This document shows, piece after piece, positions 1 through 64,000 of a stretch of DNA of 64,000 nt. How positions within the stretch are numbered: the first letter of the stretch is position 1; each line of letters starts with the position of its first letter. The notes beneath the pieces were generated by a model, which did not search any database, was not told the origin of the DNA, and saw only the letters and a list, made by a program, of their open reading frames with translations. Origin of the DNA: Halorientalis litorea (GTDB taxonomy: Archaea; Halobacteriota; Halobacteria; Halobacteriales; Haloarculaceae); assembly GCF_023028225.1 (NCBI RefSeq), contig NZ_CP095482.1:496001-560000 (forward strand). Direction: 5' to 3'. The translations under genes were made by a program, and so were the position numbers.

Positions 1-672
1 GTCGTCGACGAGGAACTGACGTGGGCGATTCCCATCACGGGCGGCCACCACGGTGCGAACCAAGTGGCCGACGACCTCGCCTCGATGGGAGCCGTTCCCG
101 CGGTGACGACCGCCTCCGAGGCGGCGGGCAAGCAGGGCGTCGAGGAACGCGCGAAGGCACTCGACACCCACGTCGTCAACGGCGACTCGACGGTGGCGAC
201 GAACCTCGCGGTGCTGGACGACGAACTGGGCGCGGTCGAACGCCTCGACGGCCCGCGGGCCGTCCTCGTCGGCGACGACGTGACGGTGCTGAAGCGTAAC
301 GGCGACGACGGCGTCGTCCTCGGCACGGGCAGCGTCTCGGGCGCGAAGAAAGCACAGTTCCTCACGGCGTGGAAGCGTGCCCTCGACGGCACAGAGTACG
401 GCGTCGACGACGTGGAGTTCGTCGCCACCGGGACTCGGAAGGAAGAAGAAGAGGGACTGTTGGCCGCGGCCGAGGAGTTGGGTCTCGGCGTCGTCTCCTT
501 CGAGAAGGAGACGCTGGAGCGGTTCGAGGGGCCGACGCCCTCCCGGTCGAAGGAACTCATCGGCTGGCCGGGTATCTCGGAGGCCAGTGCCATCGCCGGC
601 GGGCGCGAGCACGAACTGCTCGCCGAGAAGGAACGGTACGACGACGCCGTGACCGTGGCGGTGGGGAAGTGA
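1..672 (+). CDS. cbiG: CbiG, cobalt-precorrin-5A hydrolase (5'-truncated by window edge)
   Basis: CbiG opens the delta-lactone of cobalt-precorrin-5A, releasing acetaldehyde, in the cobalt-early (anaerobic-type) cobalamin pathway. The frame is open from base 1. The visible 223 residues begin with TWAIPITGGHHGAN, the conserved central CbiG segment, and continue into the C-terminal domain with GTGSVSGAKKAQF, VEFVATGTRKEEEEGL and GWPGISEASAI. The N-terminal part lies outside the window, so no start can be assigned. The stop is 1 nt before the ATG of the first cbiH, so the gene is co-transcribed with and probably translationally coupled to the cob operon. Confidence 0.93.
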   Translation, partial: VVDEELTWAIPITGGHHGANQVADDLASMGAVPAVTTASEAAGKQGVEERAKALDTHVVNGDSTVATNLAVLDDELGAVERLDGPRAVLVGDDVTVLKRNGDDGVVLGTGSVSGAKKAQFLTAWKRALDGTEYGVDDVEFVATGTRKEEEEGLLAAAEELGLGVVSFEKETLERFEGPTPSRSKELIGWPGISEASAIAGGREHELLAEKERYDDAVTVAVGK

Positions 673-673
673 C

Positions 674-1585
674 ATGGCGGCCGAAGACACCGCCGAAACC
701 GCGACGAACGAGGACGACTACGGGACACTTTCCGTCGTGGGTATCGGACCGGGACTGCCCGGCGGGATGACCCAGCGAGCGAAGGAGGTCATCAGGACTG
801 CCGACTGCGTGGTCGCCTCGAACCTGTATCAGGAGTTCCTGCGACGGGACGGGACGCTCCCGCCCGAGAGCGCGGCAGTCGAGGCGGCCGCCGACGGCGG
901 GACCGTGGCGGGCGAAGAGGGGACCGTCCTCGAACGGCCGGACGGCTCCACACAGACGCTCGTTCGGTCGACGATGGGTCGGCAGGTCGAACTCGCTCGG
1001 GAGGCGTTCGAACGCGTCCGGGCGGGCGAGGACGTGGCTCACGTCTCCGGCGGCGACCCGAACGTCTACGGGAAGAGCGACCTCGTGTTCACGATGGCCG
1101 AGGAGGAGGGCGCGACGGACGTGCCAATCGAAATCGTCCCCGGCGTCACGGCGGCACTTGGCGGCGCGGCGAACCTCGGCGCGCCGCTCTCGAACGACTT
1201 CTGTACCGTCTCGCTGTCGGACAAGTGGCGCGGGTGGGAGGAAATAGAGGAGAAACTCCGGGCGGCGGCCATCTCGGGGTTCGTCGTCGTCCTCTACAAC
1301 TGCTGGCGCGACTACGAGCGCGCAATCGAGGTCATCCGCGAGGAACGGGCCGACGACGTGCCCGTCGCCATCGTGAACGACGCCGGGCGGGGTGACGCCG
1401 GGCGCAACCTCGACGGCGAGACGGAGACGGTCACCACCCTCGGCGAGGTTACCGACCACGACGAGAAGGTCGGCGGGATGGGGTCGTCCATCCTCGTCGG
1501 CACCCACGAGACGGAGGTCTGGGAGAACGACTACCGCGAGTACCTCGTCACCCCGCGCGGCGGGCGTGACGTGGAGGATTTCTAA
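674..1585 (+). CDS. cbiH: CbiH/CobJ-type precorrin-3B C17-methyltransferase (paralogue 1)
   Basis: This is an SAM-dependent tetrapyrrole methylase of the CbiH/CobJ family, which methylates C17 and drives ring contraction. Visible motifs are the N-terminal VVGIGPGLPGGMTQRAKE (SAM loop), the central HVSGGDPNVYGKSDLVF, EIVPGVTAALGGAANLGAPL and the C-terminal LVTPRG. Its 303 residues are somewhat longer than a minimal CbiH because of an acidic N-terminal tail. It lies 1 nt after cbiG and 3 nt before a second CbiH. Keeping two CbiH paralogues side by side is known in haloarchaeal cob clusters, but which one catalyses ring contraction cannot be told from sequence. Confidence 0.92.
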   Translation: MAAEDTAETATNEDDYGTLSVVGIGPGLPGGMTQRAKEVIRTADCVVASNLYQEFLRRDGTLPPESAAVEAAADGGTVAGEEGTVLERPDGSTQTLVRSTMGRQVELAREAFERVRAGEDVAHVSGGDPNVYGKSDLVFTMAEEEGATDVPIEIVPGVTAALGGAANLGAPLSNDFCTVSLSDKWRGWEEIEEKLRAAAISGFVVVLYNCWRDYERAIEVIREERADDVPVAIVNDAGRGDAGRNLDGETETVTTLGEVTDHDEKVGGMGSSILVGTHETEVWENDYREYLVTPRGGRDVEDF

Positions 1586-1588
1586 ACA

Positions 1589-2569
1589 ATGAGTACTGAC
1601 GATACCACCACGGACGCGAGCACAGACACGGAGACAGACACCTCGTCCACGTGCGGCGGGTCGACCGCCACGACGGACGCGTCGACGGACTCGAAGTGCG
1701 GGGCGTCCTCGGACACGAGTTCCTCGGGGTGCGGTGCGAGTTCGGACGCCGACGAGGAGGAGGAGGTCGGCGCGACAGTCGAGGACTTCGACGCCGACCC
1801 GGGCCAGTTGATAGCCGTCGGCCTCGGCCCCGGCCAACCCGAGGGCATGACCGACCGCGCGAAGGCCGCGCTCGCCGACGCCGAACACATCGTCGGTTAC
1901 ACCACCTACGTCGAACTCCTGCCAGACGAGATTACCGACGACGCCGAGGACGTCTACGACACGCCGATGTGTGGTGAAGTGTCCCGGACCGAGGAGGCCA
2001 TCGACCGGGCACTGGCGGGCAACGACGTGGCCATCATCGGGAGCGGCGACCCCAACGTGTACGCGCTGGCGGGACTGGCACTCGAAATCATCGAGTCGAA
2101 GGGCGCGACGGCGTCGATGCTCGAGTTCGACGTGGTGCCCGGCGTCCCGGCGGCCCAGTCGTGTGCCGCCCGTGTGGGCGCGCCGCTGGTCAACGACACG
2201 GTGTCCATCTCGCTGTCGGACCACCTCACGGACATGCCTACCATCGAGTCGCGCCTGCACGCGACGGCCAAGGAGGGGTTCACCATCGCCATCTACAACC
2301 CGTGGAGTCGCAAGCGCCGCGACAACTTCGAGAAGTGCTGTGAGATACTGCTCGAACACCGCGACCCCGAGACGCCGGTCGGCGTCGTCCACGCCGCGGG
2401 CCGCGAGGACGAGGAAGTCGAAATCGTCGACCTCGCGGACCTCCCCGAACTGGGCGAGACGGACCTGATAGACATGACGACCACCCTGCTCGTCGGCAAC
2501 GAGGAGACGTACGTCTGGGACGACCGGATGGTGACGCCTCGGGGCTACGAGACGAAGTACGACTACTGA
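1589..2569 (+). CDS. cbiH: CbiH/CobJ-type methyltransferase (paralogue 2) with Cys-rich N-terminal tail
   Basis: This is a second tetrapyrrole methylase of 326 residues. The methylase core starts near residue 70 (VGLGPGQPEGMTDRAK) and contains IGSGDPNVYALAGLALEI, DVVPGVPAAQSCAARVGAPL, YNPWSRKRRDNFEK and MVTPRG. Upstream is an unusual Ser/Thr/Asp-rich tail of about 60 residues holding three spaced Cys-Gly motifs (CGG, CGA, CGA). The tail could bind an Fe-S cluster or metal, as in the Fe-S-fused CbiH60 of Bacillus megaterium, or be a disordered linker; this is inference. The stop overlaps the next ATG (TGATG), which encodes a ferredoxin, a plausible redox partner for ring contraction. Confidence 0.9.
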   Translation: MSTDDTTTDASTDTETDTSSTCGGSTATTDASTDSKCGASSDTSSSGCGASSDADEEEEVGATVEDFDADPGQLIAVGLGPGQPEGMTDRAKAALADAEHIVGYTTYVELLPDEITDDAEDVYDTPMCGEVSRTEEAIDRALAGNDVAIIGSGDPNVYALAGLALEIIESKGATASMLEFDVVPGVPAAQSCAARVGAPLVNDTVSISLSDHLTDMPTIESRLHATAKEGFTIAIYNPWSRKRRDNFEKCCEILLEHRDPETPVGVVHAAGREDEEVEIVDLADLPELGETDLIDMTTTLLVGNEETYVWDDRMVTPRGYETKYDY

Positions 2570-2793
2570 TGACCTACACCATCACCCTCGACCGCGAGGC
2601 CTGCGACGGCGTGTTCGCCTGCCTCGTGCGGGACGACCGGTTCGAGGAGGCCGAGGACGGTCTCGCGACGCTCGACGGCGCGGAGCGAGACGGGACGACC
2701 GAACGCGTGACCGTCGACGACGACCGACTGGCGGACGCAGCGCAGGCCGCCGCGGCCTGTCCGGTCGACGCCATCAGCGTGGAGGAACGATGA
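2569..2793 (+). CDS. Small ferredoxin, [3Fe-4S] type
   Basis: This 74-residue acidic ferredoxin has the cysteine pattern C-x5-C (CDGVFAC) near residues 13-19 and a C-terminal ACPVDAI. That three-cysteine C-x5-C...CP pattern is typical of single-cluster [3Fe-4S] ferredoxins of the P450-partner type rather than of four-cysteine bacterial ferredoxins. It overlaps the upstream cbiH stop (TGATG) and the downstream gene (ATGA), so it is a fixed member of the cobalamin operon. The likely role is electron transfer to a cobalamin-pathway enzyme such as CbiH or a cobalt reductase; the partner is inferred from position only. Confidence 0.8.
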   Translation: MTYTITLDREACDGVFACLVRDDRFEEAEDGLATLDGAERDGTTERVTVDDDRLADAAQAAAACPVDAISVEER

Positions 2794-3479
2794 GCGTCGA
2801 GACCGGCATCCCGTCGGACCTGCTCGCGGCCCACCCCGAGACGGCGTACTTCTGGGGCCGGGTGGTCGGTGACGGCGACCTGACTGCCGACTGCGTGCGG
2901 GTGCGGACCAACGACGAGACGGCCGCCCGACGGCTGGCGGCCATCGCCGGGGCAGAGCAGGTCGACCGACGCATCCACGAACGCGAGTACGCACACGACA
3001 CCGCACTCACCCGGACGGAGGAGGAGTTCACGGTGCAAGTGTTCGGTGACCTCGCAGAACGGGCGTCGGCCGCCTTCGGCCTCCCGCGCGACGGCGACCC
3101 CGGCGGCTACCGACTGGGCGCGCTGGACCACGACCGACAACTGCTCCGCGGGCTACTGGAAGGTTGTGGTACGGTTTGTTTCAAGCAGTCGGCAGGGACG
3201 GTCGGCCTCTCGTTCGTCGCCGACGACCGGCGGTTGCTGGAGACCATCGACGGACTCCTCGCCACCGCACCCGTGGACGCCCCGACGGACGACGTGAGTG
3301 AAACGTCCTCGGGCGGCTACTGGTTCGGCGTCGACGACCAGCGCGTCCCCGAGGTCGGGACGTGGCTCTACGACGGGAGCGAGGACACCGGTCTGTTCGC
3401 GCCGTCGCGTCGACGGAAACTCAGACAGAGCGTCGAGCAGGCACGGGAACTGGACGCCGCGGCGGGGGACGAGCGATGA
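2790..3479 (+). CDS. LAGLIDADG-fold protein in the cobalamin operon
   Basis: This 229-residue protein carries two helices resembling the paired LAGLIDADG motifs of homing endonucleases: AYFWGRVVGDGDL near residue 18 and LLRGLLEGCGTVCF near residue 115, each followed by strands typical of the fold (VRVRTNDETAARRL; VGLSFVADDRRLLETIDGLL). The second motif has Cys where the catalytic Asp would be, so nuclease activity is doubtful. It starts at ATGA overlapping the ferredoxin stop and itself overlaps cbiX, which argues for a stable operon role and not for a mobile intron or intein. Its function in B12 synthesis is unknown. Confidence 0.7.
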   Translation: MSVETGIPSDLLAAHPETAYFWGRVVGDGDLTADCVRVRTNDETAARRLAAIAGAEQVDRRIHEREYAHDTALTRTEEEFTVQVFGDLAERASAAFGLPRDGDPGGYRLGALDHDRQLLRGLLEGCGTVCFKQSAGTVGLSFVADDRRLLETIDGLLATAPVDAPTDDVSETSSGGYWFGVDDQRVPEVGTWLYDGSEDTGLFAPSRRRKLRQSVEQARELDAAAGDER

Positions 3480-4708
3480 GTCGGTCGACCAGCGGCGGCG
3501 AGGCGGGCGGGGCGTTCGACGACGAGGCGGTCCTGCTGGTCGGGCACGGGTCACGCCGCGAGAAGTCCAACGAGCAGGTCCGCACGCTCGCGGCCGCGCT
3601 CGAAGACCGACTCGGTGTCCCCGTCGACGCCGGGTTCCTCGAACTCGCGGAACCGGCGATTCCCGAGGCCATTGCGGGGCTGGCCGGAACCGTCTCGGAG
3701 GTGACCGTCGTCCCGCTCTCGCTGTTCGCGGCCAGCCACGTCAAAAACGACGTGCCGCTCGCCGTCCAGCGCGCCCGGAGCGAACACGACGGACTGACCG
3801 TGAACAACGGCGCGCACCTCGGCATCCACCCCGCACTGGTGGACTTACTCGACGACCGAGCGGCCACCGTCGAGCGGGAGTTGGGCGTCGACCGCAGTAC
3901 GGACGACGTACTCGTCGTCCTCTGTGCCCGTGGGTCGAGCGACCCGGACGCGAACGGCGACGTGTTCAAACTCGCGCGCCTGCTCGACGAGGGACGGGAC
4001 TTCGCGGGAGTCGACGCCGCCTTCATCGGCGTCACGGAGCCGGAGCTGTCCGACGCGCTCCACGCGGCGGCCAAGCGACGGCCCGACGCCGTGGTCGTCC
4101 TGCCCTACATGCTCGGCGACGGCGTGTTGACCGGGCGCATCCGGGACGGGGCCGACGAGTTCGACGCCGAGTACCCGTACGTCGACGCGGCGGCGGGCGA
4201 CCCGCTCGGCACCGACTCCCGGCTACTGGACGTGCTCGGCGACCGCTGGCAGGCGGCCCGGACCGGGAGCGTCGAGATGTCCTGTGACACCTGCAAGTAC
4301 AAGGTGGAACTCGACGGCTACGAGGAGGACGTGGGCGGCGCGCGGGCGATGTTGCGCGCGCTGACCCATCAGGAGACCCACGCCGACAGGGAGGACGTGG
4401 CCGACGACCCGCACGTCCACGACGCCCCCGAGAAACACGTCGCTGTCTGTACGAACCAGACCTGCGCGGCCGACGGCGCGCCCGCCGTCCTCGAGAACCT
4501 CCGCCAGTCCGTCCGGGACTCGGAGGCGTGTGACGCTCGGGTCACGCGCTCGTCCTGTCTCGGCCGCTGTGGCGAGGGGCCGATGGTCGCCGTCTACCCC
4601 GACGGCGTGTGGTACGGCGGCGTCGAGAGCGAGGACGCCGACCGCATCGTCTCGTCCCACCTCGACCGGGACCGCATCGTCAGCGACATCGTAGACCAAA
4701 CGCTATAG
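3476..4708 (+). CDS. cbiX: CbiX sirohydrochlorin cobaltochelatase fused to a 2Fe-2S ferredoxin-like domain
   Basis: CbiX inserts Co2+ into sirohydrochlorin early in the cobalt-early pathway. The protein has 410 residues. The N-terminal CbiX half has LLVGHGSRREKSNEQV and FAASHVKND, supplying the catalytic His pair. The second half (residues 140-260) has CARGSSDPDANG, where Ala replaces the His, so it is probably structural. From about residue 265 a Cys-containing linker (CDTCKYK) leads to a thioredoxin-like [2Fe-2S] domain with CTNQTC and CLGRCGEGPMVAVYPDGVWY. The ATG at 3476 overlaps the previous stop (ATGA) and is preferred over a longer in-frame extension to 3362, which would lie inside the upstream gene. 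Confidence 0.92.
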   Translation: MSRSTSGGEAGGAFDDEAVLLVGHGSRREKSNEQVRTLAAALEDRLGVPVDAGFLELAEPAIPEAIAGLAGTVSEVTVVPLSLFAASHVKNDVPLAVQRARSEHDGLTVNNGAHLGIHPALVDLLDDRAATVERELGVDRSTDDVLVVLCARGSSDPDANGDVFKLARLLDEGRDFAGVDAAFIGVTEPELSDALHAAAKRRPDAVVVLPYMLGDGVLTGRIRDGADEFDAEYPYVDAAAGDPLGTDSRLLDVLGDRWQAARTGSVEMSCDTCKYKVELDGYEEDVGGARAMLRALTHQETHADREDVADDPHVHDAPEKHVAVCTNQTCAADGAPAVLENLRQSVRDSEACDARVTRSSCLGRCGEGPMVAVYPDGVWYGGVESEDADRIVSSHLDRDRIVSDIVDQTL

Positions 4709-4721
4709 CGACACCTGATTT

Positions 4722-5093
4722 ATGAGCTGTGACGAACTCGAAGCCCTGCGATTGGGCGTGATGACGGCACTCGGTATCGGCGACGAGAGTACGCGCAAGC
4801 ACGCGGAACAAGAGCTCGAAGGGAGTCTCGAAGGGCCAATCGCGGCCCTCGCGGCGGCCGAGACACTGCCCGAAATCGAACGCCATCTCGACGCGGCCCT
4901 CGTCGAACTGGAGGAGGAAATCGCCGCGATGGACCCGGAGGACCCGGAGTACGACTACGCGCGCGGCCGACTCGTGGCTGTCCGGGACGCCGAGCGGGCG
5001 GTTCACCGACTGACCGAACAGGCAGAGAGCGTCCTCGACGGGTTCGGCGAGGCACACCACCACCTCCACGAGGCGTTCCCGGTCGATGCGTAG
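4722..5093 (+). CDS. DUF3209 family protein
   Basis: This 123-residue acidic, helical protein (MSCDELEALRLGVMTALGIGDESTRKHAEQEL) matches the DUF3209 family as I remember it, which occurs beside cbiX in haloarchaea. A His cluster near the C-terminus (EAHHHLHEAF) could bind metal. It follows cbiX by 13 nt and overlaps the next gene by 8 nt. The function is unknown; the position suggests an accessory role in cobalt handling or chelation. Confidence 0.75.
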   Translation: MSCDELEALRLGVMTALGIGDESTRKHAEQELEGSLEGPIAALAAAETLPEIERHLDAALVELEEEIAAMDPEDPEYDYARGRLVAVRDAERAVHRLTEQAESVLDGFGEAHHHLHEAFPVDA

Positions 5094-6324
5094 CCCGCGG
5101 ACCGCACGTCTCGGGGATGTCGACCCGGCCGGGTCACGCCACCTCGGTCGCCGGTCGGCCGTCCTCGTCGGGGACGAGCGCGTCGTCGCGGGAACGGCGG
5201 ACGGTACGGTCGTCGCGTTCGACCACGGCCTGACCGAACAGTGGCGGGCCGACGGTGAGGGCTGTGTCGTCTCGCTGGCCGCGACCGCGGAGTGTCTCGT
5301 CGCTGGAGAGCGTGGCGTCTCGGGTGCGGTGCGGGCCTACGACGCGGCGACCGGCGCGGAGCGGTGGCGGTACGAGGCGGCCGAGGACGTGGGTACGGCC
5401 GACCGAGAGACGCGGTTTCTCCTCCCGTTCGTCGCCGACATCGAGACGGACGGCGACCGCATCTACGCCGCCGTGCGCCGGTACGAACGCTCCGGCGAAC
5501 AGCAGGAGTCTGCGGCGTCGGCTGGCGGCGGCCGACGGTTCGAGAGTGTCGTCGCCGCGTTCGACACGGACGGGACGATTCGGTGGCGGTACCGGGCGGA
5601 CGCCTCGCCCATCAGCCTCGCCGCCGACGCGGACAGGGTCGCCGTCGCGTACAACCGCTGTCCCGGCGACCACCAGCACGGGCTGGTCGTCCTCGATGCG
5701 GAGTCGGGCACCCCGACGACGACGTGGGACCCCGGCACCGACGGCGGGCGGCGCGTCGGCGACGTTGCACTCCACGGGGACGGCGTCGTGGTCGCCAGCC
5801 ACGGCGACTTCTGCGGGTATCGGCTGGACGAAACCGGCGTGGAGCAGTGGCGGCTCCCGCTGGCGACGCCCGAACTCGTGGCCGGCGAGCGCGTCTACGC
5901 GTACCCGAACCACGTTCACGCGGATGCGTGCGGAGCCGTGTTCGTCACCGGCAACACCTACCCCGAGGAGGGACGGGAGACGGACGCGAGACATCCGCAG
6001 GAAAACACGGCGGTCGGTGTCACGCCGGGCGGAGAGGTGCGGTGGCGGACCGGCGTGGGCGGGTTCGCCTCCGGCGTCGGTACGGACGGTGACAGCGTCG
6101 CAGTACCCGGCGCGCAGCACTTCCGGTCCCGGACGCCCGAGTCACACGGGCTGACAGTCCTCGGTATCGAGGGCGGACAACGGCGGACAGTCGGAAGCGA
6201 CGGCGTCGTGACGGCGGCGAGCCTCGCGGACGGTGTGGTTGCGTCCATCGAGGAACCGGTCACCTACCACGACGAGGAACGCGTTCGCGGTACGTACCGC
6301 CTCCGAATCGTCACCGAGAACTGA
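5086..6324 (+). CDS. PQQ-type beta-propeller repeat protein
   Basis: This 412-residue protein has repeated blade signatures typical of PQQ/WD-like propellers: GTADGTVVAFDHGLTEQWRADGEG, YDAATGAERWRYEA, FDTDGTIRWRYRADASP, LDETGVEQWRLPLATPELV and TPGGEVRWRTGVGG. There is no signal peptide, so it is probably cytoplasmic. Its ATG overlaps the DUF3209 stop by 8 nt, making it the last gene of the cbiG-cbiX operon and convergent with cbtA. A propeller is not a known enzyme of B12 synthesis; scaffold or ligand-binding roles are possible. Confidence 0.75.
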   Translation: MRSPRTARLGDVDPAGSRHLGRRSAVLVGDERVVAGTADGTVVAFDHGLTEQWRADGEGCVVSLAATAECLVAGERGVSGAVRAYDAATGAERWRYEAAEDVGTADRETRFLLPFVADIETDGDRIYAAVRRYERSGEQQESAASAGGGRRFESVVAAFDTDGTIRWRYRADASPISLAADADRVAVAYNRCPGDHQHGLVVLDAESGTPTTTWDPGTDGGRRVGDVALHGDGVVVASHGDFCGYRLDETGVEQWRLPLATPELVAGERVYAYPNHVHADACGAVFVTGNTYPEEGRETDARHPQENTAVGVTPGGEVRWRTGVGGFASGVGTDGDSVAVPGAQHFRSRTPESHGLTVLGIEGGQRRTVGSDGVVTAASLADGVVASIEEPVTYHDEERVRGTYRLRIVTEN

Positions 6325-6338
6325 ATTTTTCGACGGTG

Positions 6339-7103
6339 TCAGTCGGCCGACGGCGCGTCGTGAGACGCCGCGACGGCCGACGGCTGTGTCGTCGTCCGAC
6401 CGAGCAGCCACGCGTGCGCCGCGGCGAGGACCAGCCACAGGCCGAGTTGCCCGACGACGACGAGCGCGCGGAAGCCGAAGGCAGCGGCCGACGGAATCGC
6501 CGCGGTGCCGGTCGTTCCGGGCGCGACGAGCGGGAGCGCGAGAAGGGTTCCGAGCGGAACGGCGGCGGCGAGGAGTGCCTGACCTCGGCCCCGCGACCGG
6601 ACTCGGTTGTACGCGTAGCCGGCGAGCACGCAGGCCACGGCACCGGCCAGCATCGCGCCGGCGTACCAGAGGAGTCGCGTGTCGACCGGAATCGCGCTCT
6701 CGACGCCCGGTGGCTGTGGCGGAAGCACGAGCCACGGGGCACCCGAGACGGTGAGGAACCCGGCACCGCCGACCAGATACGACGCCGTGTCCTCGGCCCC
6801 CGGTATCGCGGGTTCGAGGAAGTAGAACACGACGCCGAACGCGACGACGCCCAAGAGCAGTCCCCAGAACACGCCCGCGACGACGCTCACGGCATCCGTC
6901 GAGACGGCATCGAGGACGCCGGTCGTACTCTCGGCGTGGTGACTCGCCTCGTCGTGACCCGCAGTCTCACCGTGGTCGTGGCCGCCTGCCAGTGCCTCGG
7001 TGAAGCCCACGAGCGGGTTGGCGACGAGGGCGACGAACACGCCGAAGGCGAGGCCGCCGACGAGGCCGGCCTTCAGCCCGCGGACGAGATACGACTGGAG
7101 CAT
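6339..7103 (-). CDS. cbtA: CbtA family cobalt transporter subunit
   Basis: CbtA is a predicted cobalt uptake membrane protein of B12-regulated systems. The 254-residue sequence starts MLQSYLVRGLKAGLVGGLAFGVFVALVANPLVGFTEAL, followed by a His-rich loop (HDHGETAGHDEASHHAES) suited to metal capture, and shows about five to six hydrophobic segments (around residues 10-32, 70-95, 105-125, 145-165, 175-200 and 215-240). Its ATG overlaps the cbtB stop (TGATG), and the pair follows the chelatase ATPase gene on the same strand, linking cobalt import to chelation. Confidence 0.9.
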   Translation of the reverse strand: MLQSYLVRGLKAGLVGGLAFGVFVALVANPLVGFTEALAGGHDHGETAGHDEASHHAESTTGVLDAVSTDAVSVVAGVFWGLLLGVVAFGVVFYFLEPAIPGAEDTASYLVGGAGFLTVSGAPWLVLPPQPPGVESAIPVDTRLLWYAGAMLAGAVACVLAGYAYNRVRSRGRGQALLAAAVPLGTLLALPLVAPGTTGTAAIPSAAAFGFRALVVVGQLGLWLVLAAAHAWLLGRTTTQPSAVAASHDAPSAD

Positions 7104-7288
7104 CAGTGACAGGTGATGCCCGCCGCGTGCCGGGCGTTGTGGAGGGAGTCGTGCACGAGTGGGTCCTGCACGAACATGAGCGTGAACCCGAGTATCGCGA
7201 CGAGTGCCAGTCCGAGTGCCACGCGGGGTGCGGTCAACTGTGGCCGTGCGTCTTCGATACGTCCGTGAACGGTGTTCGCTGTCGCCAT
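7103..7288 (-). CDS. cbtB: CbtB family cobalt transporter subunit
   Basis: CbtB is the small partner of CbtA. The protein has 61 residues with one membrane segment (APRVALGLALVAILGFTLMFV) and the characteristic C-terminal His motif VHDSLHNARHAAGITCH. I place the start at the ATG at 7288 (MATANTVHG) and not at an upstream in-frame ATG at 7315, because the upstream bases form an AT-rich repeat-containing promoter region. Confidence 0.9.
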   Translation of the reverse strand: MATANTVHGRIEDARPQLTAPRVALGLALVAILGFTLMFVQDPLVHDSLHNARHAAGITCH

Positions 7289-7347
7289 TGGTAAGCTACG
7301 GTTGAAAAAGAGCAAGCTTAGTTGTAAAGCTTTCGAGTACGCAAAAC
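7289..7347 (-). promoter_or_regulatory. Promoter/operator-like region upstream of cbtBA
   Basis: These 59 bp between the chelatase ATPase stop and cbtB are AT-rich and carry two copies of the palindrome AAGCTT (7314-7319 and 7327-7332) plus an inverted partner TAAGCT at 7292-7297. Spaced half-sites next to a cobalt uptake operon are what a metal- or B12-responsive repressor site might look like. No B12 riboswitch is recognisable, and the gap is too short for one. The regulator is unknown. Confidence 0.4.
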
Positions 7348-9501
7348 TCAGCTTTCGTCCACGGCGGCGTCGACGCGGTCCGCCGACAGTGCCGAGAGGG
7401 GGACGCGGCGGCCGTCCGTCGCGTCGAGGACGTGGTCGGTGACGCCGACGCCGTCGTCGCCGGCGTCGACGAGGAGAAGAGACGCGTCTCGGTCGGCGAG
7501 TTCGCGGGCCGCCCGGCGAGTCTCGGCGGTGGGACTCCCGTCCGCAACGTTCGCTCTGCCGTCGGTCACGAGGACGACGACGGCCGACGCCGGGTCGGCG
7601 CGGTCGAGGACCTCGGCCGCGGTTCTGAGTCCGTCGGGGAGCGGCGTCCGGTCGCCGGTCGGGAGGTCCTTCAGGTGGCGTGCCGCGAGCGAGACGCTGT
7701 CGGTCGGTGGGAGGACCACGTCGGCCGAGTCCCCGGCGACGGCGACGAACCCCACCTCGTCGCGATGCTGATACGCGTCCTTCAGCAGTTCCAGCACTGT
7801 CCCTTTCGCCGCGCGCATCGCGGGGTGCATCGACGCGCTAGCGTCGACGACGAACAGGACGAGCGCGCCGGTGTCCGAGGCGCGGACGGAGGCACGCAGG
7901 TCCCGGCTATCCACGGCGTCACTCCCGCGCCGGGCCGCCGCCCGGACCGACGCCGCCGCGTCCACGCTGTCGCCCGTGTCCGCGGGCTTGGTTCTGACAC
8001 GCGACCCGCGGGCGGTGTCCGTGGCACCGCCGGACCGGGACCCCGAGTCGGCAGTCGTGTCGAGCGCGTCCGACTGCGGCAGGTCCGGGGCAGCACTCTC
8101 GCCGACGCCCGCCCGCGCGCCGCCCGGAACGATTGGCGTGGCCTCGTCGCGGTCCGCGTCGTCGGCGTCCGCGTCCGGGCCGTCAGCGTCCCGGTCGTCC
8201 CCGCCGCTCGATGCCTCGGCCGCGCCGGAATCGGCCCCCGGGTCCTGCGACGGGTCGGCGTCCGTGCCCTCGGTATCCGTCTCCGCGTCACCGTCCGCGT
8301 TCTCCTCGGGCGACGCGCCGTCGTCACCGTCCCGAGGGGCGTCGCCCTCCTCGGCCTCACCGTCCGCTCCGGCATCGTCGTCGCCCGTGTCGGCACTGTC
8401 GCCACCGTCCTCGTCGCCGGTGGCTCCGTCGGCAGGCGACTGCTGGGATTCAGTGTCGCCGTCGCCGCCCTCGGCACTCTCGTCCTCGAAGTGGTCCTCG
8501 ACTACGTCCTCGGGGTCCGGCGCGTCCTCGAAGGGGCGAGACTGTAAGCGGTGGGGCAAGGCGAGTTCGGCCGCACGGCGCACGTCCGGTTCGAGGACGT
8601 TCGTGCGGCCGTCGAGCGCCGCCAGCGTCCGAGCAGTCCGGGCGGTAGCGATGTCCCCACGGTGGCCGTCGACACCGGCGTCCCGACAGAGTTCCGCGAT
8701 GTCGGCGGCGAACGACTCGGGGAGCGTCACGTCGTCGAGACGGTCACGGGCAGTGCGAAGCTTGCGGCCGTAGTCGGTCGGTTCGGCGTCCCGGTCGGCC
8801 TCGCCGTCGACGGCCTGTTCGATGATGGCTACCCGGTCGTCGATGTCGGGACAGCCGGTCACTTCGACTTGCACCGCGAAGCGGTCACGCAACTGTGGTC
8901 GCAGGTCCCCCTCCTCGGGGTTCATCGTGCCCACGAGGGTAAAGTCCGCGGGGTGGGAGACGCTCACTCCGTCGCGCTCGACGCGATTGACACCGCTCGC
9001 CGCGGCGTCGAGCAGCACGTCGACGAGGTGGTCGTCGAGCAGGTTCACCTCGTCCACGTAGAGGATGCCCCGATGCGCCCGCGCCAACAGTCCGGGCTCG
9101 AACTCTTTAGTGCCGTCGAGGGCGTCACCGACCGAGAGCGTGCCGACCACGCGGTCACGCGTCGCACCCAGCGGAAGCGTAACGAGGGGGACGGCACGCT
9201 CCTCGACGGGCGGGTCCGTCCGGTCGAGGCACGACGCACACTGCATCGACGGCTCCGTCGGGTGACAGCCGTACGGACAGTCCGCGACGGCCTGCTGTGT
9301 CGGCAGCAGGTCGACCAGTGCCCTGACCGCGGTGGATTTGGCGGTTCCCTTCTCCCCGCGGACCAGCACGCCGTCGATGGCGTCGTTCACGGCGACGACG
9401 AGTAAAGCCCGCTTGAGTTCCCGCTGACCGACGATAGCACCGAAATCGGGCCGCTCCGGGCCGGCCTGCGAAGGTTTTTTGCCCGCGGCGAAATCAACCA
9501 T
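7348..9501 (-). CDS. Fused ChlI-ChlD-type chelatase ATPase subunit (partner of CobN)
   Basis: This 717-residue AAA+ plus VWA protein powers metal insertion by the large chelatase subunit. The N-terminal ChlI-type AAA+ domain has Walker A GEKGTAKST near residue 48, Walker B ILYVDEVNLLDD, a Cys-containing insert (CPYGCH...CASC) and sensor GTMNPEEGDLRPQLRDRF. A very acidic D/E-rich linker follows (about residues 325-470). The C-terminal VWA domain has the MIDAS motif DASASM and TDGRANV. The ATG at 9501 (MVDFAAGKK) is chosen because a TATA-like TTAAAC lies about 25 nt upstream. It is divergent from cobN. With no bacteriochlorophyll genes in view, cobalt is the likely metal. Confidence 0.9.
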   Translation of the reverse strand: MVDFAAGKKPSQAGPERPDFGAIVGQRELKRALLVVAVNDAIDGVLVRGEKGTAKSTAVRALVDLLPTQQAVADCPYGCHPTEPSMQCASCLDRTDPPVEERAVPLVTLPLGATRDRVVGTLSVGDALDGTKEFEPGLLARAHRGILYVDEVNLLDDHLVDVLLDAAASGVNRVERDGVSVSHPADFTLVGTMNPEEGDLRPQLRDRFAVQVEVTGCPDIDDRVAIIEQAVDGEADRDAEPTDYGRKLRTARDRLDDVTLPESFAADIAELCRDAGVDGHRGDIATARTARTLAALDGRTNVLEPDVRRAAELALPHRLQSRPFEDAPDPEDVVEDHFEDESAEGGDGDTESQQSPADGATGDEDGGDSADTGDDDAGADGEAEEGDAPRDGDDGASPEENADGDAETDTEGTDADPSQDPGADSGAAEASSGGDDRDADGPDADADDADRDEATPIVPGGARAGVGESAAPDLPQSDALDTTADSGSRSGGATDTARGSRVRTKPADTGDSVDAAASVRAAARRGSDAVDSRDLRASVRASDTGALVLFVVDASASMHPAMRAAKGTVLELLKDAYQHRDEVGFVAVAGDSADVVLPPTDSVSLAARHLKDLPTGDRTPLPDGLRTAAEVLDRADPASAVVVLVTDGRANVADGSPTAETRRAARELADRDASLLLVDAGDDGVGVTDHVLDATDGRRVPLSALSADRVDAAVDES

Positions 9502-9535
9502 ACTTGCGTTAAGACAACAGAGGTTTAACAACGTT
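9502..9535. promoter_or_regulatory. 34-bp symmetric divergent promoter, chelatase ATPase / cobN
   Basis: The two start codons face outwards over 34 bp. An inverted repeat GTTAA (9508-9512) N12 TTAAC (9525-9529) places one TATA-like element at about -27 to -23 of cobN on the plus strand and its mirror at about -28 to -23 of the ATPase gene on the minus strand. This fits two leaderless, possibly mutually exclusive promoters. Confidence 0.6.
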
Positions 9536-12500
9536 ATGCAGACAATCGGACTCTACACCGCGACCGAGAACGAACTGGGGGCCGTCCAGCGGGCCGCCGA
9601 ACGCGTTCCCGTCGACCTCGTCGCTCGCTCGGAGAGCGACTTCGACGACGGGACCGACGTCGACGCGTTCGTGGACGAACTGACCGATGCGACGGCTGTC
9701 GTCCTGTGGTTACACGGGGGACAGGACAGCATGCCGGGATACGACCACGCCGTCTCACGCCTCCGGGAGGCGGGCGTCCCGCTGGTCGTCAAGGCCACCG
9801 GCGACGCCTTCGCGTTCGAGGATACCTCCGTGGCACCGTCGGACCGCGACGACATATACGAGTATCTCGACCGGGGCGGGACGGCGAACGTCGCCAACTG
9901 TCTGCGGTATCTCGCGGCAGAGTTCGGGGACACTGCCGGCAAAATCGAGTACGACGACCCCGTGGAACTCCCGACGGAGGGCGTCTACCACCCCGACCAC
10001 CCGGCCGCAGGCTACGCGGACATCGTCGAGACGTTCGACCCCGAGAAACCGACCGTCGCGGTGTGGTTCTACGAGTCCCACTGGACGCACGAGAACACCC
10101 GGTACGTCGACGCGCAGGTCCGAGCCCTCGAAGCGGCGGGTGCGAACGCCCTCCCGATATTCTGTAACCCCGCGACCGACGAGGACGGCCAGTGGGACGC
10201 CGAGACGATTACCGAGGAGTGGTTGCTGGACGACGACGGCGACGCCGTGGTCGACGCCGTGCTCTCCTCGTTCATGTTCTCGCTCTCGATGGACGAACGC
10301 GGCCGGTCGGCCAGCGACGAGGGCGACGCCGCGGAGGACGTGTTCCTCGACAGACTGGGCGTCCCCGTCCTCCAGACGGTCACGACGATGCGCTCGCGCT
10401 CCCGGTACCAGTCCAGCGACACCGGCGTGATGGGCTTCGAGTTGGCACTCTCCGTGGCTCTCCCGGAGTTCGACGGCAACGTGGTCACGCATCCCATCAG
10501 CGGGAAAGAGCGGATGGACGACGAGGCGGACATCGGGAGCGCGCCGAAACAGCACGTCCCGATGGACGGCCGGGTCGACCACGCCGCCCGTCTCGCCGTC
10601 AACTGGGCCGAACTCCGACACACACCCAACGAGGACAAGCGGGTGGCCGTCGTCCTCCACAACTACCCGCCGAGCGACGACGGCATCGGGACGGCCTTCG
10701 GCCTCGACAGTCCCGAGAGCACGGTCAACCTCCTCGACGAACTGCGAGCGCGCGGCTACGACTTGGACGGCAAGGCCCCCGAGAGCGGCCAGTCGCTGGT
10801 CGAGCGGTTGACCGCCCAGCTCACGCTCGAGGACCGCTGGGTCGCCCCGGAAGACGTGCGCGAACTGTCGGTCGATACGGTCTCGCCCGACCAGTATACC
10901 GAGTGGTTCCGCGACAAGAACGAGCGGTTCCGCGAGAACGTCCGCGAAGAGTGGGGCGACCCACCGGAGCGGCCCTTCGCCATCCCCGGCGTCGAGTTCG
11001 GGAACGTCCTCGTGACGGTCCAGCCCCCGCGCGGGTTCGGGATGGACCCCTCGAAGGTGTATCACGACTCGGACCTCCAGCCACCACACGACTACGTGGC
11101 CTTCTACGGGTGGCTCCGCAACACCTACGACGCCGACGCCGTGGTCCACCTCGGCACCCACGGCTCGCTGGAGTGGCTCCCGGGCAAGACAGTCGGCCTC
11201 GGCGGCGCGAGCGCGCCCGACCAACTGATAGACGACCTACCCAACGTCTACCCCTACATCGTCAACAACCCCGGGGAGGGAACACAGGCCAAGCGACGCT
11301 CCTACGCCGCCGTCGTGGACTACCTCACGCCGGTCATGTCCAACGCCGGCACCTACGACGAACTCGCGGAGTTAGAGGAACTGGCCGGCCGCTACCGGGA
11401 GGCCGGGATGGAGGACGCCCGGACCGACGACGGCGACCACCTCGCGGCCCTCCTCCGGGAGAAAGTCGACGAGTTGGACCTCGCGGTGGAGTTGGGCATC
11501 GCGGGCGACATCGACGAGAAGGCAGACGTACGCGGACCCGACGAAGCCGGGACGACGCTCGCGGCGGGCGCAGTCTCCGGCGACGAGGTGGACACGGACG
11601 AGTTGGTCGAACGCGTCCACGAGTACCTGACCGACGTGAAGACCACCCAGATTCGGAAGGGCCTCCACACCATGGGCGAACCACCAGCGGGGGACCGACT
11701 CGTCGAGTACCTCGTCGCGCTCACGCGACTGGAGAATCCCGGCGGTCCCTCGCTCAGACAGGCCGTCGCCGGCGTCCTCGGCGTGGACCACGACCGGATG
11801 TTGAACGACCCCGGGGCCTACGACGACGCCCTCGGGATGACCTACGCCGAGGCCGCCGACGAGGTGTACGAGGCGAGTCTGGCCCTCGTGGAGACGCTGG
11901 CCGCCGAGGGGTTCGACATCCCGTACTCGGAGGCCGAAGCCGGGCCGGACGACGAGGTGAACGCGAACCTCCTCGTGGTCGATATCGACCCGCTCGGTGA
12001 CGCTCGCGCCCGGTCCGGTGCGCACGAAGAACTGCGCGAGGCAATCGACTACATCTGTGCGGAAGTCGCCCCGCGCGTCGACGGGGCCAGCGAGGAGATT
12101 CCCCGCACCGCCGACGCACTGTCGGGCGAGTACGTCCCGCCGGGTGGGTCCGGCGCGCCCACGCGGGGCGGCGTCGACCTCCTGCCGACGGCGCGGAACT
12201 TCTACACGCTCGACCCCCGGAAGGTTCCGGCAAAGAGCGCGTGGGAAGTCGGGAGCGAAGTAGCCCACGGCGTCGCGGAACGACACCGCCGCGCGGAGGG
12301 CGAGTACCCCGAGGAAATCGGCGTCGTCGCGTGGGGGACACCGACCGTCCGCACGCGCGGCGAGACCATCGCACAGGTACTCGCGCTGATGGGAGTCGAA
12401 CCGGAGTGGACCGAGGCCGGACGAATCGACGACGTGGCACCGATTCCGCTGGACGAACTCGACCGCCCGCGCATCGACGTGACCACGCGGGTCTCGGGAC

Positions 12501-13438
12501 TGTTCCGGGACGCGTTCCCCCAAGCCGCGAGCGTCGTCCACGACGCGGTGGACGCGGTGGTCGAACTGGACGAACCCCACGAGATGAACTACGTGAAGAA
12601 ACACGTCGAGGAGGAGGCCGCCGAGTTGCGCGAACAGGGCGTCGAGAACCCCGAATCGGCCGCAAAGCACCGCGTGTTCACGACCAAACCCGGCGGCTAC
12701 GGCGCGGGGACGAACAAGGCCGTCGACGAGGGCAACTGGGACGACCGGGGCGACCTCGCGGACGTGTACGTCCAGTGGGGCGGCTACGCGATGGGGTCCC
12801 GCGGGAGCGTCGCCGAGGCCCACGACGCCTTCGAGCGACGCCTCGGGAACGTCGAGGCGACCGTCAAGATAGAGGATACCGCCGAGCAGGACGAGTTCGA
12901 CTCCTCGGACTGGTACGCTTTCCACGGCGGGTTCATCACCGCCGTCGCCGAGACGGCGGGCGAGGAACCGGCGTCCTACGTCGGCGACTCCTCGGACCCG
13001 GACAACGTCGACGTCTACACGAACGAGGAGAAGGTGCGCAAGGCGATGCGCGCCCGCGTCCTCAACCCCGAGTGGCTGGACTCGATGGCGGAACACGGCT
13101 ACAAGGGTGCCGGCGACCTCTCGTCCACCGTCGACGTGGTGCTGGGCTGGGACGCCACCACCGGCGTCGTCTCGGACACGCTCTGGACGGACGTGGCCGA
13201 GAAGTACGCCTTCGACGCCGACCGGCGCGAGTGGCTAACGGACGTGAACCCGTGGGCACTCGACTCCATCACGGAGACGCTGCTCGAGGCCATCGACCGG
13301 GGGCTGTGGGACGCAGACGAGGAGACGGCGGACCGGCTCCGGGACGTGAACCTCGAAGCCGACGCGGAACTGGAAGGCCGAGCGGCGCGTGACGCTCCCG
13401 GCCACGACACAGAGGAGGTGACGAGCGATGACGACTGA
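9536..13438 (+). CDS. cobN: CobN, cobaltochelatase large subunit
   Basis: CobN binds the corrin substrate (hydrogenobyrinate diamide in the aerobic pathway) and Co2+, using ATPase partners to insert the metal. The 1300-residue length is typical. Diagnostic stretches include VWFYESHWTHENTRYVDAQ, HPISGKERMDD, PPRGFGMDPSKVYHDSDLQPPHDYVAFYGWL, AVVHLGTHGSLEWLPGKTVGLG, NNPGEGTQAKRRSYAAVVDYLTP, VYVQWGGYAMG and the C-terminal NPWALDSITETLLEAIDRGLW. The ATG at 9536 fits the leaderless promoter; longer extensions run through it. The 3' end overlaps cbiC by 11 nt. Confidence 0.96.
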   Translation: MQTIGLYTATENELGAVQRAAERVPVDLVARSESDFDDGTDVDAFVDELTDATAVVLWLHGGQDSMPGYDHAVSRLREAGVPLVVKATGDAFAFEDTSVAPSDRDDIYEYLDRGGTANVANCLRYLAAEFGDTAGKIEYDDPVELPTEGVYHPDHPAAGYADIVETFDPEKPTVAVWFYESHWTHENTRYVDAQVRALEAAGANALPIFCNPATDEDGQWDAETITEEWLLDDDGDAVVDAVLSSFMFSLSMDERGRSASDEGDAAEDVFLDRLGVPVLQTVTTMRSRSRYQSSDTGVMGFELALSVALPEFDGNVVTHPISGKERMDDEADIGSAPKQHVPMDGRVDHAARLAVNWAELRHTPNEDKRVAVVLHNYPPSDDGIGTAFGLDSPESTVNLLDELRARGYDLDGKAPESGQSLVERLTAQLTLEDRWVAPEDVRELSVDTVSPDQYTEWFRDKNERFRENVREEWGDPPERPFAIPGVEFGNVLVTVQPPRGFGMDPSKVYHDSDLQPPHDYVAFYGWLRNTYDADAVVHLGTHGSLEWLPGKTVGLGGASAPDQLIDDLPNVYPYIVNNPGEGTQAKRRSYAAVVDYLTPVMSNAGTYDELAELEELAGRYREAGMEDARTDDGDHLAALLREKVDELDLAVELGIAGDIDEKADVRGPDEAGTTLAAGAVSGDEVDTDELVERVHEYLTDVKTTQIRKGLHTMGEPPAGDRLVEYLVALTRLENPGGPSLRQAVAGVLGVDHDRMLNDPGAYDDALGMTYAEAADEVYEASLALVETLAAEGFDIPYSEAEAGPDDEVNANLLVVDIDPLGDARARSGAHEELREAIDYICAEVAPRVDGASEEIPRTADALSGEYVPPGGSGAPTRGGVDLLPTARNFYTLDPRKVPAKSAWEVGSEVAHGVAERHRRAEGEYPEEIGVVAWGTPTVRTRGETIAQVLALMGVEPEWTEAGRIDDVAPIPLDELDRPRIDVTTRVSGLFRDAFPQAASVVHDAVDAVVELDEPHEMNYVKKHVEEEAAELREQGVENPESAAKHRVFTTKPGGYGAGTNKAVDEGNWDDRGDLADVYVQWGGYAMGSRGSVAEAHDAFERRLGNVEATVKIEDTAEQDEFDSSDWYAFHGGFITAVAETAGEEPASYVGDSSDPDNVDVYTNEEKVRKAMRARVLNPEWLDSMAEHGYKGAGDLSSTVDVVLGWDATTGVVSDTLWTDVAEKYAFDADRREWLTDVNPWALDSITETLLEAIDRGLWDADEETADRLRDVNLEADAELEGRAARDAPGHDTEEVTSDDD

Positions 13439-14135
13439 CGGTGCGAGCGAATCGGACGAGGCGTTCGAGGAGTACGCGGACCTCGGCGCGACGACAGAGA
13501 ACGCGATGGACATCGCGGCTATGTCGATGGACCGCGTGCGCGAACTCGTCCCCGACGAGACGCTGGCCGACCGGATTCGGCAGAAGTCCGTCCACGCGAC
13601 CGGCGACCCCGAGTTCCAGCACCTCGTGCGGTTCAGCGGCGAGTCCGAGAGCGAACCGGTCGTGTCCGGTGCCCGGGCCGTCCGCGAGGAGGCACCCATC
13701 GTCACCGACATCACGATGGTGAAGGCCGGCATCACGGGCCGGGGTCACGACTGCGAGGTGCGGAAGGCCATCGGCAACGGGGCGGAGTTGGCGGCCGAGA
13801 CCGGCATGACCAGAACGGCCGCGTCCGTGCTGGAACTCGACCGGCAGGGCGTCTACGACGGCGCGATAGCCGTCGTCGGGAACGCGCCGACGGCCGCGCT
13901 GGCACTCGCCGACTGCATCGCCGAGGGCACACGACCGGCCGTCGTCGTGGCGACGCCAGTCGGGTTCGTGAAGGCCGCCGAGAGCCGCGAACGACTCCGT
14001 GAGGTGGCCGCCGAGTACGGCGTCCCTGCCATCACGAACGTGGGGCGGCGCGGCGGGAGCGGCCTCGCGGCGGGACTGACGAACGAACTCGTCCACGTCG
14101 CCAGCGACGCCCGGAGTGGGGACGTAGACCTGTGA
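13428..14135 (+). CDS. cbiC: CbiC, cobalt-precorrin-8 methylmutase
   Basis: CbiC moves the C11 methyl group to C12 to form cobyrinic acid. The protein has 235 residues with the hallmark motifs KSVHATGDPEFQHLVRF (the His is the catalytic proton donor/acceptor of the family), VTDITMVKAGITG, GAIAVVGNAPTAALAL, ATPVGFVKAAESRERL and ITNVGRRGGSGLAAGLTNEL. It overlaps cobN by 11 nt and cbiE by GTGA, so all three are translationally coupled. Confidence 0.95.
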   Translation: MTTDGASESDEAFEEYADLGATTENAMDIAAMSMDRVRELVPDETLADRIRQKSVHATGDPEFQHLVRFSGESESEPVVSGARAVREEAPIVTDITMVKAGITGRGHDCEVRKAIGNGAELAAETGMTRTAASVLELDRQGVYDGAIAVVGNAPTAALALADCIAEGTRPAVVVATPVGFVKAAESRERLREVAAEYGVPAITNVGRRGGSGLAAGLTNELVHVASDARSGDVDL

Positions 14136-14890
14136 GCGACGACTACGACCTCGATTCGGGGCCGGACCCCGCGAGCGTCGCGGCCAGCACTCCCGAGGCC
14201 ACGGACCCGGCCGACCCGGTCCGTGCCGTCGGTATCGGTCCCGGGAACACCGAGTTCCTGACACCGCGCGGGAAGCGGGCCATCGAGGACGCCGACGTGG
14301 TGGTCGGGTTCGAGACGGTGGTCGAGTTCGTCGCAGACCTGACCGGGGCGGACCTGCTGACCTGCGGGTACCGCGACGAGGGGGAGATGCTGGCGCGGTT
14401 CGCCGAGCGCGTCGACGCGGGTGCCACCGGCGTGGCCGTCCTGATGGGCGACCCGAACCACTCGGGGTATCAGTTCCTCGGCAAGGTCGAGACAGCCGTC
14501 GACGCGCCCGTGCGGGTCGTGCCCGGCATCTCCGCGCTCCAGATGGCTGCTTCGCGGGCGCGAACACCGATGGAGGACAGCGAGTTCGTCACGCTCCACA
14601 AGAGCGGCGAGTTGCGGGCCGAAACGGAGCGACTGCGCGGTGCCGTCGGGGACCGCCACCTGCTCGTCCTCCCGCGGCCATACGACCTGATGCCCGGCGA
14701 CGTGGCCGCCGACCTGCTGGACGCGGGGGCGACCCCATCGCTGACGGCACTGGTACTCGAACGGTTGACACACGCGGACGAAGCGATAACGCGGACGACA
14801 CTCGGGAGCCTCGCCGACCACGCAGGTGGCGACGGCCCCGAGGACACGCCGTTCTCGGACCTCTCGGTGCTGGTCGTGCGAACGGACTGA
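14132..14890 (+). CDS. cbiE: CbiE, cobalt-precorrin-7 C5-methyltransferase
   Basis: This is an SAM-dependent methylase acting at C5 (paired elsewhere with CbiT at C15). The 252-residue tetrapyrrole methylase fold shows VGIGPGNTEFLTPRGKRAIEDADVVVGF, the glycine-rich LMGDPNHSGYQFLGKV, VVPGISALQMAASRARTPMED and the CbiE-typical FVTLHKSG. It starts with GTG at 14132 overlapping the cbiC stop (GTGA). No cbiT follows, so the C15 methylase/decarboxylase is probably encoded upstream of the window. Confidence 0.93.
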   Translation: MSDDYDLDSGPDPASVAASTPEATDPADPVRAVGIGPGNTEFLTPRGKRAIEDADVVVGFETVVEFVADLTGADLLTCGYRDEGEMLARFAERVDAGATGVAVLMGDPNHSGYQFLGKVETAVDAPVRVVPGISALQMAASRARTPMEDSEFVTLHKSGELRAETERLRGAVGDRHLLVLPRPYDLMPGDVAADLLDAGATPSLTALVLERLTHADEAITRTTLGSLADHAGGDGPEDTPFSDLSVLVVRTD

Positions 14891-15017
14891 GTGCCCTCCC
14901 TCGTCTCGTGTCTGTCGGGCACCCGTGGGACGTGTGTCCGCTGGCTGTCGTCCTTACTGTGCGTCGAGAGACGCCGCTCCGTCGACGCGGGGCAGATACG
15001 GGGCGGCCGCACAGTTG

Positions 15018-15572
15018 CTAGAGCGAGGCTATCCAGGCACCGAGATAAAACGCAGTAACGAGGGCACTCACGGCGACAAAAGTCAGGAGCAGATACTTGA
15101 TATCGCGTGCGACCTCTCGCCGTTCGAGCCAACTCTTGTCCCTGTACTCGTACTCGAAGGTCAACCGGTTCGGGATACTCTCGTTCGAGCGGAGGAGTCC
15201 GGGCTGGACGGTTGCGAGGTACTCCTCGATTTCCGCCTGACGTGCCCAGCAGGCGTTCCGGGCGTGACGGAACCCCTCGGCCCAGACGAGCAACACGAAA
15301 AACACCGTGGCGGCCCCGCCTGCGAAGAGTGTCCAGACGAGCGGCGACGTAGCAGGCCTCTGCCAGAGGTCGTACCCGAAGTTCAGCACCAGTCCGAGTA
15401 CCACGAGCGTGAGGTAGTACGTGTAGTGGAGGAACTGGTCACGGTAGCGGCCCTCGTCGCTGGCGACCTGATAGTCCGTCAGCAACGCGTCGAGGGCTGT
15501 CTCGTCGACGTCGTCGACCGACGCCCCGAGCGGGTCTTGCTCGTGTAACACACGCCGCTCGTCGTCACTCAT
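15018..15572 (-). CDS. Membrane protein of unknown function
   Basis: This 184-residue protein begins with an acidic soluble segment (MSDDERRVLHEQDPLG), followed by two adjacent membrane helices around residues 55-75 and 82-102, an amphipathic cytosolic region (WARQAEIEEYL...) and one C-terminal helix (YLLLTFVAVSALVTAFYLGAWI). I do not recognise the family. The ATG at 15572 overlaps the stop of the upstream TIM-barrel gene by 8 nt, so the two are co-translated. Confidence 0.65.
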   Translation of the reverse strand: MSDDERRVLHEQDPLGASVDDVDETALDALLTDYQVASDEGRYRDQFLHYTYYLTLVVLGLVLNFGYDLWQRPATSPLVWTLFAGGAATVFFVLLVWAEGFRHARNACWARQAEIEEYLATVQPGLLRSNESIPNRLTFEYEYRDKSWLERREVARDIKYLLLTFVAVSALVTAFYLGAWIASL

Positions 15573-16236
15573 CGGTGGGGGTTCCAGTGGTCCAGTCGGC
15601 CACGGCAGCGAGTGCGGCCGATTGGTCGTCGGGCATAACTTCGAGGACGACATCCCCCTCGAACCGGTCCGCGAGGAGTCCCGTCGTCGTCTGGAGGTCG
15701 ATGTCGCCGGCTCCGAACGGTAGGCCGTCGGCCAGCGGCGTCGCGTCGGTCAAGTGGACCAGTTCGATTTGCTCCGGGTACGTCGTCAGGAGCGATTCGA
15801 GTTCCTCGCGATAGTGGTCGGTGGCCATGTACAGGTGCGCCGTGTCGAGGACGAGACTGTGGCCGACATCCAGAATCGCGTTCCTGAGGTAGTGCGGACT
15901 CGCACCGGGGTTGTTCTCGTACCCGTACCTGCTCTCGAAACCCACCCGCTCGAAGTCGGGGATGTGCGCGTGGTGGGCGTACTGGGAGTGAACGACGAGG
16001 TAGGCGTCGAGACGAGCGGCGAGGTCGTCGGTCCGGGCGAGAACGTCCCGTTGCTGAGGGCGAACGTGCGGTGTGTGGACCGAACTCACGGCGACCGGGG
16101 CGGACTCGACCGCCTGCTGAACCGCTCCCACGTCGAGCGTCTCGGTCGTGAGATAGAGTTCGACCGCATCGAACCCCCGGTCGGCCGCGGCCGCGAGCGC
16201 GTCACCGTCTGGCGGACACTTGCCGACGACGTGCAT
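15565..16236 (-). CDS. Sugar-phosphate isomerase/epimerase-like TIM-barrel protein
   Basis: This 223-residue protein belongs to the xylose-isomerase-like TIM-barrel (AP endonuclease 2) superfamily. Barrel strands and metal-ligand-type residues are visible: GFDAVELYL, SSVHTPHV, YLVVHSQYAHH, HSLVLDTAHLY, IELVHLTDATPLADGLPFGAGDID and DVVLEVMP, supplying Glu, His, Asp, His and Glu candidates. It is shorter than typical family members. The substrate is unknown. It forms a two-gene unit with the membrane protein downstream. Confidence 0.75.
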   Translation of the reverse strand: MHVVGKCPPDGDALAAAADRGFDAVELYLTTETLDVGAVQQAVESAPVAVSSVHTPHVRPQQRDVLARTDDLAARLDAYLVVHSQYAHHAHIPDFERVGFESRYGYENNPGASPHYLRNAILDVGHSLVLDTAHLYMATDHYREELESLLTTYPEQIELVHLTDATPLADGLPFGAGDIDLQTTTGLLADRFEGDVVLEVMPDDQSAALAAVADWTTGTPTDE

Positions 16237-16317
16237 GGGGTAGATGATGTACGTCCGATACTTAACTTTCGGACTCCGACGTATCCGGGCACCGTCGAGA
16301 GGGGACCCCAGCGCGGA

Positions 16318-17100
16318 CTAGGAGAGCGGTCCCTCGCCGTCCGTGGCGACCGAACGCGCGTTCTCGGCCAACTCGGCCTCGAACGACGCACTGCCCGCAC
16401 TGTCGTCGAGGGCACGCTTGCGGGTGATTTCCCGGTGAATCGCCTCCGTGACGAGACGGGATTCGCCGAGCGGGTCGGCGTAGGCGACGCCACCGCGGTC
16501 CAGTTCGAGTTTCGCCGGGATGCGGTCGGTCGTCGTTTCGTTTTCCGTCAGGAAGAGGGGGACTGCGACGGCACGTTCCGTGTCGACGTTGTACCGCACG
16601 CACTCGACGGCCGGGTTCTGGAGGAGATAGCAGGTGACCACGTCGGCGTAGGTAGCACGGTCGGCGACGCGTTGTGCGTGGTACTCGGTCATCTGCCGGT
16701 GGTAGGACTGTGAACTGTTGCCCTGTCCGACGAGGACGAGCGTCGTGTCGGCGGTGGCCGGAACGGCCTCGGCGGCCCGGTCGGCCACGAGGTCCGTGAC
16801 GACGGGGGTCCGGCCGATGGGTTCGCAGTACCGCACATCGCCGTCGAGATACGGGAACACCCGCGGCAGCACCTCCGTCGTCTCGTGACTGTGTGCGAGT
16901 GCCGCCGGCAGGACAAACAGCGTGTCTGCCGCCATCGATTGCAGGTCCGCGCGGAGTTCCCGAACCGGTTCCTCCGAGTACGTCACCACGTGTGCAGCGT
17001 CGACCGTCCCGCGCGCTTCGATACGGTCCGCGTGCGTCTCTAACGTCGCCGTCTCGTGTGTGCCGTCTCGGCCGATGAGTACGAGTGCGTCACCTGTCAT
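16318..17100 (-). CDS. CbiX-like (sirohydrochlorin chelatase family) protein, atypical active site
   Basis: This 260-residue protein has a two-half CbiX-like organisation: an N-terminal ALVLIGRDGTHETATLETHADRI, mid LFVLPAALAHSHETTEVLPRVF and a second half TLVLVGQGNSSQSYHRQMTEYHAQRV with PLFLTENETTTDRIP. The usual catalytic HGS motif is replaced by GRDG in the first half and GQGN in the second, although AHSH may supply His. It could be a diverged chelatase or a metal-binding relative. A strong Shine-Dalgarno-like GGAGG sits just before the ATG. It stands alone, outside the cob operon. Confidence 0.7.
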   Translation of the reverse strand: MTGDALVLIGRDGTHETATLETHADRIEARGTVDAAHVVTYSEEPVRELRADLQSMAADTLFVLPAALAHSHETTEVLPRVFPYLDGDVRYCEPIGRTPVVTDLVADRAAEAVPATADTTLVLVGQGNSSQSYHRQMTEYHAQRVADRATYADVVTCYLLQNPAVECVRYNVDTERAVAVPLFLTENETTTDRIPAKLELDRGGVAYADPLGESRLVTEAIHREITRKRALDDSAGSASFEAELAENARSVATDGEGPLS

Positions 17101-17121
17101 GTGCCCCTCCTATTACAAACT

Positions 17122-17141
17122 CGGTTGTACTACTTCAACCG
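17122..17141 (-). promoter_or_regulatory. Inverted repeat upstream of the CbiX-like gene
   Basis: CGGTTG N8 CAACCG is a perfect 6-bp inverted repeat lying 22-41 bp upstream of the CbiX-like ATG, next to a TATA-like TTTGTAAT on the minus strand. Its place over the core promoter suggests an operator; the binding protein is unknown. Confidence 0.4.
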
Positions 17142-17226
17142 GGCTTGTGTATCGAGATGGGAGAGACCGACAAGTAAGTTTTGGTCATGCGGGTCGACCG
17201 GGCGTTCGGACACGCCCCGGGGAAAC

Positions 17227-17838
17227 CTACACGCCGGCACCTGTCTCGGCGTCGGGAAGGTCGTTCTCGATGACATCGATGCCGAGTTCTTCCAGCGCGG
17301 CCCGCATGTGCTCGTCGTGTGCGTAGTCGGCCCCGTCTTCCTCACGGATTCGCTGAGTCGCCGCGAGTACCTCGGCGCGTCGCTCGTCGGGGAACTCGTA
17401 CTTGTCGGCGGCGAGTTCGATGACCAGTCCGTTGTGGTCGCGGGTGTACAGCGAGTGGAAGATACCACGGTCGAACATGTTGTACCCGTGTCCGGCCTCG
17501 TCGAGGGCCGCCATCACGTCCTCGTACTCGTCGGCGTCGATGCCGAACGCGAGGTGGTGGACCGACCCCGTGCCGCCCCGGAGCGGTTGCCGGTTGGACT
17601 GCCGGTCGTCGCTGACGAACACCGTCAGGATGCGGCCGTCACCGGTGTCGAAGAAGAGGTGAGTCTGTGACGGGTCGTCGAGGTTCGGCTGGCGGAGTAC
17701 CAGCGGCATGCCGAGCAGGTCACGGTAGAACGAGAGGGTGTCTTCTTCGTTGCTCCCCCAAATCGTGACGTGGTCCGTCCCGGTGGTGTGAAAGGGGCTC
17801 TCGGGCCGTTCTGCGGTCGCCGGTGTGTCGTTTGACAT
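17227..17838 (-). CDS. VOC (glyoxalase/dioxygenase superfamily) protein
   Basis: This 203-residue protein has two beta-alpha-beta-beta-beta modules: TTGTDHVTIWGSNEEDTLSFYRDLLGMPLVLRQPN near residues 20-55 and GGTGSVHHLAFGIDADEYEDVMAALDEAGHGY...LYTRDHNGLVIELAADKY. The His and Glu residues in TDHVTI, VHHLAF and VIELA fit the vicinal-oxygen-chelate metal site. The ATG at 17838 (MSNDTP) is preferred to a longer upstream reading. It could be a dioxygenase or lyase; the substrate is unknown. Confidence 0.8.
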   Translation of the reverse strand: MSNDTPATAERPESPFHTTGTDHVTIWGSNEEDTLSFYRDLLGMPLVLRQPNLDDPSQTHLFFDTGDGRILTVFVSDDRQSNRQPLRGGTGSVHHLAFGIDADEYEDVMAALDEAGHGYNMFDRGIFHSLYTRDHNGLVIELAADKYEFPDERRAEVLAATQRIREEDGADYAHDEHMRAALEELGIDVIENDLPDAETGAGV

Positions 17839-17979
17839 ACCAGTTGTTGGGGACAGACGAGGATATACCTGACCCCGAGCAGTCGGCACGAAGGCCGTCG
17901 TCGGAACCGGGCGAAAGAATAGGGAGCGTGTGACAGCGAGGCCGCGTGTTAGAACCGTGGCACGTGACCCGGAGTGCGG

Positions 17980-18672
17980 TTACTCCTCGGCTTCGGCTTC
18001 TTCTTCGCCGTCGTCGAGACCGACGTTGGTCTGGGCCTCCTCGACGGTCTCCTCGACTTCGTCCTGCAGGTCCTCGAAGCGGCCTTCGAGGTCGTCGATC
18101 TGCTCCTGGTAGCGGTCGAGCTGTTCGGAGAGGCGTTCCTCGAACTGCTCGGTCTGCTCGGCGAGTTCCTCGTCGAACTCGTCGATCTGCTCTTCGAGCG
18201 TGTCCTGCAGTTCCTCGTACTGTTCGAGGACGCTGTCGAAGGCGTCGAGCGTCTGCTCTTCGAGTTCCTCGTTGGCGTCGAGCAGCACGTCCATCTGCTC
18301 CCCGAGGCCGTCGAGGATTTCGTCGACCTGCTCCATGCCGTCCTCGTAGTTCTCGTCGATGGTGTCGACCAGGTCGTCGTGCTGGTCGAGGACGGAATCG
18401 AACCCACTGTTGACGGTTTCGCGGATTTCCGCGATTTCGTCCTCGGCACCGGGCGAGGTGGACTCGACCGTATCGAGGACCTGATTGATGGCGGTCTGGC
18501 CGAACTTGATGGTCCGCTGTTGGGCCTCGCGCTGGTCGTCCAGCGTACTGTAGAAGCTGTCACTGACGTCCGCCGGGACGTTCACGGCGTTCTCGACGAG
18601 CGTCTGACCGTTTTTGATTGCGTCACGCTGCACCTTGAAGATCGCACCGATGGGTGAGTTGTCGTCGCTCAT
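17980..18672 (-). CDS. Acidic coiled-coil protein, phasin-like in appearance
   Basis: This 230-residue protein starts MSDDNSPIGAIFKVQRDAIKNGQTLVENAV and then forms an almost continuous, strongly acidic coiled coil (about residues 85-215, rich in E/D/Q with heptad hydrophobics). There is no signal or membrane segment. The length, the N-terminal amphipathic part and the coiled coil resemble haloarchaeal phasin-like granule proteins, but no PHA genes lie nearby and I do not assign that role. Its promoter region contains a perfect 16-bp palindrome. Confidence 0.6.
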   Translation of the reverse strand: MSDDNSPIGAIFKVQRDAIKNGQTLVENAVNVPADVSDSFYSTLDDQREAQQRTIKFGQTAINQVLDTVESTSPGAEDEIAEIRETVNSGFDSVLDQHDDLVDTIDENYEDGMEQVDEILDGLGEQMDVLLDANEELEEQTLDAFDSVLEQYEELQDTLEEQIDEFDEELAEQTEQFEERLSEQLDRYQEQIDDLEGRFEDLQDEVEETVEEAQTNVGLDDGEEEAEAEE

Positions 18673-18692
18673 TGTATGCCCTCACTTCGGGA

Positions 18693-18708
18693 CAGTAACA
18701 TGTTACTG
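18693..18708 (-). promoter_or_regulatory. Perfect 16-bp palindrome upstream of the coiled-coil gene
   Basis: CAGTAACATGTTACTG is its own reverse complement and lies 21-36 bp upstream of the ATG at 18672. This is the expected core-promoter position of a short-leader haloarchaeal transcript, so it is a good candidate repressor site. Confidence 0.5.
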
Positions 18709-18736
18709 GCGTAAAGTCTTTTAGTTGACGCCATCA

Positions 18737-18752
18737 TAATACGGCAGTATTA
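18737..18752. promoter_or_regulatory. Second inverted repeat in the same divergent intergenic region
   Basis: TAATAC GGCA GTATTA has perfect 6-bp arms with a 4-bp spacer, 28 bp further from the coiled-coil gene than the first palindrome. It is AT-rich and may overlap a promoter element; the direction of control is unclear. Confidence 0.4.
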
Positions 18753-18825
18753 AATTACACCGCAGATACCATCCGACAAACCGAGACAGCCAGTTCGGGG
18801 GAACGGGCGTGTCGCAACTCCGGTC

Positions 18826-18861
18826 GGACGGCCAACCACACACGTGGTGTGTGGGCCGTCC
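18826..18861. other. Strong imperfect hairpin between divergent genes
   Basis: GGACGGC-CAA-CCACACA (18826-18842) pairs with TGTGTGG-GCCGTCC (18848-18861) around a 5-nt CGTGG loop. This gives a 14-bp GC-rich stem with one 3-nt bulge. It lies 56 bp upstream of the DUF445 gene, so it could be a structured leader or part of a small RNA. Because the flanking genes diverge, it is not a gene terminator. Confidence 0.45.
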
Positions 18862-18916
18862 GTCCTGAGTCCTGTTCCGCCGTTCGGCAACAGCGAAGTG
18901 CGGGAATTGAAGACCA

Positions 18917-20260
18917 ATGTTGGCACTCGATTGGCACCTGTCGTTCGCCCTCGTCACCAGCCTCGCGGGACTTCCCGTGAGCCTCCCCGCCAGCATCGAC
19001 TGGAGCCTCGTGATGATTCCGCCGATTACAGGCATCATCGGGTACGCCACGAACTGGGTTGGCATCCGTCTCCTCTTCCATCCCGTCGATGCCCGCGGCA
19101 TCAAAGTTCCCGGGATGGAACACCTCGCGCAGTTGCTCCCGAAGAAGATACAGCAGATTCCGGGCGTGATGGAGGGACGCGTCGGCTGGCAGGGCATCAT
19201 CCCGTCGCGGGCAGGGAAGATGGGGAGCCTCAACGTCGACAACGGTATCGCCAAACTCGCCAGCCAACGCGAGTTCTACGAACGCTTCGACCCGGAGCGT
19301 ATCGCCGAACACGTCGTGGGGAGCATCCGCGGAGACATCCACGCTCGCGTCGAGGAGATAATCCGGGACGAGCATCCCGAACTGTGGCAGGACCTGCCCG
19401 AACCCATCCAGCGGGCAGTCCACGCCCGCATCGAGGCCAAAGTTCCGGAGGCCATCGAGCACATCACCGTCCAAATCGGGGAACACATCGACCAACTGCT
19501 CGACATCAAGCTGATGGTCATCGAACACTTAGAGGAGAACCGGCGACTGCTCAACAGCATCTTCCTCGACGTGGGGGACCGGGAACTGAAGTTCCTCGTC
19601 AATTCGGGCTTTTACCTCGGTACCTTCCTCGGCATCTTCTCTATCCCGCTGTTCGTCTTCATCGGCGAGTGGTGGGTACTCCCACTCTCGGGGGTGTTCG
19701 TCGGCTACTTCACGAACCTCATCGCTATCAAGGCGATTTTCAACCCGGTACAGGAGCACAAAATCGGCCCGCTCAAGATACAGGGGCTGTTCATCAAACG
19801 CCAAGACGAGGCCTCCGAGACGTACGCCGAACTCGTCGCCGAGAACGTTATTACGATCGAAAATATAGCTCAGAACCTGCTCCACGGGAGCCAATCCGAC
19901 CGCACGCACAAGATGATTCAGGACGCGTTACGGCCGGCCGTCGACGAGGCAGTCGGCGTCGCACAGCCCCTCGTTCGGATGACGACCGGTAGCGAGGAGT
20001 ACGAGCGCATCCGTGAATCCATCGCCACACAAGGTGTCGAGTACACGCTCGAACCGCTCGAAGACGCGACGTTCAACGAGGAACGAAGCGTCGCCATCCA
20101 GCAACTCATGGCCGAGCGGATGAAGGAGTTGCCGCCCGAGGAGTTCGTCCCGATGCTGCGGGACGGGTTCCGTGAGGACGAGTGGCTGCTCATCCTCGTC
20201 GGTGCCGTCCTCGGATTCGTCGCCGGGTGGATACAGCTACTGGTGGTGACCGCGGTATGA
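18917..20260 (+). CDS. DUF445 family membrane protein
   Basis: This 447-residue protein has the DUF445 layout: an N-terminal membrane region with IPPITGIIGYATNWVGIRLLFHPVDARGIKVPG, a long amphipathic helical domain (residues 80-215) rich in VEEIIRDEHPELW- and HIEAKVPEAIEHI-like segments, a second membrane pair (YLGTFLGIFSIPLFVFIGEWWVLPLSGVFVGYFTNLIAIKAIF), a repeat of the first motif (FNPVQEHKIGPLKIQGLFIKRQ), and a C-terminal anchor (LLILVGAVLGFVAGWIQLLVV). The molecular function is unknown. The stop overlaps the next start (ATGA), pairing it with an Abi-alpha-like protein. Confidence 0.85.
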   Translation: MLALDWHLSFALVTSLAGLPVSLPASIDWSLVMIPPITGIIGYATNWVGIRLLFHPVDARGIKVPGMEHLAQLLPKKIQQIPGVMEGRVGWQGIIPSRAGKMGSLNVDNGIAKLASQREFYERFDPERIAEHVVGSIRGDIHARVEEIIRDEHPELWQDLPEPIQRAVHARIEAKVPEAIEHITVQIGEHIDQLLDIKLMVIEHLEENRRLLNSIFLDVGDRELKFLVNSGFYLGTFLGIFSIPLFVFIGEWWVLPLSGVFVGYFTNLIAIKAIFNPVQEHKIGPLKIQGLFIKRQDEASETYAELVAENVITIENIAQNLLHGSQSDRTHKMIQDALRPAVDEAVGVAQPLVRMTTGSEEYERIRESIATQGVEYTLEPLEDATFNEERSVAIQQLMAERMKELPPEEFVPMLRDGFREDEWLLILVGAVLGFVAGWIQLLVVTAV

Positions 20261-21813
20261 CGGACGAGTTCCCCGCGTGGAAGCCGGACGAGATAACGTC
20301 CGAAGACGTCGGTTTCGACGCCCCCGATGTCGACTGGGCGAACATGGACCCGACGGACCTCGGGCGGATGTTCGACATCCTCGACACCGCAGTCAACGAC
20401 ACCGTGGGACTCGACGGCGACGGGTTCGACCGTCTCCTCTCGGTGTTCGAGCGGACGTTCCTCGGCGACACCGCCGTCGAATCCGAGGAGTTCGAGCGGA
20501 TGCTCTCGGTGCTCGAAGAGGCAATCGTCGACCCGACGAACCCCGACCACGCCGAGGAAGTCGTCGCCATCCTCGAGGCGAGCCTCGACGGGACGGTCGG
20601 TGACACCGCGATGACCGACGGAGCCCTCTCGGTGATGGAGGCGGCACTCGCGGACCCGTCCGGGTCGGGCTCCGTCGTCGAGGACATGATGGGGGTGTTC
20701 GACACGGGGCTGACCGACCCCAGAGCCGTCGAGTCGGCGGCGGATAGCGTCCTGTCGATGCTCGACGTGACCGAGAGCGGGTCGACCGGCGGCGCGGGCG
20801 AAGAGATGGACTCGTGGCTGGACGACTTGGGCGTCGGTCTCTCGGTGTCCGGCGACGCGGACGGCGACGACGACGTGAACTCGTTCCTCGACGCGGTGGA
20901 CACGGAGTTCGGCGACACCAACGCGGCCGCGGAGATGAGCGACCGGTTCCGCATCGCCCGCATCGTCACCGCGGCCACACAGCGGAGTACGGAGTACTCG
21001 GTCCGCTCCGGGGTCAGAACCGGGACGCGAATGGCACAGGCGGCGATGACCGCCGAGTCGCCCGCCGACATGCTCGACAGGAGCCGGTCCATCGTCTTCG
21101 GCGAACTCGACGACCTCGGGTTCGAGCCGCCGGAAGGCATCGCGGACACCGACGAGGACGGCGACGGCCAGTCCGAAGAGAGACACCGGCGGATGGCGCT
21201 CGAACGGTTACAGGAGCGGGGCGAACGACTCATGGACGAGGCGGCGAAGGTCGACCGAGACGACCCCGGTTTCCACCCCGCATTCCCGCGGATTCTCGAC
21301 TCCATCTCGCCCGACGAGGGGCGTATCCTGCGACTGCTCGCCACGGAGGGGCCACAGCCGTCCGTCGACATCAGAGACGTGGGCTACATTCCGATTACCT
21401 CGAAACTGGTGGCGGCGGGGTTGACGATGATAAGCGAAGAGGCCGGGTGCCGCTACGAGTCCCGCGTCACGGCGTATCTGAACAACCTCCAACGCCTCGG
21501 CCTCATCTGGTTCTCGGACGAACCGGTCGAGGACCTCAAACGCTATCAGGTCATCGAGGCCCAGCCGGACGTGGACCAAGCCATCGAGGAGGCACGGCGG
21601 GCGAAGATGATACGCCGGAGCATCCACCTGACGCCGTTCGGCTTCGACTTCTGTAGGGTGTGTCTCCCCGTCGAAATCGACGACGACGCCGCGGGCGTCT
21701 ACGACGTGCCCGACGAGAGCACGAGCGACGCCGACGGGATGGAGGCCATCGACGGACCGCCGAGCGAGGGAGAACTCGACAGCGGGACGGAGTTCCGCGG
21801 CGGGAACTGGTGA
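20257..21813 (+). CDS. Abi-alpha (DUF4393)-like protein with acidic N-terminal repeats
   Basis: This is a 518-residue protein. Residues about 30-170 contain roughly six degenerate repeats of about 21 residues with the pattern LSVxExxLxDP (LSVFERTFLGD, LSVLEEAIVDP, AILEASLDGT, LSVMEAALADP, MGVFDTGLTDP). The C-terminal part (residues 340-475: HPAFPRILDSISPDEGRILRLL, YLNNLQRLGLIWFSDEP, IHLTPFGFDFCRVCLP) resembles the Abi-alpha/DUF4393 fold. The ATG at 20257 overlaps the DUF445 stop, and an upstream extension would lie inside that gene. The role could be membrane-associated stress or phage defence; this is inference from family resemblance. Confidence 0.65.
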   Translation: MTDEFPAWKPDEITSEDVGFDAPDVDWANMDPTDLGRMFDILDTAVNDTVGLDGDGFDRLLSVFERTFLGDTAVESEEFERMLSVLEEAIVDPTNPDHAEEVVAILEASLDGTVGDTAMTDGALSVMEAALADPSGSGSVVEDMMGVFDTGLTDPRAVESAADSVLSMLDVTESGSTGGAGEEMDSWLDDLGVGLSVSGDADGDDDVNSFLDAVDTEFGDTNAAAEMSDRFRIARIVTAATQRSTEYSVRSGVRTGTRMAQAAMTAESPADMLDRSRSIVFGELDDLGFEPPEGIADTDEDGDGQSEERHRRMALERLQERGERLMDEAAKVDRDDPGFHPAFPRILDSISPDEGRILRLLATEGPQPSVDIRDVGYIPITSKLVAAGLTMISEEAGCRYESRVTAYLNNLQRLGLIWFSDEPVEDLKRYQVIEAQPDVDQAIEEARRAKMIRRSIHLTPFGFDFCRVCLPVEIDDDAAGVYDVPDESTSDADGMEAIDGPPSEGELDSGTEFRGGNW

Positions 21814-21857
21814 AACCGACCCGGACTGTTTTGCCACTGTCCCCCGTGGAGGGTGGT

Positions 21858-22037
21858 ATGTCGTGTCCGTACCTCGACTACCGCGCCGACGCTGACGGCA
21901 GTTCCTTCGACGAGCCACGCCCCTACTGCACGGCCGCCGAGGAGTTCGTCCAGCCGATGCGTGCCGACATCTGTACCGACCGCTTCGCGTTGAACCACGA
22001 GACGGACTGCGAGATATACCTCGCACACGAGGAATGA
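21858..22037 (+). CDS. Small four-cysteine protein
   Basis: This 59-residue acidic protein (MSCPYLDYRADADG...) has four cysteines, in MSCPYL, PYCTAAEEF, ADICTDRF and TDCEIYL, spaced for a zinc or Fe-S site, and ends ...YLAHEE. It overlaps the BKACE gene by 4 nt (ATGA), and the start follows a 44-nt gap after the Abi-alpha-like gene. It looks like one of the common haloarchaeal zinc-binding microproteins; its function is unknown. Confidence 0.7.
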   Translation: MSCPYLDYRADADGSSFDEPRPYCTAAEEFVQPMRADICTDRFALNHETDCEIYLAHEE

Positions 22038-22876
22038 GTTACCAGTCGTATCTCGACGCCGACCCGGTCATCGTCACCGCGGCACTGGCTGGCGGCGTCC
22101 ACGGCAAGGAAGCGAACCCGAACCTGCCCGAGACCCCCGACGAACTCGGCGCGGCGGCCGCGGCCGCCGAGCAGGCGGGCGCGTCAATCGTCCACCTCCA
22201 CGCCCGGCAGGACAGCGGCGAGCGCGCCTTCTCGACGGCGCGGTTTCAGGAAGTGACAGACGCCGTCCGCGAACAGACCGACAACATCGTCGTCCAGCAC
22301 TCGACAGGCGGGACGGGCGCGCCCATCGAGACACGGCTCCAACCCCTGCGGACCGACCCGGCACCGGAGATGGCGTCGCTCGACATGGGGCCGCTGAACC
22401 GCTACGACCACCTCACCACCGAGAACACCGTCGCGGACGTGAACCGCGTCTACGACGAGATGGCCGAGCGGGGCATCAAACCCGAGATGGAGATATTCAA
22501 CGACGGCCACCTCAACGAGGTACACGGCCTGCTCGACCGCCGAGAGTTGGCGGACCCGGTGTACGGGACGCTCATCTTCGGGCCGGGGACGCTCACCCCG
22601 CCGCGGCCGCGGAACTTCCTCAACGCCATCGACAACCTGCCCGACGGCGCGCTGTTCAACACGCTCGGGTTCGGTCGCCACCAGTTGCCCTTCGCCACGA
22701 TGGGCATCCTCTTCGGCGGGCACGTCCGCGTCGGACTGGAAGACAACGTCTACTACCGGGAGGGCGAACTCGCCCAGAGCAACGCCCAACTGGTCGAGCG
22801 AGTCGCGGACATCGCCGAGACGCTGGGGCGACCGGTCGCCACGCCCGAACAGGCCCGGGAGATACTGAACCTCTAG
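22034..22876 (+). CDS. BKACE family beta-keto acid cleavage enzyme (DUF849)
   Basis: This 280-residue TIM-barrel protein belongs to the 3-keto-5-aminohexanoate cleavage enzyme family, which condenses a beta-keto acid with acetyl-CoA. Hallmarks are the N-terminal VIVTAALAGGVHGKEANPNLPETPDELGAAA, the Zn ligands in IVHLHARQDSGERAF (His-x-His) and VRVGLEDNVYY (Glu), and PEMEIFNDGHLNEV. The specific substrate cannot be read from sequence. It overlaps the small Cys protein (ATGA) and converges on the YdjM-like genes by 4 nt. Confidence 0.87.
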   Translation: MSYQSYLDADPVIVTAALAGGVHGKEANPNLPETPDELGAAAAAAEQAGASIVHLHARQDSGERAFSTARFQEVTDAVREQTDNIVVQHSTGGTGAPIETRLQPLRTDPAPEMASLDMGPLNRYDHLTTENTVADVNRVYDEMAERGIKPEMEIFNDGHLNEVHGLLDRRELADPVYGTLIFGPGTLTPPRPRNFLNAIDNLPDGALFNTLGFGRHQLPFATMGILFGGHVRVGLEDNVYYREGELAQSNAQLVERVADIAETLGRPVATPEQAREILNL

Positions 22877-23556
22877 GCATCGGACCGTTCCCCCTGTAGC
22901 CGCCGGGCGAGGAGGACGAACAGGCCGGTGGCGGCGAAGTAGAGTTGCCAGCCGCCGACTGCGACGTAGGCGACTCGTTCGACCTGTTTCGGTTGCGGGT
23001 CCGTCTCCGCGGTCGGTTGGACCGGATTCGAGATGTGGGTGTCCTGTGTCGTCCCGACCGACCCCACGTCGACGGTGACGCCCTCCGCCGCGGCCCCGCC
23101 CTCCTCGGCCGTGGCGAACTCCACGAACGTCTGGACGAGGCCGTCCGTCGAGGAGAGCGCGAGTTCGCCCCCGAGCCGGTAGAACTGGTCGAACAGCGGG
23201 TAGAACAGGTTCACCCCGTCGTAGTGGGCGTAATCTAGCAGGACGTACGCGAACACGTGGGCGAACAGGACGGCCCACGCGGCGTTCACGCCGTGCGACC
23301 CGACCCGCGCCGTCAGCCACGAGTCCGGGCGGACGCGCGTGTCGTAGACGAGCAGGGCGGCACCCGCGAGCGGGACGAGGAGCGTGTGGCCCAGCGCGCG
23401 GTGGGCACCGCGGAACAGGAAGCCCGCGAACACGTCGAGGTCCGTGAGGACGGCGACGGCGAGCAGGACGGCGAGGAACCGGCGGTCGAACCGTCCGCGG
23501 TAGAGTGCCCCGGCCAACAGCAGTCCGAAGCCGACGTGGACGACGGTAGAGGGCAC
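22873..23556 (-). CDS. YdjM-like (LexA-regulated inner-membrane hydrolase family) membrane protein, copy A
   Basis: This 227-residue polytopic protein begins with GTG at 23556 (VPSTVVHVGFGLLLAGALYRG), overlapping the stop of its paralogue. The family signature VLTDLDVFAGFLFRGAHRALGHTLLVPL (Asp and His ligands) lies near residues 38-65, followed by several hydrophobic helices, FFYPLFDQFY-type YDGVNLFYPLFDQFYRLGGELALSSTDGLVQTFVE, and a C-terminal helix. The longer open frame on this strand is a shadow across the paralogue. It is a predicted metal-dependent membrane hydrolase of unknown substrate. Confidence 0.75.
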   Translation of the reverse strand: MPSTVVHVGFGLLLAGALYRGRFDRRFLAVLLAVAVLTDLDVFAGFLFRGAHRALGHTLLVPLAGAALLVYDTRVRPDSWLTARVGSHGVNAAWAVLFAHVFAYVLLDYAHYDGVNLFYPLFDQFYRLGGELALSSTDGLVQTFVEFATAEEGGAAAEGVTVDVGSVGTTQDTHISNPVQPTAETDPQPKQVERVAYVAVGGWQLYFAATGLFVLLARRLQGERSDA

Positions 23557-24197
23557 TACCGGTCCCTCCCGAGTGTAACCGCGGTGGCGACTGCCGCGGC
23601 GGCGACGACGACGGCCTGCCAGCCGGAGGCGAGGAGGCGAACGCGCCGCTCGACGCCGGGCGGGTTCCCGGTGCCGGGGGTCGGGTTCACCCACGAGGCG
23701 ACGTGGTAGTCGGCGGTCGTCCCTTGCGTCGTCACGGCGACCAGTCGTCGTCCGCCCACCTCGACGTACGTCTGAACGAGGCCGTCCCCTGTCGAGATTG
23801 TGAACCGTCCGACGAGCGAGTAGAAGCGGTCGTGAACCGGATAGAGGAGATTCACCGCGTCTTGGCTGAACAGGTCGAGGCCGATACCGGCGACGGCGTA
23901 GACGGCGACGGCGACCCACGCGACCCGGACGCCCCGCCAGCCGTAGCGGTCGGCCAGCCACGACGTATCGCGCCGCTGGGTGTCCCAGTAGAGGAGACAC
24001 CCCGCGACGAGAGGTATCCAGCCTGTGTGCAGGAGTGCGTTGGTCACGCCGGGAACGTAGAGGCTCGCCACCGCGTCGAGGTCCGGGACGGCGGCGACGC
24101 CGACCACCGCGAACAGCGACCGGCGGTCGAACGCCGTACCGAGAAGCGCGAGGCCGACGAGGACGCCGACAGCCACGGTCACCAGCGTGGGTGGCAT
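23556..24197 (-). CDS. YdjM-like membrane protein, copy B
   Basis: This 213-residue paralogue of the downstream gene has the same order of elements: MPPTLVTVAVGVLVGLALLG, AVPDLDAVASLYVPGVTNALLHTGWIPLV, an extracytoplasmic part VNLLYPVHDRFYSLVGRFTISTGDGLVQTYVEV, and a C-terminal helix before VTLGRDR. The ATG at 24197 is chosen; an ATG six bases upstream is possible. The tandem arrangement suggests a local duplication, now well diverged. Confidence 0.75.
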   Translation of the reverse strand: MPPTLVTVAVGVLVGLALLGTAFDRRSLFAVVGVAAVPDLDAVASLYVPGVTNALLHTGWIPLVAGCLLYWDTQRRDTSWLADRYGWRGVRVAWVAVAVYAVAGIGLDLFSQDAVNLLYPVHDRFYSLVGRFTISTGDGLVQTYVEVGGRRLVAVTTQGTTADYHVASWVNPTPGTGNPPGVERRVRLLASGWQAVVVAAAAVATAVTLGRDR

Positions 24198-24322
24198 ACA
24201 CACTCATACGCGGAGACGAGCATAAGTCCACGGGCGGCCCCTCCGTCTCGGTTCCCTGTTCTCCGTCACGCGGCGGTACCGAGAGCGACGGCCTTAGGTG
24301 GCTCCCGATGTGACGAATTGGC

Positions 24323-24475
24323 ATGGCCGACCCGTACTGTCGGCGGTGTGGCGCGTCCCTCACGACGGGTCTGGTGGCCACGAACCGCCGGGCCTGCTGT
24401 CTCAATGCGACGCCGATAGTCGGTGTCTGTCCCGAACACGGGCCGTTGGGACCACACGACGTGCGTGAGGACTAA
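24323..24475 (+). CDS. Zinc-finger microprotein (50 aa)
   Basis: This small protein starts MADPYCRRCGASLTTGL and contains CRRC, then ACCLN and VCPEHGP, giving paired cysteines suited to a treble-clef or zinc-ribbon fold. It is preceded by GGC-ATG close to a weak AT stretch and stands alone between divergently or tandemly oriented genes. Its function is unknown. Confidence 0.6.
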   Translation: MADPYCRRCGASLTTGLVATNRRACCLNATPIVGVCPEHGPLGPHDVRED

Positions 24476-24531
24476 TTAAGCAGTGAGTCCGTCACATCGC
24501 TTTTGAGCATCGAGAACGTATCACATGCTCG

Positions 24532-25308
24532 ATGGCCACCGCTACCGCCGACTCGATTCGAGAGTTCATTCCGGACAGTTCCGGGAAGGACCTCTCACTC
24601 GCCGTCCTGAACCGGACGCGGCCGGAGCCGATACAGAACACCTTGGAGAAACTGTTCTCCGGCCAACCGGTCGCCGTCGAGGAGGCGGACGTACCCGACG
24701 AGCAAGACGACACTGTCGTCCTTCTCAGAGGGGGTGAAGTCGTCGCCTCGTCGCCGCTCACCGAACTCGAGGAAACCATCCTACTGGTCAACTCGGACCT
24801 CTACATCACGGGTGCGCAGTCGGTGACACAGGTTCGTCCCCCCGTCGTCCTCCGGGAACTCACCGACGAACCGTTTCACCTCCGTGGCTACCCCGAGTCG
24901 AACAGCGAAAAGATGCCGCTCATCCTCATCTCTCGGTACGTCGAGCGACTCGCGCTGGAACAGTCGGGGTGTATCCTCCGGTCGTCGTTCCAGCGTACGT
25001 CACGGGTCGAGGACGAGCGCGGAACCTACAACGTCTACGCGAAAGTCGCGGACAGCGACACGGCGGTTCACATGTACGGCGTCCCGGACTGGGTGCCACC
25101 CCGGGAGTTCGGCGCGTCGCTTCACGGCGGGTACACCGACGAATACCAGCACGCGTGGTTCGTCGTCTGTGTCGACCCGGACGACGAGACGACGGACCAC
25201 GCGGCACTCGTCGCCTACGAAACCGGCCCGAACGAGTGGGTTGGGACGTGGACGTTCGACACCGACAAGACACGCCGAATCAATCGGTACATCGAGCGAA
25301 CCCTCTGA
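24532..25308 (+). CDS. DICT sensory domain protein
   Basis: This 258-residue soluble protein resembles the DICT domain found with bacterial and haloarchaeal two-component and nucleotide-cyclase systems: SLAVLNRTRPEPIQNTLEKLF, DDTVVLLRGGEVVASSPLTELEETILLVNSDLYITG, SRYVERLALEQSGCILRSSFQRTSRVEDERGTYNVY and HAWFVVCVDPDDE. It has no output domain of its own and lies about 280 bp from the divergently orientated sensor kinase stop, so it may be a light- or stress-sensing accessory. Confidence 0.75.
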   Translation: MATATADSIREFIPDSSGKDLSLAVLNRTRPEPIQNTLEKLFSGQPVAVEEADVPDEQDDTVVLLRGGEVVASSPLTELEETILLVNSDLYITGAQSVTQVRPPVVLRELTDEPFHLRGYPESNSEKMPLILISRYVERLALEQSGCILRSSFQRTSRVEDERGTYNVYAKVADSDTAVHMYGVPDWVPPREFGASLHGGYTDEYQHAWFVVCVDPDDETTDHAALVAYETGPNEWVGTWTFDTDKTRRINRYIERTL

Positions 25309-25415
25309 CGGAGCCGGCGGTTGGTGACCAACTGTTTGCATCTCGTGGTGAAATCGAGAGATTCTTTCAGTCGAGAGTCACAACAGTTATATCGGAGAGT
25401 GTGTGACGTGTAGTC

Positions 25416-25571
25416 ATGCCAATACCGTCGGACCCGGCACCGCAGGACGCCGACGAACAGCTCTACGAGTGTGTAGACTGCGGGGCACGGGTCTGTAGTG
25501 ACGAACGGGTCACCGCGTGCCCCGAGTGCGAGGGGCGGGTGCAGAACATCAGCCGTCCCCGGCCAGAGTGA
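25416..25571 (+). CDS. Rubrerythrin-like zinc-ribbon microprotein (51 aa)
   Basis: This 51-residue protein contains YECVDCGARVCSDERVTACPECEGRVQNISRP, two CxxC knuckles forming a rubredoxin/zinc-ribbon site. Many haloarchaea have such rubrerythrin-like domain proteins. Start ATG 25416 follows an AT-rich stretch (CAACAGTTATATCGG) with a TATA-like element. It converges on the histidine kinase gene. Confidence 0.75.
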   Translation: MPIPSDPAPQDADEQLYECVDCGARVCSDERVTACPECEGRVQNISRPRPE

Positions 25572-25587
25572 GGACCTGACCGCGCCG

Positions 25588-26967
25588 TCAGGGGGAGAGC
25601 GTCACCGTGACCGTGTTGCCAGTCGGACTACTTCTGTCGAAGGTAATTGTCCCGTCCGAGCGGTGGACGACCCAGTAGACCAGCCACAGGCCGAGTCCCG
25701 AGGTGTGATAGATGTCCTCCATCTCTCGCTTGCCGGTCAGGACCTGTATCTCTTGCTCGGGAATCGGCGGGCAAGCGTCCTGGACTGACACCTCGACCAC
25801 CTCCGGGTACGGCTGAACGATTACCTCTACCTCGCCGTCAGTCTCGGGATGACACTGAATCGCGTTCTCGATGAGTTCGATGACCGCGAGGCCGAACTGG
25901 TGGTGTGCACTCGCCGACACCGACTCGGGGGCGGTCAAGTCGATACGTGCCGACGGGAACCGCTCTCGCACGGTGTCGACGGCGTCGACGACTGTCTCGG
26001 TCAGGTCGAGTCGTTCCCGCCCCTTGGAGTCGGTGAGCAGTTCGATTATCCGTCGCTGTTTCTCGGCCGTCTCGATGAGTGTCTCGCACGTCTCCCGGAT
26101 AGCCTCCGCACTCGCCGTGGCGTCACCGCGTCCGTTGGTTATCATCTCGGCGTGACCGAGGACGACACTCAACTCGTTCCGGAGGTTGTGCCGGAGGAGG
26201 TTGTCCATCACCGTGAGTTGCTGGCGACGGCCGCGGCGGTCGGTCACGTCGCGGCTGAACCCGGCGATGCGGACCACGTCACCGTCGTTGACGACGGGCT
26301 GACCCCGCACCGAGACCCACACGTCGTAGTTCATGTCCGGGTTCACCCGGTGTTCTACGTCGACGGATTCACCGGCGGAGAGGCGAGCCATCGCGTCCTC
26401 GACGAGCGAGCGGTCGTCGGGGTGAATACGGTCGAGGAAGGCCGTCGGGTTGTCGCGGAGTGTCAACCTCGACCCCCCGTAGACCTCCTCGTAGGCCGGA
26501 TTGATGAAGAGCAGTTCCGACCACTCGGCGTCGAACATCCACAGCACGTCGTTGACCGTCCGCGTGAGTTCGGTGAGGCGTGCTTCCGTGTTCATCTGCT
26601 CGCTGATGTCGCGCGAACTGACGACGTAGCCACCGAGCGTGGAGTTCCGGAGGTTCGAGAGGCGCGATTCGAGCCACACCCACGACCCGTCCGTGGTACG
26701 GTGACGATAGCGGACCGTCTCGGTCGTCTCCGCCTCGGCAGTGATGACCCGCTCGAACACTGCGCGCGCCCTCGTCACGTCGTCCGGGTGAATGTACTCG
26801 AAGGCACACTCGCCGACGAGTTCGTCCGGGTCGAACCCCAGAATCCGGTCGGCCGCGGAGTTCACCCACACGAACTCGCCGGTTCTGTCGACGACGACTA
26901 CCTTGTCCTGCGTGTACTCGAGTAGCGACGCGACATCGCCGTCGACGGCCATGACATTATATTTCAC
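25588..26967 (-). CDS. PAS-domain sensor histidine kinase
   Basis: This 459-residue cytoplasmic kinase has a first PAS domain at residues 12-125 (TQDKVVVVDRTGEFVWVNSAADRILGFDPDELVG), a second PAS at 135-250 (FINPAYEEVYGG) ending DRRGRRQQL, a dimerisation helix with phospho-acceptor His in NLLRHNLRNELSVVLGHAEMI, and an ATPase domain with the N box LIENAIQCHPET and GLGLWLVYWVVHRSDGTITFDRSSPTGNTVTV. The start is the ATG at 26967 or the internal ATG at 26952; both precede the first PAS domain. The ligand is unknown and there is no adjacent response regulator. Confidence 0.85.
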   Translation of the reverse strand: MKYNVMAVDGDVASLLEYTQDKVVVVDRTGEFVWVNSAADRILGFDPDELVGECAFEYIHPDDVTRARAVFERVITAEAETTETVRYRHRTTDGSWVWLESRLSNLRNSTLGGYVVSSRDISEQMNTEARLTELTRTVNDVLWMFDAEWSELLFINPAYEEVYGGSRLTLRDNPTAFLDRIHPDDRSLVEDAMARLSAGESVDVEHRVNPDMNYDVWVSVRGQPVVNDGDVVRIAGFSRDVTDRRGRRQQLTVMDNLLRHNLRNELSVVLGHAEMITNGRGDATASAEAIRETCETLIETAEKQRRIIELLTDSKGRERLDLTETVVDAVDTVRERFPSARIDLTAPESVSASAHHQFGLAVIELIENAIQCHPETDGEVEVIVQPYPEVVEVSVQDACPPIPEQEIQVLTGKREMEDIYHTSGLGLWLVYWVVHRSDGTITFDRSSPTGNTVTVTLSP

Positions 26968-27020
26968 AGTCTGTGATTAAAACGGTTTGGGCGGTGGGGA
27001 ATCTCACTCTCGCGGACCCC

Positions 27021-28334
27021 TCAAGCACCGCCGAGGAGTCGGTACACTCGGCCGGTGGTCCCGCGTGGGCCGCTGTTCTCCGTCGTACAGAGGTACAGTT
27101 CGCCGTCTCTGTCACGGCCGAAGGCGAGTGCGTTCGACGGAACCGGCCCCGCCGTCGTGTCCAGCGTGGGGGTCGACACCGACCACAGTCCCGCGTCGCT
27201 GGGCCGTGCGACGAACAGCGTCCCCGAGAGTCGGTAGTCACCGAACACGTACGTTCCGCGGAGCGACGGCATCGCGTCCCCGCGGTAGCGATAGCCGCCG
27301 ATAACCGCCACACCGGTCGGGCCGTCACCGCCGTGGCTGTACTCGATTATCGGGTCACGTAGCGGGGTGCCGTCCGGCGTCTCGGCGGGACACGAGTTCG
27401 CGCCGTAGCAGTGTGTCCCCTCTCTGACGTTCCAGCCGTAGTTCCCGCCGGCGACGACACGGTTCACCTCCTCGAAATCCTGTTGGCCCACGTCGGCGAC
27501 GTACAGGTCGGTGCCGTCGAAGGAGAGACGCCACGGGTTTCGAAAGCCCCACGCGTAGTGTTCGTCGAGTCCGGCCGACCCGACGAGCGGGTTGTCCTCG
27601 GGGACGCCGTACGGTCTGTCACCGCCCCGCTGGTCCACGTCGATTCGGAGGACGCTCCCGAGCAAGTTCGATTCCACGTCCTGCCCGTTGCCGCCGTCGG
27701 TACCGTCGTACCAGTCGTCGACGTGGCCGGGTCCGGCGTCGCCGCCGCCACCGCCGTCGCCGACGGCGACGTAGAGGTACCCGTCCGGCCCGAACGCGAG
27801 CGCGCCGGCGTTGTGGTTGCGCTGTGGCTCCGGAATCTCCAACAGCCGCCGCTCGGTACCGGGGTCGACGCGGGCCGCACCGGCGTCGGCCGTGAACTCC
27901 GAGAGGACGAACGTGTGGTCGAACCCCTCCGGCATTCCGTCCCGCAGTGGCGCGCTGTACCGGGCGTAGAGCCGTCCGTTGTCGGCGAAGTCCGGGTGGA
28001 ACGCGAGGCCGAGCAACCCGCGCTCGTCGTACCCGGGGTTCAGCGAGACGAGGCGGTCCCGCACGTCGAGATACGACCGGTCCCTGACGCCGTCGCCGTC
28101 GAAGACGTCGACGACGCCACGCTGGTCGACGACGAACCGCCGGTCGTCGCCGGGGACCGTCTCGACGCCGAGCGGTGCGGCGAACCCACTGGCGACCGGT
28201 TCGGCGCGGACGACAGCCGGGATATCGTCGCCCGAGTCCGCGGAGTCACCCGAGGGCGACGACTGGCACCCGGCGAGGCCCACCGACAGCGCGAGGGCAC
28301 CGTCACGAAGCAGTTCGCGGCGAGTCCGACCCAT
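27021..28334 (-). CDS. PQQ-dependent sugar dehydrogenase-like Tat lipoprotein
   Basis: This 437-residue secreted beta-propeller belongs to the soluble glucose/sorbosone dehydrogenase (YliI/Asd) family. The N-terminus MGRTRRELLRDGALALSVGLAGCQSS has a twin-arginine motif and a lipobox (LAGC), so it is probably exported by Tat and lipid-anchored. Family motifs are PLGVETVPGDDRRFVVDQRGVV, LLGLAFHPDFADNGRLYARYS, QRNHNAGALAFGPDGYLYVAVGDGGGGGDAG, YAWGFRNPWRLSFDG, ADVGQQDFEEVNRVVAGGNYGW and GGYRYRGDAMPSL. The start ATG at 28334 is chosen over an in-frame ATG at 28361 because it places RR at residues 5-6. Confidence 0.85.
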   Translation of the reverse strand: MGRTRRELLRDGALALSVGLAGCQSSPSGDSADSGDDIPAVVRAEPVASGFAAPLGVETVPGDDRRFVVDQRGVVDVFDGDGVRDRSYLDVRDRLVSLNPGYDERGLLGLAFHPDFADNGRLYARYSAPLRDGMPEGFDHTFVLSEFTADAGAARVDPGTERRLLEIPEPQRNHNAGALAFGPDGYLYVAVGDGGGGGDAGPGHVDDWYDGTDGGNGQDVESNLLGSVLRIDVDQRGGDRPYGVPEDNPLVGSAGLDEHYAWGFRNPWRLSFDGTDLYVADVGQQDFEEVNRVVAGGNYGWNVREGTHCYGANSCPAETPDGTPLRDPIIEYSHGGDGPTGVAVIGGYRYRGDAMPSLRGTYVFGDYRLSGTLFVARPSDAGLWSVSTPTLDTTAGPVPSNALAFGRDRDGELYLCTTENSGPRGTTGRVYRLLGGA

Positions 28335-28428
28335 GGGTACCACACAGGGAAGTGACCGCAAAAGTGTTCACGATACGTGGCCCGACACGGGAGAAACACA
28401 TATTTCCTCGGACGTGCAAGCACAGGCT

Positions 28429-28683
28429 ATGCGAGTAAGAGATAAACCCGCGACGCCGACCCCGAGTTGGTTGCTCGGTGCGTTGCTGTTGGTCTGTGGC
28501 CTCGCGTTTATCGTCGACTTCCTGAGTCTCGCCACGTACTCCCCAGCAGTCGTGAACGCACCCCTCTCGGTCTGGGCCGTCCCCGCCGCCGGTGTCGCCG
28601 GCGGTGCGGTCCTCATCGGCATCGGCGTCGCCGCCGTCCTCCACTCCTCCGGTCGCATCGAACTCCCCGTCGAGTTCAACTGA
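28429..28683 (+). CDS. Small two-helix membrane protein (84 aa)
   Basis: The protein starts MRVRDKPATPTPSW, then has helix SWLLGALLLVCGLAFIVDFLSLA and a second helix WAVPAAGVAGGAVLIGIGVAAVL, ending ELPVEFN. It is preceded by an AT-rich ATATTTCC element about 25 nt upstream. I do not recognise the family. Confidence 0.65.
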   Translation: MRVRDKPATPTPSWLLGALLLVCGLAFIVDFLSLATYSPAVVNAPLSVWAVPAAGVAGGAVLIGIGVAAVLHSSGRIELPVEFN

Positions 28684-28779
28684 CCACCCTCCACACGGGT
28701 TCTCCTGCAGTCTCGCGGACCGGTAGCCTGCGCTCTTCGAGTCGCCACACCGGTTTTTTGCTGACGACACTCTTATTTG

Positions 28780-28793
28780 TTAGACGTGTCTAA
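28780..28793 (+). promoter_or_regulatory. Metalloregulator operator-like inverted repeat, copy 1
   Basis: TTAGACGTGTCTAA has perfect 6-bp arms around a 2-bp centre and lies 12 bp upstream of the ATG of the DtxR/MntR-type regulator, immediately after the TATA-like TTATTTG. The position suits autoregulation by steric block. The same 14 bases recur at 41360. Confidence 0.7.
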
Positions 28794-28804
28794 ACCACGT
28801 ACGA

Positions 28805-29503
28805 ATGCTGAGCGACGTGATGGAGGACTACCTCAAAGCGGTCTACGAACTCCAGCGCGACGGCGAATCGCCGGTGGGGAACTCGGCGGTGGCGGAGTAT
28901 CTCGACGTGACGTCCCCGACGGTGACGAGTATGATGGAGAAACTCGCCGACAGGGGGTTGGTGACCAGAGAGAAGTACGCGGGCGTGGAGTTGACCCCGG
29001 AAGGCGAGACGGTCGCGGTCGAAATCATCCGGCACCACCGTCTCCTCGAATCGTTTCTCGTCGAGCAGTTGGACTACGAGTGGACGGACGTACACGACGA
29101 GGCGGACGTGCTGGAACACCACATCAGCGAGGAACTGGAGGCTCGCATCGCGGAGGCCCTGAACGACCCGCGGGTCGACCCGCACGGCGACCCGATTCCC
29201 GCGGCGACGCTGGAACCGCCGGGGGACGACGACGCGCAACCGCTCTCGGAGTTCGCCGTGGGTGACCGCGTGGTCGTCGAGCGAGTCCGTGACCGTGACG
29301 AGGAGGAACTCCAGTACCTCTCGGACGCGGGAATCGTCCCGGGGCGGGAACTCGTCGTCACCGAGCAGGCACCCATCGGGATGGTCACCGTACGCCACGA
29401 CGACGGCGAGCAACATCTCCCGGCGGCCGTCGCCGCGAACATCGGTGTGAGTCCCGCCGACGCGACTGACAGTGCCGGACAGCCGGCCGAACCGGGCGCA
29501 TGA
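28805..29503 (+). CDS. MntR/DtxR-type metal-dependent transcription regulator
   Basis: This 232-residue protein has an N-terminal winged helix (MLSDVMEDYLKAVYELQ...SPTVTSMMEKLADRGLVTREKYAGVELTPEG), a dimerisation/metal domain (EIIRHHRLLESFLVEQLDYEW...DEADVLEHHISEELEARI) and a C-terminal FeoA/SH3-like domain (LSEFAVGDRVVVERVRDRDEEELQYLSDAGIVPGRELVV). D8, H77, D101, E104 and H105 match metal ligands of MntR; the DtxR Cys at the second site is Glu here, favouring Mn2+-type sensing. It overlaps the GDT1 gene by 4 nt and has an operator-like repeat just upstream. Confidence 0.85.
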   Translation: MLSDVMEDYLKAVYELQRDGESPVGNSAVAEYLDVTSPTVTSMMEKLADRGLVTREKYAGVELTPEGETVAVEIIRHHRLLESFLVEQLDYEWTDVHDEADVLEHHISEELEARIAEALNDPRVDPHGDPIPAATLEPPGDDDAQPLSEFAVGDRVVVERVRDRDEEELQYLSDAGIVPGRELVVTEQAPIGMVTVRHDDGEQHLPAAVAANIGVSPADATDSAGQPAEPGA

Positions 29504-30195
29504 CCGGGTTCCTCGAAGTCGCGCTCGTCGCCCTGACTGCACAGTTAGCCGTACTGCCGGGCGAGAAGGTTCAGTTCCTCATCGCCGCCCTCTCGACGCG
29601 GTACAGCCCCGTCGTCGTCGTCTCGGCGGCGGGGGCGGCCTTCGCCGGGTGGACCGCGCTCGAAATCTGGTTCGGGAACGCGCTCCGGGGCGCGCTCCCG
29701 ACGGTGGCCCTCGACGCCATCACTGCCATCCTGTTTTTCGTCTTCGCCGTCCTGCTCGTCCGGTCGGCACCCGCGTCCGGCGAGGACCCGATAGACACCG
29801 ACGGGAGCGGCATCGCCGCCGTCGAGGAGTACGAACTCCCCGTCGTCGGGAGCCTCCCGTCGTCGTTCGGGAGTTTCGTTCCCATCTTCGCCATGATGGC
29901 GACGGGCGAGTTCGGGGACAAGACCCAACTCGTGACGATTAGCCTCGCGCTCCAGTACGGCGCGAACCCGGCCATCTGGGTGGGCGAGATGGCGGCCATC
30001 ATCCCGGTGAGTATCGCCAACGCCGTCTTCTTCCACAAGTTCTCCCACCGGTTCAACGTCCGCAAGGCCCACCTGTTCGGTGCCGGCTTGTTCGCCTTCT
30101 TCGCCGCCGACACCGTGCTGGCACTGCTGACCGGGTTCTCCGTCTGGGAGACTGTGGTGGGAACGCTCAGCGGCCTCCTCCTCGCGGCGATTTAG
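29500..30195 (+). CDS. GDT1/TMEM165 family transporter (putative Mn2+ transport)
   Basis: This 231-residue membrane protein has two pseudo-symmetric halves of three helices. The second half carries the family signature TGEFGDKTQL (ExGDKT). In the first half the matching motif is degenerate (LPGEKVQFL). GDT1 proteins transport Mn2+/Ca2+, and in bacteria MneA/Gdt1 exports Mn. Overlap with an MntR-type regulator (ATGA) supports manganese homeostasis here. The C-terminus converges by 4 nt on the next gene. Confidence 0.85.
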   Translation: MTGFLEVALVALTAQLAVLPGEKVQFLIAALSTRYSPVVVVSAAGAAFAGWTALEIWFGNALRGALPTVALDAITAILFFVFAVLLVRSAPASGEDPIDTDGSGIAAVEEYELPVVGSLPSSFGSFVPIFAMMATGEFGDKTQLVTISLALQYGANPAIWVGEMAAIIPVSIANAVFFHKFSHRFNVRKAHLFGAGLFAFFAADTVLALLTGFSVWETVVGTLSGLLLAAI

Positions 30196-31556
30196 CGGTC
30201 GCCCGTCGTCGCTCCGTCCGCCTGCTCCGCTGGTGTCTCGTCGGCCGACGCGTCGAACACGATAGCGACGACCGACCGGGACCCGTGCCGCCTGACCACC
30301 AACACCATGTTGAGCGTGAAGACGGCGGCACCGACCGAGAGGAGGACACCGGCGACGGCGACCACGGTTGGGGGGAGCGGGACCAGTCCGGCGACGACCA
30401 GCAGGGCAGTCCCGGCACCGATGGCGACGAAATCGACGGCCGCGAGGCGGGCGTCGTAGAGGTCGTCGACCATCGGGACGCTCTCGAAGCCGATGCGGTC
30501 GCTGTACCGGTGGATCCAGACGATGAACGGCACGATGTGATAGAGCGTGCCCAGCACGACGAAGCCGACGACGCCGGCGGCGAGGAGGTGTGCCGTCCCG
30601 GGCGCGCCGTACAGCACGCCCGGGCGAGTCGGGTCCCGGAACCACGGCCCGACGGTCAGGAGCGACCACGCGGCCATCCCGAGGGCGACGACGTACCGCG
30701 AGAGCATCGGCGTCCAGTCCACCGGCGTCTCGGCGAGTCGCCGCGCGAGGACGACGGCGAACCCGAACACGGCGACGACGACGAGGACGCCGCCACCCCG
30801 GGCGAGCCACAGAACGTCCGCGAGACGGCCCGCCGAGAGCGCGAGGACACCGACCGGGTAGCCGACCGATTCGACGGTTCGGATGGTGGTGTCGACGCCG
30901 TGCAGGTCCGTCTGCGTGAACATCGTCCCGAGTTGGTAGAGCGCGCCGATGACCGTCGTCAGGACGCCGCCGAACAGCGCGAGCGTGACGTGCGCGCCGA
31001 GGACCCGTCCCCGAGTGACCGGGAGTCCGGTGAGGAGCGGCCACGCCGCGTCGACTGCGAGGAGGTGGCCGAGTGCCGTCGCCAGCACGAAGAACGCGAG
31101 CGCGAGCGCGAAGTGTCGCTCCGTCACGTCGTAGCCGTCCTGTCCGGCGAGCGTGCGGCCGACGTTGTACGCGAAGACCCAGAACCCCGCGAGGAGCAGG
31201 CCCCCCGCCGGAGCGAGCAGGCGGAACCACCCGGTGAGAAACCCCGTAGCGAGACCGAGCAGACCGGCGACGGCGAGCCACAACTGGAGGGTCGCGAGTC
31301 GCTTAGAGTGTAGTTCCGTCCCGGACCACACCGGGACGAACTGCGTCATGGCTCCCATGATGGTGAGACAGACCCACCCGACCAGCAGGAGGTGGACGTG
31401 GGCGAGTCGCGGCGTCCCGGGCGCGACGCCGACGGCGTCCAAGCCGCCGAGCACCGCACCGGCGAGCAGGAAGGCGAGTGCGACGAGGAAGTGTCTGAGC
31501 GGGACGGTCATCGGCGGCTGACTCCCCGTGTCGATGTCGCCGGGAATCGCGCTCAT
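30192..31556 (-). CDS. Polytopic membrane protein resembling NnrS / heme-copper oxidase subunit I
   Basis: This 454-residue protein has about twelve hydrophobic helices. Conserved histidines sit inside helices as in heme- or metal-binding families: PRLAHVHLLLVGWVCLTIMGAMTQFVPVW, VTERHFALALAFFVLATALGHLLA, RVLGAHVTLALFGGVLTTVIGALYQLGTMF and APGTAHLLAAGVVGFVVLGTLYHIVPFIVWIHRY. It could be an NnrS-like NO-stress protein or an NOR/cbb3-like relative without a known partner. The ATG at 31556 is chosen because a palindrome-covered TATA box lies about 40-50 bp upstream; the longer frame beyond it is non-coding. Confidence 0.7.
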   Translation of the reverse strand: MSAIPGDIDTGSQPPMTVPLRHFLVALAFLLAGAVLGGLDAVGVAPGTPRLAHVHLLLVGWVCLTIMGAMTQFVPVWSGTELHSKRLATLQLWLAVAGLLGLATGFLTGWFRLLAPAGGLLLAGFWVFAYNVGRTLAGQDGYDVTERHFALALAFFVLATALGHLLAVDAAWPLLTGLPVTRGRVLGAHVTLALFGGVLTTVIGALYQLGTMFTQTDLHGVDTTIRTVESVGYPVGVLALSAGRLADVLWLARGGGVLVVVAVFGFAVVLARRLAETPVDWTPMLSRYVVALGMAAWSLLTVGPWFRDPTRPGVLYGAPGTAHLLAAGVVGFVVLGTLYHIVPFIVWIHRYSDRIGFESVPMVDDLYDARLAAVDFVAIGAGTALLVVAGLVPLPPTVVAVAGVLLSVGAAVFTLNMVLVVRRHGSRSVVAIVFDASADETPAEQADGATTGDR

Positions 31557-31594
31557 ACGTCGTCCGTCGGTGCCGCCCGCCCGAATCCCTGTAT

Positions 31595-31608
31595 CCGAAT
31601 ATATTCGG
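31595..31608 (-). promoter_or_regulatory. 14-bp palindrome over the TATA box of the NnrS-like gene
   Basis: CCGAATATATTCGG is a perfect palindrome containing the TATA-like ATATATT, 39-52 bp upstream of the ATG at 31556. Binding here would compete with TBP, so a repressor site is likely; it does not have the CGAAC-N4-GTTCG spacing recalled for NarO sites. Confidence 0.5.
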
Positions 31609-31718
31609 GTAGACGGGGCGGCAGTACCCGCCGACGGCCACCCCGGACAGCGTGGGCCGTCGGCGGGTGTGGACGACGTGGCCGTCGCGTTTTTTACACG
31701 TCTCGTCGAACGGTCGGT

Positions 31719-32078
31719 ATGGCACTCGTCGATAACCTCGTGGTATTCGTCGTCAGTCTCCTCGTTGGCGCGCTCGGCATCCACATCGGTGCCACCGTCA
31801 TCACCGGGACGCGCGACTACGCCTACGCCGTCACCACGGCACTCATCGGGGCACTCGTCTGGGGCATCGTCGGCTTCCTCGTCGGTGGCATCCCGCTGGT
31901 CGGCCCGGCACTCGTCCTGCTCTCGTACCTCGCGGTCATCAAGTGGCGGTACCCCGGTGGCTGGCTGAGTGCTGGCGGTATCGCGCTCGTCGCGTGGGTA
32001 GCGACGCTCGCCGTCCTCTACGTCCTCGCAACCGCGGGCGTCACCGAGTTCGGAGCCGTCGGTGTGCCGGGCGTCTGA
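31719..32078 (+). CDS. Membrane protein of unknown function (119 aa)
   Basis: This small hydrophobic protein has four predicted helices (MALVDNLVVFVVSLLVGALGIHIG..., AYAVTTALIGALVWGIVGFLV, LVGPALVLLSYLAVIKW, GGIALVAWVATLAVLYVL). A TATA-like TTTTTTACAC lies about 25-30 bp before the ATG at 31719. It is divergent from the NnrS-like gene. I do not recognise the family with confidence. Confidence 0.7.
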   Translation: MALVDNLVVFVVSLLVGALGIHIGATVITGTRDYAYAVTTALIGALVWGIVGFLVGGIPLVGPALVLLSYLAVIKWRYPGGWLSAGGIALVAWVATLAVLYVLATAGVTEFGAVGVPGV

Positions 32079-32157
32079 GTGGGCACCCCTCCGTAAAATA
32101 TACAATAACTGGTATTTTCCCCCTCGTTTATCACCGCGATCGTGGTAGTTCGAAGGT

Positions 32158-32631
32158 ATGTCCATCGAAGAACTCGAATCGACGGGGATAGAGCGGATGG
32201 ACGGCGACGAGATAGACGGGTTCCTGTCGGGACAGCGCGTCGGCGTCCTCGGACTCCCGTCCGAGAACGGCCCGTACATGATTCCGCTGTCGTTCGGGTA
32301 CGACGGCGAGTCGAGTCTGTACTTCGTGTACCTCCTCGGGGCGAACAGTCGCAAAGAGGAGTTGACCGAACGGGCCGAGACTGCGACGTTCCTCGTGTAC
32401 GACGCCACGGCCAGTTTCATGTGGGAGAGCGCGCTCCTGTCGGGAACCGTCGAGGAAGTGCCGGAGTCGGAGTGGGACGAGTCCAACGAGGCACTGAAAA
32501 CCGCGTGGCGGCCGGACGTGTTCGAGAGTGCCGCGCTGTCGCGGGGCGTCAAAGTGTACCGGTTCGAAATCGAGGACCGGACCGGACTCAAACACACCGG
32601 CCTCCCGCCGGCCCTCGAACCCGAGGAGTGA
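32158..32631 (+). CDS. Pyridoxamine 5'-phosphate oxidase-related flavin-binding protein
   Basis: This 157-residue split-barrel protein has a short helix-rich N-terminus (MSIEELESTGIERMDGDEIDGFLSGQRVGVLGLPSENGPYMIPLSFGYDGESSLYFV) followed by SRKEELTERAETATFLVYDA and SFMWESALLSGTVEEVP. This matches haloarchaeal PNPOx-like/FMN-binding proteins of unknown substrate. The AT-rich region (AAAATATACAATAACTGG) at 32094-32111 provides the promoter. Confidence 0.8.
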   Translation: MSIEELESTGIERMDGDEIDGFLSGQRVGVLGLPSENGPYMIPLSFGYDGESSLYFVYLLGANSRKEELTERAETATFLVYDATASFMWESALLSGTVEEVPESEWDESNEALKTAWRPDVFESAALSRGVKVYRFEIEDRTGLKHTGLPPALEPEE

Positions 32632-32673
32632 CCGGCGACGGCGGGCACTCTCGCCGGTTGCGACGGGCGAGGA

Positions 32674-32695
32674 CTGTCCCGAACGTTCGGGACAG
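32674..32695. promoter_or_regulatory. Perfect 22-bp palindrome upstream of an MFS gene
   Basis: The 20-base core TGTCCCGAACGTTCGGGACA (32675-32694) is perfectly self-complementary and extends one further pair on each side. It lies 20 bp upstream of the TATA-like ATTTAA (32715-32720) of the MFS gene and 43 bp after the PNPOx stop. It could be an activator/repressor site or a termination hairpin; there is no T-run after it, which favours an operator. Confidence 0.55.
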
Positions 32696-32752
32696 AGACG
32701 TGTGCCAGTCGCGTGATTTAAGCGGTACCGACGGTTGCGAGACGACAACCAC

Positions 32753-34015
32753 GTGGTTTCACTCGACTCCCTCCTCGGCGACGATGCCGCCGTCCTCGAC
32801 GACCGGAATTTCCGACTGTTGCTATTGGCGAACATTCCCCCGGTCGTTGGGACGGCACTCCTGTCGCCGGTGCTGGATTCGCTCATCGAACCGTTCGGGA
32901 CGACGGCGGCGAACGTCGGCCTGATGATTTCGCTGTTCACCGCGCCGGGCATCGTCATCGTCCCGGTAGCGGGTGTCCTCGCGGACCGGTACGGGCGCAA
33001 ACCGATTCTCGTCACCGCGCTCCTGCTGTTCGGACTGACCGGGACTGCCATCGCGTTCACGACGGACTTCCGCGTCGCGCTCGGGTTGCGCCTCCTACAG
33101 GGCATCGGCTTCGCGGGTATCGTGCCGACGCTCATCACGAGCATCGGTGACCTGTACGCGGGGTCCCGGGAGGCGATGGCGCAGGGGCTTCGCTTTACCG
33201 TCTCCGGCCTGAGTCAGGCCGCGTTCCCGCTGCTCGCCGGGGTCCTGGTCGCGGCGGCGTGGCAGTACCCCTTCCTCTTGTACGCCGTGGCGTTCCCGAT
33301 AGCGGCGTTCGTGTACGTCGGGTTCGACGAACCGACCGCGGTCGACTCGACGACGGAAGCGGCAGACGGCGGCACGGAGCAGTCGTACAGTCGCGCGCTG
33401 GTCGGACTAGTCCGGCGGCCACGCGTCCTCTCGCTCGTCGTGGGGCGAACGCTCCCCGTCGTCGTCTGGATTGCGTTTCTCACGTACAACTCCATCATCG
33501 TCGTCCAACTCATCGACGGGACGCCGGTACAGGCGGGTCTCCTCACGGCCGTCGGCAGCGTCTCCTTCGCGGCGGCGGCCAGTCAGGCCGGTCGCATCAC
33601 CGGACTGTTCGCGTCACGGTTCTACCCCTTGCTCGGCGCGAACGCCTGCCTCGCCGTCGGACTGGCCGGCGTCCTGTTCGCTCCCGGTATCGTCGTCGCG
33701 AGCGTCGCCATCCTCGTCACCGGCGTCGGCTTCGGCCTCACGCTGTCGCTGTACCGGAGCATCATCACCGGCCTCGCCCCGCAGTCGCTCCGGGCTGGCC
33801 TCGTCAGTCTCGCGGAGGCGGGCGGCCGGGTGACGGCGACGCTCACGCCGATAGCGATGGGTGCAGTCATCGCCGTGGCCGCACCCGCGATCGGGTTCAC
33901 ACAGGCCGTCCAAGTCGCGGGGCTCGGAGCGGCCGCCGTCGGCGGTGGCGGCGGGGTTCTCTGTCTCGTGGTGGCGCGCCTCTCCTCGGCCGCGCCGGCG
34001 GAGCGTGCTGGTTGA
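32753..34015 (+). CDS. Major facilitator superfamily transporter
   Basis: This protein of about 420 residues has twelve helices. The MFS signatures ADRYGRKPILVTALLLFGLTG (loop 2-3) and LRLLQGIGFAGIVPTLITSIGDLY (helix 4-5, resembling drug:H+ antiporters) are clear. A TATA-like ATTTAA at 32715 puts the transcript start near 32744, so I choose GTG at 32753; a TTG at 32735 would lie upstream of that. The export substrate is unknown. A palindrome upstream suggests ligand-responsive control. Confidence 0.8.
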   Translation: MVSLDSLLGDDAAVLDDRNFRLLLLANIPPVVGTALLSPVLDSLIEPFGTTAANVGLMISLFTAPGIVIVPVAGVLADRYGRKPILVTALLLFGLTGTAIAFTTDFRVALGLRLLQGIGFAGIVPTLITSIGDLYAGSREAMAQGLRFTVSGLSQAAFPLLAGVLVAAAWQYPFLLYAVAFPIAAFVYVGFDEPTAVDSTTEAADGGTEQSYSRALVGLVRRPRVLSLVVGRTLPVVVWIAFLTYNSIIVVQLIDGTPVQAGLLTAVGSVSFAAAASQAGRITGLFASRFYPLLGANACLAVGLAGVLFAPGIVVASVAILVTGVGFGLTLSLYRSIITGLAPQSLRAGLVSLAEAGGRVTATLTPIAMGAVIAVAAPAIGFTQAVQVAGLGAAAVGGGGGVLCLVVARLSSAAPAERAG

Positions 34016-34148
34016 CGCGCTGTGGTCCGTCGACAGAACACTGCCGACATAAATCGCCGGCTAGTCCGTGCAGAACACTTTTGAGGCGGTTCGGTATACA
34101 GTGGGTAACACGGCCGCGCGTGTGGGGGCTCGCGGGGCGTTTGGAACT

Positions 34149-35690
34149 ATGAGCGTACTCGAAACAGACACGTTTGGACGGAACGAACAGGTCGCGGCAC
34201 TAGTCGGGGCCGTCGTCGGTGCCGTTCTGGGGGGTGCCTTCATCCACGGTATCGAGGGGTGGAACTCGATGCGGTACTTCGGGTGGCTCGTCGGGTCCCA
34301 GAGCATGGTCGTCGCATGGGGGGTGTGGTTCGGGATGACCCTGACGTTCGGGTCGCTGTTCGGCGTCTGGGTGGGGCGGTCGATAGAATCCCTCTCGAAC
34401 ACGGCCATCATGGTGTCGCGGGAGAGCGTCATCACCAAGAAGACGCTGGTGCCGTTGCTCCACAAGTCGCCGCTCACGGTGACTGCGACGGCGTCGGGTG
34501 CAATCTACGGGAACGTCATCGGGTTCGGGCTTTTCGCCTACCTCTTCCCGGCGTTCTTGCTGCTAAACAGCAACGTCCCGTTCGTCGAAATCCCGATTTT
34601 CCCGCTGGCTGATTTCGCCGTCATCTTCGGTATCGTGATATACAGTACCGTGATGGGGACGGTGTACGGCGTGCTCCACACGTCGCGGTCGTTCATCCCG
34701 GAGAACTGGCTGACGGTGTCGGGCGTCGCCCCGTACGGGGAGACGGCAGGCTATATCGGCATCGTCGCCGCCGGTATCGTGAGCGCGGTGTACATCCTCG
34801 TCAACGCCAACTGGCTGTTCCGCGGGTTGGCGTGGCTCGTCGGGTCACAGGGAACTTTCACGGGCGTCCTCGTGTGGCTCGTCGGGTGTGTGGCGTTGGG
34901 GACAGTGTTCGTCGCCGTCGTCTCCCGAATCATAGACGTCGCCTCGAAGCCCGTCGGGACGACGAAACTCGCACCGGCGGCCAAGAGTGTAGCTGGGACC
35001 GCGCTCGGTGTCGCGTACGGCGTCGCCCTCGGCGTCGTCGCCGTCGCCGGGACGGCCGTGTGGGACGCGTTCCCGCAAGTCGGCCTTCCGGGCGTCGTGG
35101 CGTTCACGACGTTCGGTGCCCTCACCGGCCTCTACACGGGGTTCACTCGGGAGACAATCGACCTCGACATCGAGGCACCCGACCTGCGCGACCTCCGGGA
35201 ACCGGACGAGGAGCCAGCCCCGAGTCCGGCGTCCGAGTCGTCCGCGTCCGATGCCCCGTCGCCGACTACGAACCCGCTCGCGGACAAGAGTGGGCTCGCG
35301 GCGATGCGAGCGAAGCGGCCGCTCTCGGGGTCGGCCCTCCTGATTCTCTCCGGCGTGATGATAGCCGCCATTCCACTGTACCTGCAGACGATTCCGCTCA
35401 CCGCCGGCATGGGGAACGCGGCACTCGGCATCGTCTGGGGCGCGATGGTCGCCGCTTGCGGACTGTTCGCGCTCCTGCGACCCGACCTCTCGACGCTCGC
35501 CGGCGTGACCGGCATCGCCATCTCGATTATCTCGCTGGTCGGTGCGTTCGGTGGGCTCGTCTTCGGGATGTTGGTCGGCATCGTCGGCGGCAACCTCTGT
35601 ATCGCGTGGAGCGACCCGCTGGGTGGCGAAGACTCGACACCCGACACCCCGTTCGAGTGGACCGGGAGCGGAGAACGACAGCGGTACTAG
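34149..35690 (+). CDS. Polytopic membrane protein with DUF6114-like C-terminal domain
   Basis: This 513-residue protein has a first part (residues 1-345) with about eight helices (VGAVVGAVLGGAFIHGIEGW..., FGWLVGSQSMVVAWGVWFGMTL...) including a twice-occurring WLVGSQ motif that suggests internal duplication. A polar Pro/Ser-rich linker (EEPAPSPASESSASDAPSP) follows, and then a four-helix DUF6114-like domain (PLSGSALLILSGVMIAAIPLYL...LLRPDLSTLAGVTGIAISIISLVGAFGGLVFGMLVGIVGGNLCIAW). Start ATG 34149 is chosen over upstream alternatives. The function is unknown. Confidence 0.7.
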   Translation: MSVLETDTFGRNEQVAALVGAVVGAVLGGAFIHGIEGWNSMRYFGWLVGSQSMVVAWGVWFGMTLTFGSLFGVWVGRSIESLSNTAIMVSRESVITKKTLVPLLHKSPLTVTATASGAIYGNVIGFGLFAYLFPAFLLLNSNVPFVEIPIFPLADFAVIFGIVIYSTVMGTVYGVLHTSRSFIPENWLTVSGVAPYGETAGYIGIVAAGIVSAVYILVNANWLFRGLAWLVGSQGTFTGVLVWLVGCVALGTVFVAVVSRIIDVASKPVGTTKLAPAAKSVAGTALGVAYGVALGVVAVAGTAVWDAFPQVGLPGVVAFTTFGALTGLYTGFTRETIDLDIEAPDLRDLREPDEEPAPSPASESSASDAPSPTTNPLADKSGLAAMRAKRPLSGSALLILSGVMIAAIPLYLQTIPLTAGMGNAALGIVWGAMVAACGLFALLRPDLSTLAGVTGIAISIISLVGAFGGLVFGMLVGIVGGNLCIAWSDPLGGEDSTPDTPFEWTGSGERQRY

Positions 35691-36562
35691 AAGAGCGTCG
35701 CCCCGTCGCCGATGCTGGTCTGGTAAACTCGCGCGTCGACGCCGGACCGCTCGAAGGCGTCTATCATCGCCGTCCCGACATCCCGGCGGTCCGGTCGCTC
35801 GCAGGCCGCGATGACCGTCGGCCCGGCACCGCTTATCGTGACACCAGTCGCGCCCGCACCGAGTGCAGCCTCGCGGACCTCGTCGTACCCGTCGATGAGT
35901 TTCGCCCGGGCGGGAGTGACGACGGTGTCGTTCATTCCCTCGCCGACGAGGGACGGGTCGTCACGGTGCATCCCGGTGGTGAGCGTGGCCGCCCAGCCGA
36001 CCGTCTCGACCAACTGCTCGACGCGGGCGGAGTCGGGGACGACCCGCCGCGCGTCCCGCGTCGAGACGACGATGTCCGGGAGGCAGGCGACCAGCGGAAT
36101 GTCCGCGTCCACCTTCGAGACGCCGTGGTCGGTGGCGATGGTGAACCCACCCATGATGGACGGGGCGACGTTGTCGTCGTGGGCGTCGCCGGAGACGACG
36201 GCCTCACCCTCCGCGGCGATGGGAACCAACTCTTCCCGGGAGAGACCGCGGTCGTAGAGTTCGTTGAGACCGACGGCGGCCGCGGCGGCACTCGCGGCGG
36301 AAGAGCCCAGCCCCGAGGCCGGCCGGACCCCCTTATCGATTTGGATTCGCGCGGGGGCGTCGAGTGCCTCCGCGACGGCCCCGACGGTGTTCTTCTCGGG
36401 GTCCTCGGGGATGTACTGGCTCCCGACGCCGGTGAGTTCGATGGTGGTCTCGTCGGCCTTCTCGACGCGCACCACGTCCGCCGGGCGTTCGAGCGCGACG
36501 CCGAACACGTCGAACCCGCTACCGAGGTTCGCGCTCGTCGCCGGTGCCCGGACGGTCAGCAT
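35687..36562 (-). CDS. thrB: Homoserine kinase
   Basis: ThrB phosphorylates homoserine in threonine synthesis. This 291-residue GHMP kinase has MLTVRAPATSANLGSGFDVFGVALERPADVV, the ATP-binding motif PASGLGSSAASAAAAAVGLNELY, DAHDDNVAPSIMGGFTIAT and GATGVTISGAGPTVIAACE. It is the usual length. Start ATG 36562 aligns with family members; the upstream in-frame Met at 36589 would add an unrelated tail. It stands alone, converging on the DUF6114 protein gene with a 4-nt overlap. Confidence 0.93.
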   Translation of the reverse strand: MLTVRAPATSANLGSGFDVFGVALERPADVVRVEKADETTIELTGVGSQYIPEDPEKNTVGAVAEALDAPARIQIDKGVRPASGLGSSAASAAAAAVGLNELYDRGLSREELVPIAAEGEAVVSGDAHDDNVAPSIMGGFTIATDHGVSKVDADIPLVACLPDIVVSTRDARRVVPDSARVEQLVETVGWAATLTTGMHRDDPSLVGEGMNDTVVTPARAKLIDGYDEVREAALGAGATGVTISGAGPTVIAACERPDRRDVGTAMIDAFERSGVDARVYQTSIGDGATLF

Positions 36563-36660
36563 GCCCGTGCCTTCCCCGACTGGCGGCAAAAAGGTAGCGA
36601 ACTACGAGTTTCCGTCGCCGGGACCGGGGGAATTTAGCCGCCCGTCACCTACCGTCCCTC

Positions 36661-36978
36661 ATGACCGTCGTTGGATTCCTCAGCGTCGCACCGGTCCAGC
36701 AGGGGAGCATGGCCGAAGAGGTGGCGAACGCCGTCGCCGCTTTGGACGACTTCGACGTCGTCTACGAGACGACGCCGATGGGCACGACAATCGAGGCGGC
36801 CGACGCCGCCACTCTGTTCGACGCCGCGCGGGCCGCCCACGAGGCGGTCGACGGGGACCGCGTGAGTACATTCCTGAAGGTCGACGACAAGCGGACGCGG
36901 GAGGTTTCGGCGAGCGAGAAAGTCGCCGCCGTCGAGCGTGAACTCGGTCACCCGGCCACGAGCGAGCGCGAGGGGTAG
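36661..36978 (+). CDS. MTH1187 family thiamine-binding protein
   Basis: This 105-residue ferredoxin-fold protein (TIGR00106/DUF77) has MTVVGFLSVAPVQQGSMAEEVANAVAALDDFDVVYETTPMGTTIEA and later FLKVDDKRTREVSASEKVAAVE. Family members bind thiamine-like ligands or act as small-molecule sensors. It is divergent from homoserine kinase with about 100 bp between. Confidence 0.88.
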   Translation: MTVVGFLSVAPVQQGSMAEEVANAVAALDDFDVVYETTPMGTTIEAADAATLFDAARAAHEAVDGDRVSTFLKVDDKRTREVSASEKVAAVERELGHPATSEREG

Positions 36979-36987
36979 CCGGGCCAC

Positions 36988-37281
36988 TCACACGCTGTCG
37001 TCCGGGTCGTGGCGGTCCCGCATCCGGTCGGCTTCGGCCGCGTACCGCTCGCGTCGCTCGGCGTCCTCGACCGGCGCGAGGTCGGAGACTGCCGCGTCGA
37101 GTGCGGCAGTCACGTCCGGGGCCGACCCCCCGAAGCGGTTGAACGCGCGCTCTTTCCGGAGGTACTGCTCCCCGTCCGGCGTCGCGTAGACGATGACGAG
37201 GATTTGAGGCGAGTCCGCGGAGAACGTTCGCTCGACCATCCACACCCGCGTCGTGTCACCGGTCGTCGCTGTGTGGGCCAT
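36988..37281 (-). CDS. Conserved haloarchaeal protein of unknown function (97 aa)
   Basis: This 97-residue protein has an N-terminal beta-rich segment (TTRVWMVERTFSADSPQILVIVYATPDGEQYLRKERAFNRFGG) and a charged helical C-terminus (ERRERYAAEADRMRDRHDPDDSV). The start ATG at 37281 (MAHTATTG) is preferred to an upstream frame extension to 37350. I do not recognise a domain. Confidence 0.6.
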   Translation of the reverse strand: MAHTATTGDTTRVWMVERTFSADSPQILVIVYATPDGEQYLRKERAFNRFGGSAPDVTAALDAAVSDLAPVEDAERRERYAAEADRMRDRHDPDDSV

Positions 37282-37414
37282 AGTCGGAGGTACGCGAGTG
37301 GGCACCTCAAGGGTCGTGCCGGTTCTCATCCGGCGAGAATCGTCCGGCACCGGCGGCGTCTCGCCGTCGGGATAGGAGGCCCAAGTCTAAAAGGAGGCGA
37401 GTCGAAGCGGGGGT

Positions 37415-38347
37415 ATGGAGAGTCTCAACCGGATGGCGACGGACCTCGTCGACGAGGCCATCGACTTCGCCGACGAACTGAACGTCGCGGTCCGACCGCT
37501 CGAATCCGAAGCGATAGTGCTTGACTTCGGCGTCGACGGCCCCGGCGGCATCGAGGCCGGATTGCTCCTGACGGAGATACAGACCGCTGGTCTCTCGACT
37601 GTCAGCACGACGCTCGAATCAGTCGCCAGCGCGCCGCTGACCCACGTCGAACTGTCGACCGACCACCCCGCGCTGGCCCTGCTCTGTTCACAGAAGGCCG
37701 GGTGGGAGGTCACCGCCGGGGAGTTCGAGGGACTCGGCAGCGGCCCGGCCCGCGCGCTGGTCGCCGCCGAGGAGATATACCAGCGCGTCGGCTACCGCGA
37801 CGAGTTCGACTTCGCCGTCCTCGCCGTCGAGACGGACACTGTCCCGGACGCGAGCGTGGTCGAACAGGTCGCCGAGATGGCGGACGTACCCGAGAGCGGC
37901 GTCTTCCTGCCCGCGTTCTCGGCCGCGAGCATCACCGGCAGCGTCCAGACGGCCGCACGGGCCGCGGAACTCGCGGTGTTCCGGCTCTCGGAACTGGGCT
38001 ACGACCCGCTCGACGTCCTCTCGGCCACCGGGAGCGCGCCCGTCGCGCCCGTCGGCGCGGACGAACAGGAGGCCATCGCCCGAACCAACGACGCGCTGGC
38101 CTACGGCGGCCGCGTTCACCTCGTCGTCGACGAACCGTTCGACCGCTTCGACGAGGTGCCGTCGACGGCGACGGACGAGTACGGGACGCCCTTCGCGGAC
38201 ATCTTCGCCGAGGCCGACTGGGACTTCTACGAGGTGCCCGAGACGCTGTTCGCCCCCGCACAGGTGACCGTCGACGTCGTCGGCGGCCCGACGGAGGTGT
38301 ACGGCGAGGTGAACCACGACTTGCTCGCCGAGAGCTTCGGCCTGTGA
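37415..38347 (+). CDS. mch: Methenyltetrahydromethanopterin cyclohydrolase
   Basis: Mch interconverts methenyl- and formyl-tetrahydromethanopterin (probably on the folate/pterin one-carbon carrier of haloarchaea). The protein has 310 residues with MESLNRMATDLVDEAIDFADELNV, DFGVDGPGGIEAGLLLTEIQTAGL, LCSQKAGWEVTAGEFEGLGSGPARAL and SVQTAARAAELAVFRLSELGYDPLDVLSATGSAPVAPVGADEQEAIARTNDALAYGG, all characteristic. The following gene overlaps its stop by GTGA. Confidence 0.94.
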   Translation: MESLNRMATDLVDEAIDFADELNVAVRPLESEAIVLDFGVDGPGGIEAGLLLTEIQTAGLSTVSTTLESVASAPLTHVELSTDHPALALLCSQKAGWEVTAGEFEGLGSGPARALVAAEEIYQRVGYRDEFDFAVLAVETDTVPDASVVEQVAEMADVPESGVFLPAFSAASITGSVQTAARAAELAVFRLSELGYDPLDVLSATGSAPVAPVGADEQEAIARTNDALAYGGRVHLVVDEPFDRFDEVPSTATDEYGTPFADIFAEADWDFYEVPETLFAPAQVTVDVVGGPTEVYGEVNHDLLAESFGL

Positions 38348-38823
38348 AGTACAAGGTGGCCCCCGAACCGGTCGCGCTCGCGGTTTTGCGGGACGCACAC
38401 GCGGCCGTTCCGCTGGTGCCGGAGTCCACCGACGACTGCTGTGCGCGCATCGTCGACCGCACCGACGTGGCCACTCGCGCGGACGCCGACGCGTGGCTCC
38501 CGTTCCTCGACGCGCTGGGTCTCGCGACGCGGACCGACCGGGGCTACCGGCGCGAGCGACGCGAGGTGGACCCCGACGCGCTGGCGGCCCCGTTCCGTGA
38601 CAACGTGTTCGGCGTCGCGGCGGTACTCGACGCGCTCGCGGACGCCGACGGTCCGCTCTCGGCGGCGGAGACCTTCGAGCGCGTCCGTGAGGTGGTACCA
38701 ACGTGGGAACGCAACCGGCACGCAGACTGGGAGGGGACGTGGACCGTGCGCGTTGCCCGCTTGCTCGACTGGGCGGTGGTGTTCGGCCTCGCGACGCGGA
38801 CGGGGGAGGGCTACACTGCGTGA
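38344..38823 (+). CDS. Conserved protein coupled to mch, possible winged-helix pair
   Basis: This 159-residue protein starts at GTG 38344 within the mch stop (GTGA), so it is translationally coupled. It appears to contain two similar wHTH-like halves: ADADAWLPFLDALGLATRTDRGYRRER near residues 40-70 and VARLLDWAVVFGLATRTGEGYTA at the C-terminus, each ending with a GLATRTxxGY wing-like strand. DNA binding is possible but not demonstrated by sequence; no family name is assigned. Confidence 0.65.
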   Translation: MKYKVAPEPVALAVLRDAHAAVPLVPESTDDCCARIVDRTDVATRADADAWLPFLDALGLATRTDRGYRRERREVDPDALAAPFRDNVFGVAAVLDALADADGPLSAAETFERVREVVPTWERNRHADWEGTWTVRVARLLDWAVVFGLATRTGEGYTA

Positions 38824-38881
38824 CCGAGCGTGGGGCACCGCCGCACAACGCTTTACACCATCGGCTGCAAAGGCCGAATCG

Positions 38882-39550
38882 ATGAACTCGGTCGAGGCGG
38901 TGACACTAGACCTCGACGGGACGCTCTGTGAGTACCGCGAGTCGTCGGCGGAACTGTTAGCGCGGTCGTTCGACCAGTTGGGGGTCGAACCGTTCTTCAC
39001 CGCGGAGGAGTACCGCCAGCAACTGTACGTGCAGGTAATTACTGACGAGACGAAAGCCGAGCGACGGGAGGAGGCGTTCACCACCCTCGCCGAGCGTGCG
39101 GACCGTGACCCGAAACTCGGTCGGCAACTCGCGACCGTCTACGCCTCGATGCGTGACCACGGGGACGTGACGCCGCTCCCCGGTGCCGTGGACGCGGTCG
39201 AGTACCTCCGTGACCGCTACGCCCTCGGCCTCGTCACCAACGGCGGCCCCGAGACACAGGACCCGAAGCTCTCGACGCTGGGCATCGCGGACGCCTTCGA
39301 CGAAGTGGTCTACGGCGGCTACGATACGGCTCCAAAGCCCGAACCCGCACCGTTCCACGAGGCCATCCGCGCCCTCGATGCCCGCCCACGCCGGGTTATC
39401 CACGTGGGAAACTCCGTCGAGTCGGACGTGTGGGGTGCCGATGCCGCCGGTATCGGAGCCGCCCTCGTCTCGGACGAGAACCAGCACATGACCGCGCCGG
39501 ACTACCTCCTCGGGTCGCTCGGAGAGTTGACGCCGCCGCCGTGGGAGTGA
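38882..39550 (+). CDS. HAD superfamily hydrolase (phosphatase-like)
   Basis: This 222-residue HAD protein has motif I LDLDGTLCEY (DxDGT), motif II LVTNGG, motif III Lys in TAPKPEPAPFHEAI and motif IV HVGNSVESDVWGADAAG. The C1-type helical cap lies between motifs I and II (residues 18-95). The substrate is unknown; phosphoglycolate- or sugar-phosphatase activity is typical for this subclass. Confidence 0.85.
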   Translation: MNSVEAVTLDLDGTLCEYRESSAELLARSFDQLGVEPFFTAEEYRQQLYVQVITDETKAERREEAFTTLAERADRDPKLGRQLATVYASMRDHGDVTPLPGAVDAVEYLRDRYALGLVTNGGPETQDPKLSTLGIADAFDEVVYGGYDTAPKPEPAPFHEAIRALDARPRRVIHVGNSVESDVWGADAAGIGAALVSDENQHMTAPDYLLGSLGELTPPPWE

Positions 39551-39551
39551 T

Positions 39552-41186
39552 TCACTCGGGCGTCACGTCGGTGACGGTGCCGACGCCCTTCGAACTCCCC
39601 TCGCGGAAGACGAACTTCTGTCCGTCCTCGATGTGGTAGGGGCGGAACTTGAACCGGACCCGGGCGCGGCCGGTATCGCCGGGCAGGAGTTGGCCCCCCT
39701 CCGGGTAGAACGCGGCCGCCTCGCTGACTGTTTCGAGGTGGACGACCGGTTCGTAGCCGTTGCCGATGCGGGTGGGGTGGTTCAGCACCATCACTTCGGC
39801 CTCGAACTCCCGGACGGGGTCCGGGTCGGCGTCCCGCGGGAGGAGGACCATCCCGCGCTCGATGTCGACTTCGGCGACGCCTTTCAGCGCGATGCCGACG
39901 ATGCGTCCGGCCTCCGCCTCGTCCACGCGGTGGTAGTGCATCTCGATGGAGCGGACCTCCACCTCGCGGAACGACCCGTCCTGCATCGGCCCCAACAGCA
40001 GGTCGTCACCGGCCTCGACCGTCCCGGAGCGGACCGTCCCGGACGCGACGGCACCGACGCCCGTGACGTTGTACGTCCGGTCGACGTACATGCAGAAGTC
40101 CTCGTCCCGCCGGTCGGCCCCGGCCGTCTTGGGCAGGTGCTCGAACAGTTCGTCCAGTTCGTCCAGCCCCGTCGTCGTCACCGCGCTCGTGGTCAACACG
40201 GGAACGACCGTCTCGTTTATTTCCTCTATCGCCGCGTCGACGCCGTGGCGGTCGACGCGGAGCGGCGTCTTGTCCACTTCGCGGAGCAGGCGTTCGACTT
40301 CGCGTTCGACCTCCCGAACCCGGTCCTCGTCTACGAGGTCGACCTTGGTGATGGCGACGATGGTCGGTAGGTCGGTGGCGAGCAGGATGCCCAAGTGTTC
40401 GCGGGTGGTCTTCGTCGGGCCGTCGTCGGCCGCGACGGTGAGCAGGCCGTAGTCGAGTTTCTGCCCGACGAGGCCCCGAATCGTGGTGCGGAGCCACGGT
40501 TCGTGGCCCACCGTGTCGACGAAGGAGACGAGACGGTCGCCCTCCTCCACGACGCGAGCACGGTCGTCCTTGCGATGTGGGTTGTCCATCCGAACCGGGC
40601 CGTCCTCGTCGAAGCCGTAGACGCCGTACGAGAGGTCCGCCGACAGGCCACGCTCGACTTCGTGTGGCTGAACGTCGAGGAACGACCGCGTACCCCCTTC
40701 GCCGTCGTCGGCCTCGCCGGTCACGAGCGACCCGACGAGCGTGGACTTCCCGTGGTCGACGTGGCCCGCCGTGCCGACGACGATGTGTTCGTCGTCCTCC
40801 ATGACCGAGCCTTCGCGGACGGTGGCGACGCCGACGATGCCGCTCGTCTCGCCGTTCCCGTCGGCCCCCACGCCGTCCACGCCCCACGTCTCTACCTCCT
40901 CGATGTGCGCGCCGGCCTCCTCGGCCAGAAGCGAGAGGACATCCATCGACTCGGAGAAGTCGTCGGGGTCGATGCCCGCGATGCCGCCGTCGTCGGTGAC
41001 GCCGACGACGTAGGTGGCCTCGCCGTCACCCGAGAGGACCCGGTGGCGAAGTTGGGCGGCCAGACTCTCGAAGCGGCCGTCCCGTGCGTGCAGACTCTCG
41101 GTGAGCCGTTCCTTGAACTCGACGCTGCCGCCCTCCTCCTCGCCGCGCTCGATGGCGCGTTCGAGGACGGCCCGGTCGGGGCTCAT
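39552..41186 (-). CDS. GTPBP1-like translational GTPase
   Basis: This 544-residue protein is related to EF-Tu/GTPBP1. An N-terminal AlbA_2-like segment (SVEFKERLTESLHARDG...TYVVGVTDDGGIAGIDPDDF) precedes the GTPase domain: G1 GTAGHVDHGKST, G3 DTVGHE, G4 TKVD and a G5-like TSAV. EF-Tu domain-II and -III-like beta barrels follow (YNVTGVGAVASGTVRSGTVEAGDDLLLG; RVRFKFRPYHIEDGQKFVFREGSSKGVGTV). Archaeal members are thought to act in RNA or ribosome turnover, but the role is not established. Confidence 0.88.
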   Translation of the reverse strand: MSPDRAVLERAIERGEEEGGSVEFKERLTESLHARDGRFESLAAQLRHRVLSGDGEATYVVGVTDDGGIAGIDPDDFSESMDVLSLLAEEAGAHIEEVETWGVDGVGADGNGETSGIVGVATVREGSVMEDDEHIVVGTAGHVDHGKSTLVGSLVTGEADDGEGGTRSFLDVQPHEVERGLSADLSYGVYGFDEDGPVRMDNPHRKDDRARVVEEGDRLVSFVDTVGHEPWLRTTIRGLVGQKLDYGLLTVAADDGPTKTTREHLGILLATDLPTIVAITKVDLVDEDRVREVEREVERLLREVDKTPLRVDRHGVDAAIEEINETVVPVLTTSAVTTTGLDELDELFEHLPKTAGADRRDEDFCMYVDRTYNVTGVGAVASGTVRSGTVEAGDDLLLGPMQDGSFREVEVRSIEMHYHRVDEAEAGRIVGIALKGVAEVDIERGMVLLPRDADPDPVREFEAEVMVLNHPTRIGNGYEPVVHLETVSEAAAFYPEGGQLLPGDTGRARVRFKFRPYHIEDGQKFVFREGSSKGVGTVTDVTPE

Positions 41187-41359
41187 GCCTCCCGGTTACG
41201 GTGGCGCGTACAAAAGCCTTCCCCGCCCCGTCGGCCGAAAACTACGGATTGCAGGCGTGTACTACCTCGTATCACGACTGTGTGCTATTGTCACGTCCGG
41301 ATGTTGGTCGCATTTCTCTTTATGCCGAACCGCTTTTTCTCGGTATTCGAAGTCTTTAA

Positions 41360-41373
41360 TTAGACGTGTCTAA
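41360..41373 (+). promoter_or_regulatory. Metalloregulator operator-like inverted repeat, copy 2
   Basis: TTAGACGTGTCTAA, identical to the 14 bases at 28780, here extends to 7-bp arms (ATTAGAC GT GTCTAAT, 41359-41374). It overlaps the TATA-like TTTAATTA and precedes the multicopper oxidase/ZIP operon by about 130 bp (10 bp before a short leader ORF). Confidence 0.7.
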
Positions 41374-41383
41374 TCCACTCCGT

Positions 41384-41500
41384 ATGGACCGACAGGGAAC
41401 CGACGATAGTGCGACTGACAGACGGCACGGGCCGGTACGGCTGGTCGGGGGCGGTCCCCGGCGGCGGTCGGTGGCTCGTCGACACGCGGGGTGGCGGTGA
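41384..41500 (+). CDS. Possible leader ORF (38 aa) upstream of the multicopper oxidase
   Basis: An ATG at 41384 lies 10 bp after the operator and about 25 bp after the TATA box, where a leaderless transcript would start. It opens a 38-codon frame (MDRQGTDDSATDRRHGPVRL...) that ends TGA one base before the ATG of the oxidase. The peptide is Arg-rich with no homology that I recognise. It may be a translated leader that couples ribosomes to the oxidase, or a chance ORF. Confidence 0.35.
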   Translation: MDRQGTDDSATDRRHGPVRLVGGGPRRRSVARRHAGWR

Positions 41501-41501
41501 G

Positions 41502-42758
41502 ATGGGACGTATCGACTACGAACGGGCGGCGGCGGTGACCGACGGCCTGCAGTCACGGCTCGTCGACGCAGTTCGGGACGACGCGGCCGTCAGCAGACGC
41601 GGGGTCCTCGGTGGCCTTGGCCTCGCGGGGGCCGCCCTCGTTGGGGCATCGGGGACTGGGACCGCATCCGGTGGCCACGACGACGACGAACACGGCAACT
41701 TCGGAGCCAGCGGGGAGTACAGCGGGTCGACGTTCGACCCCCACGAGTTCCTCCGGCAGTTCAACACGGGTTACGACGGGCAGGAGTCCGTCCCACAGCG
41801 CGTCGTCGAGACTGACGGCCAGCGGATACGGGAGTACGAGTTCAGCGTCAGCCGGACCACCGTGGAAGTCGCGCCGGGCATCGAGTTCCCGGTGTGGGCC
41901 TACAACGGCCAAGTGCCGGGTCCGACCATCCGGGTGACCGAAGGGGACATCATTCGCATCGAACTCACGAACGGCAACCGGCACGGCCACACCATCCATC
42001 CACACGTCAAGAACGTGAACCCACGGATGGACGGCATCCCGCAGAACGGCCCCGGCCTGATAGAGACGGGCGAGACGTTCACCTACGAGTGGCAGGCCGA
42101 ACCGATGGGCTGTCACCTGTATCACTGCCACGCGCTCCCGCTGAAAGAACACATCCACCGCGGGATGTACGGGACGGTCATCGTCGACCCGGACCCCGAA
42201 CGCGTCCGTGAACAGCCGTCGGACTACTGTGGGTTCCACCCCTCACAGATTACGCCGGAGCTCCGTGCGGAACTGGTCGCTCGCGCGAAGTCGCGCAACC
42301 ACGAGTACGAGGAGAACGACGCGGTGCAGGAACTCGTCATGGTGATGAACGGGTTCGACACGAACTTCGACGGCGACAACGAAGTCTACGCCGCGAACAC
42401 CCGTGCGTTCGCCTACGGGGTCGGCGAAACCGACGGCGACGGCAACTGGGCACCCGGCGAGACGAAACGGCCAGTCCAGATAGACCGCGAGCGGCCGGTC
42501 CGCGTCTACCTCGTCAACACCATCGAGTTCGACCCCATCAATTCGTTCCACACACACTCGCAGTTCTTCGACTACTACGACCACGGGACGACACTGCTGC
42601 CGACCCACGAAACCGTCGACACCGTGATGCAGTGTCAGGCACAGCGCGGCATCCTCGAACTGGACTACAGCGACCACGACCCGGGCCTGTACATGTTCCA
42701 CGCCCACCAGTCGGAGTTCGCCGAACTGGGCTGGATGAGCTTCTTCGAGGTGGTCTGA
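41502..42758 (+). CDS. Two-domain multicopper oxidase, Tat-exported
   Basis: This 418-residue protein has a twin-arginine signal (AVSRRGVLGGLGLAGAALVGASGTGTAS) around residues 25-53. Copper motifs are HGHTIHPH, MGCHLYHCHALPLKEHIHRGMYG (HCH...H...M, type 1 plus type 3 ligands), NSFHTHSQFF and GLYMFHAHQSEFAELGWM. It oxidises a small substrate or metal ion (Mn2+/Fe2+/Cu+) with O2, or resembles nitrite-reductase-like two-domain oxidases. The start at 41502 is placed directly after the leader ORF stop; a GTG at 41409 in the same frame is less likely. It is directly followed by a ZIP transporter gene. Confidence 0.87.
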   Translation: MGRIDYERAAAVTDGLQSRLVDAVRDDAAVSRRGVLGGLGLAGAALVGASGTGTASGGHDDDEHGNFGASGEYSGSTFDPHEFLRQFNTGYDGQESVPQRVVETDGQRIREYEFSVSRTTVEVAPGIEFPVWAYNGQVPGPTIRVTEGDIIRIELTNGNRHGHTIHPHVKNVNPRMDGIPQNGPGLIETGETFTYEWQAEPMGCHLYHCHALPLKEHIHRGMYGTVIVDPDPERVREQPSDYCGFHPSQITPELRAELVARAKSRNHEYEENDAVQELVMVMNGFDTNFDGDNEVYAANTRAFAYGVGETDGDGNWAPGETKRPVQIDRERPVRVYLVNTIEFDPINSFHTHSQFFDYYDHGTTLLPTHETVDTVMQCQAQRGILELDYSDHDPGLYMFHAHQSEFAELGWMSFFEVV

Positions 42759-44009
42759 ATGGCCGAACAGAGCCCCGATACCGACGCGAGCGACCGGAGA
42801 GCACCCGACGCCCGCACAGACGGCGGGACGGCTACCGAACGCGCGCCGTTCGGCATTCCCCGGTGGCTGGGAGCAGCCCTGCCGCTTTTGTTGCTCGCGC
42901 TGGTCCTCGTCGGCCTGTTCGCGCTCTCGCCGTTCGCCGGTCTTTCGACGGGTGGAGCACCGCCCGACGTAACCGTCAGCCACGCGACGCTCCCGGACGA
43001 CGGGACGGTAATCTTACACGTCGTCAACAACGGACCGGAGCCGGTCCGGGTGGAGCAGGTCCTCGTGAACGACGCCTACTGGTCGTTCTCGGTCACTGAT
43101 GGCGGTGCGAACCCCCGGACGCTCCAACCGATGGAGTCCTCGCGCGTCGTCGTCCCGTACCACTGGACGCCGGGGTGGGACATCGAGACAGCCCTCGTCC
43201 TCGCCGACGGCGCGACGGTCCACCACGGCATCGTCGCACCCCAGCCGTCGCCGGGCGTCACCGGCGGGACGCTGTGGACGCTCGCGCTCGTCGGCGTCTT
43301 CGTCGGCGTGATTCCCGTCCTGCTCGGGATGCTCTGGTTCCCGTTCATGCGTGGCCTCTCCGACCGATGGATACACGCCGCGCTGACCTTCGCCTCGGGC
43401 GTGCTCGCTTTCTTGGCATTCGATGCCGGGTTCGAAGCCCTCGAATTGGCCGAGGCGGTTCCCGGTGCCTTCGAAGGCAATCTACTCGTGGTGCTGGGCG
43501 TCGTCGGCGCGTTCCTGCTGGTCCAAGCCGTCTCGGCGTGGAGCGGCGGTGAGCGACAGTCGCCGCTTGCACTCGCGTACCTCGTCGCCCTCGGTATCGG
43601 ACTCCACAATCTCGCGGAAGGGCTCGCCATCGGGAGCGCGTTCGCGCTCGGACACGTCTCGCTCGGAGCCTTCCTCGTCGTCGGGTTCATAGTTCACAAC
43701 GTCACCGAGGGGCCAGCCGTCGTGGCACCCGTGGCCCGCGGCGAGCGTCCCGCACTCCGTCACTTCCTCGCGATGGGTCTGCTGGCCGGCGGACCCGTCG
43801 TTCTCGGGGGGTGGGTGGGCGGGTTCGCCTTCTCGCCGACGCTCGGGGCACTCTTCCTCGCAGTGGGCGTGGGTGCAATCCTGCAGGTCACCGTCGAGAT
43901 AGCCGGGATGATACGCCGGCAGGGGCGTCTCGGCACGGCGACGAACCTCCTCGCCGCGCTCAGTGGGTTCGCCCTGATGTACGCGACCGACTTGCTGGTC
44001 GTCCTTTAG
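42759..44009 (+). CDS. ZIP family metal transporter with extracytoplasmic beta domain
   Basis: This 416-residue protein starts in the base after the oxidase stop. Residues 1-35 are acidic, 36-62 form one helix (WLGAALPLLLLALVLVGLFAL), residues 68-160 form a predicted beta-sandwich (PPDVTVSHATLPDDGTVILHVVNNGPEPVRV...) outside the membrane, and the C-terminal 250 residues are the ZIP core. The core has the metal-binding helices IGLHNLAEGLAIGSAFALG and GFIVHNVTEGPAVVAP. It imports a divalent metal (Mn2+, Zn2+ or Fe2+). The fused external domain may dock with the neighbouring oxidase; this is inference. Confidence 0.87.
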   Translation: MAEQSPDTDASDRRAPDARTDGGTATERAPFGIPRWLGAALPLLLLALVLVGLFALSPFAGLSTGGAPPDVTVSHATLPDDGTVILHVVNNGPEPVRVEQVLVNDAYWSFSVTDGGANPRTLQPMESSRVVVPYHWTPGWDIETALVLADGATVHHGIVAPQPSPGVTGGTLWTLALVGVFVGVIPVLLGMLWFPFMRGLSDRWIHAALTFASGVLAFLAFDAGFEALELAEAVPGAFEGNLLVVLGVVGAFLLVQAVSAWSGGERQSPLALAYLVALGIGLHNLAEGLAIGSAFALGHVSLGAFLVVGFIVHNVTEGPAVVAPVARGERPALRHFLAMGLLAGGPVVLGGWVGGFAFSPTLGALFLAVGVGAILQVTVEIAGMIRRQGRLGTATNLLAALSGFALMYATDLLVVL

Positions 44010-44683
44010 ACGTCCTGGAGTCCCTCGACGGCTTCGAGGAACCCGTCGCCGTAGCTCCCGTCAGTCACCTCGTCGGCCGCGGCGCGTGCGGCGTCGTCGG
44101 CGTTCGCCACGGCGATGGCCCGGCCGGCCACCTCGAACGTGGACACGTCGTTTTCGGAATCCCCGATGGCGACGAACGCGGCCGGGTCGAGGTCGAGTTC
44201 GTCGGCGACGAGTTCGAGGCCCTGCCCCTTGCTCACGTCGGGCGGTTTGACGTGGTAGGCGAACCCCGTGTCGACGACTTCGAGGCCGTGGTCGGCGGCG
44301 ATGGTCTCCAAGGGGGCGAGCGGTGACTCGCGGCTGACCGCCAGTTCCGTCTCGCGCCAGCGGTTCACGAAGTCCACCGCCCCCCATCCGAGGTCGTGTC
44401 CCACGTCCCGGTACGCCTCGGCCACCGTGGCGACGGCCTCGGGGTCGCCGGCGTAGGTTATCTCGTCGGTCGCCTCCACGTAGACGACGCCGCCGTTCTC
44501 CGCGATGACCGCCGGAGAGAGTGCGAGGAACTCACAGAGCGCGACGGGGTAGGCGAAGGACTTCCCCGTGGCGAACACCAGCGGCGCGTCCCACTCCCGC
44601 AGGGCTGGTATCACCTGCGGGTCGAGGCCTCGGTTCGGGCCGGTGAGCGTCCCGTCGATGTCGACGGCCAGCGGCGGCGTCAC
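44006..44683 (-). CDS. Phosphoglycolate phosphatase-like HAD-IIB hydrolase
   Basis: This 225-residue protein starts with GTG at 44683 (VTPPLAVDIDGTLTGPNRGL). HAD motif I is DIDGTLT, motif II is VFATGKSFAYP, and motifs III/IV are PPDVSKGQGLELVADELDLDPAAFVAIGDSENDVSTFEVAG. The IIB cap lies between. This is the archaeal TA0175-type phosphoglycolate phosphatase family. The larger frame upstream is a shadow across the divergent gene's promoter. Confidence 0.85.
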   Translation of the reverse strand: MTPPLAVDIDGTLTGPNRGLDPQVIPALREWDAPLVFATGKSFAYPVALCEFLALSPAVIAENGGVVYVEATDEITYAGDPEAVATVAEAYRDVGHDLGWGAVDFVNRWRETELAVSRESPLAPLETIAADHGLEVVDTGFAYHVKPPDVSKGQGLELVADELDLDPAAFVAIGDSENDVSTFEVAGRAIAVANADDAARAAADEVTDGSYGDGFLEAVEGLQDV

Positions 44684-44782
44684 GGGTCCACCGCCGGGAC
44701 AGTTCTCGTGCGGTCGGTCGTGAGTCTCATATCGGTCACTGAATCGCCCACAGCATAAGTGACCGCGGTCCGAGGGTCGGAC

Positions 44783-45667
44783 ATGGACGACGCCCACCCC
44801 GTGCCGGTCACGGACTGCCCGGACACGTATCTCGTCGACAACCGCCTCTTCGGGATGGAGAACGCACTGGCCACGTACGTCCTCGACGCCGACCGACCCG
44901 CGATTCTCGACGCCGGCACCGTCTCCGGGGCCGAACGCATCCTCGACGCGTTGGCGGTCCTCGACATCGACCCCGGCGATGTCGGGTCTATCGTCGTCAG
45001 TCACGTCCACCTCGACCACGCCGCCGGCGCGGGCCGACTGCTCGCGGCCTGTGAGAACGCCGAAGTACTCGTCCACGAGCGCGGCTATCCCTACCTCACG
45101 GACCCAGAGCGACTAGACCGCCTCGTGGAGAGCGTCGAGGCGGCCATCGGGATGGATGCCCCCTACGGCGACCCGGACCGCGTGCCCGAAGCGCGGTGTC
45201 GCGCGCTCTCGGACGGCGACCGGTTGGATTTCGGCAACCGGGTGCTGGACGTGTACGACGCCCCCGGCCACGCGCCCCACCACTTCGTCGGGTTCGACCC
45301 CGACAGCGGCATGCTGTTCGGTGCCGACGCCGTGGGCGCGTTCGACCCCGAAGGGGAGGGCGTCGTTCCGACGACGCCGCCCCCGAGTTTCGACCTCGAA
45401 GCGAACCTCGCAACCGTCGAGCGACTACGCGAACTTGGCCCGGAGCGGACGCTGTACAGTCACTTCGGACCCGGGAAACGCGGTGAAGCGGTCGCCGAAC
45501 TGGACGCCTACGCCGAGATGCTTCCAGCGTGGGTCGATGCGGTCCGGGACGCCCGCGAGCGTGTCGGTGACGACCTGAACGCGATGCTCGACGTTCTCCG
45601 CCCCGAGTGGGACAGTCCGACCGTCCGCCGGGACGTGGTCGGCGTCCTCCGGTACCTCGACGGCTAG
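44783..45667 (+). CDS. Metallo-beta-lactamase fold hydrolase
   Basis: This 294-residue MBL protein has the metal motif SHVHLDHAAGAG (HxHxDH), DAPGHAPHHFVGFDPDSGMLFGADAVG, and the C-terminal TLYSHFGPGKRGEAV supplying the last His. A TATA-like GCATAAG about 27 nt upstream of the ATG at 44783 supports that start over a GTG at 44759. The substrate is unknown. Confidence 0.82.
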   Translation: MDDAHPVPVTDCPDTYLVDNRLFGMENALATYVLDADRPAILDAGTVSGAERILDALAVLDIDPGDVGSIVVSHVHLDHAAGAGRLLAACENAEVLVHERGYPYLTDPERLDRLVESVEAAIGMDAPYGDPDRVPEARCRALSDGDRLDFGNRVLDVYDAPGHAPHHFVGFDPDSGMLFGADAVGAFDPEGEGVVPTTPPPSFDLEANLATVERLRELGPERTLYSHFGPGKRGEAVAELDAYAEMLPAWVDAVRDARERVGDDLNAMLDVLRPEWDSPTVRRDVVGVLRYLDG

Positions 45668-46236
45668 GTCAGCCGTTCGTACGCTCGATTGACCCGCTTG
45701 AATTCTTCCTCGTCGCCGTCCTCCGTGTCGGGGTGAACCTCCTTGACTTTCTCGCGGTAGGCGCGCTTGACGCGCTCCTCGTCCGCGCCGGGTTCGACGC
45801 CGAGCAGTCGGTACGCCTCCCGTTCGCTCGGCCCCTCGGTCGTCGAGGGCGCGGTGCGTCGTTGCCGCTGTCGCCCCTGTCGCCCGCCGTTGGTCCGCGT
45901 GCTTCGTCGCCCACGGCCCTGACCGCCCGGGGGCGTCCAGTCCTCCCGGGGTCCGGCCCCGAAGCCGCCGGTTTCGCGCGTCGCACCCCCTGTCCCGCCG
46001 GTGCGTCTCGTGCGAGTGCGCGCGCTCCGCCCGTCGGCCGCCTGCTGTTCGACGGACCGGTAGACGCGGGCCGCGAGGCGGCCGCTCGCCTGATACCACA
46101 TGAAGTACGCGGCGGCACCGAGTGCCAGCGCGATGGCGAGGATGGCGAGGTTGTAGACGACAGCGAGAACGGCGAGGACGCCTGCCGAGACCGCGAGGGC
46201 AACTGCAATCCCCGAAATGAGCCGCTCGTGATGCAC
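45664..46236 (-). CDS. Membrane-anchored J-domain protein
   Basis: This 190-residue protein has two N-terminal helices (LISGIAVALAVSAGVLAVLAVVYNLAILAIALALGAAAYFMWY), an Arg/Gly/Thr-rich linker (residues 70-130) and a C-terminal J domain REAYRLLGVEPGADEERVKRAYREKVKEVHPDTEDGDEEEFKRVNRAYERL with the essential HPD motif. It probably recruits DnaK to the membrane. The 3' end converges on the MBL gene with a 4-nt overlap. Confidence 0.83.
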   Translation of the reverse strand: MHHERLISGIAVALAVSAGVLAVLAVVYNLAILAIALALGAAAYFMWYQASGRLAARVYRSVEQQAADGRSARTRTRRTGGTGGATRETGGFGAGPREDWTPPGGQGRGRRSTRTNGGRQGRQRQRRTAPSTTEGPSEREAYRLLGVEPGADEERVKRAYREKVKEVHPDTEDGDEEEFKRVNRAYERLT

Positions 46237-46316
46237 ACCCTTGGATACGGGTGCGACGACTGTAAGCCTCCCGCTCGTGGGGTAGGTTCAAACCGCTGGC
46301 CGTGCTAGCTCCCCAC

Positions 46317-46517
46317 ATGAGTGTCTCCGGCAGCTGTGAAATCTGTGTTACCGGGGAAGTGAGGCACACCTGCCGGCGGTGTGGGAAACTCGTCTGCTCG
46401 AAACACTTCGACGAGGAGACGGGCCTCTGCGTGGAGTGTCTGTCCGAAGTCGACGGCAGCCGTGACCGCACCACGGGGGAGGACCCACCCGACGGCGTGG
46501 ACACGTACCGGTTCTGA
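46317..46517 (+). CDS. Cys-rich zinc-finger microprotein (66 aa)
   Basis: This is a small protein with cysteine pairs CEIC, CRRCGKLVCSKHF and CVECL, a B-box or double zinc-ribbon-like pattern using Cys and His ligands. Start ATG 46317 (MSVSGSCEIC) is preferred to an upstream in-frame TTG-type start at 46302. It is convergent with pyrF. Its function is unknown. Confidence 0.7.
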   Translation: MSVSGSCEICVTGEVRHTCRRCGKLVCSKHFDEETGLCVECLSEVDGSRDRTTGEDPPDGVDTYRF

Positions 46518-46525
46518 GAGCGTCG

Positions 46526-47377
46526 CTACCGGTACTGGTTCAGTCGCTTCTTCAGCCGCTTGGCTGCCTCGCCCGACGCCTTGTGGAAGTTTTCACCCAT
46601 GCCTCGCGGGTCACTCCGCTCCCCGCTCGCCTGTCCCGAGGCACTCCGTGCCTCGCCTTCCCCGGCGAAGATGATGCCCCGCGAGGAGTTGACGAGGCCG
46701 ACCCCGTCGGCGAGTCCGTACTCGACGGCGGCCTCGGCGTCGCCGCCCTGCGCGCCGACGCCCGGCACGAGGAAGGGGATGTCGGGCACGATGTCGCGAA
46801 TCTCGGCGAGTTCCTCGGGGTTGGTCGCGCCGACGACGAGGCCGACGTTGCCGTTGCGGTTCCACGTGTCCGCGAGGGCCGCGACGCGTTCGTAGACGGG
46901 TTCGCCCGAGGCGAGTTCGAGGTTCTGGAGGTCCGCGCCGCCGGGGTTGGAGGTGCGACAGAGGACGAACACGCCCGCGTCGGTGCGGTCGAGGAACGGT
47001 TCCAGCGAGTCACGGCCCATGAACGGGTTGACCGTGATGGCGTCGGCGGTGTCGAGCAGGTCGGCGTACTGGCGTGCGGTGTTGCCGATGTCGCCCCGCT
47101 TTGCGTCCAACAGGACTGGCACGTCCTTGCCGTGGGCGTAGGCGATCGTCTCTGCCAGTGCCCGCCAGCCGTCGGCGTCCTCGTAGAAGGCCGCGTTGGG
47201 CTTGTAACAGGCGGCGTGTTCGTGCGTCGCGTCGACGATGCGGCGGTTGAACGCCCACCGGGGCAGGTCGTGGTCGAGCAAGTGCTCGGGGAGACGGTCC
47301 ACGTCGGGGTCCAGTCCCACGGAGACCACGCTGTCGACCGCCGCGATGCGGTCGGCGAGGTCGTCGAAGAACGTCAT
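46526..47377 (-). CDS. pyrF: Orotidine 5'-phosphate decarboxylase
   Basis: PyrF makes UMP in the last step of pyrimidine synthesis. The 283-residue protein is of the longer PyrF type: MTFFDDLADRIAAVDSVVSVGLDPDVDRLP, YKPNAAFYEDADGWRAL, LLDAKRGDIGNTARQYA (catalytic Lys-Asp set), VNPFMGRDSLEPF and FLVPGVGAQGGDAEAAV. Near the C-terminus (nt about 46600-46665) a Gly/Ser/Glu-rich stretch, GEGEARSASGQASGERSDPRGMGE, lies outside conserved motifs and coincides with a DNA palindrome, suggesting an inserted element. Confidence 0.93.
   Translation of the reverse strand: MTFFDDLADRIAAVDSVVSVGLDPDVDRLPEHLLDHDLPRWAFNRRIVDATHEHAACYKPNAAFYEDADGWRALAETIAYAHGKDVPVLLDAKRGDIGNTARQYADLLDTADAITVNPFMGRDSLEPFLDRTDAGVFVLCRTSNPGGADLQNLELASGEPVYERVAALADTWNRNGNVGLVVGATNPEELAEIRDIVPDIPFLVPGVGAQGGDAEAAVEYGLADGVGLVNSSRGIIFAGEGEARSASGQASGERSDPRGMGENFHKASGEAAKRLKKRLNQYR
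46637..46655. repeat. Palindromic element inside pyrF
   Basis: CGAGGCAC TCC GTGCCTCG is a perfect 8-bp stem with a 3-nt loop in the reading frame of pyrF. The flanks repeat CGGAGTG on the coding strand. It encodes a low-complexity surface-type insert near the C-terminus, as expected of an ORF-tolerated palindromic repeat. Confidence 0.5.
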
Positions 47378-47416
47378 TACCGGCCGATGCGCCGGCACCC
47401 ACTACAAGATTCCCAT

Positions 47417-48151
47417 TCAGCCGGTGGCGTTGTAGACGACGGTGACGCTGGCCGAGACGGACACGTCGCCGGACTCGATGGCCGTCCCGCCGTCGGCACT
47501 CTCGGCCGCCGCAACGTCGAGGGCGAACGGCCGGACGCGACTGCTCGTGGCGTCCACGCTGGCGACGCCGGTGACGCGGAGGTCACTCGCGTCGGCGATG
47601 GTGTCGGCCTGCCGTTCGGCGTCCGCCATCGCGCTCGTCAGTGCCTCGTCGCGCAGTTCGTCACGGCTCTCCGCCGAGAGGGTAAACCGGACGGTCTGTA
47701 TCTCCGCGCCCGCGCCGGCGGCCGCGTCCACGACGGCCCCCGTGTCGTCGGTGTCGGCGAGTTCCACCTCGAAGGCGTGGACGCCGCGGTACTGCGCGTC
47801 GGGTTCAGCGTCCGGACGGCGCGGGCGGTTCTCGCGGATGTTGTACTCGCCGGTCGTCACCTGACTGTCGGGAACGCCCGCCTCTTCGAGGGCCGAGCGG
47901 AGACGTTCGGCACCGGTGGCGAGGTCGTCGCGGATGGCCGCCGGGTCGTCACCCTCGACGACGACGGCGGCGACGACGACGGCGCGGTCCGGGGCCGCGC
48001 TGGCACTCCCGTCCCCGGAGACGGTGACCGTCCGGTCGCCCGCGTGTTGGGCTGTTTGTCCGCTCGAACCAGTCGTCAGCACCGCGCCCGCCGTCCCCGC
48101 CGCCAGGAGGGCGACGACGACAGCGGCCACCAAGACGTTGCGGTATCGCAT
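47417..48151 (-). CDS. SIMPL (DUF541) domain protein, exported
   Basis: This 244-residue protein has an N-terminal hydrophobic signal or anchor (VLVAAVVVALLAAGTAGAVL), then the DUF541/SIMPL domain: TVTVSGDGSASAAPDRAVVVAAVVVEGDDPAAIRDDL, GVPDSQVTTGEYNIREN, VHAFEVELADTDDTGAVVDAA and ALTSAMADAERQADTIADASDLRVTGV. Its molecular role is unclear; relatives are linked to envelope or oxidative stress. Confidence 0.83.
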   Translation of the reverse strand: MRYRNVLVAAVVVALLAAGTAGAVLTTGSSGQTAQHAGDRTVTVSGDGSASAAPDRAVVVAAVVVEGDDPAAIRDDLATGAERLRSALEEAGVPDSQVTTGEYNIRENRPRRPDAEPDAQYRGVHAFEVELADTDDTGAVVDAAAGAGAEIQTVRFTLSAESRDELRDEALTSAMADAERQADTIADASDLRVTGVASVDATSSRVRPFALDVAAAESADGGTAIESGDVSVSASVTVVYNATG

Positions 48152-48258
48152 GGCAGGTGGAGAGACGACGCTGGTGAACGTAACCTCGCCGGTGACTCAA
48201 ACACCGGTTTGACACAACGGGGAAGACTCAAATCCCGCCGGCCGCTACGCCGGGAATA

Positions 48259-48912
48259 ATGGAGTCGGCGTTGGCCGCAGTGGTGTTCGACCTCGACGAC
48301 ACGTTGGCCGTCACGGACCGCCACAGACAGCGACTCCTCGACGATGCGACGGCACGCGTCGGGACGGCCGACGTGGACCGCGCCGTCTATCTCGACACGC
48401 ACGGGGCCGTAGAGGCGACGGAGACCCGTGCCCCCATCTTCGAGCGACTCGTCGCCGACGAGGCGGCGGCGGCCGTCGCCGCGGCCTACCGCGAGGCAGT
48501 CGGCGAGGCACTTCGGCCCGTTCCCGGTGCGGCCGAGTTGGTCCGACGCCTCCGAGACTCCTACCGGGTCGGCCTGCTCACCGACGGACCGCTGGCCGCA
48601 CAGCGTGACAAACTCGACCGCCTCGGCTGGACGACCCTGTTCGATACCGTCGTCATCACCGGCGAACTGCCGGCCGGAAAACCCGATTCTGGCGCGTTCG
48701 AGCGCGTCTGTGCCGACCTGAACGTCGACCCGGCGCGGGCGGCCTACGTCGGTGACCGCCCGGAAGTCGACATCGCGGGCGCGGCGGCGGCCGGCCTCCG
48801 ACCCGTGCAGGTAACCTACCCCGACGGCCCGTCCCCCCATCCGGCCGCGGCGGCGACCGTCGAGCGTGCGGAGATAGCCGAGCGACTGCCCGACGTTCTC
48901 GCGTCTGTCTGA
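48259..48912 (+). CDS. HAD superfamily hydrolase
   Basis: This 217-residue HAD-IA phosphatase-like protein has motif I VFDLDDTLAVTDRHRQRL, motif II LLTDGPLAAQRDKLDRLG, motif III AGKPDSGAF and motif IV AAYVGDRPEVDIAGAAAAGLRPV. The cap lies at residues 20-90. The substrate is unknown. It is divergent from the SIMPL gene. Confidence 0.83.
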   Translation: MESALAAVVFDLDDTLAVTDRHRQRLLDDATARVGTADVDRAVYLDTHGAVEATETRAPIFERLVADEAAAAVAAAYREAVGEALRPVPGAAELVRRLRDSYRVGLLTDGPLAAQRDKLDRLGWTTLFDTVVITGELPAGKPDSGAFERVCADLNVDPARAAYVGDRPEVDIAGAAAAGLRPVQVTYPDGPSPHPAAAATVERAEIAERLPDVLASV

Positions 48913-48927
48913 GGCGGGGCAGCCGTC

Positions 48928-49311
48928 TCAGTCGCTCTCTCGTTCGTTCGCGACAGCCACGACATCCACCGCCGACTTGACTTCGGCACCGCTCTCGACG
49001 AACACGAGCGTCCGCGGTGGCTCGACTGCCTTCGGTCTGACCCGCAGGTCGGCACGCTCGGCGGCGGCCGCGCCCCGTTCGACACCGGTCAGGAGCTCGA
49101 TTCGGAGCCGGTCGGGGTGGACGTACGTTTCGGCGATGGGGTCGCCGGCGAGTGCGACCCGGTAGGCGAACGTTCCGTCGTCGGTGGGGTCGGCGTCCGG
49201 GTCGGCGTCGACGACTGCCATGTCGCCGAGGACACCCGACTCGCGGCCCGTCACCTCGGAGGCGAGCAGTTGCCCGATACGGCGGCCGTCGGTGATGCGG
49301 TCCTCGACCAT
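48928..49311 (-). CDS. Conserved haloarchaeal protein of unknown function (127 aa)
   Basis: This 127-residue protein starts MVEDRITDGRRIGQLLASEVTGRESGVLGDMAVVDADPD and is predicted alpha/beta. The ATG at 49311 overlaps the DUF2240 stop (TGATG), so it is coupled to that gene; a GTG three bases upstream is possible. I recognise no domain. Confidence 0.65.
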   Translation of the reverse strand: MVEDRITDGRRIGQLLASEVTGRESGVLGDMAVVDADPDADPTDDGTFAYRVALAGDPIAETYVHPDRLRIELLTGVERGAAAAERADLRVRPKAVEPPRTLVFVESGAEVKSAVDVVAVANERESD

Positions 49312-49751
49312 CACAGGTCACCGATGGCGCGTTCTGCGTCGGCGGCCACGTCGACGCCGCGGCGACGGGCGTACACGACGGCGGCAGCCTCGACGGTGAC
49401 GCCGAGGTCAGCCTGTAGTGCGTTGATTTCAGCGACGGCCGACTGCTTCTCGACGCCGGCGTCCTCGATGGCCGAGAGGAGTCGCTCGAACGTCGACCGC
49501 TCTTGGAGGATGGACTCCTCGGGCACGAACCCCTCCGGTACTTCGACGTCGTCGGCGGAGAATTCGACCGTCACCTGACCGTCCGTGCGCGTCACGACCC
49601 CCTCGCTGGCGGCCACGTCGAGCAGTCGCTTCGCCTGGTCGGGCGTGAACCAGTCGCGGTCCAACGAGAGGGCGACGACGAACTCGCTTTCGGGCATGCT
49701 CGCCTGTCCCGCCTGTCGGAACGGAACCGCCACGGCCGTCCGCAAACTCAT
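49311..49751 (-). CDS. DUF2240 family protein
   Basis: This 146-residue protein has an N-terminal wHTH-like segment (SLRTAVAVPFRQAGQASMPESEFVVALSLDRDWFTPDQAKRLLDVAASEGVVTRTDGQVTVEF) typical of archaeal DUF2240, followed by helices FERLLSAIEDAG and AVAEINALQADLGVTVEAAAVVYARRRGVDV. The start ATG 49751 is chosen because upstream sequence reads as the rps8e promoter region. The role is unknown; a nucleic-acid-binding function is possible. Confidence 0.8.
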   Translation of the reverse strand: MSLRTAVAVPFRQAGQASMPESEFVVALSLDRDWFTPDQAKRLLDVAASEGVVTRTDGQVTVEFSADDVEVPEGFVPEESILQERSTFERLLSAIEDAGVEKQSAVAEINALQADLGVTVEAAAVVYARRRGVDVAADAERAIGDL

Positions 49752-49914
49752 CGTTTTCTTTCGAAACCGGGCGAAGGGTAAACCTGCCGGTGGCGGCGCG
49801 GGCCTCGCCTGTGCCCGTGGTGGGGACCGGTCGACGGCGTGCCCCTCGTTTCCGACCGCCGACACGCGACGTAGAGTCGAACGCTTCAAGTGGTCCGTCG
49901 TGAATTCACACAGT

Positions 49915-50292
49915 ATGAGAGACCAAGGACGCTCCACGCGCAAGCGTACCGGCGGCCGGCTCCGCCCGAACCACAAGAAGAAAAAGCACGAACTCGGCGG
50001 CGAACCGACCGAGACACGGGTCGGCGAACACAAACTCAAGCGCGTCGACAAGCGCGGCAACACCGAGAAAGTCCGTGCCATCGAGACGGACACCGCGAGC
50101 GTCGCCGTCGACGGCGAAGTGGTCGCCGCCGACATCGAGAACGTCGCCGAGAACGGTTCCAACCCCAACTACGCCCGCCGGAACATCATCACGCAGGGTG
50201 CCGTCATCGAGACGAGCGAGGGTCGCGCCCGCGTGACTTCCCGTCCGGGACAGGACGGCCAAATCAACGCCGTGCTGGTCGACGAAGCGTAA
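49915..50292 (+). CDS. rps8e: 30S ribosomal protein S8e
   Basis: This 125-residue ribosomal protein has MRDQGRSTRKRTGGRLRPNHKKKKHELGGEPTETRVGE, KRVDKRGNTEKVRAI and NPNYARRNIITQGAVIETSEGRARVTSRPGQDGQINAVLV, diagnostic of archaeal S8e. It stands alone with its own promoter region, and is divergent from DUF2240. Confidence 0.97.
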   Translation: MRDQGRSTRKRTGGRLRPNHKKKKHELGGEPTETRVGEHKLKRVDKRGNTEKVRAIETDTASVAVDGEVVAADIENVAENGSNPNYARRNIITQGAVIETSEGRARVTSRPGQDGQINAVLVDEA

Positions 50293-50632
50293 CCGCGCCC
50301 ACCGAGTCGTCGAACTCACTTCGTCGGCGTCGGTAGCCGTCGTCTCGGCTACCGGCACGTGTTTTCTTTCGAGGGTAGAAACCAATTTTGTACAGTTTTA
50401 CCGCCGAATACATTCTGTAAGTGCGTATTTCGGCCGCAAATTACCTCGTAGACCAAAGAGATTATGTCCGGAAGAAGTCACATATCACACGAATGTTACG
50501 GAGGCAGGCACACAAGGGCAACCGTCGGTACTGTCGCGGTACCGGGCGGGAACACGGGACACCAATTTCGGCGGATGGATGCTGCTGCGGCGAGCGGCGA
50601 GTCGCGGCAGAACGTGTCAGTAAACGAGATAG
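50293..50632 (+). promoter_or_regulatory. 340-bp leader/promoter region before the HEAT-coiled-coil-bactofilin operon
   Basis: I find no convincing gene here. The region is AT-rich between 50360 and 50470. It contains an imperfect inverted repeat GGTAGAAAC (50374-50382) / GTTTTACC (50395-50402) over TATA-like TTTTAC, and a hairpin CGGTAC N7 GTACCG at 50526-50544. A 103-codon frame from 50464 overlaps the next gene out of frame and has no domain, so I leave it out. A long 5' leader is likely. Confidence 0.4.
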
Positions 50633-51898
50633 ATGATATTCTTTCTGTTGAAAATCGTCCGGTTCTTCGTCGGACTGTTGGTGAAAGTAGTGTCGTTGCC
50701 GGTGAAGTTGGTGTTGAAACTGCTCGGGGCACAGCAGTCCGACGACGAGGCGTTCCCGTCGAGCGACCCTGACACGGGAACCGCTAGTGGGGCTGTCACT
50801 TCCACGGACACCGAGACGACGGCCGCTGACGGCCCGCTCGATGTCGGGGCCGCACAGGCGAAGACGAACATCGAGCGGTTCCGCAAGGGGATGCTCGCCG
50901 TCGGCGCGCTCCAGTTGCTACTGGGACTCGTCAGCATCTACGGGCTGTTACAGGCGCAACTGACGCAGCTACCAGCCGGACTCGTCGGGAGCGTCGTCGG
51001 CGTCTCGCTCCTCTTCGCGCTAGTCCCCATCGTGGTCGGCCTCAAACTCCGGTCGTACCCGTCCGGACTGTGGTACGTCGGGATGGGGATGTGCGTACTC
51101 GTCGCCGTCGGGTCGCTGTTTGAACTCCCCGGCGGCCTCGTCGGGACGGCCGTCTACGGCGCGCTCGGCTACCTCGGCTACACCGGCCGTCCGGCACTCT
51201 CGACACTCGGCGACGGTGACCCGGCCGGCGAGAGTCGAACGGAGACGCCACACCAGCCGAACACACAGGGCACTGCACCGGCGGACGCGGGCGGTGAGAC
51301 GGTGCCGGCGTCGGACTCGAACACTGCCAGCGCGGACACGGGGACGGAAACCACCCCGGCGGCCAGTGACCGGGACACGTCGCCGACGGGCGTGCCCAGC
51401 GATTCCACAGCACCCGCGACAGCCACGGACGAGGAGAGGGCGGCGGACGCAGGCGCCGAAACGGACGACGGTTCCGCCGCGCCAGCGGAGGCGGCGGACG
51501 ACGCTGAAACAGCGGAGACGGCCGCCGACGGTGCGACCGCCACAGCCGAACCGGACGGCGCAGACGAGGACGGCGATACGACACCGGCGGCGGACGCCGG
51601 GAGTGATACCCTCGAAGGCTATCACGACGAACTGACCGCGCCAGACCCCGAGACACGGGAATCGGCCGTCGCGGACCTCGCGGCCGCGACTCGGGAGGAC
51701 GCAGTCCCGAGTCAGGCCGCCATCGACGCGCTCACCGAGCGGCTCGACGACGACGACGCCGCCGTCCGGGCCGCCGCCTGTCGGGCACTCGGTGACCTCG
51801 GTGCGGAGCGGGCGAAGCCGACGCTGAAAGACCTGCGCCTCGACACGGACCCGGACGTAAGTCGCGCAGCGAGTCAAGCACTCAGGGAGATAGAATGA
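50633..51898 (+). CDS. Membrane protein with C-terminal HEAT-type repeats (operon gene 1)
   Basis: This 421-residue protein has an N-terminal amphipathic/hydrophobic anchor (MIFFLLKIVRFFVGLLVKVVSLPVKLVLKLLGAQ). A helical membrane region follows (residues 85-185: GMLAVGALQLLLGLVSIYGLL, LVGSVVGVSLLFALVPIVVGLKL, GLWYVGMGMCVLVAVGSLF), then a very long acidic Ala/Asp/Thr-rich disordered linker (residues 190-325) and two HEAT-like repeats (TRESAVADLAAATREDAV..., LDDDDAAVRAAACRALGDLGAERAKPTLKDLRLDTDPDVSRAASQALREIE). It could hold a partner at the membrane. Its stop overlaps a mini-ORF (ATGA). Confidence 0.75.
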   Translation: MIFFLLKIVRFFVGLLVKVVSLPVKLVLKLLGAQQSDDEAFPSSDPDTGTASGAVTSTDTETTAADGPLDVGAAQAKTNIERFRKGMLAVGALQLLLGLVSIYGLLQAQLTQLPAGLVGSVVGVSLLFALVPIVVGLKLRSYPSGLWYVGMGMCVLVAVGSLFELPGGLVGTAVYGALGYLGYTGRPALSTLGDGDPAGESRTETPHQPNTQGTAPADAGGETVPASDSNTASADTGTETTPAASDRDTSPTGVPSDSTAPATATDEERAADAGAETDDGSAAPAEAADDAETAETAADGATATAEPDGADEDGDTTPAADAGSDTLEGYHDELTAPDPETRESAVADLAAATREDAVPSQAAIDALTERLDDDDAAVRAAACRALGDLGAERAKPTLKDLRLDTDPDVSRAASQALREIE

Positions 51899-51999
51899 CC
51901 GACACGAACCCGACGACAGTTCCACGAACCGGACGCACAGTTTCGAGCCAGCGACACGACACCACGGAACTCGGAGGTGACGGCGATGCGCGTGCGTGA
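51895..51999 (+). CDS. Candidate 34-residue mini-ORF in the operon
   Basis: The ATGA overlap with the upstream stop opens a 34-codon frame (MTDTNPTTVPRTGRTVSSQ...GDGDARA) that runs to TGA at 51999, overlapping the next gene's first 14 bases. It contains the Shine-Dalgarno of that gene. It may be a real microprotein or a translational coupler; it has no recognised domain. Confidence 0.35.
   Translation: MTDTNPTTVPRTGRTVSSQRHDTTELGGDGDARA
51973..51980 (+). promoter_or_regulatory. Consensus Shine-Dalgarno for operon gene 2
   Basis: GGAGGTGA lies 5 nt before the ATG at 51986, an excellent match to the 16S 3' end and rare in this mostly leaderless or overlap-driven window. It decides the start over the in-frame GTG at 51977. 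Confidence 0.7.
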
Positions 52000-53653
52000 T
52001 GTCGTGTACGAGAGCGACGGACCGGCCGACGAGGACACGGCGCGGGCACTCGCAATCAACGAGGTTCTGCGGGAACCGCTGTCGGAGTTCCTCGACGAAC
52101 AGCAGACGCGGTTGCGGTACGTGCTCGCAATCGGACTCGTCGCCGTCGTCCTCGGCGTCGGTGCACTGGCCGCCGATGCCGGCGCGGCGGTCGGCGGCGG
52201 CCTCGTCGCGGTCGGTCTCGCCGTCGGCGGCGGTGGCTACGCGTACCTCAACAGCCAGTCGCCCGACGTGACGGTTCGGTCGGTGCAGAAGGGATACTGG
52301 ACGGCGCACTGCCTCCCCGTACAGGACGGGGCGATACTCTACGACGCCACGAAGTCGGTCGGGACGACGCGGTTCGAACTCGAACAGTTGACCGACCCGG
52401 AGGCGATTGCCAGCGCGAACGAACGGCTCACCGACATCGAAGAGTTCCCCGTCGTGATGCCCCGAGACGGAAACGTCGAGGAGACAGTTACGGGGACGCT
52501 CGACGAGGTCAAGGCCGAAATCGAGACGGCAGAGCAGTACACCGTGCAGGCACCAGTCGTCCCGGCTGAGGGGGCCGAACGCGAGGCCGTCGAGTCGTTG
52601 GCGGGACTGGCCGAGGACGACAGCGTCTCGGCGGACGTGGACGTGTCGGTCGACGAGGCACGGAGCGACGTCCGAGAACTGGACGAGTTAGAGCAGATGG
52701 CGGCCGCCGAGGGTGCCGAGAGCGAACTGGAGTCGCTGTCGGACACTAGCCGGCAGTTGGTCGAGGACCTCTCGGGGATGCAGGAGACTGCGGTCGACCT
52801 GCTGAACGACCACATCGGGACGGCGGCGGACGCGTTCGGCCTCGTGAGCTACAACTTCTACTGTCCCGACTGCCAGACGGACGACATCGACTCGGTCGTC
52901 GAACTGTCCGACCCACAGGATGGCGACTGGTACTGTGAGACGTGCCGGACGACCCACGACACGGCAGCCGTCATCCCGCGCCACCGCATCAAGGACGATA
53001 TCGTCAACCCCGTCTGGGACCAGTTGTGGCGAGAGAAAGACGACCAACGGCGCGAGATTTACGAGAACATCGAGGACCAGAAGGCGGACCTGCAGGAACG
53101 AGAGTTCGAGCAACGCCGTGAGGAGATTCGGTCGACGACCGACCGCATTCGAGAACTCCGGTCCCGGATTCGTGACCTCAAGACCGAGGCGAAGGCCGCC
53201 GAGGGGAAAGTCTCCGAAATCGGCGACCTGATGGTCAAATACGAGCGGCTCCACGACCAGCGAAAGCAGGCCTTCGAGGAGGAAGTCGAGTCGTCCTTCG
53301 CGGAAATCGACGCCGAGACGGACCAGATACTCGAAGAGACGCGCAACGAGGAACAGAAGCGAATCGAGGCGGCAGAGCAGGCGGCCAAAGAGAAAGCCGA
53401 GATGATGCGCGAAGAGGAGCGGCGGCGGGAAGTGGAGAAGTTCGTCGCCGAGCAACAACTGGCGGACGAACGCGCCCGTGCGCAGCTCGAACATCAAAAG
53501 GAAGAGATGGCGATGGAACGCAAACACCACCGCGAGGACTGGATGCTCGAAACCCGGGGACGCACGTCGTTCTCGGGACACATCGACAAGATGCGACAGC
53601 GGAAAGACCGGGTGCTCGGAGCCACGGCGCGCGACCACGGGGGTGATTCCTGA
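51986..53653 (+). CDS. Membrane, zinc-ribbon and coiled-coil protein (operon gene 2)
   Basis: This 555-residue protein has a membrane hairpin at residues 43-90 (YVLAIGLVAVVLGVGALAADAGAAVGGGLVAVGLAVGGGGYAYL), a soluble alpha/beta region (95-285) including acidic helices, a zinc ribbon near 288-325 (FYCPDCQTDDID...WYCETCRTTH) and a long, highly charged coiled coil (345-530, KDDQRREIYENIEDQKADLQEREFEQRREEIRS...AEQAAKEKAEMMREEERRREVEKF). It resembles no named family to me. Its stop overlaps gene 3 (TGATG), so complex formation with the coiled-coil protein encoded there is likely. Confidence 0.75.
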   Translation: MRVRDVVYESDGPADEDTARALAINEVLREPLSEFLDEQQTRLRYVLAIGLVAVVLGVGALAADAGAAVGGGLVAVGLAVGGGGYAYLNSQSPDVTVRSVQKGYWTAHCLPVQDGAILYDATKSVGTTRFELEQLTDPEAIASANERLTDIEEFPVVMPRDGNVEETVTGTLDEVKAEIETAEQYTVQAPVVPAEGAEREAVESLAGLAEDDSVSADVDVSVDEARSDVRELDELEQMAAAEGAESELESLSDTSRQLVEDLSGMQETAVDLLNDHIGTAADAFGLVSYNFYCPDCQTDDIDSVVELSDPQDGDWYCETCRTTHDTAAVIPRHRIKDDIVNPVWDQLWREKDDQRREIYENIEDQKADLQEREFEQRREEIRSTTDRIRELRSRIRDLKTEAKAAEGKVSEIGDLMVKYERLHDQRKQAFEEEVESSFAEIDAETDQILEETRNEEQKRIEAAEQAAKEKAEMMREEERRREVEKFVAEQQLADERARAQLEHQKEEMAMERKHHREDWMLETRGRTSFSGHIDKMRQRKDRVLGATARDHGGDS

Positions 53654-54600
53654 TGGCGAACGACGACCTACTGAAGCCGCTCCGGGCGATAAACGAGACC
53701 ATCGCGAACCTCCGGCAGGACGTTCAGAAACTCACCGGAGAGGCCAAGAAAATCAAGGAGGCCATCACCGAGTCCGCTCAGACGATTCGTGACGCCATTC
53801 AGGAGAACATCCAGGCACAGGCGGAACTCAAGCTGATGGAGTACGTCATGGAGGTGAAGTCGGTCAAGCCACAGATAGACGCCGAGTTCGAGCAAATCAA
53901 GACCGAGCGGAGTGAGCTCGAAGGTCGACTCGAGAGCATCGGCGAGCGGTACGAGCGGAAACAGGCCGAGCTGGACGAGAAGGCACAGGAGCGAATCCGG
54001 GACCTCGGGTCACACATCTTCGAGATAGAGGAAGACCAGTTCGAGAACGGTATCGAGGACCCGTTCACGTCGCAAGTGACCACCGCGTGGCAGGCACTCC
54101 AAGCACACAACGCGGACGTGGGGGAAGAGCGGTCACAGGCGGTCCGAGATACCACGAGCGAAGCCGTCCAGACGATGTACGACTTCGTCGACCGACAGGA
54201 GCAACTCCTCGACACCATCGAGGACCACCGGTTCGACTCGGCCGAAACGCCGTTGCCGACCGACGAGTACGACCAGTTACAGGTGCCGTACTACGTCGTC
54301 GAGTACGAGCAGGACGGTGTCGTGAACCAGCAGGTCGTCGTCCCGTCACAGGTGTCGAACGACGGGACCGACTGGTGTGCCGCCTCGCTCGACGCCGACG
54401 CTGGCGTCGAGTCACTCATGGGTAACGTCACCCCGGTATCGGACCCGGCGACGACCGACACGCTGTCGGAAGGAACCGTCAGTGAGGCGCTCGGTCGGTA
54501 CGGCGAGTCGTCGCCGCTCGGCCTCTCGTACGCCGACGCCGCGACGGACGCCATGCCGGACAGTGGCAGGGTCGAGGTCCAACAGGAGGTCGACGAGTAA
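53653..54600 (+). CDS. Coiled-coil protein (operon gene 3)
   Basis: This 315-residue soluble protein is helical and coiled-coil for its first 200 residues (LLKPLRAINETIANLRQDVQKLTGEAKKIKEAITESAQTIRDAIQENIQAQAELKLMEY..., ERSELEGRLESIGERYERKQAELDEKAQERI), with a more globular end (QVPYYVVEYEQDGVVNQQVVVPSQVSND). The regular heptads suggest a rod or oligomer. Both ends overlap neighbours (TGATG, TAATG). No known domain is recognised. Confidence 0.75.
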   Translation: MANDDLLKPLRAINETIANLRQDVQKLTGEAKKIKEAITESAQTIRDAIQENIQAQAELKLMEYVMEVKSVKPQIDAEFEQIKTERSELEGRLESIGERYERKQAELDEKAQERIRDLGSHIFEIEEDQFENGIEDPFTSQVTTAWQALQAHNADVGEERSQAVRDTTSEAVQTMYDFVDRQEQLLDTIEDHRFDSAETPLPTDEYDQLQVPYYVVEYEQDGVVNQQVVVPSQVSNDGTDWCAASLDADAGVESLMGNVTPVSDPATTDTLSEGTVSEALGRYGESSPLGLSYADAATDAMPDSGRVEVQQEVDE

Positions 54601-55409
54601 TGGCGCACATCGAGCAAAACCGTGCCGTCGTCGAGAGCGACGAGACGTTCGACGGGCGCATCGCTCCGGCCGAGCAGGCGGAAATCGGTCGTCCCGTCCG
54701 GTTGCGCGACGGAGCAACCATCGAGGGGAGCGTGTACGGTGGAACTGTCGAAACCGAGGCCGGAGTCACCGTCGAGGGGTCGGTCATGGCCGACGACGGC
54801 ATCGAACTCGACGGAACCCGCGTCGGCGGCGAAGTCGGCACACCCGACAAGGTAGTTGCGTCCGACAGCCACATCGACGGGACGGTCACCGGACAGCGGG
54901 TCCGACTCGTCGACTGTATCGTTCGCGGGAACGTCGTCGGGGCGAACGTCATCCTCGAAGACTGCATCGTCTTGGGTATCGCGACTGCGGAGCGTCGCCT
55001 CGCCGTCGAGGACTCGCTGTGTTACACGTTCCGCAGTCAGGGTGAGACCGAACTCCGGGACGCCACGCTCGTTCTCCCGCAGGCCATCGCGGACGGGCCG
55101 CTCGACATCGAAACGCCGGTCACGGTGGCCGGACTCGGGAACATGGACGTGACCGACGACGCCGAGAGCGACGGGCGTCTGCCGGAGATGGACGCGAACG
55201 ACTGCTACGAACAGGACGGGACGACGTACCTCACGCTCGCGCCACGCATCCTCAACCTCGAAAAGGTCACCGGCCGTCTCGAAGAACTCGAGCGAGCGGT
55301 GATGGCCGCCGTCGACGACACGAGCGGCGACGGCGGCACCGAGATGAGCGTCGAGGACGTCCTCTCGCTGTTCGACGTCGACCACGGACACGCGTCGACG
55401 CCGGGCTGA
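54600..55409 (+). CDS. Bactofilin-like polymer-forming beta-helix protein (operon gene 4)
   Basis: This 269-residue protein has a repetitive G-V/I pattern (about residues 15-165: GRPVRLRDGATIEGSVYGGTVETEAGVTVEGSVMADDGIELDGTRVGGEVGTPDKVVASDSHIDGTVTGQRVRLVDCIVRGNVVGANVILEDCIVLG) that spells a right-handed beta-helix as in bactofilins/halofilins, which polymerise without nucleotide. The C-terminus has a short helix (LEKVTGRLEELERAVMAAVDD). It overlaps gene 3 by TAATG. Its location in the operon points to a scaffold for the membrane and coiled-coil partners. Confidence 0.7.
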   Translation: MAHIEQNRAVVESDETFDGRIAPAEQAEIGRPVRLRDGATIEGSVYGGTVETEAGVTVEGSVMADDGIELDGTRVGGEVGTPDKVVASDSHIDGTVTGQRVRLVDCIVRGNVVGANVILEDCIVLGIATAERRLAVEDSLCYTFRSQGETELRDATLVLPQAIADGPLDIETPVTVAGLGNMDVTDDAESDGRLPEMDANDCYEQDGTTYLTLAPRILNLEKVTGRLEELERAVMAAVDDTSGDGGTEMSVEDVLSLFDVDHGHASTPG

Positions 55410-55479
55410 CGCCGCCTCTCGGGTGCCCCGCCGCGGAGTCAGTCACTCTCGGCGAGGGTCCTGAATCGGTGGCCCGGTC

Positions 55480-55851
55480 TCAGGCGTCTCGTTCGAGAGT
55501 CTCCCGTCGGTTTTCGTACTCTTCGTCGGTCACCTCGCCCCGGGCGTAGGCACGGCGGAGTTCTTCGAGCGCGGTGTCGGCGTCGCGCTGGCCGCCCGCT
55601 ACCGTCCGATAGACGAGGTAGCCGCCGCCGACGAGTGCGGCGAGGAACAGGAGTCACATCACGATGGCTCCGACGAACAGCCACCCCGATATCGTTCCGT
55701 CGCCCCACATTCCGCTCCCCCACATCCCGCCCATCATCGGACCACTCCCCATCATCCCGGTGCCCAGGAACAGTATCGGGAGGACGACGACGGCACCGAG
55801 AACGAGCAAGGCAATCGTGACGAGTTGACGGCTGCCTGTATTTTCTTACAT
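55480..55851 (-). pseudogene. SHOCT-domain membrane protein, two in-frame nonsense codons
   Basis: One reading frame carries a complete SHOCT-type protein: ENTGSRQLVTIALLVLGAVV...GTGMMGSGPMMGGMWGSG, then a second helix LLFLAALVGGGYLVYRTVAG, and ending ALEELRRAYARGEVTDEEYENRRETLERDA. Codon 2 after the ATG at 55851 is TAA (55848-55846), where CAA is expected, and TGA (55656-55654) interrupts the second helix. Neither half has its own good start. The frame and domain order are intact, so decay is recent. Confidence 0.75.
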
Positions 55852-56082
55852 ATATCTCTGTGGGCCGCTGGTTAGTAGTACACCCCCCCTCTTTCAATGC
55901 GATTGCGCTTTATATGCTATCGTCGGTGCGTGCGGTATCTTTCGGCACGAAGGGGGATGGTGCCCGGAAAGCTTCGATTCGAACTGGAGCGTCGAATCGT
56001 ACGACGTGCTTCGAGAAGGTTCGGCGTCACCGGAGACGCGGCCCGCTGTGACTGCTCAGTGACTCGCTCGATGCCTTCCCTC

Positions 56083-56420
56083 TCAAATAGCCGTAATCGC
56101 AAGCACAACAAACCCCATCGCAAGCAGCGACGGGAGTGACTAAGCCCCCAGCAGCAAGCTGCTCAACGTCTGACGGAAGCACCGGCCCCGTCTGCCTCGC
56201 TTGCTCAAACAAATAACTACGCACCGCAAACAGCACAGCAACCACCCAGTCAGTGCTAACCCCATGCCCCTGGTCGGGAATCGTTGTCCGATTCCACCGA
56301 TACCGAACCGCAAGTACCCCAACAAACACGCCACCGACAACATAGATTAGCTCGATTCTGGCTGGGCTGAGAGAAAGAAGACGTACGATACAGCCGGAGA
56401 AAAAGTATCTCTTAGTGGGT
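56083..56420 (-). pseudogene. Frameshifted remnant of a small membrane protein
   Basis: On the minus strand an uninterrupted frame reads RIELIYVVGGVFVGVLAVRYRWN, then DQGHGVSTDWVVAVLFAVRSYLFEQARQTGPVLPSDVEQLAAGGL, but lacks an ATG. A hydrophobic C-terminal helix LPSLLAMGFVVLAITAI is found in another frame after about 56145. A one-base shift would join them. The family is unknown. It lies directly downstream of the MFS gene. The rest of 55852-56082 shows no gene. Confidence 0.4.
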
Positions 56421-57709
56421 TAGTCCTGCGGAACTGTCTGGGTCGGCTGCTCTGTGGCAGGTGCGGGAGGCTCGTGTGTCCCGAAGTCTGGGTGAGTCTC
56501 TTCCATCCAGAGATATACGACTGCCCCGGAAATGAACATCAGGATCGCAGTCATGTAGAATGCGGCTTCGGCGTTCACGAACTCCATCGAGAGTCCGATC
56601 AGGATCGCGCCGACGGCGTAGCCGGAATCGCGCCACATCCGGTAGACTCCCATCCCTGCCGACCGCCACGTCGGGTGAGCAGCGTCGCTCGGTACAGTCA
56701 TCAGGTTCGGATACAGCAACGCCATGCCGAGACCGGACATCGCGGCCAAGACTGTCCACGCGAGGTACCCCTCGACGAGTACCATTCCGAGGACGCCAGC
56801 ACCTGCGAGGAACATCCCCCAGATGACGGGCGGCCGGCGACCGATACGGTCAGCAAGTCCACCGGTCGCAATCTGGAGGAAGTACATCGCGCTGTGGACA
56901 CCGACGACGACACCGACAGCCGCAATACCAAGCCCCTGGCTTACCAGATACAGCGGGACGGCGATCCAGAACAGCGTGTCGACGAAGTTCTCGATATGAC
57001 CGGCCTGAGCCGCAGCGAACAGCGTCTCGTCACCGTAGGTCGCTCGCTTCACCACCTCGTTGAACGGCAGGTTCGCGTCGTGGTGGTCGTCGTCACCTTC
57101 GGCTTGGGCGTATTGGACGGTTTCCTTGATCAGGAAGATGGAGATGAGGAACGCCAGCACGACGACGACGGCCAGGAAGTAGAACGGCTCCGGCCGGAGG
57201 CTCCACTGCCCAGCAATAACGCCAGTGAGCCATGCCCCGACGGCAACGCCAGTGTAGCCGAACGACTCATCGATTCCGACCGCAAGGCCACGCTGGTCGG
57301 GCCCTGCGAGGTCAATCTTCGCGTTGATCGCCATACTCCACGTCAGCGCCTGGTTGATACCGAGCAGGATGTTCCCGACGGTGATCCAGCCCCAACTCGG
57401 AGCGAAGATGAGGATAATCGGCAAGGGGAGTGCCGTCGCCCACCCGGCGACGAGGACTGGCTTCCGGCCGTAATCCTCACCCCATTTGCCAGCGTAGAGA
57501 TTGAGGACCGATTTCACGATTCCGAACGAGACGACGAACGAACCGATAACCAGGAACGATTCGACGCCGAGTACCTCTTCGCCCAGAATGGGGACGACGG
57601 TCCGTTCGGACCCGATGGTTAGGCCGGTGGCGAACACCAGCAGGACGTGGAGTGAGAACTGTCCGAGATGCTCGCGGATTCCCTGTCTGATTTCAGTTCC
57701 CGGACTCAT
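56420..57709 (-). CDS. Major facilitator superfamily transporter (island)
   Basis: This 429-residue protein has twelve predicted helices, the MFS motif GKWGEDYGRKPVLVAGWATALPLP between helices 2 and 3 and GGLADRIGRRPPVIWGMFLAGAGVLG in the second half. The His-rich loop (GDDDHHDANLP) lies mid-protein. It begins 4 nt after the rhodanese/MBL gene, so they form one operon; the substrate may be a sulfur compound, as inferred from that partner. Start ATG 57709 is chosen over a longer frame that is antisense to the neighbour. Confidence 0.83.
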   Translation of the reverse strand: MSPGTEIRQGIREHLGQFSLHVLLVFATGLTIGSERTVVPILGEEVLGVESFLVIGSFVVSFGIVKSVLNLYAGKWGEDYGRKPVLVAGWATALPLPIILIFAPSWGWITVGNILLGINQALTWSMAINAKIDLAGPDQRGLAVGIDESFGYTGVAVGAWLTGVIAGQWSLRPEPFYFLAVVVVLAFLISIFLIKETVQYAQAEGDDDHHDANLPFNEVVKRATYGDETLFAAAQAGHIENFVDTLFWIAVPLYLVSQGLGIAAVGVVVGVHSAMYFLQIATGGLADRIGRRPPVIWGMFLAGAGVLGMVLVEGYLAWTVLAAMSGLGMALLYPNLMTVPSDAAHPTWRSAGMGVYRMWRDSGYAVGAILIGLSMEFVNAEAAFYMTAILMFISGAVVYLWMEETHPDFGTHEPPAPATEQPTQTVPQD

Positions 57710-57713
57710 AGGT

Positions 57714-58826
57714 TCATTCAGCAGCGCAGTTGTTGGGGCCCAGTTCCAGTTCGGCCAGTTCGTCGCTCGGGACCGATTCCTGTCCGACGTTCGTCCGCTT
57801 GACGCGCTCGAAGTTCGGCGGGTGATCCGGGATGTCAGCTGCGAGTTCGCGGACGAACTCCTCTCGGTCGCGGCCAAGGTCGTCGTTCCAGTCCTTGACC
57901 TCCGCAAGGGTCGCCGACACCGGTGGTTCGGGCGAGCCAGGGTCGTGTGCTGGCAGGACCAGCGCGTCGTCCGGTCGGGCCAGCAATCGCTGAAGACTCT
58001 CGTAGAGCGTCGCCGCGTTCTGTTCGACGTCGGAGTCCTCGATTCCCGCTTCGACACCGAGTTCGACGCGTCCCACGCTCTCGTGAAAGAGTGTATCGCC
58101 CGTGATCAGGGCGGCACCGTCGATGTCGAACGAGACGCTCCCCTCGCTGTGTCCCGGCGTGTGAATGACCTCGATGTCGAGACTGCCGACTGTTACAGTT
58201 TGTCCGTCCTCGGCTGGCGTCGCGTCGATTGCGAGAGCATCCTTCGGATGGAGGTAGTAGGGGACGCCGTGATGGTCGGCGAGCTCCGCCGCACCCGAGA
58301 CGTGGTCGGCGTGGGCGTGCGTGTCGAAGACCCCGACCAAGTCGGCGTCGTACTCCTCGACAATGGCCTCGTATTCGTCGAGATAGTGTGACGGGTCGAA
58401 GACGACTGCTTCACCGCCTGAAACGAGAACGTGCGAGAGGCAGCCCTTCCCCGGGCGTGCGACCTGAATGAGCGTGCCATCGATATCGGCGGGTACCTCC
58501 GCGTACCGGTGGACACGGCTCCAGCCGTTCATCCCATCGGTGAGCGTCACCGCATCGTAGTCCAACTCCTGGAGAACTTCTGTCGCGGTCTCAGAGACGA
58601 CACCTGCGGCACAGACCGTGACGACTCGGTCGTCACGGGGCAAGTCTGAGAGGGCGTCCTTGGCCTGTTCAGGGTCGTCAGTTAATTCGTCGTAGACATC
58701 GACGTTGATGCTGTCTGGGATATGCCAGTCCTCGAAATCCGCTTCGTGGCGAATATCGAGGACGAGCGGCCCGCCATCACCATTCCGCAACTGTGCGCTG
58801 AGTTCTTCCGGCGTGATCTCCTGCAT
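57714..58826 (-). CDS. Rhodanese-persulfide dioxygenase-like MBL fusion (island)
   Basis: This 370-residue protein has an N-terminal rhodanese domain (residues 1-100: EELSAQLRNGDGGPLVLDIRHEADFEDWHIPDSINVDVYDEL, with the active Cys in VVTVCAAGVVSETA) followed by a metallo-beta-lactamase domain with THAHADHVSGAAELA, HTPGHSEGSVSFDIDGAALITGDTLF and LPAHDPGSPE. The order and motifs resemble ETHE1-type persulfide dioxygenases fused to sulfurtransferase, so a role in sulfide or polysulfide detoxification is likely. A leaderless promoter with ATATATCC lies 20-27 bp upstream. Confidence 0.85.
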   Translation of the reverse strand: MQEITPEELSAQLRNGDGGPLVLDIRHEADFEDWHIPDSINVDVYDELTDDPEQAKDALSDLPRDDRVVTVCAAGVVSETATEVLQELDYDAVTLTDGMNGWSRVHRYAEVPADIDGTLIQVARPGKGCLSHVLVSGGEAVVFDPSHYLDEYEAIVEEYDADLVGVFDTHAHADHVSGAAELADHHGVPYYLHPKDALAIDATPAEDGQTVTVGSLDIEVIHTPGHSEGSVSFDIDGAALITGDTLFHESVGRVELGVEAGIEDSDVEQNAATLYESLQRLLARPDDALVLPAHDPGSPEPPVSATLAEVKDWNDDLGRDREEFVRELAADIPDHPPNFERVKRTNVGQESVPSDELAELELGPNNCAAE

Positions 58827-58915
58827 CGGTATCCCTGAATAGAGGATATATTTGTATATACGAACTGCCGGACATGACCGGCATCGTTAATTTTGACCAG
58901 CCCAAAGTTGGCCGT
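58827..58915. promoter_or_regulatory. Divergent promoter of the rhodanese/MBL operon and HTH-10 gene
   Basis: An AT-rich stretch (TATATTTGTATATA, 58847-58860) provides the TATA box of the leftward gene, and GTTAATTTT (58886-58894) about 25 bp before ATG 58916 that of the rightward regulator. The arrangement is typical for a local regulator controlling its divergent partner. Confidence 0.55.
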
Positions 58916-59650
58916 ATGAGTCTGTACGAAGCCTCGATACGGGTCGAACACGAGTGTCCGTACCGAGAAATCTCGGAGCGCCACCCGGACTTGACGATAC
59001 GTGAGTGGCCGCTGAGCGACTGCCAAGTGCTCGAAATCACCTCCGAGACGACACCGACTGATGAGCTACTCGACGAGATCAGTCGGCTTGGAACCATCCT
59101 TCACGAATCGAAGGGGGAAGACGGGTATCACGTCGTCACGCAGTCGTGTCTCTGCTCACTGGAAGAGTCCATCATCGACCGATTCGAGGAGCACAACTGT
59201 CTGTATCAGTCACCAACGATCTACCGCCAAGGCTGGGAGCACTACACGGTAGTTGCATTCGACGGTGACGACATCCGGGAGTTACTCGGTGACCTGCGAT
59301 CCGACAGGGAAATCGAACTGCTCTCGAAGACGTCGATTTCGGAGACGCAGATTCCCCACAGTATGCTGGCACCGGCGAGTCAGCTGTTCGAGAATCTCAC
59401 TGACCGACAGCTAGCGGCACTCCAGTTAGCACTGGAACGCGGCTACTACGAACAACCGCGGAAGACTTCCCTCCGAGACCTTACCGAACAAACAGCCGTC
59501 GCTCGTTCAACGTACGAAGAGCACCTCCGAAAGGCCGAGAACAAACTCCTCACGAACGCGGGCCAGTTTCTGCGACTGGTCACCGCTACCGCCACGTCTG
59601 ACCCATTAGAAGTAGAGAAGACACGACAGGCCAAGCGAGCGGCCGAATAG
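58916..59650 (+). CDS. HTH-10 (bacterio-opsin activator-type) transcription regulator
   Basis: This 244-residue protein starts MSLYEASIRVEHECPYREISERHPDL, the standard beginning of this haloarchaeal family, has a ligand-sensing middle region with a CLCS motif, and ends with the HTH-10 domain LTDRQLAALQLALERGYYEQPRKTSLRDLTEQTAVARSTYEEHLRKAENKLL. The ATG at 58916 is chosen because a TATA box lies inside the longer frame that begins at 58874. The cysteines (CPY, CQV, CLCS, NCLY) may sense sulfane sulfur or redox state; this is inference from its divergent target. Confidence 0.85.
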   Translation: MSLYEASIRVEHECPYREISERHPDLTIREWPLSDCQVLEITSETTPTDELLDEISRLGTILHESKGEDGYHVVTQSCLCSLEESIIDRFEEHNCLYQSPTIYRQGWEHYTVVAFDGDDIRELLGDLRSDREIELLSKTSISETQIPHSMLAPASQLFENLTDRQLAALQLALERGYYEQPRKTSLRDLTEQTAVARSTYEEHLRKAENKLLTNAGQFLRLVTATATSDPLEVEKTRQAKRAAE

Positions 59651-59719
59651 ACAGCCGCCGATGTCAAGTAGGAAAGTGGACGAGCAAATCACAAACTGGG
59701 ACAAAGGTACGAACACGAT

Positions 59720-60325
59720 ATGAGCGACGGAGAGAGTTTCATTCGATTCTATGAAAGCGAGTTCGGGATGACGATCATGGATCGCGAGGCTGCATACGTG
59801 AAACAGCACGTCAGTGCGGACGACCGAATTTTAGACGTTGGATGCGGCATCGGCTCGCTCGAAGAGCGTTTTCCCGGCCACGAAATGATCGGGGTGGATC
59901 GCTCGGAGGCGATGATCCAGGCAGCACAGGATCGAGTTTCTGCACCGTTCGTGCTCGGCGATGCGACCGCGCTCCCTGTCGCATCAGCGTCCGTCGATGC
60001 TGTCGTCTCCGTCTCGACGCTCGAATTCATTCCCGAAATCGAGACAGTCCTTGCGGAAGCCACTCGCGTACTCGCTCCTGGAGGGACTCTCGTTGCACTC
60101 GTGTTGAACACACGTTCCGAGTACGTTCAATCGAATCTCCAGCGAGAAGGTTCCTACTTCCAGCGGATGGTTCACCGGGACTCTGAGGCGTTGGCGGACA
60201 CGATACTTGAGTGCGTCGAGGGCGAGCAGGAGTTCTTCTTGGGTATCTCCGACGAGCAAGTCTTCGAGAGCACAGACCCATCGAAAGCTGCGATCTCAGC
60301 GGTAGTCGGGACTCTGCCTGAGTGA
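59720..60325 (+). CDS. Class I SAM-dependent methyltransferase (island)
   Basis: This 201-residue methyltransferase has motif I ILDVGCGIGSLEERFPG, motif II MIGVDRSEAMI, post-II FVLGDATALPVASASVDAVVSVSTLEFI and motif III EATRVLAPGGTLVALVL. It is short, so a small-molecule substrate is likely. It lies 70 bp after the regulator with its own AT-rich upstream. Confidence 0.82.
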   Translation: MSDGESFIRFYESEFGMTIMDREAAYVKQHVSADDRILDVGCGIGSLEERFPGHEMIGVDRSEAMIQAAQDRVSAPFVLGDATALPVASASVDAVVSVSTLEFIPEIETVLAEATRVLAPGGTLVALVLNTRSEYVQSNLQREGSYFQRMVHRDSEALADTILECVEGEQEFFLGISDEQVFESTDPSKAAISAVVGTLPE

Positions 60326-60364
60326 CCGCAATATCCTTGCCCTGGTTCCGTGAACACGAACTAC

Positions 60365-61174
60365 ATGACCGATTCGTCCGATCCGGACACGTCCCCGCTT
60401 TTCGAGGCGAAAGAATTCGACGAATCATCTGTATTCTCGCCGGAAGCACTGCTGGAGAACGCTCGACGGCAGAAAGACCTCCCAGAACACTCAGTTCCGG
60501 ATATCTGTATCCTCGATCCAGATGGAGATATTGTGCGCCAGTTGTCGGCCACCGGCGAAGCACACGAAGATGAAGCGTGGCCCGGTTATCACACTGACCT
60601 CTATCGGTTCGAACGAAACGGCGAGGAGTTCGGAATTGTCGGGTGTGCTGTCGGGGCACCGTTCGCTGTGCTGCTTGCAGAGCAATTGTTCGCCGCAGGC
60701 TGCCAGTTTCTCATAAGCGTCACCTCCTCAGGACAGATCGTACCCAAGGACGATCCGCCCTACTTCGTTCTCATCGATCGCGCGCTCCGCGACGAAGGAA
60801 CGAGTCACCATTACCACTCGACGAGTCGCTATGCAACTCTCGATGAAGAGCTTCGTGCTCCGGTCGAGGAGGAGTGCAAAACCGTGTCTCGACCTGTATA
60901 CACGGGAGCAACGTGGACAACGGACGCCCCGTTTCGGGAAACGGAGACTGCAATCGACCGTGCCCGATTAGACGAGATTCTTGCTGTCGAAATGGAGGCA
61001 GCAGCACTCTACACGTTCGCCGACGTTCGAGAGCAACCACTCGTTTGCTTCGCCCACGTGACCAACCAAATGGGACAGACAGAGGAAGATTTCGAGAAAG
61101 GGGATGCAGATGGGAGTCTGGATGCATTAGAGGTGATTGACGCGTCTGCTACGGCTTGGCGATCGTTGAATTGA
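60365..61174 (+). CDS. Nucleoside phosphorylase family protein (island)
   Basis: This 269-residue PNP/UDP-type phosphorylase-like protein has an N-terminal segment before ICILDPDGDIVRQL, then EEFGIVGCAVGAPFAVLLAEQLFAAGCQFLISVTSSGQI, DRALRDEGTSHHYHSTSRYATLD, TGATWTTDAPFRET and AVEMEAAALYTFADVREQPLVCFAHVTNQ, all typical. ATG 60365 is taken because a TATA-like CAATATCC at 60328 gives a short leader; GTG 60350 is possible. Salvage or a chemical-signal role is possible. Confidence 0.82.
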   Translation: MTDSSDPDTSPLFEAKEFDESSVFSPEALLENARRQKDLPEHSVPDICILDPDGDIVRQLSATGEAHEDEAWPGYHTDLYRFERNGEEFGIVGCAVGAPFAVLLAEQLFAAGCQFLISVTSSGQIVPKDDPPYFVLIDRALRDEGTSHHYHSTSRYATLDEELRAPVEEECKTVSRPVYTGATWTTDAPFRETETAIDRARLDEILAVEMEAAALYTFADVREQPLVCFAHVTNQMGQTEEDFEKGDADGSLDALEVIDASATAWRSLN

Positions 61175-61190
61175 CGTATCCAGCGATACG
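61175..61190 (+). terminator. Hairpin after the phosphorylase gene
   Basis: CGTATC CAGC GATACG (perfect 6-bp stem) begins directly after the stop codon, and a T-rich tract (TTTTTATTTCTTATTT) follows at 61232-61247, so transcription probably ends in this region. Positions 61191-61336 otherwise show no gene. Confidence 0.45.
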
Positions 61191-61336
61191 TTCAGGAACG
61201 ATGTAGTGGTGGGCACAACATCACTCGGTGTTTTTATTTCTTATTTCCGATAATTTTGACTGTACGCGAATCCCGGTGACATCCACTCACCCAATCGCCC
61301 ATCGAACCAAAGCAAAATCAGACCCGTTCGACTGAT

Positions 61337-61359
61337 AATCGCCACGCCGTCTGGCGATT
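61337..61359. other. Hairpin near the 3' end of tRNA-Arg
   Basis: AATCGCCA CGCCGTC TGGCGATT forms a perfect 8-bp stem 18 bp beyond the tRNA 3' end. It could be a tRNA 3' processing or termination structure, or a recombinase arm-type or core site at the island border. Confidence 0.35.
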
Positions 61360-61377
61360 ACTTCGTTCCAAATGTAT

Positions 61378-61451
61378 GGGCGCTGCAGGATTTGAACCCG
61401 CGGCAGCTTGGTCCGAAGCCAAGTACTCTGTCCAGACTGAGCTAAGCGCCC
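61378..61451 (-). tRNA. tRNA-Arg (anticodon TCG)
   Basis: The reverse strand folds as a tRNA: acceptor GGGCGCT/AGCGCCC, D-arm with A-box TTAGCTCAGTCTGG, anticodon stem CTTGG/CCAAG with loop CTTCGGA (anticodon TCG) and T-arm with GGTTCAAATCC. It is 74 nt with no encoded CCA and no intron. The discriminator end faces the low-GC region. Confidence 0.93.
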
Positions 61452-61577
61452 GGATGAGGCGGTACCAGACGTTCGGTGTTAAACGACTCGGTTCAGAGTG
61501 ACCGGTGGCGGGGCTGTTGGCGAGCTGCCGAGTGGCGTATCGGGTGCTTTATTTCCGGGTCGTGGGAGAGTGGGGGT

Positions 61578-62426
61578 ATGGGCATCGGAGCGGCCGCGCG
61601 GGGGGCACTCGAACTGACACGGCCGGTGAACGCCGTCGTCGCCGGGATGTTGACGTTCATCGGGTCGTTCGTCGCCGTGCCCGTAGCGTCGCTCTCGGCG
61701 GTCCCGGTGGCCGCGGCGGTCGGTGCGACCGTCTTGGCGACCGGGGCCGGGAACGCCATCAACGACTACTTCGACCGCGACATCGACCGCATCAACGACC
61801 CCGACCGGCCGATTCCGCGTGGCGCGATTTCGCCACGCGGGGCACTCGCGTTCAGCGTCGCCCTCTTTCTGGTGGCCGTCGTCGTCGCGCTGGCACTTCT
61901 GCCGATCCTCGCCATTGCCATCGCCGTCGTGAACCTCGCCGCGTTGGTCACGTACACGGAGTTATTCAAAGGGAAGCCGGGCGTCGGGAACGCGCTGGTG
62001 GCGTACCTCGGCGGGAGTACGTTTCTGTTCGGTGGCGCGGCGGTCGGGTCGGTCGGCCCGACTGTCGTCCTCTTCTTGCTCGCGGCACTCTCGACGCTGG
62101 CCCGCGAGATTATCAAGGACGTCGAGGACGTGGCGGGTGACAGAGAGGAGGGGCTGAACACCCTCCCGATAGCAATCGGCGAGCGGCGGGCACTCCAGTT
62201 GGCCGCGGGACTGCTACTCGCGGCGGCACTCGCCAGTCCCGTCCCGTACCTGACGGGGACGTTCGGCGTGGCGTATCTGGCGGTCGTCGGTCCCGCAGAC
62301 CTCGTAATGCTCGCCGCGGGCTATCGGAGTTTCGAGTGTCCGTCGGTCGGCCAGTCGCAGCTGAAATACGGAATGTTCTTGGCGGCAGCGGCGTTCGTCG
62401 CGGGGCGTGCCGCGACGGTCGTATGA
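61578..62426 (+). CDS. Geranylgeranylglycerol-phosphate geranylgeranyltransferase (UbiA family)
   Basis: This enzyme (digeranylgeranylglyceryl phosphate synthase) adds the second isoprenoid chain in archaeal lipid synthesis. The 282-residue membrane protein has the prenyl-diphosphate motifs GNAINDYFDRDIDRINDPDRPIPRG and REIIKDVEDVAGDREEGLNTLPIAIG. Seven to nine helices are evident. The ATG at 61578 (MGIGAAARGALELTRPVNAVVAG) is chosen over an upstream TTG-type start since the archaeal family begins here. Confidence 0.93.
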   Translation: MGIGAAARGALELTRPVNAVVAGMLTFIGSFVAVPVASLSAVPVAAAVGATVLATGAGNAINDYFDRDIDRINDPDRPIPRGAISPRGALAFSVALFLVAVVVALALLPILAIAIAVVNLAALVTYTELFKGKPGVGNALVAYLGGSTFLFGGAAVGSVGPTVVLFLLAALSTLAREIIKDVEDVAGDREEGLNTLPIAIGERRALQLAAGLLLAAALASPVPYLTGTFGVAYLAVVGPADLVMLAAGYRSFECPSVGQSQLKYGMFLAAAAFVAGRAATVV

Positions 62427-62555
62427 ATCCGCGGGTGGTTTCCGTCGTCGAATCGTCGGTCGCCGGAAGAAAAGTATATATATATGCTCGGGTCAGTAGT
62501 CGGTAGAGAAGCGACCCTGTGGCGGGGGTCACTCCGACGAAACCTTTCACAGTCC

Positions 62556-63176
62556 ATGTACGAACTGGGTTCTGATTTCGGTGACGCGACAGTCGACCAG
62601 GGGACCAATATCCTCGTCGCTGGGCCTCCACTCTCCGGTAAACGCGAGTTGGCGATGAACGTCCTCAAACAGGGCTCCGACCGGGAGGAAGGTTCTATCG
62701 TCGTCACGACACGGGACAACGCCGAGCGCGTTCTCGACGACTTCGAGGCACTCGTCGGGTCACCCGAGAACGTCGACGTGGGTATCGTCGACTGCGTGAC
62801 CAAACATCAAGGGCGGTCGGTTTCGGATACGGACCTCGTCAAGTACGCGTCTTCTCCGGTCGATATGACCGGTATCGGTATCAAGTTCTCCGAGTTCATC
62901 GAGGAGTTCACGGCCTACCGCGACATCGAACACAACCGCGTGATGTTCGACTCCATCTCGACGCTGTTGCTCTACTCGGACCTGCGGACCGTCTTCCGGT
63001 TCATGCACGTGTTCACCAGTCGCGTCGAGAAGGCAGACGCCGTCGGTATCCACGTCATCGAGTCGACGGCACACGACGAGGAGGCGATGAACACGCTCAA
63101 GCAGTTGTTCGACGGCATCGTGCGGACGGACGAGGACCGCAACGTCACGCTCCAACTCCCCGGCATCGACATGTAG
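62556..63176 (+). CDS. RecA-superfamily (KaiC/HTR-like) ATPase
   Basis: This 206-residue protein has Walker A LVAGPPLSGKRELAMNVL near residue 23 and Walker B-type RVMFDSISTLLLYSD near residue 130, with no second KaiC domain. Haloarchaeal HTR-like proteins of this type are linked to transducer signalling. ATG 62556 (MYELGSDFGDATVDQGTNI) is preferred to the ATG at 62484, which would sit immediately after the TATA-like TATATATATA. Confidence 0.8.
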   Translation: MYELGSDFGDATVDQGTNILVAGPPLSGKRELAMNVLKQGSDREEGSIVVTTRDNAERVLDDFEALVGSPENVDVGIVDCVTKHQGRSVSDTDLVKYASSPVDMTGIGIKFSEFIEEFTAYRDIEHNRVMFDSISTLLLYSDLRTVFRFMHVFTSRVEKADAVGIHVIESTAHDEEAMNTLKQLFDGIVRTDEDRNVTLQLPGIDM

Positions 63177-63216
63177 CGGCGGCACGCTTTTCTCGCCGCG
63201 CACTGTCGATACAGGC

Positions 63217-63627
63217 ATGCCAGTCGAAGACGACGCGGCACTCTCCGAGATACTCGACGCCCAGACCATCGCCGTCGTCGGCTGTTCGGCCACGCCGAGC
63301 AAGGCGGCCCACCGGATACCGAAGTACATGCAGTCACACGGCTACGAGATAGTCCCGGTCAACCCGTTCGAGGACGAAATCCTCGGCCAGCGTGCGTACG
63401 ATTCGCTGTCCGAAGTCGAGGCGGACATCGACATCGTGGACGTGTTCCGGCCGAGCGACGAGGTGGCGGGCATCGTCGAGGAGGCACTCGACCGCGACGA
63501 CGCGGGCGTCGTCTGGCTCCAACAGGGAATTACCGACGACGAGGCTGCAGCGAAAGCGGATGCGGCGGGTCGGCAGTTCGTCCAAGACCGCTGTCTGAAG
63601 GTCGAACACCAGCGGCTCAAGACGTAG
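63217..63627 (+). CDS. CoA-binding domain protein
   Basis: This 136-residue Rossmann protein of the YccU type has IAVVGCSATPSKAAHRIPKYMQSHGYEIVPVNPFEDEILGQRAYDSLSEVEADIDIVDVFRPSDEVAGIVEEAL and VVWLQQGI, characteristic of the CoA_binding_2 family. Its function is unknown; it may bind CoA or an adenine nucleotide. Confidence 0.85.
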   Translation: MPVEDDAALSEILDAQTIAVVGCSATPSKAAHRIPKYMQSHGYEIVPVNPFEDEILGQRAYDSLSEVEADIDIVDVFRPSDEVAGIVEEALDRDDAGVVWLQQGITDDEAAAKADAAGRQFVQDRCLKVEHQRLKT

Positions 63628-63649
63628 TCGGGCGGTTCGGACCGGGGAG

Positions 63650-63979
63650 TCAGTCCTCGGGTTCGGCGGCCGCACCGCCGGCGGCACCGCTCGTCTCGCC
63701 GCCCGTCGCCGGGTTCTCGTCCGGGTCCTCGGCGGTCGCTATCGTGGCCTCCGCGAGGACGCGCTCGGTGTCGATGTCGGCGTCCGCCGCGAGTGCGTCG
63801 AGGAGGGCGCGCTGTTCGGCCAGTTCGTGTTCCATCCCGTCGACAGTCTCGCTCGTGCTCTCGACGGTCTGACGGAGTTGGTCGACCTCCGCGCGGAGTT
63901 GGTTCATCTTCCCGTAGAGGTCCTCCGCCGCGTCGATCATCTTCTGGATTTTCTTCTTCGTGTCGCCGAGTCCGACCAT
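63650..63979 (-). CDS. DUF5798-like haloarchaeal coiled-coil protein
   Basis: This 109-residue protein starts MVGLGDTKKKIQKMIDAAEDLYGKMNQLRAEVDQLRQTVESTSETVDGMEHELAEQRALLDALA, a coiled coil, followed by a disordered acidic Gly/Ala-rich tail (ATGGETSGAAGGAAAEPED). It matches DUF5798 as I recall that family. It converges on the CoA-binding gene. Confidence 0.7.
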   Translation of the reverse strand: MVGLGDTKKKIQKMIDAAEDLYGKMNQLRAEVDQLRQTVESTSETVDGMEHELAEQRALLDALAADADIDTERVLAEATIATAEDPDENPATGGETSGAAGGAAAEPED

Positions 63980-64000
63980 GTTCGTCGGTAGCCGCGCGCG

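Follow-up and report, generated by a model that had tools for sequence, protein, structure and literature searches.

Bactofilins (PF04519; halofilins in haloarchaea) are among the described proteins with which the locus reported here may best be compared. Like the product of its gene D, they are beta-solenoid proteins and possible polymers, and they too are encoded alongside coiled-coil proteins and a partner anchored in the membrane. Archaeal ESCRT systems offer another comparison: according to the main text of Makarova et al. (2024; PMC10936438), every system of the 'Main' clade encodes arCOG09748 and arCOG08177, many contain kinases, and bactofilin or beta-helix proteins go unmentioned in that text. 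Some ESCRT loci of archaea also encode SPFH/zinc-ribbon proteins, which combine a coiled coil and a zinc ribbon in one protein.

By analogy, the operon described here, which comprises genes A to D, would work like known membrane-scaffold systems, but it differs from bactofilin scaffolds in that its obligate partners B and C are new and that it contains no cell-wall enzyme. In contrast to archaeal ESCRT systems, none of A to D is an ESCRT subunit. B likewise joins coiled coil and zinc ribbon in one protein, but without the SPFH domain of the SPFH/zinc-ribbon proteins, and the Band_7-like/double zinc-ribbon protein is a gene separate from B in the ESCRT-type loci of genomes G010, G282 and G146. 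No match to any described system was found, in line with the original prediction that the operon was undescribed.

Operon Organization

The operon lies in the window, a stretch of 64,000 nucleotides from the genome of Halorientalis litorea (G000), and has the following features.

50633-51898, + strand: gene A, 421 aa
51626-51886, + strand: C-terminal HEAT part of gene A (HEAT_2)
51895-51999, + strand: mini-ORF of 34 codons, running past the start of B
51973-51980, + strand: Shine-Dalgarno sequence GGAGGTGA, 5 bases 5' of the ATG of B at 51986
51986-53653, + strand: gene B, 555 aa from ATG 51986
52109-52255, + strand: predicted membrane hairpin of B (hydropathy)
52862-52945, + strand: zinc ribbon of B (four-Cys motif CPDC..CETC)
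53003-53554, + strand: long coiled coil/helical hairpin of B
53653-54600, + strand: gene C, 315 aa (soluble coiled coil and C-terminal domain)
54600-55409, + strand: gene D, 269 aa (beta-solenoid and short C-terminal helices)
about 54687-55127, + strand: beta-solenoid part of D (AlphaFold model)

Four tightly joined genes and a 34-codon mini-ORF had been predicted, and the reading frames and their stop/start overlaps were indeed as claimed, with ATGA between A and the mini-ORF, TGATG between B and C, and TAATG between C and D. A GTG at 51977 falls within the Shine-Dalgarno sequence of B, and the start of B was taken to be the ATG at 51986. An ATGA-coupled mini-ORF of 29 to 35 codons bridges the gap between A and B in 4 of the 5 compared loci with A upstream; the sequences of these four are unrelated, position being kept and sequence not, and the mini-ORF is at most a translational-coupling element. 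The suggestion that a 340-bp leader exerts tight control found no support, as the DNA immediately 5' of the operon displayed no visible conservation among the relatives compared, and the leader was dropped as a regulatory element.

Distribution and Mobility of B-C-D

In 19/19 carrier genomes, B, C and D follow one another directly and in this order, and the joint inheritance expected of the operon, checked through gene order in relatives, was thus upheld for these three genes. Extended to A, it was seen in 13 of the 19 carriers (A upstream in seven, downstream in six), and A was not found in the remaining 6/19. One carrier with A downstream has a second, divergent copy. Whole-genome searches of 293 Halobacteriales genomes gave one and the same set of 14 carriers for all three genes: B was detected in 14, full-length D in the same 14, and C in 15, one of these being a weak 63-residue match. 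Three further carriers came from 146 genomes sampled at family level, G001 being already known as one, and a phylum-level sample gave one carrier outside the order, G323. Compared with Halorientalis regularis (G002), the window genes gave dN/dS values of about 0.13 for B, 0.10 for C, 0.18 for D and 0.28 for A. Judging from these comparisons, B-C-D forms an obligate genetic unit on which purifying selection acts, and A is best described as its optional membrane/HEAT partner.

The window operon comes after the gene for ribosomal protein S8e. The genes to the left of S8e are conserved in six relatives; on its right, the stretches read from these same six yielded no counterpart of any of the window's genes. 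The H. regularis copy of the operon occupies a different chromosomal site. In the B-C-D tree, four members of the window's genus fall in three places, and further genera and families are likewise divided. The unit is mobile, as indicated by this patchy distribution, by its different sites in close relatives and by the conflict between tree and taxonomy. Carriage by a virus or plasmid was also considered and rejected, a search of IMG/VR, phage and plasmid records having returned no relative of B.

A patchy, mobile set of membrane, coiled-coil and HEAT proteins, with weak coiled-coil/HEAT matches to defense models, could be read as an antiviral or other conflict system. We hold this to be improbable, since A to D contain no nuclease, NTPase, toxin or other effector domain, the PADLOC matches are coiled-coil/HEAT background only (the best being LmuB at 2e-6, in B), and the ESCRT-type neighborhood described below is no defense signature.

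Predicted Products of A, B, and C

Membrane anchors had been expected in two products, and hydropathy gave transmembrane segments in A and a single hairpin-length hydrophobic stretch in B (residues ~40-90). The N terminus of A is a basic amphipathic helix, and the protein continues with about 3-4 transmembrane segments (residues ~85-167), an Ala/Thr/Asp-rich linker and a HEAT_2 match (E 3.3e-14) limited to residues 332-418. Its description as a membrane HEAT protein thus stands, with the restriction that the HEAT part is small.

In B, all four Cys of the zinc ribbon are invariant in 19/19 carriers, and long helices flank an invariant Gly407. The structure model of B is of low confidence (pLDDT 67, pTM 0.27), and a fold search with it was uninformative for this reason; a match to 7rdr (1.5e-7) was taken as a chance helical match, as 7rdr is a repeat protein and no stretch passes alone. 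C has no transmembrane segment and is a soluble coiled coil, in agreement with the free coiled-coil rod that had been proposed, followed by a C-terminal domain, as judged from a 16-member alignment. Profile searches placed B in no named family above cut-off and gave C only coiled-coil matches, all below cut-off. By these searches, B and C are two families without a name, no family scoring above any cut-off. A comparison of B and C as paralogues was not convincing, and C was rejected as an ESCRT-III homologue for want of profile similarity. In G081, B is frameshifted, with a split frame at L033 10313-11772, and two extra B N-terminal fragments are present (G081:C1:895346-895495 and G081:C1:1496217-1496369), one of them ~8 kb from ESCRT-type genes.

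Relationship of D to Bactofilins

The AlphaFold model of D (pLDDT 82, pTM 0.80) is a beta-solenoid, confident over residues 31-180 (block pLDDT ~88-98), in which the hydropathy peak at 110-130 is a beta-strand. D had been proposed to be a beta-helix of the bactofilin type; the fold part of this proposal is borne out by the model, while family membership is marginal and D is bactofilin-like in architecture. Against PF04519, the window copy reaches 18.1 bits, short of the Pfam gathering cut-off of 27.9, and the model matched no PDB fold at E <= 0.001 (best 0.04), solved bactofilins included. Two orthologues lie just over the cut-off (G191, 28.6; G006, 28.4, the latter with its neighbors in frame), and 15/16 D homologues match PF04519 weakly (E <= 0.01). 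An hhalign comparison of D with bactofilin domains of the same genomes gave 94.6% over 74 columns, a value that generic solenoid repeats could also give. These sequence matches speak for a stand-alone bactofilin-type cytoskeleton, acting in shape, polarity or envelope stress and lying beside ESCRT genes only incidentally in particular lineages, and the lack of a fold match to a solved bactofilin speaks against it. We consider this reading possible but doubtful, also in view of the gene neighborhoods discussed below.

A solenoid of this kind might also belong to a left-handed hexapeptide-repeat enzyme of the acyltransferase type, in an operon that modifies lipids or glycans, in line with LbH_EIF2B matches in 9/16 D homologues and with weak eIF2B/GlmU sequence matches in the PDB. 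This is very improbable: the 19 D sequences hold no near-invariant His of the kind that is catalytic in LbH enzymes (no His column kept in at least 16 of them), D gave no significant fold match to LpxA, LpxD or carbonic anhydrase, and its partners are not enzymes.

A clear bactofilin domain (56.6 bits) is encoded elsewhere in the window's genome, in a 581-codon frame (G000:C1:349884-350258, L113). The C-terminal part of D was also seen outside the operon, at G054:C1:334145-334423 and, in an 89-codon frame of G016, at G016:C3:114005-114217 (L069).

ESCRT-Type Neighborhood and Proposed Function

B-C-D lies within ~8 kb of an ESCRT-type locus and a kinase in two haloarchaea, G010 and G282, and in G323, a distant low-GC archaeon (32% GC) outside the order. 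In G010, a single strand encodes, in this order, an ESCRT-III-like protein, a Vps4-like ATPase, a transmembrane protein, a Band_7-like/double zinc-ribbon protein, a helical-repeat protein, a Ser/Thr kinase, B, C, D and A, and an arCOG09748/08177-like pair is divergent from this run. G282 carries these genes too, likewise arranged around the divergent pair, its kinase directly adjoining B, and in G323 two ESCRT-III/Vps4-like pairs, a 664-aa helical protein and a kinase precede B-C-D. These loci have the layout of the 'Main' clade as set out in the main text of Makarova et al. (2024; PMC10936438), with arCOG09748/08177 identities assigned from published descriptions, not by database match. In G191, the genes beside B-C-D include a member of the kinase family and one related to the transmembrane protein of the ESCRT loci, and ESCRT-type genes are on other contigs.

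The Vps4-like ATPase aligned end to end with the CdvC model, at 177 bits for a cut-off of 650, and its N terminus gave sub-threshold MIT matches (E 0.002-0.004) in G081 and G191. The ESCRT-III-like protein was picked by its position, its size and a charge pattern in which a basic first half is followed by an acidic second half; it had no significant profile match (Pfam Snf7, E 0.66) and no PDB match.

The arCOG09748-like marker is absent from 14/19 carriers, the window's genome among them, which favors a bactofilin cytoskeleton independent of ESCRT. Neither an ESCRT-III-like nor an arCOG09748-like match was found in G000, and the ESCRT link is therefore a lead on function in relatives and not a property of this genome. 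Among the 293 genomes, the marker was present in 10, namely in 4/14 carriers versus 6/279 non-carriers (4 co-occurrences observed versus 0.48 expected; hypergeometric P 5.9e-4, uncorrected for phylogeny). These four haloarchaea fall within one clade of the B-C-D tree, so that their co-occurrences are not four independent events. Independent support for the link comes from physical adjacency, seen in that clade and a second time in G323; such recurrence in two lineages very distant from each other (G010/G282 and G323), together with the gene content of G191, argues against an incidental neighborhood.

The predicted products resemble a membrane-anchored scaffold, as had been proposed. The explanation that we favor, with evenly balanced confidence, is that this mobile operon encodes a membrane-anchored cytoplasmic scaffold or coat that is coupled to ESCRT in some lineages. 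From a mechanistic point of view, the hairpin of B would anchor the protein and leave both its ends in the cytoplasm, C would bridge the rod of B to D, and D would assemble on the membrane as an oligomeric patch or filament, while the amphipathic helix and HEAT part of A would adapt the scaffold to membrane or partners. For one clade of haloarchaea and for a distant archaeon, we propose that this scaffold serves ESCRT-III/Vps4-like remodeling under the control of a Ser/Thr kinase; in genomes without an ESCRT-type locus, such as that of the window, it would work alone or with unlinked partners. More tentatively, B-C-D(-A) might be an unrecognized coat or scaffold module of archaeal ESCRT-type remodeling that is also able to travel and work alone, in which case the hairpin and solenoid proteins would shape or mark the membrane where the ESCRT-III/Vps4-like proteins and the kinase act. 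If true, this ESCRT-coupled coat would lie further from known membrane-scaffold systems than a plain scaffold does.

The constant inheritance of two unnamed families, B and C, together with a beta-solenoid protein points to an archaeal membrane scaffold still unstudied, and their recurrent adjacency to ESCRT-III/Vps4-like genes offers a testable hypothesis on the partners of the poorly understood haloarchaeal ESCRT loci.

Gene order is conserved in the haloarchaeal ESCRT-type loci L099 3380-8719, L102 10637-15901 and L103 2282-7047, namely ESCRT-III-like, Vps4-like, (transmembrane protein), Band_7-like/double zinc-ribbon and helical-repeat, and it is also found in G146, without B-C-D. In G323 (L106 6916-13646), a single arCOG09748/08177-like pair has an ESCRT-III/Vps4-like pair on either side, the two being different.
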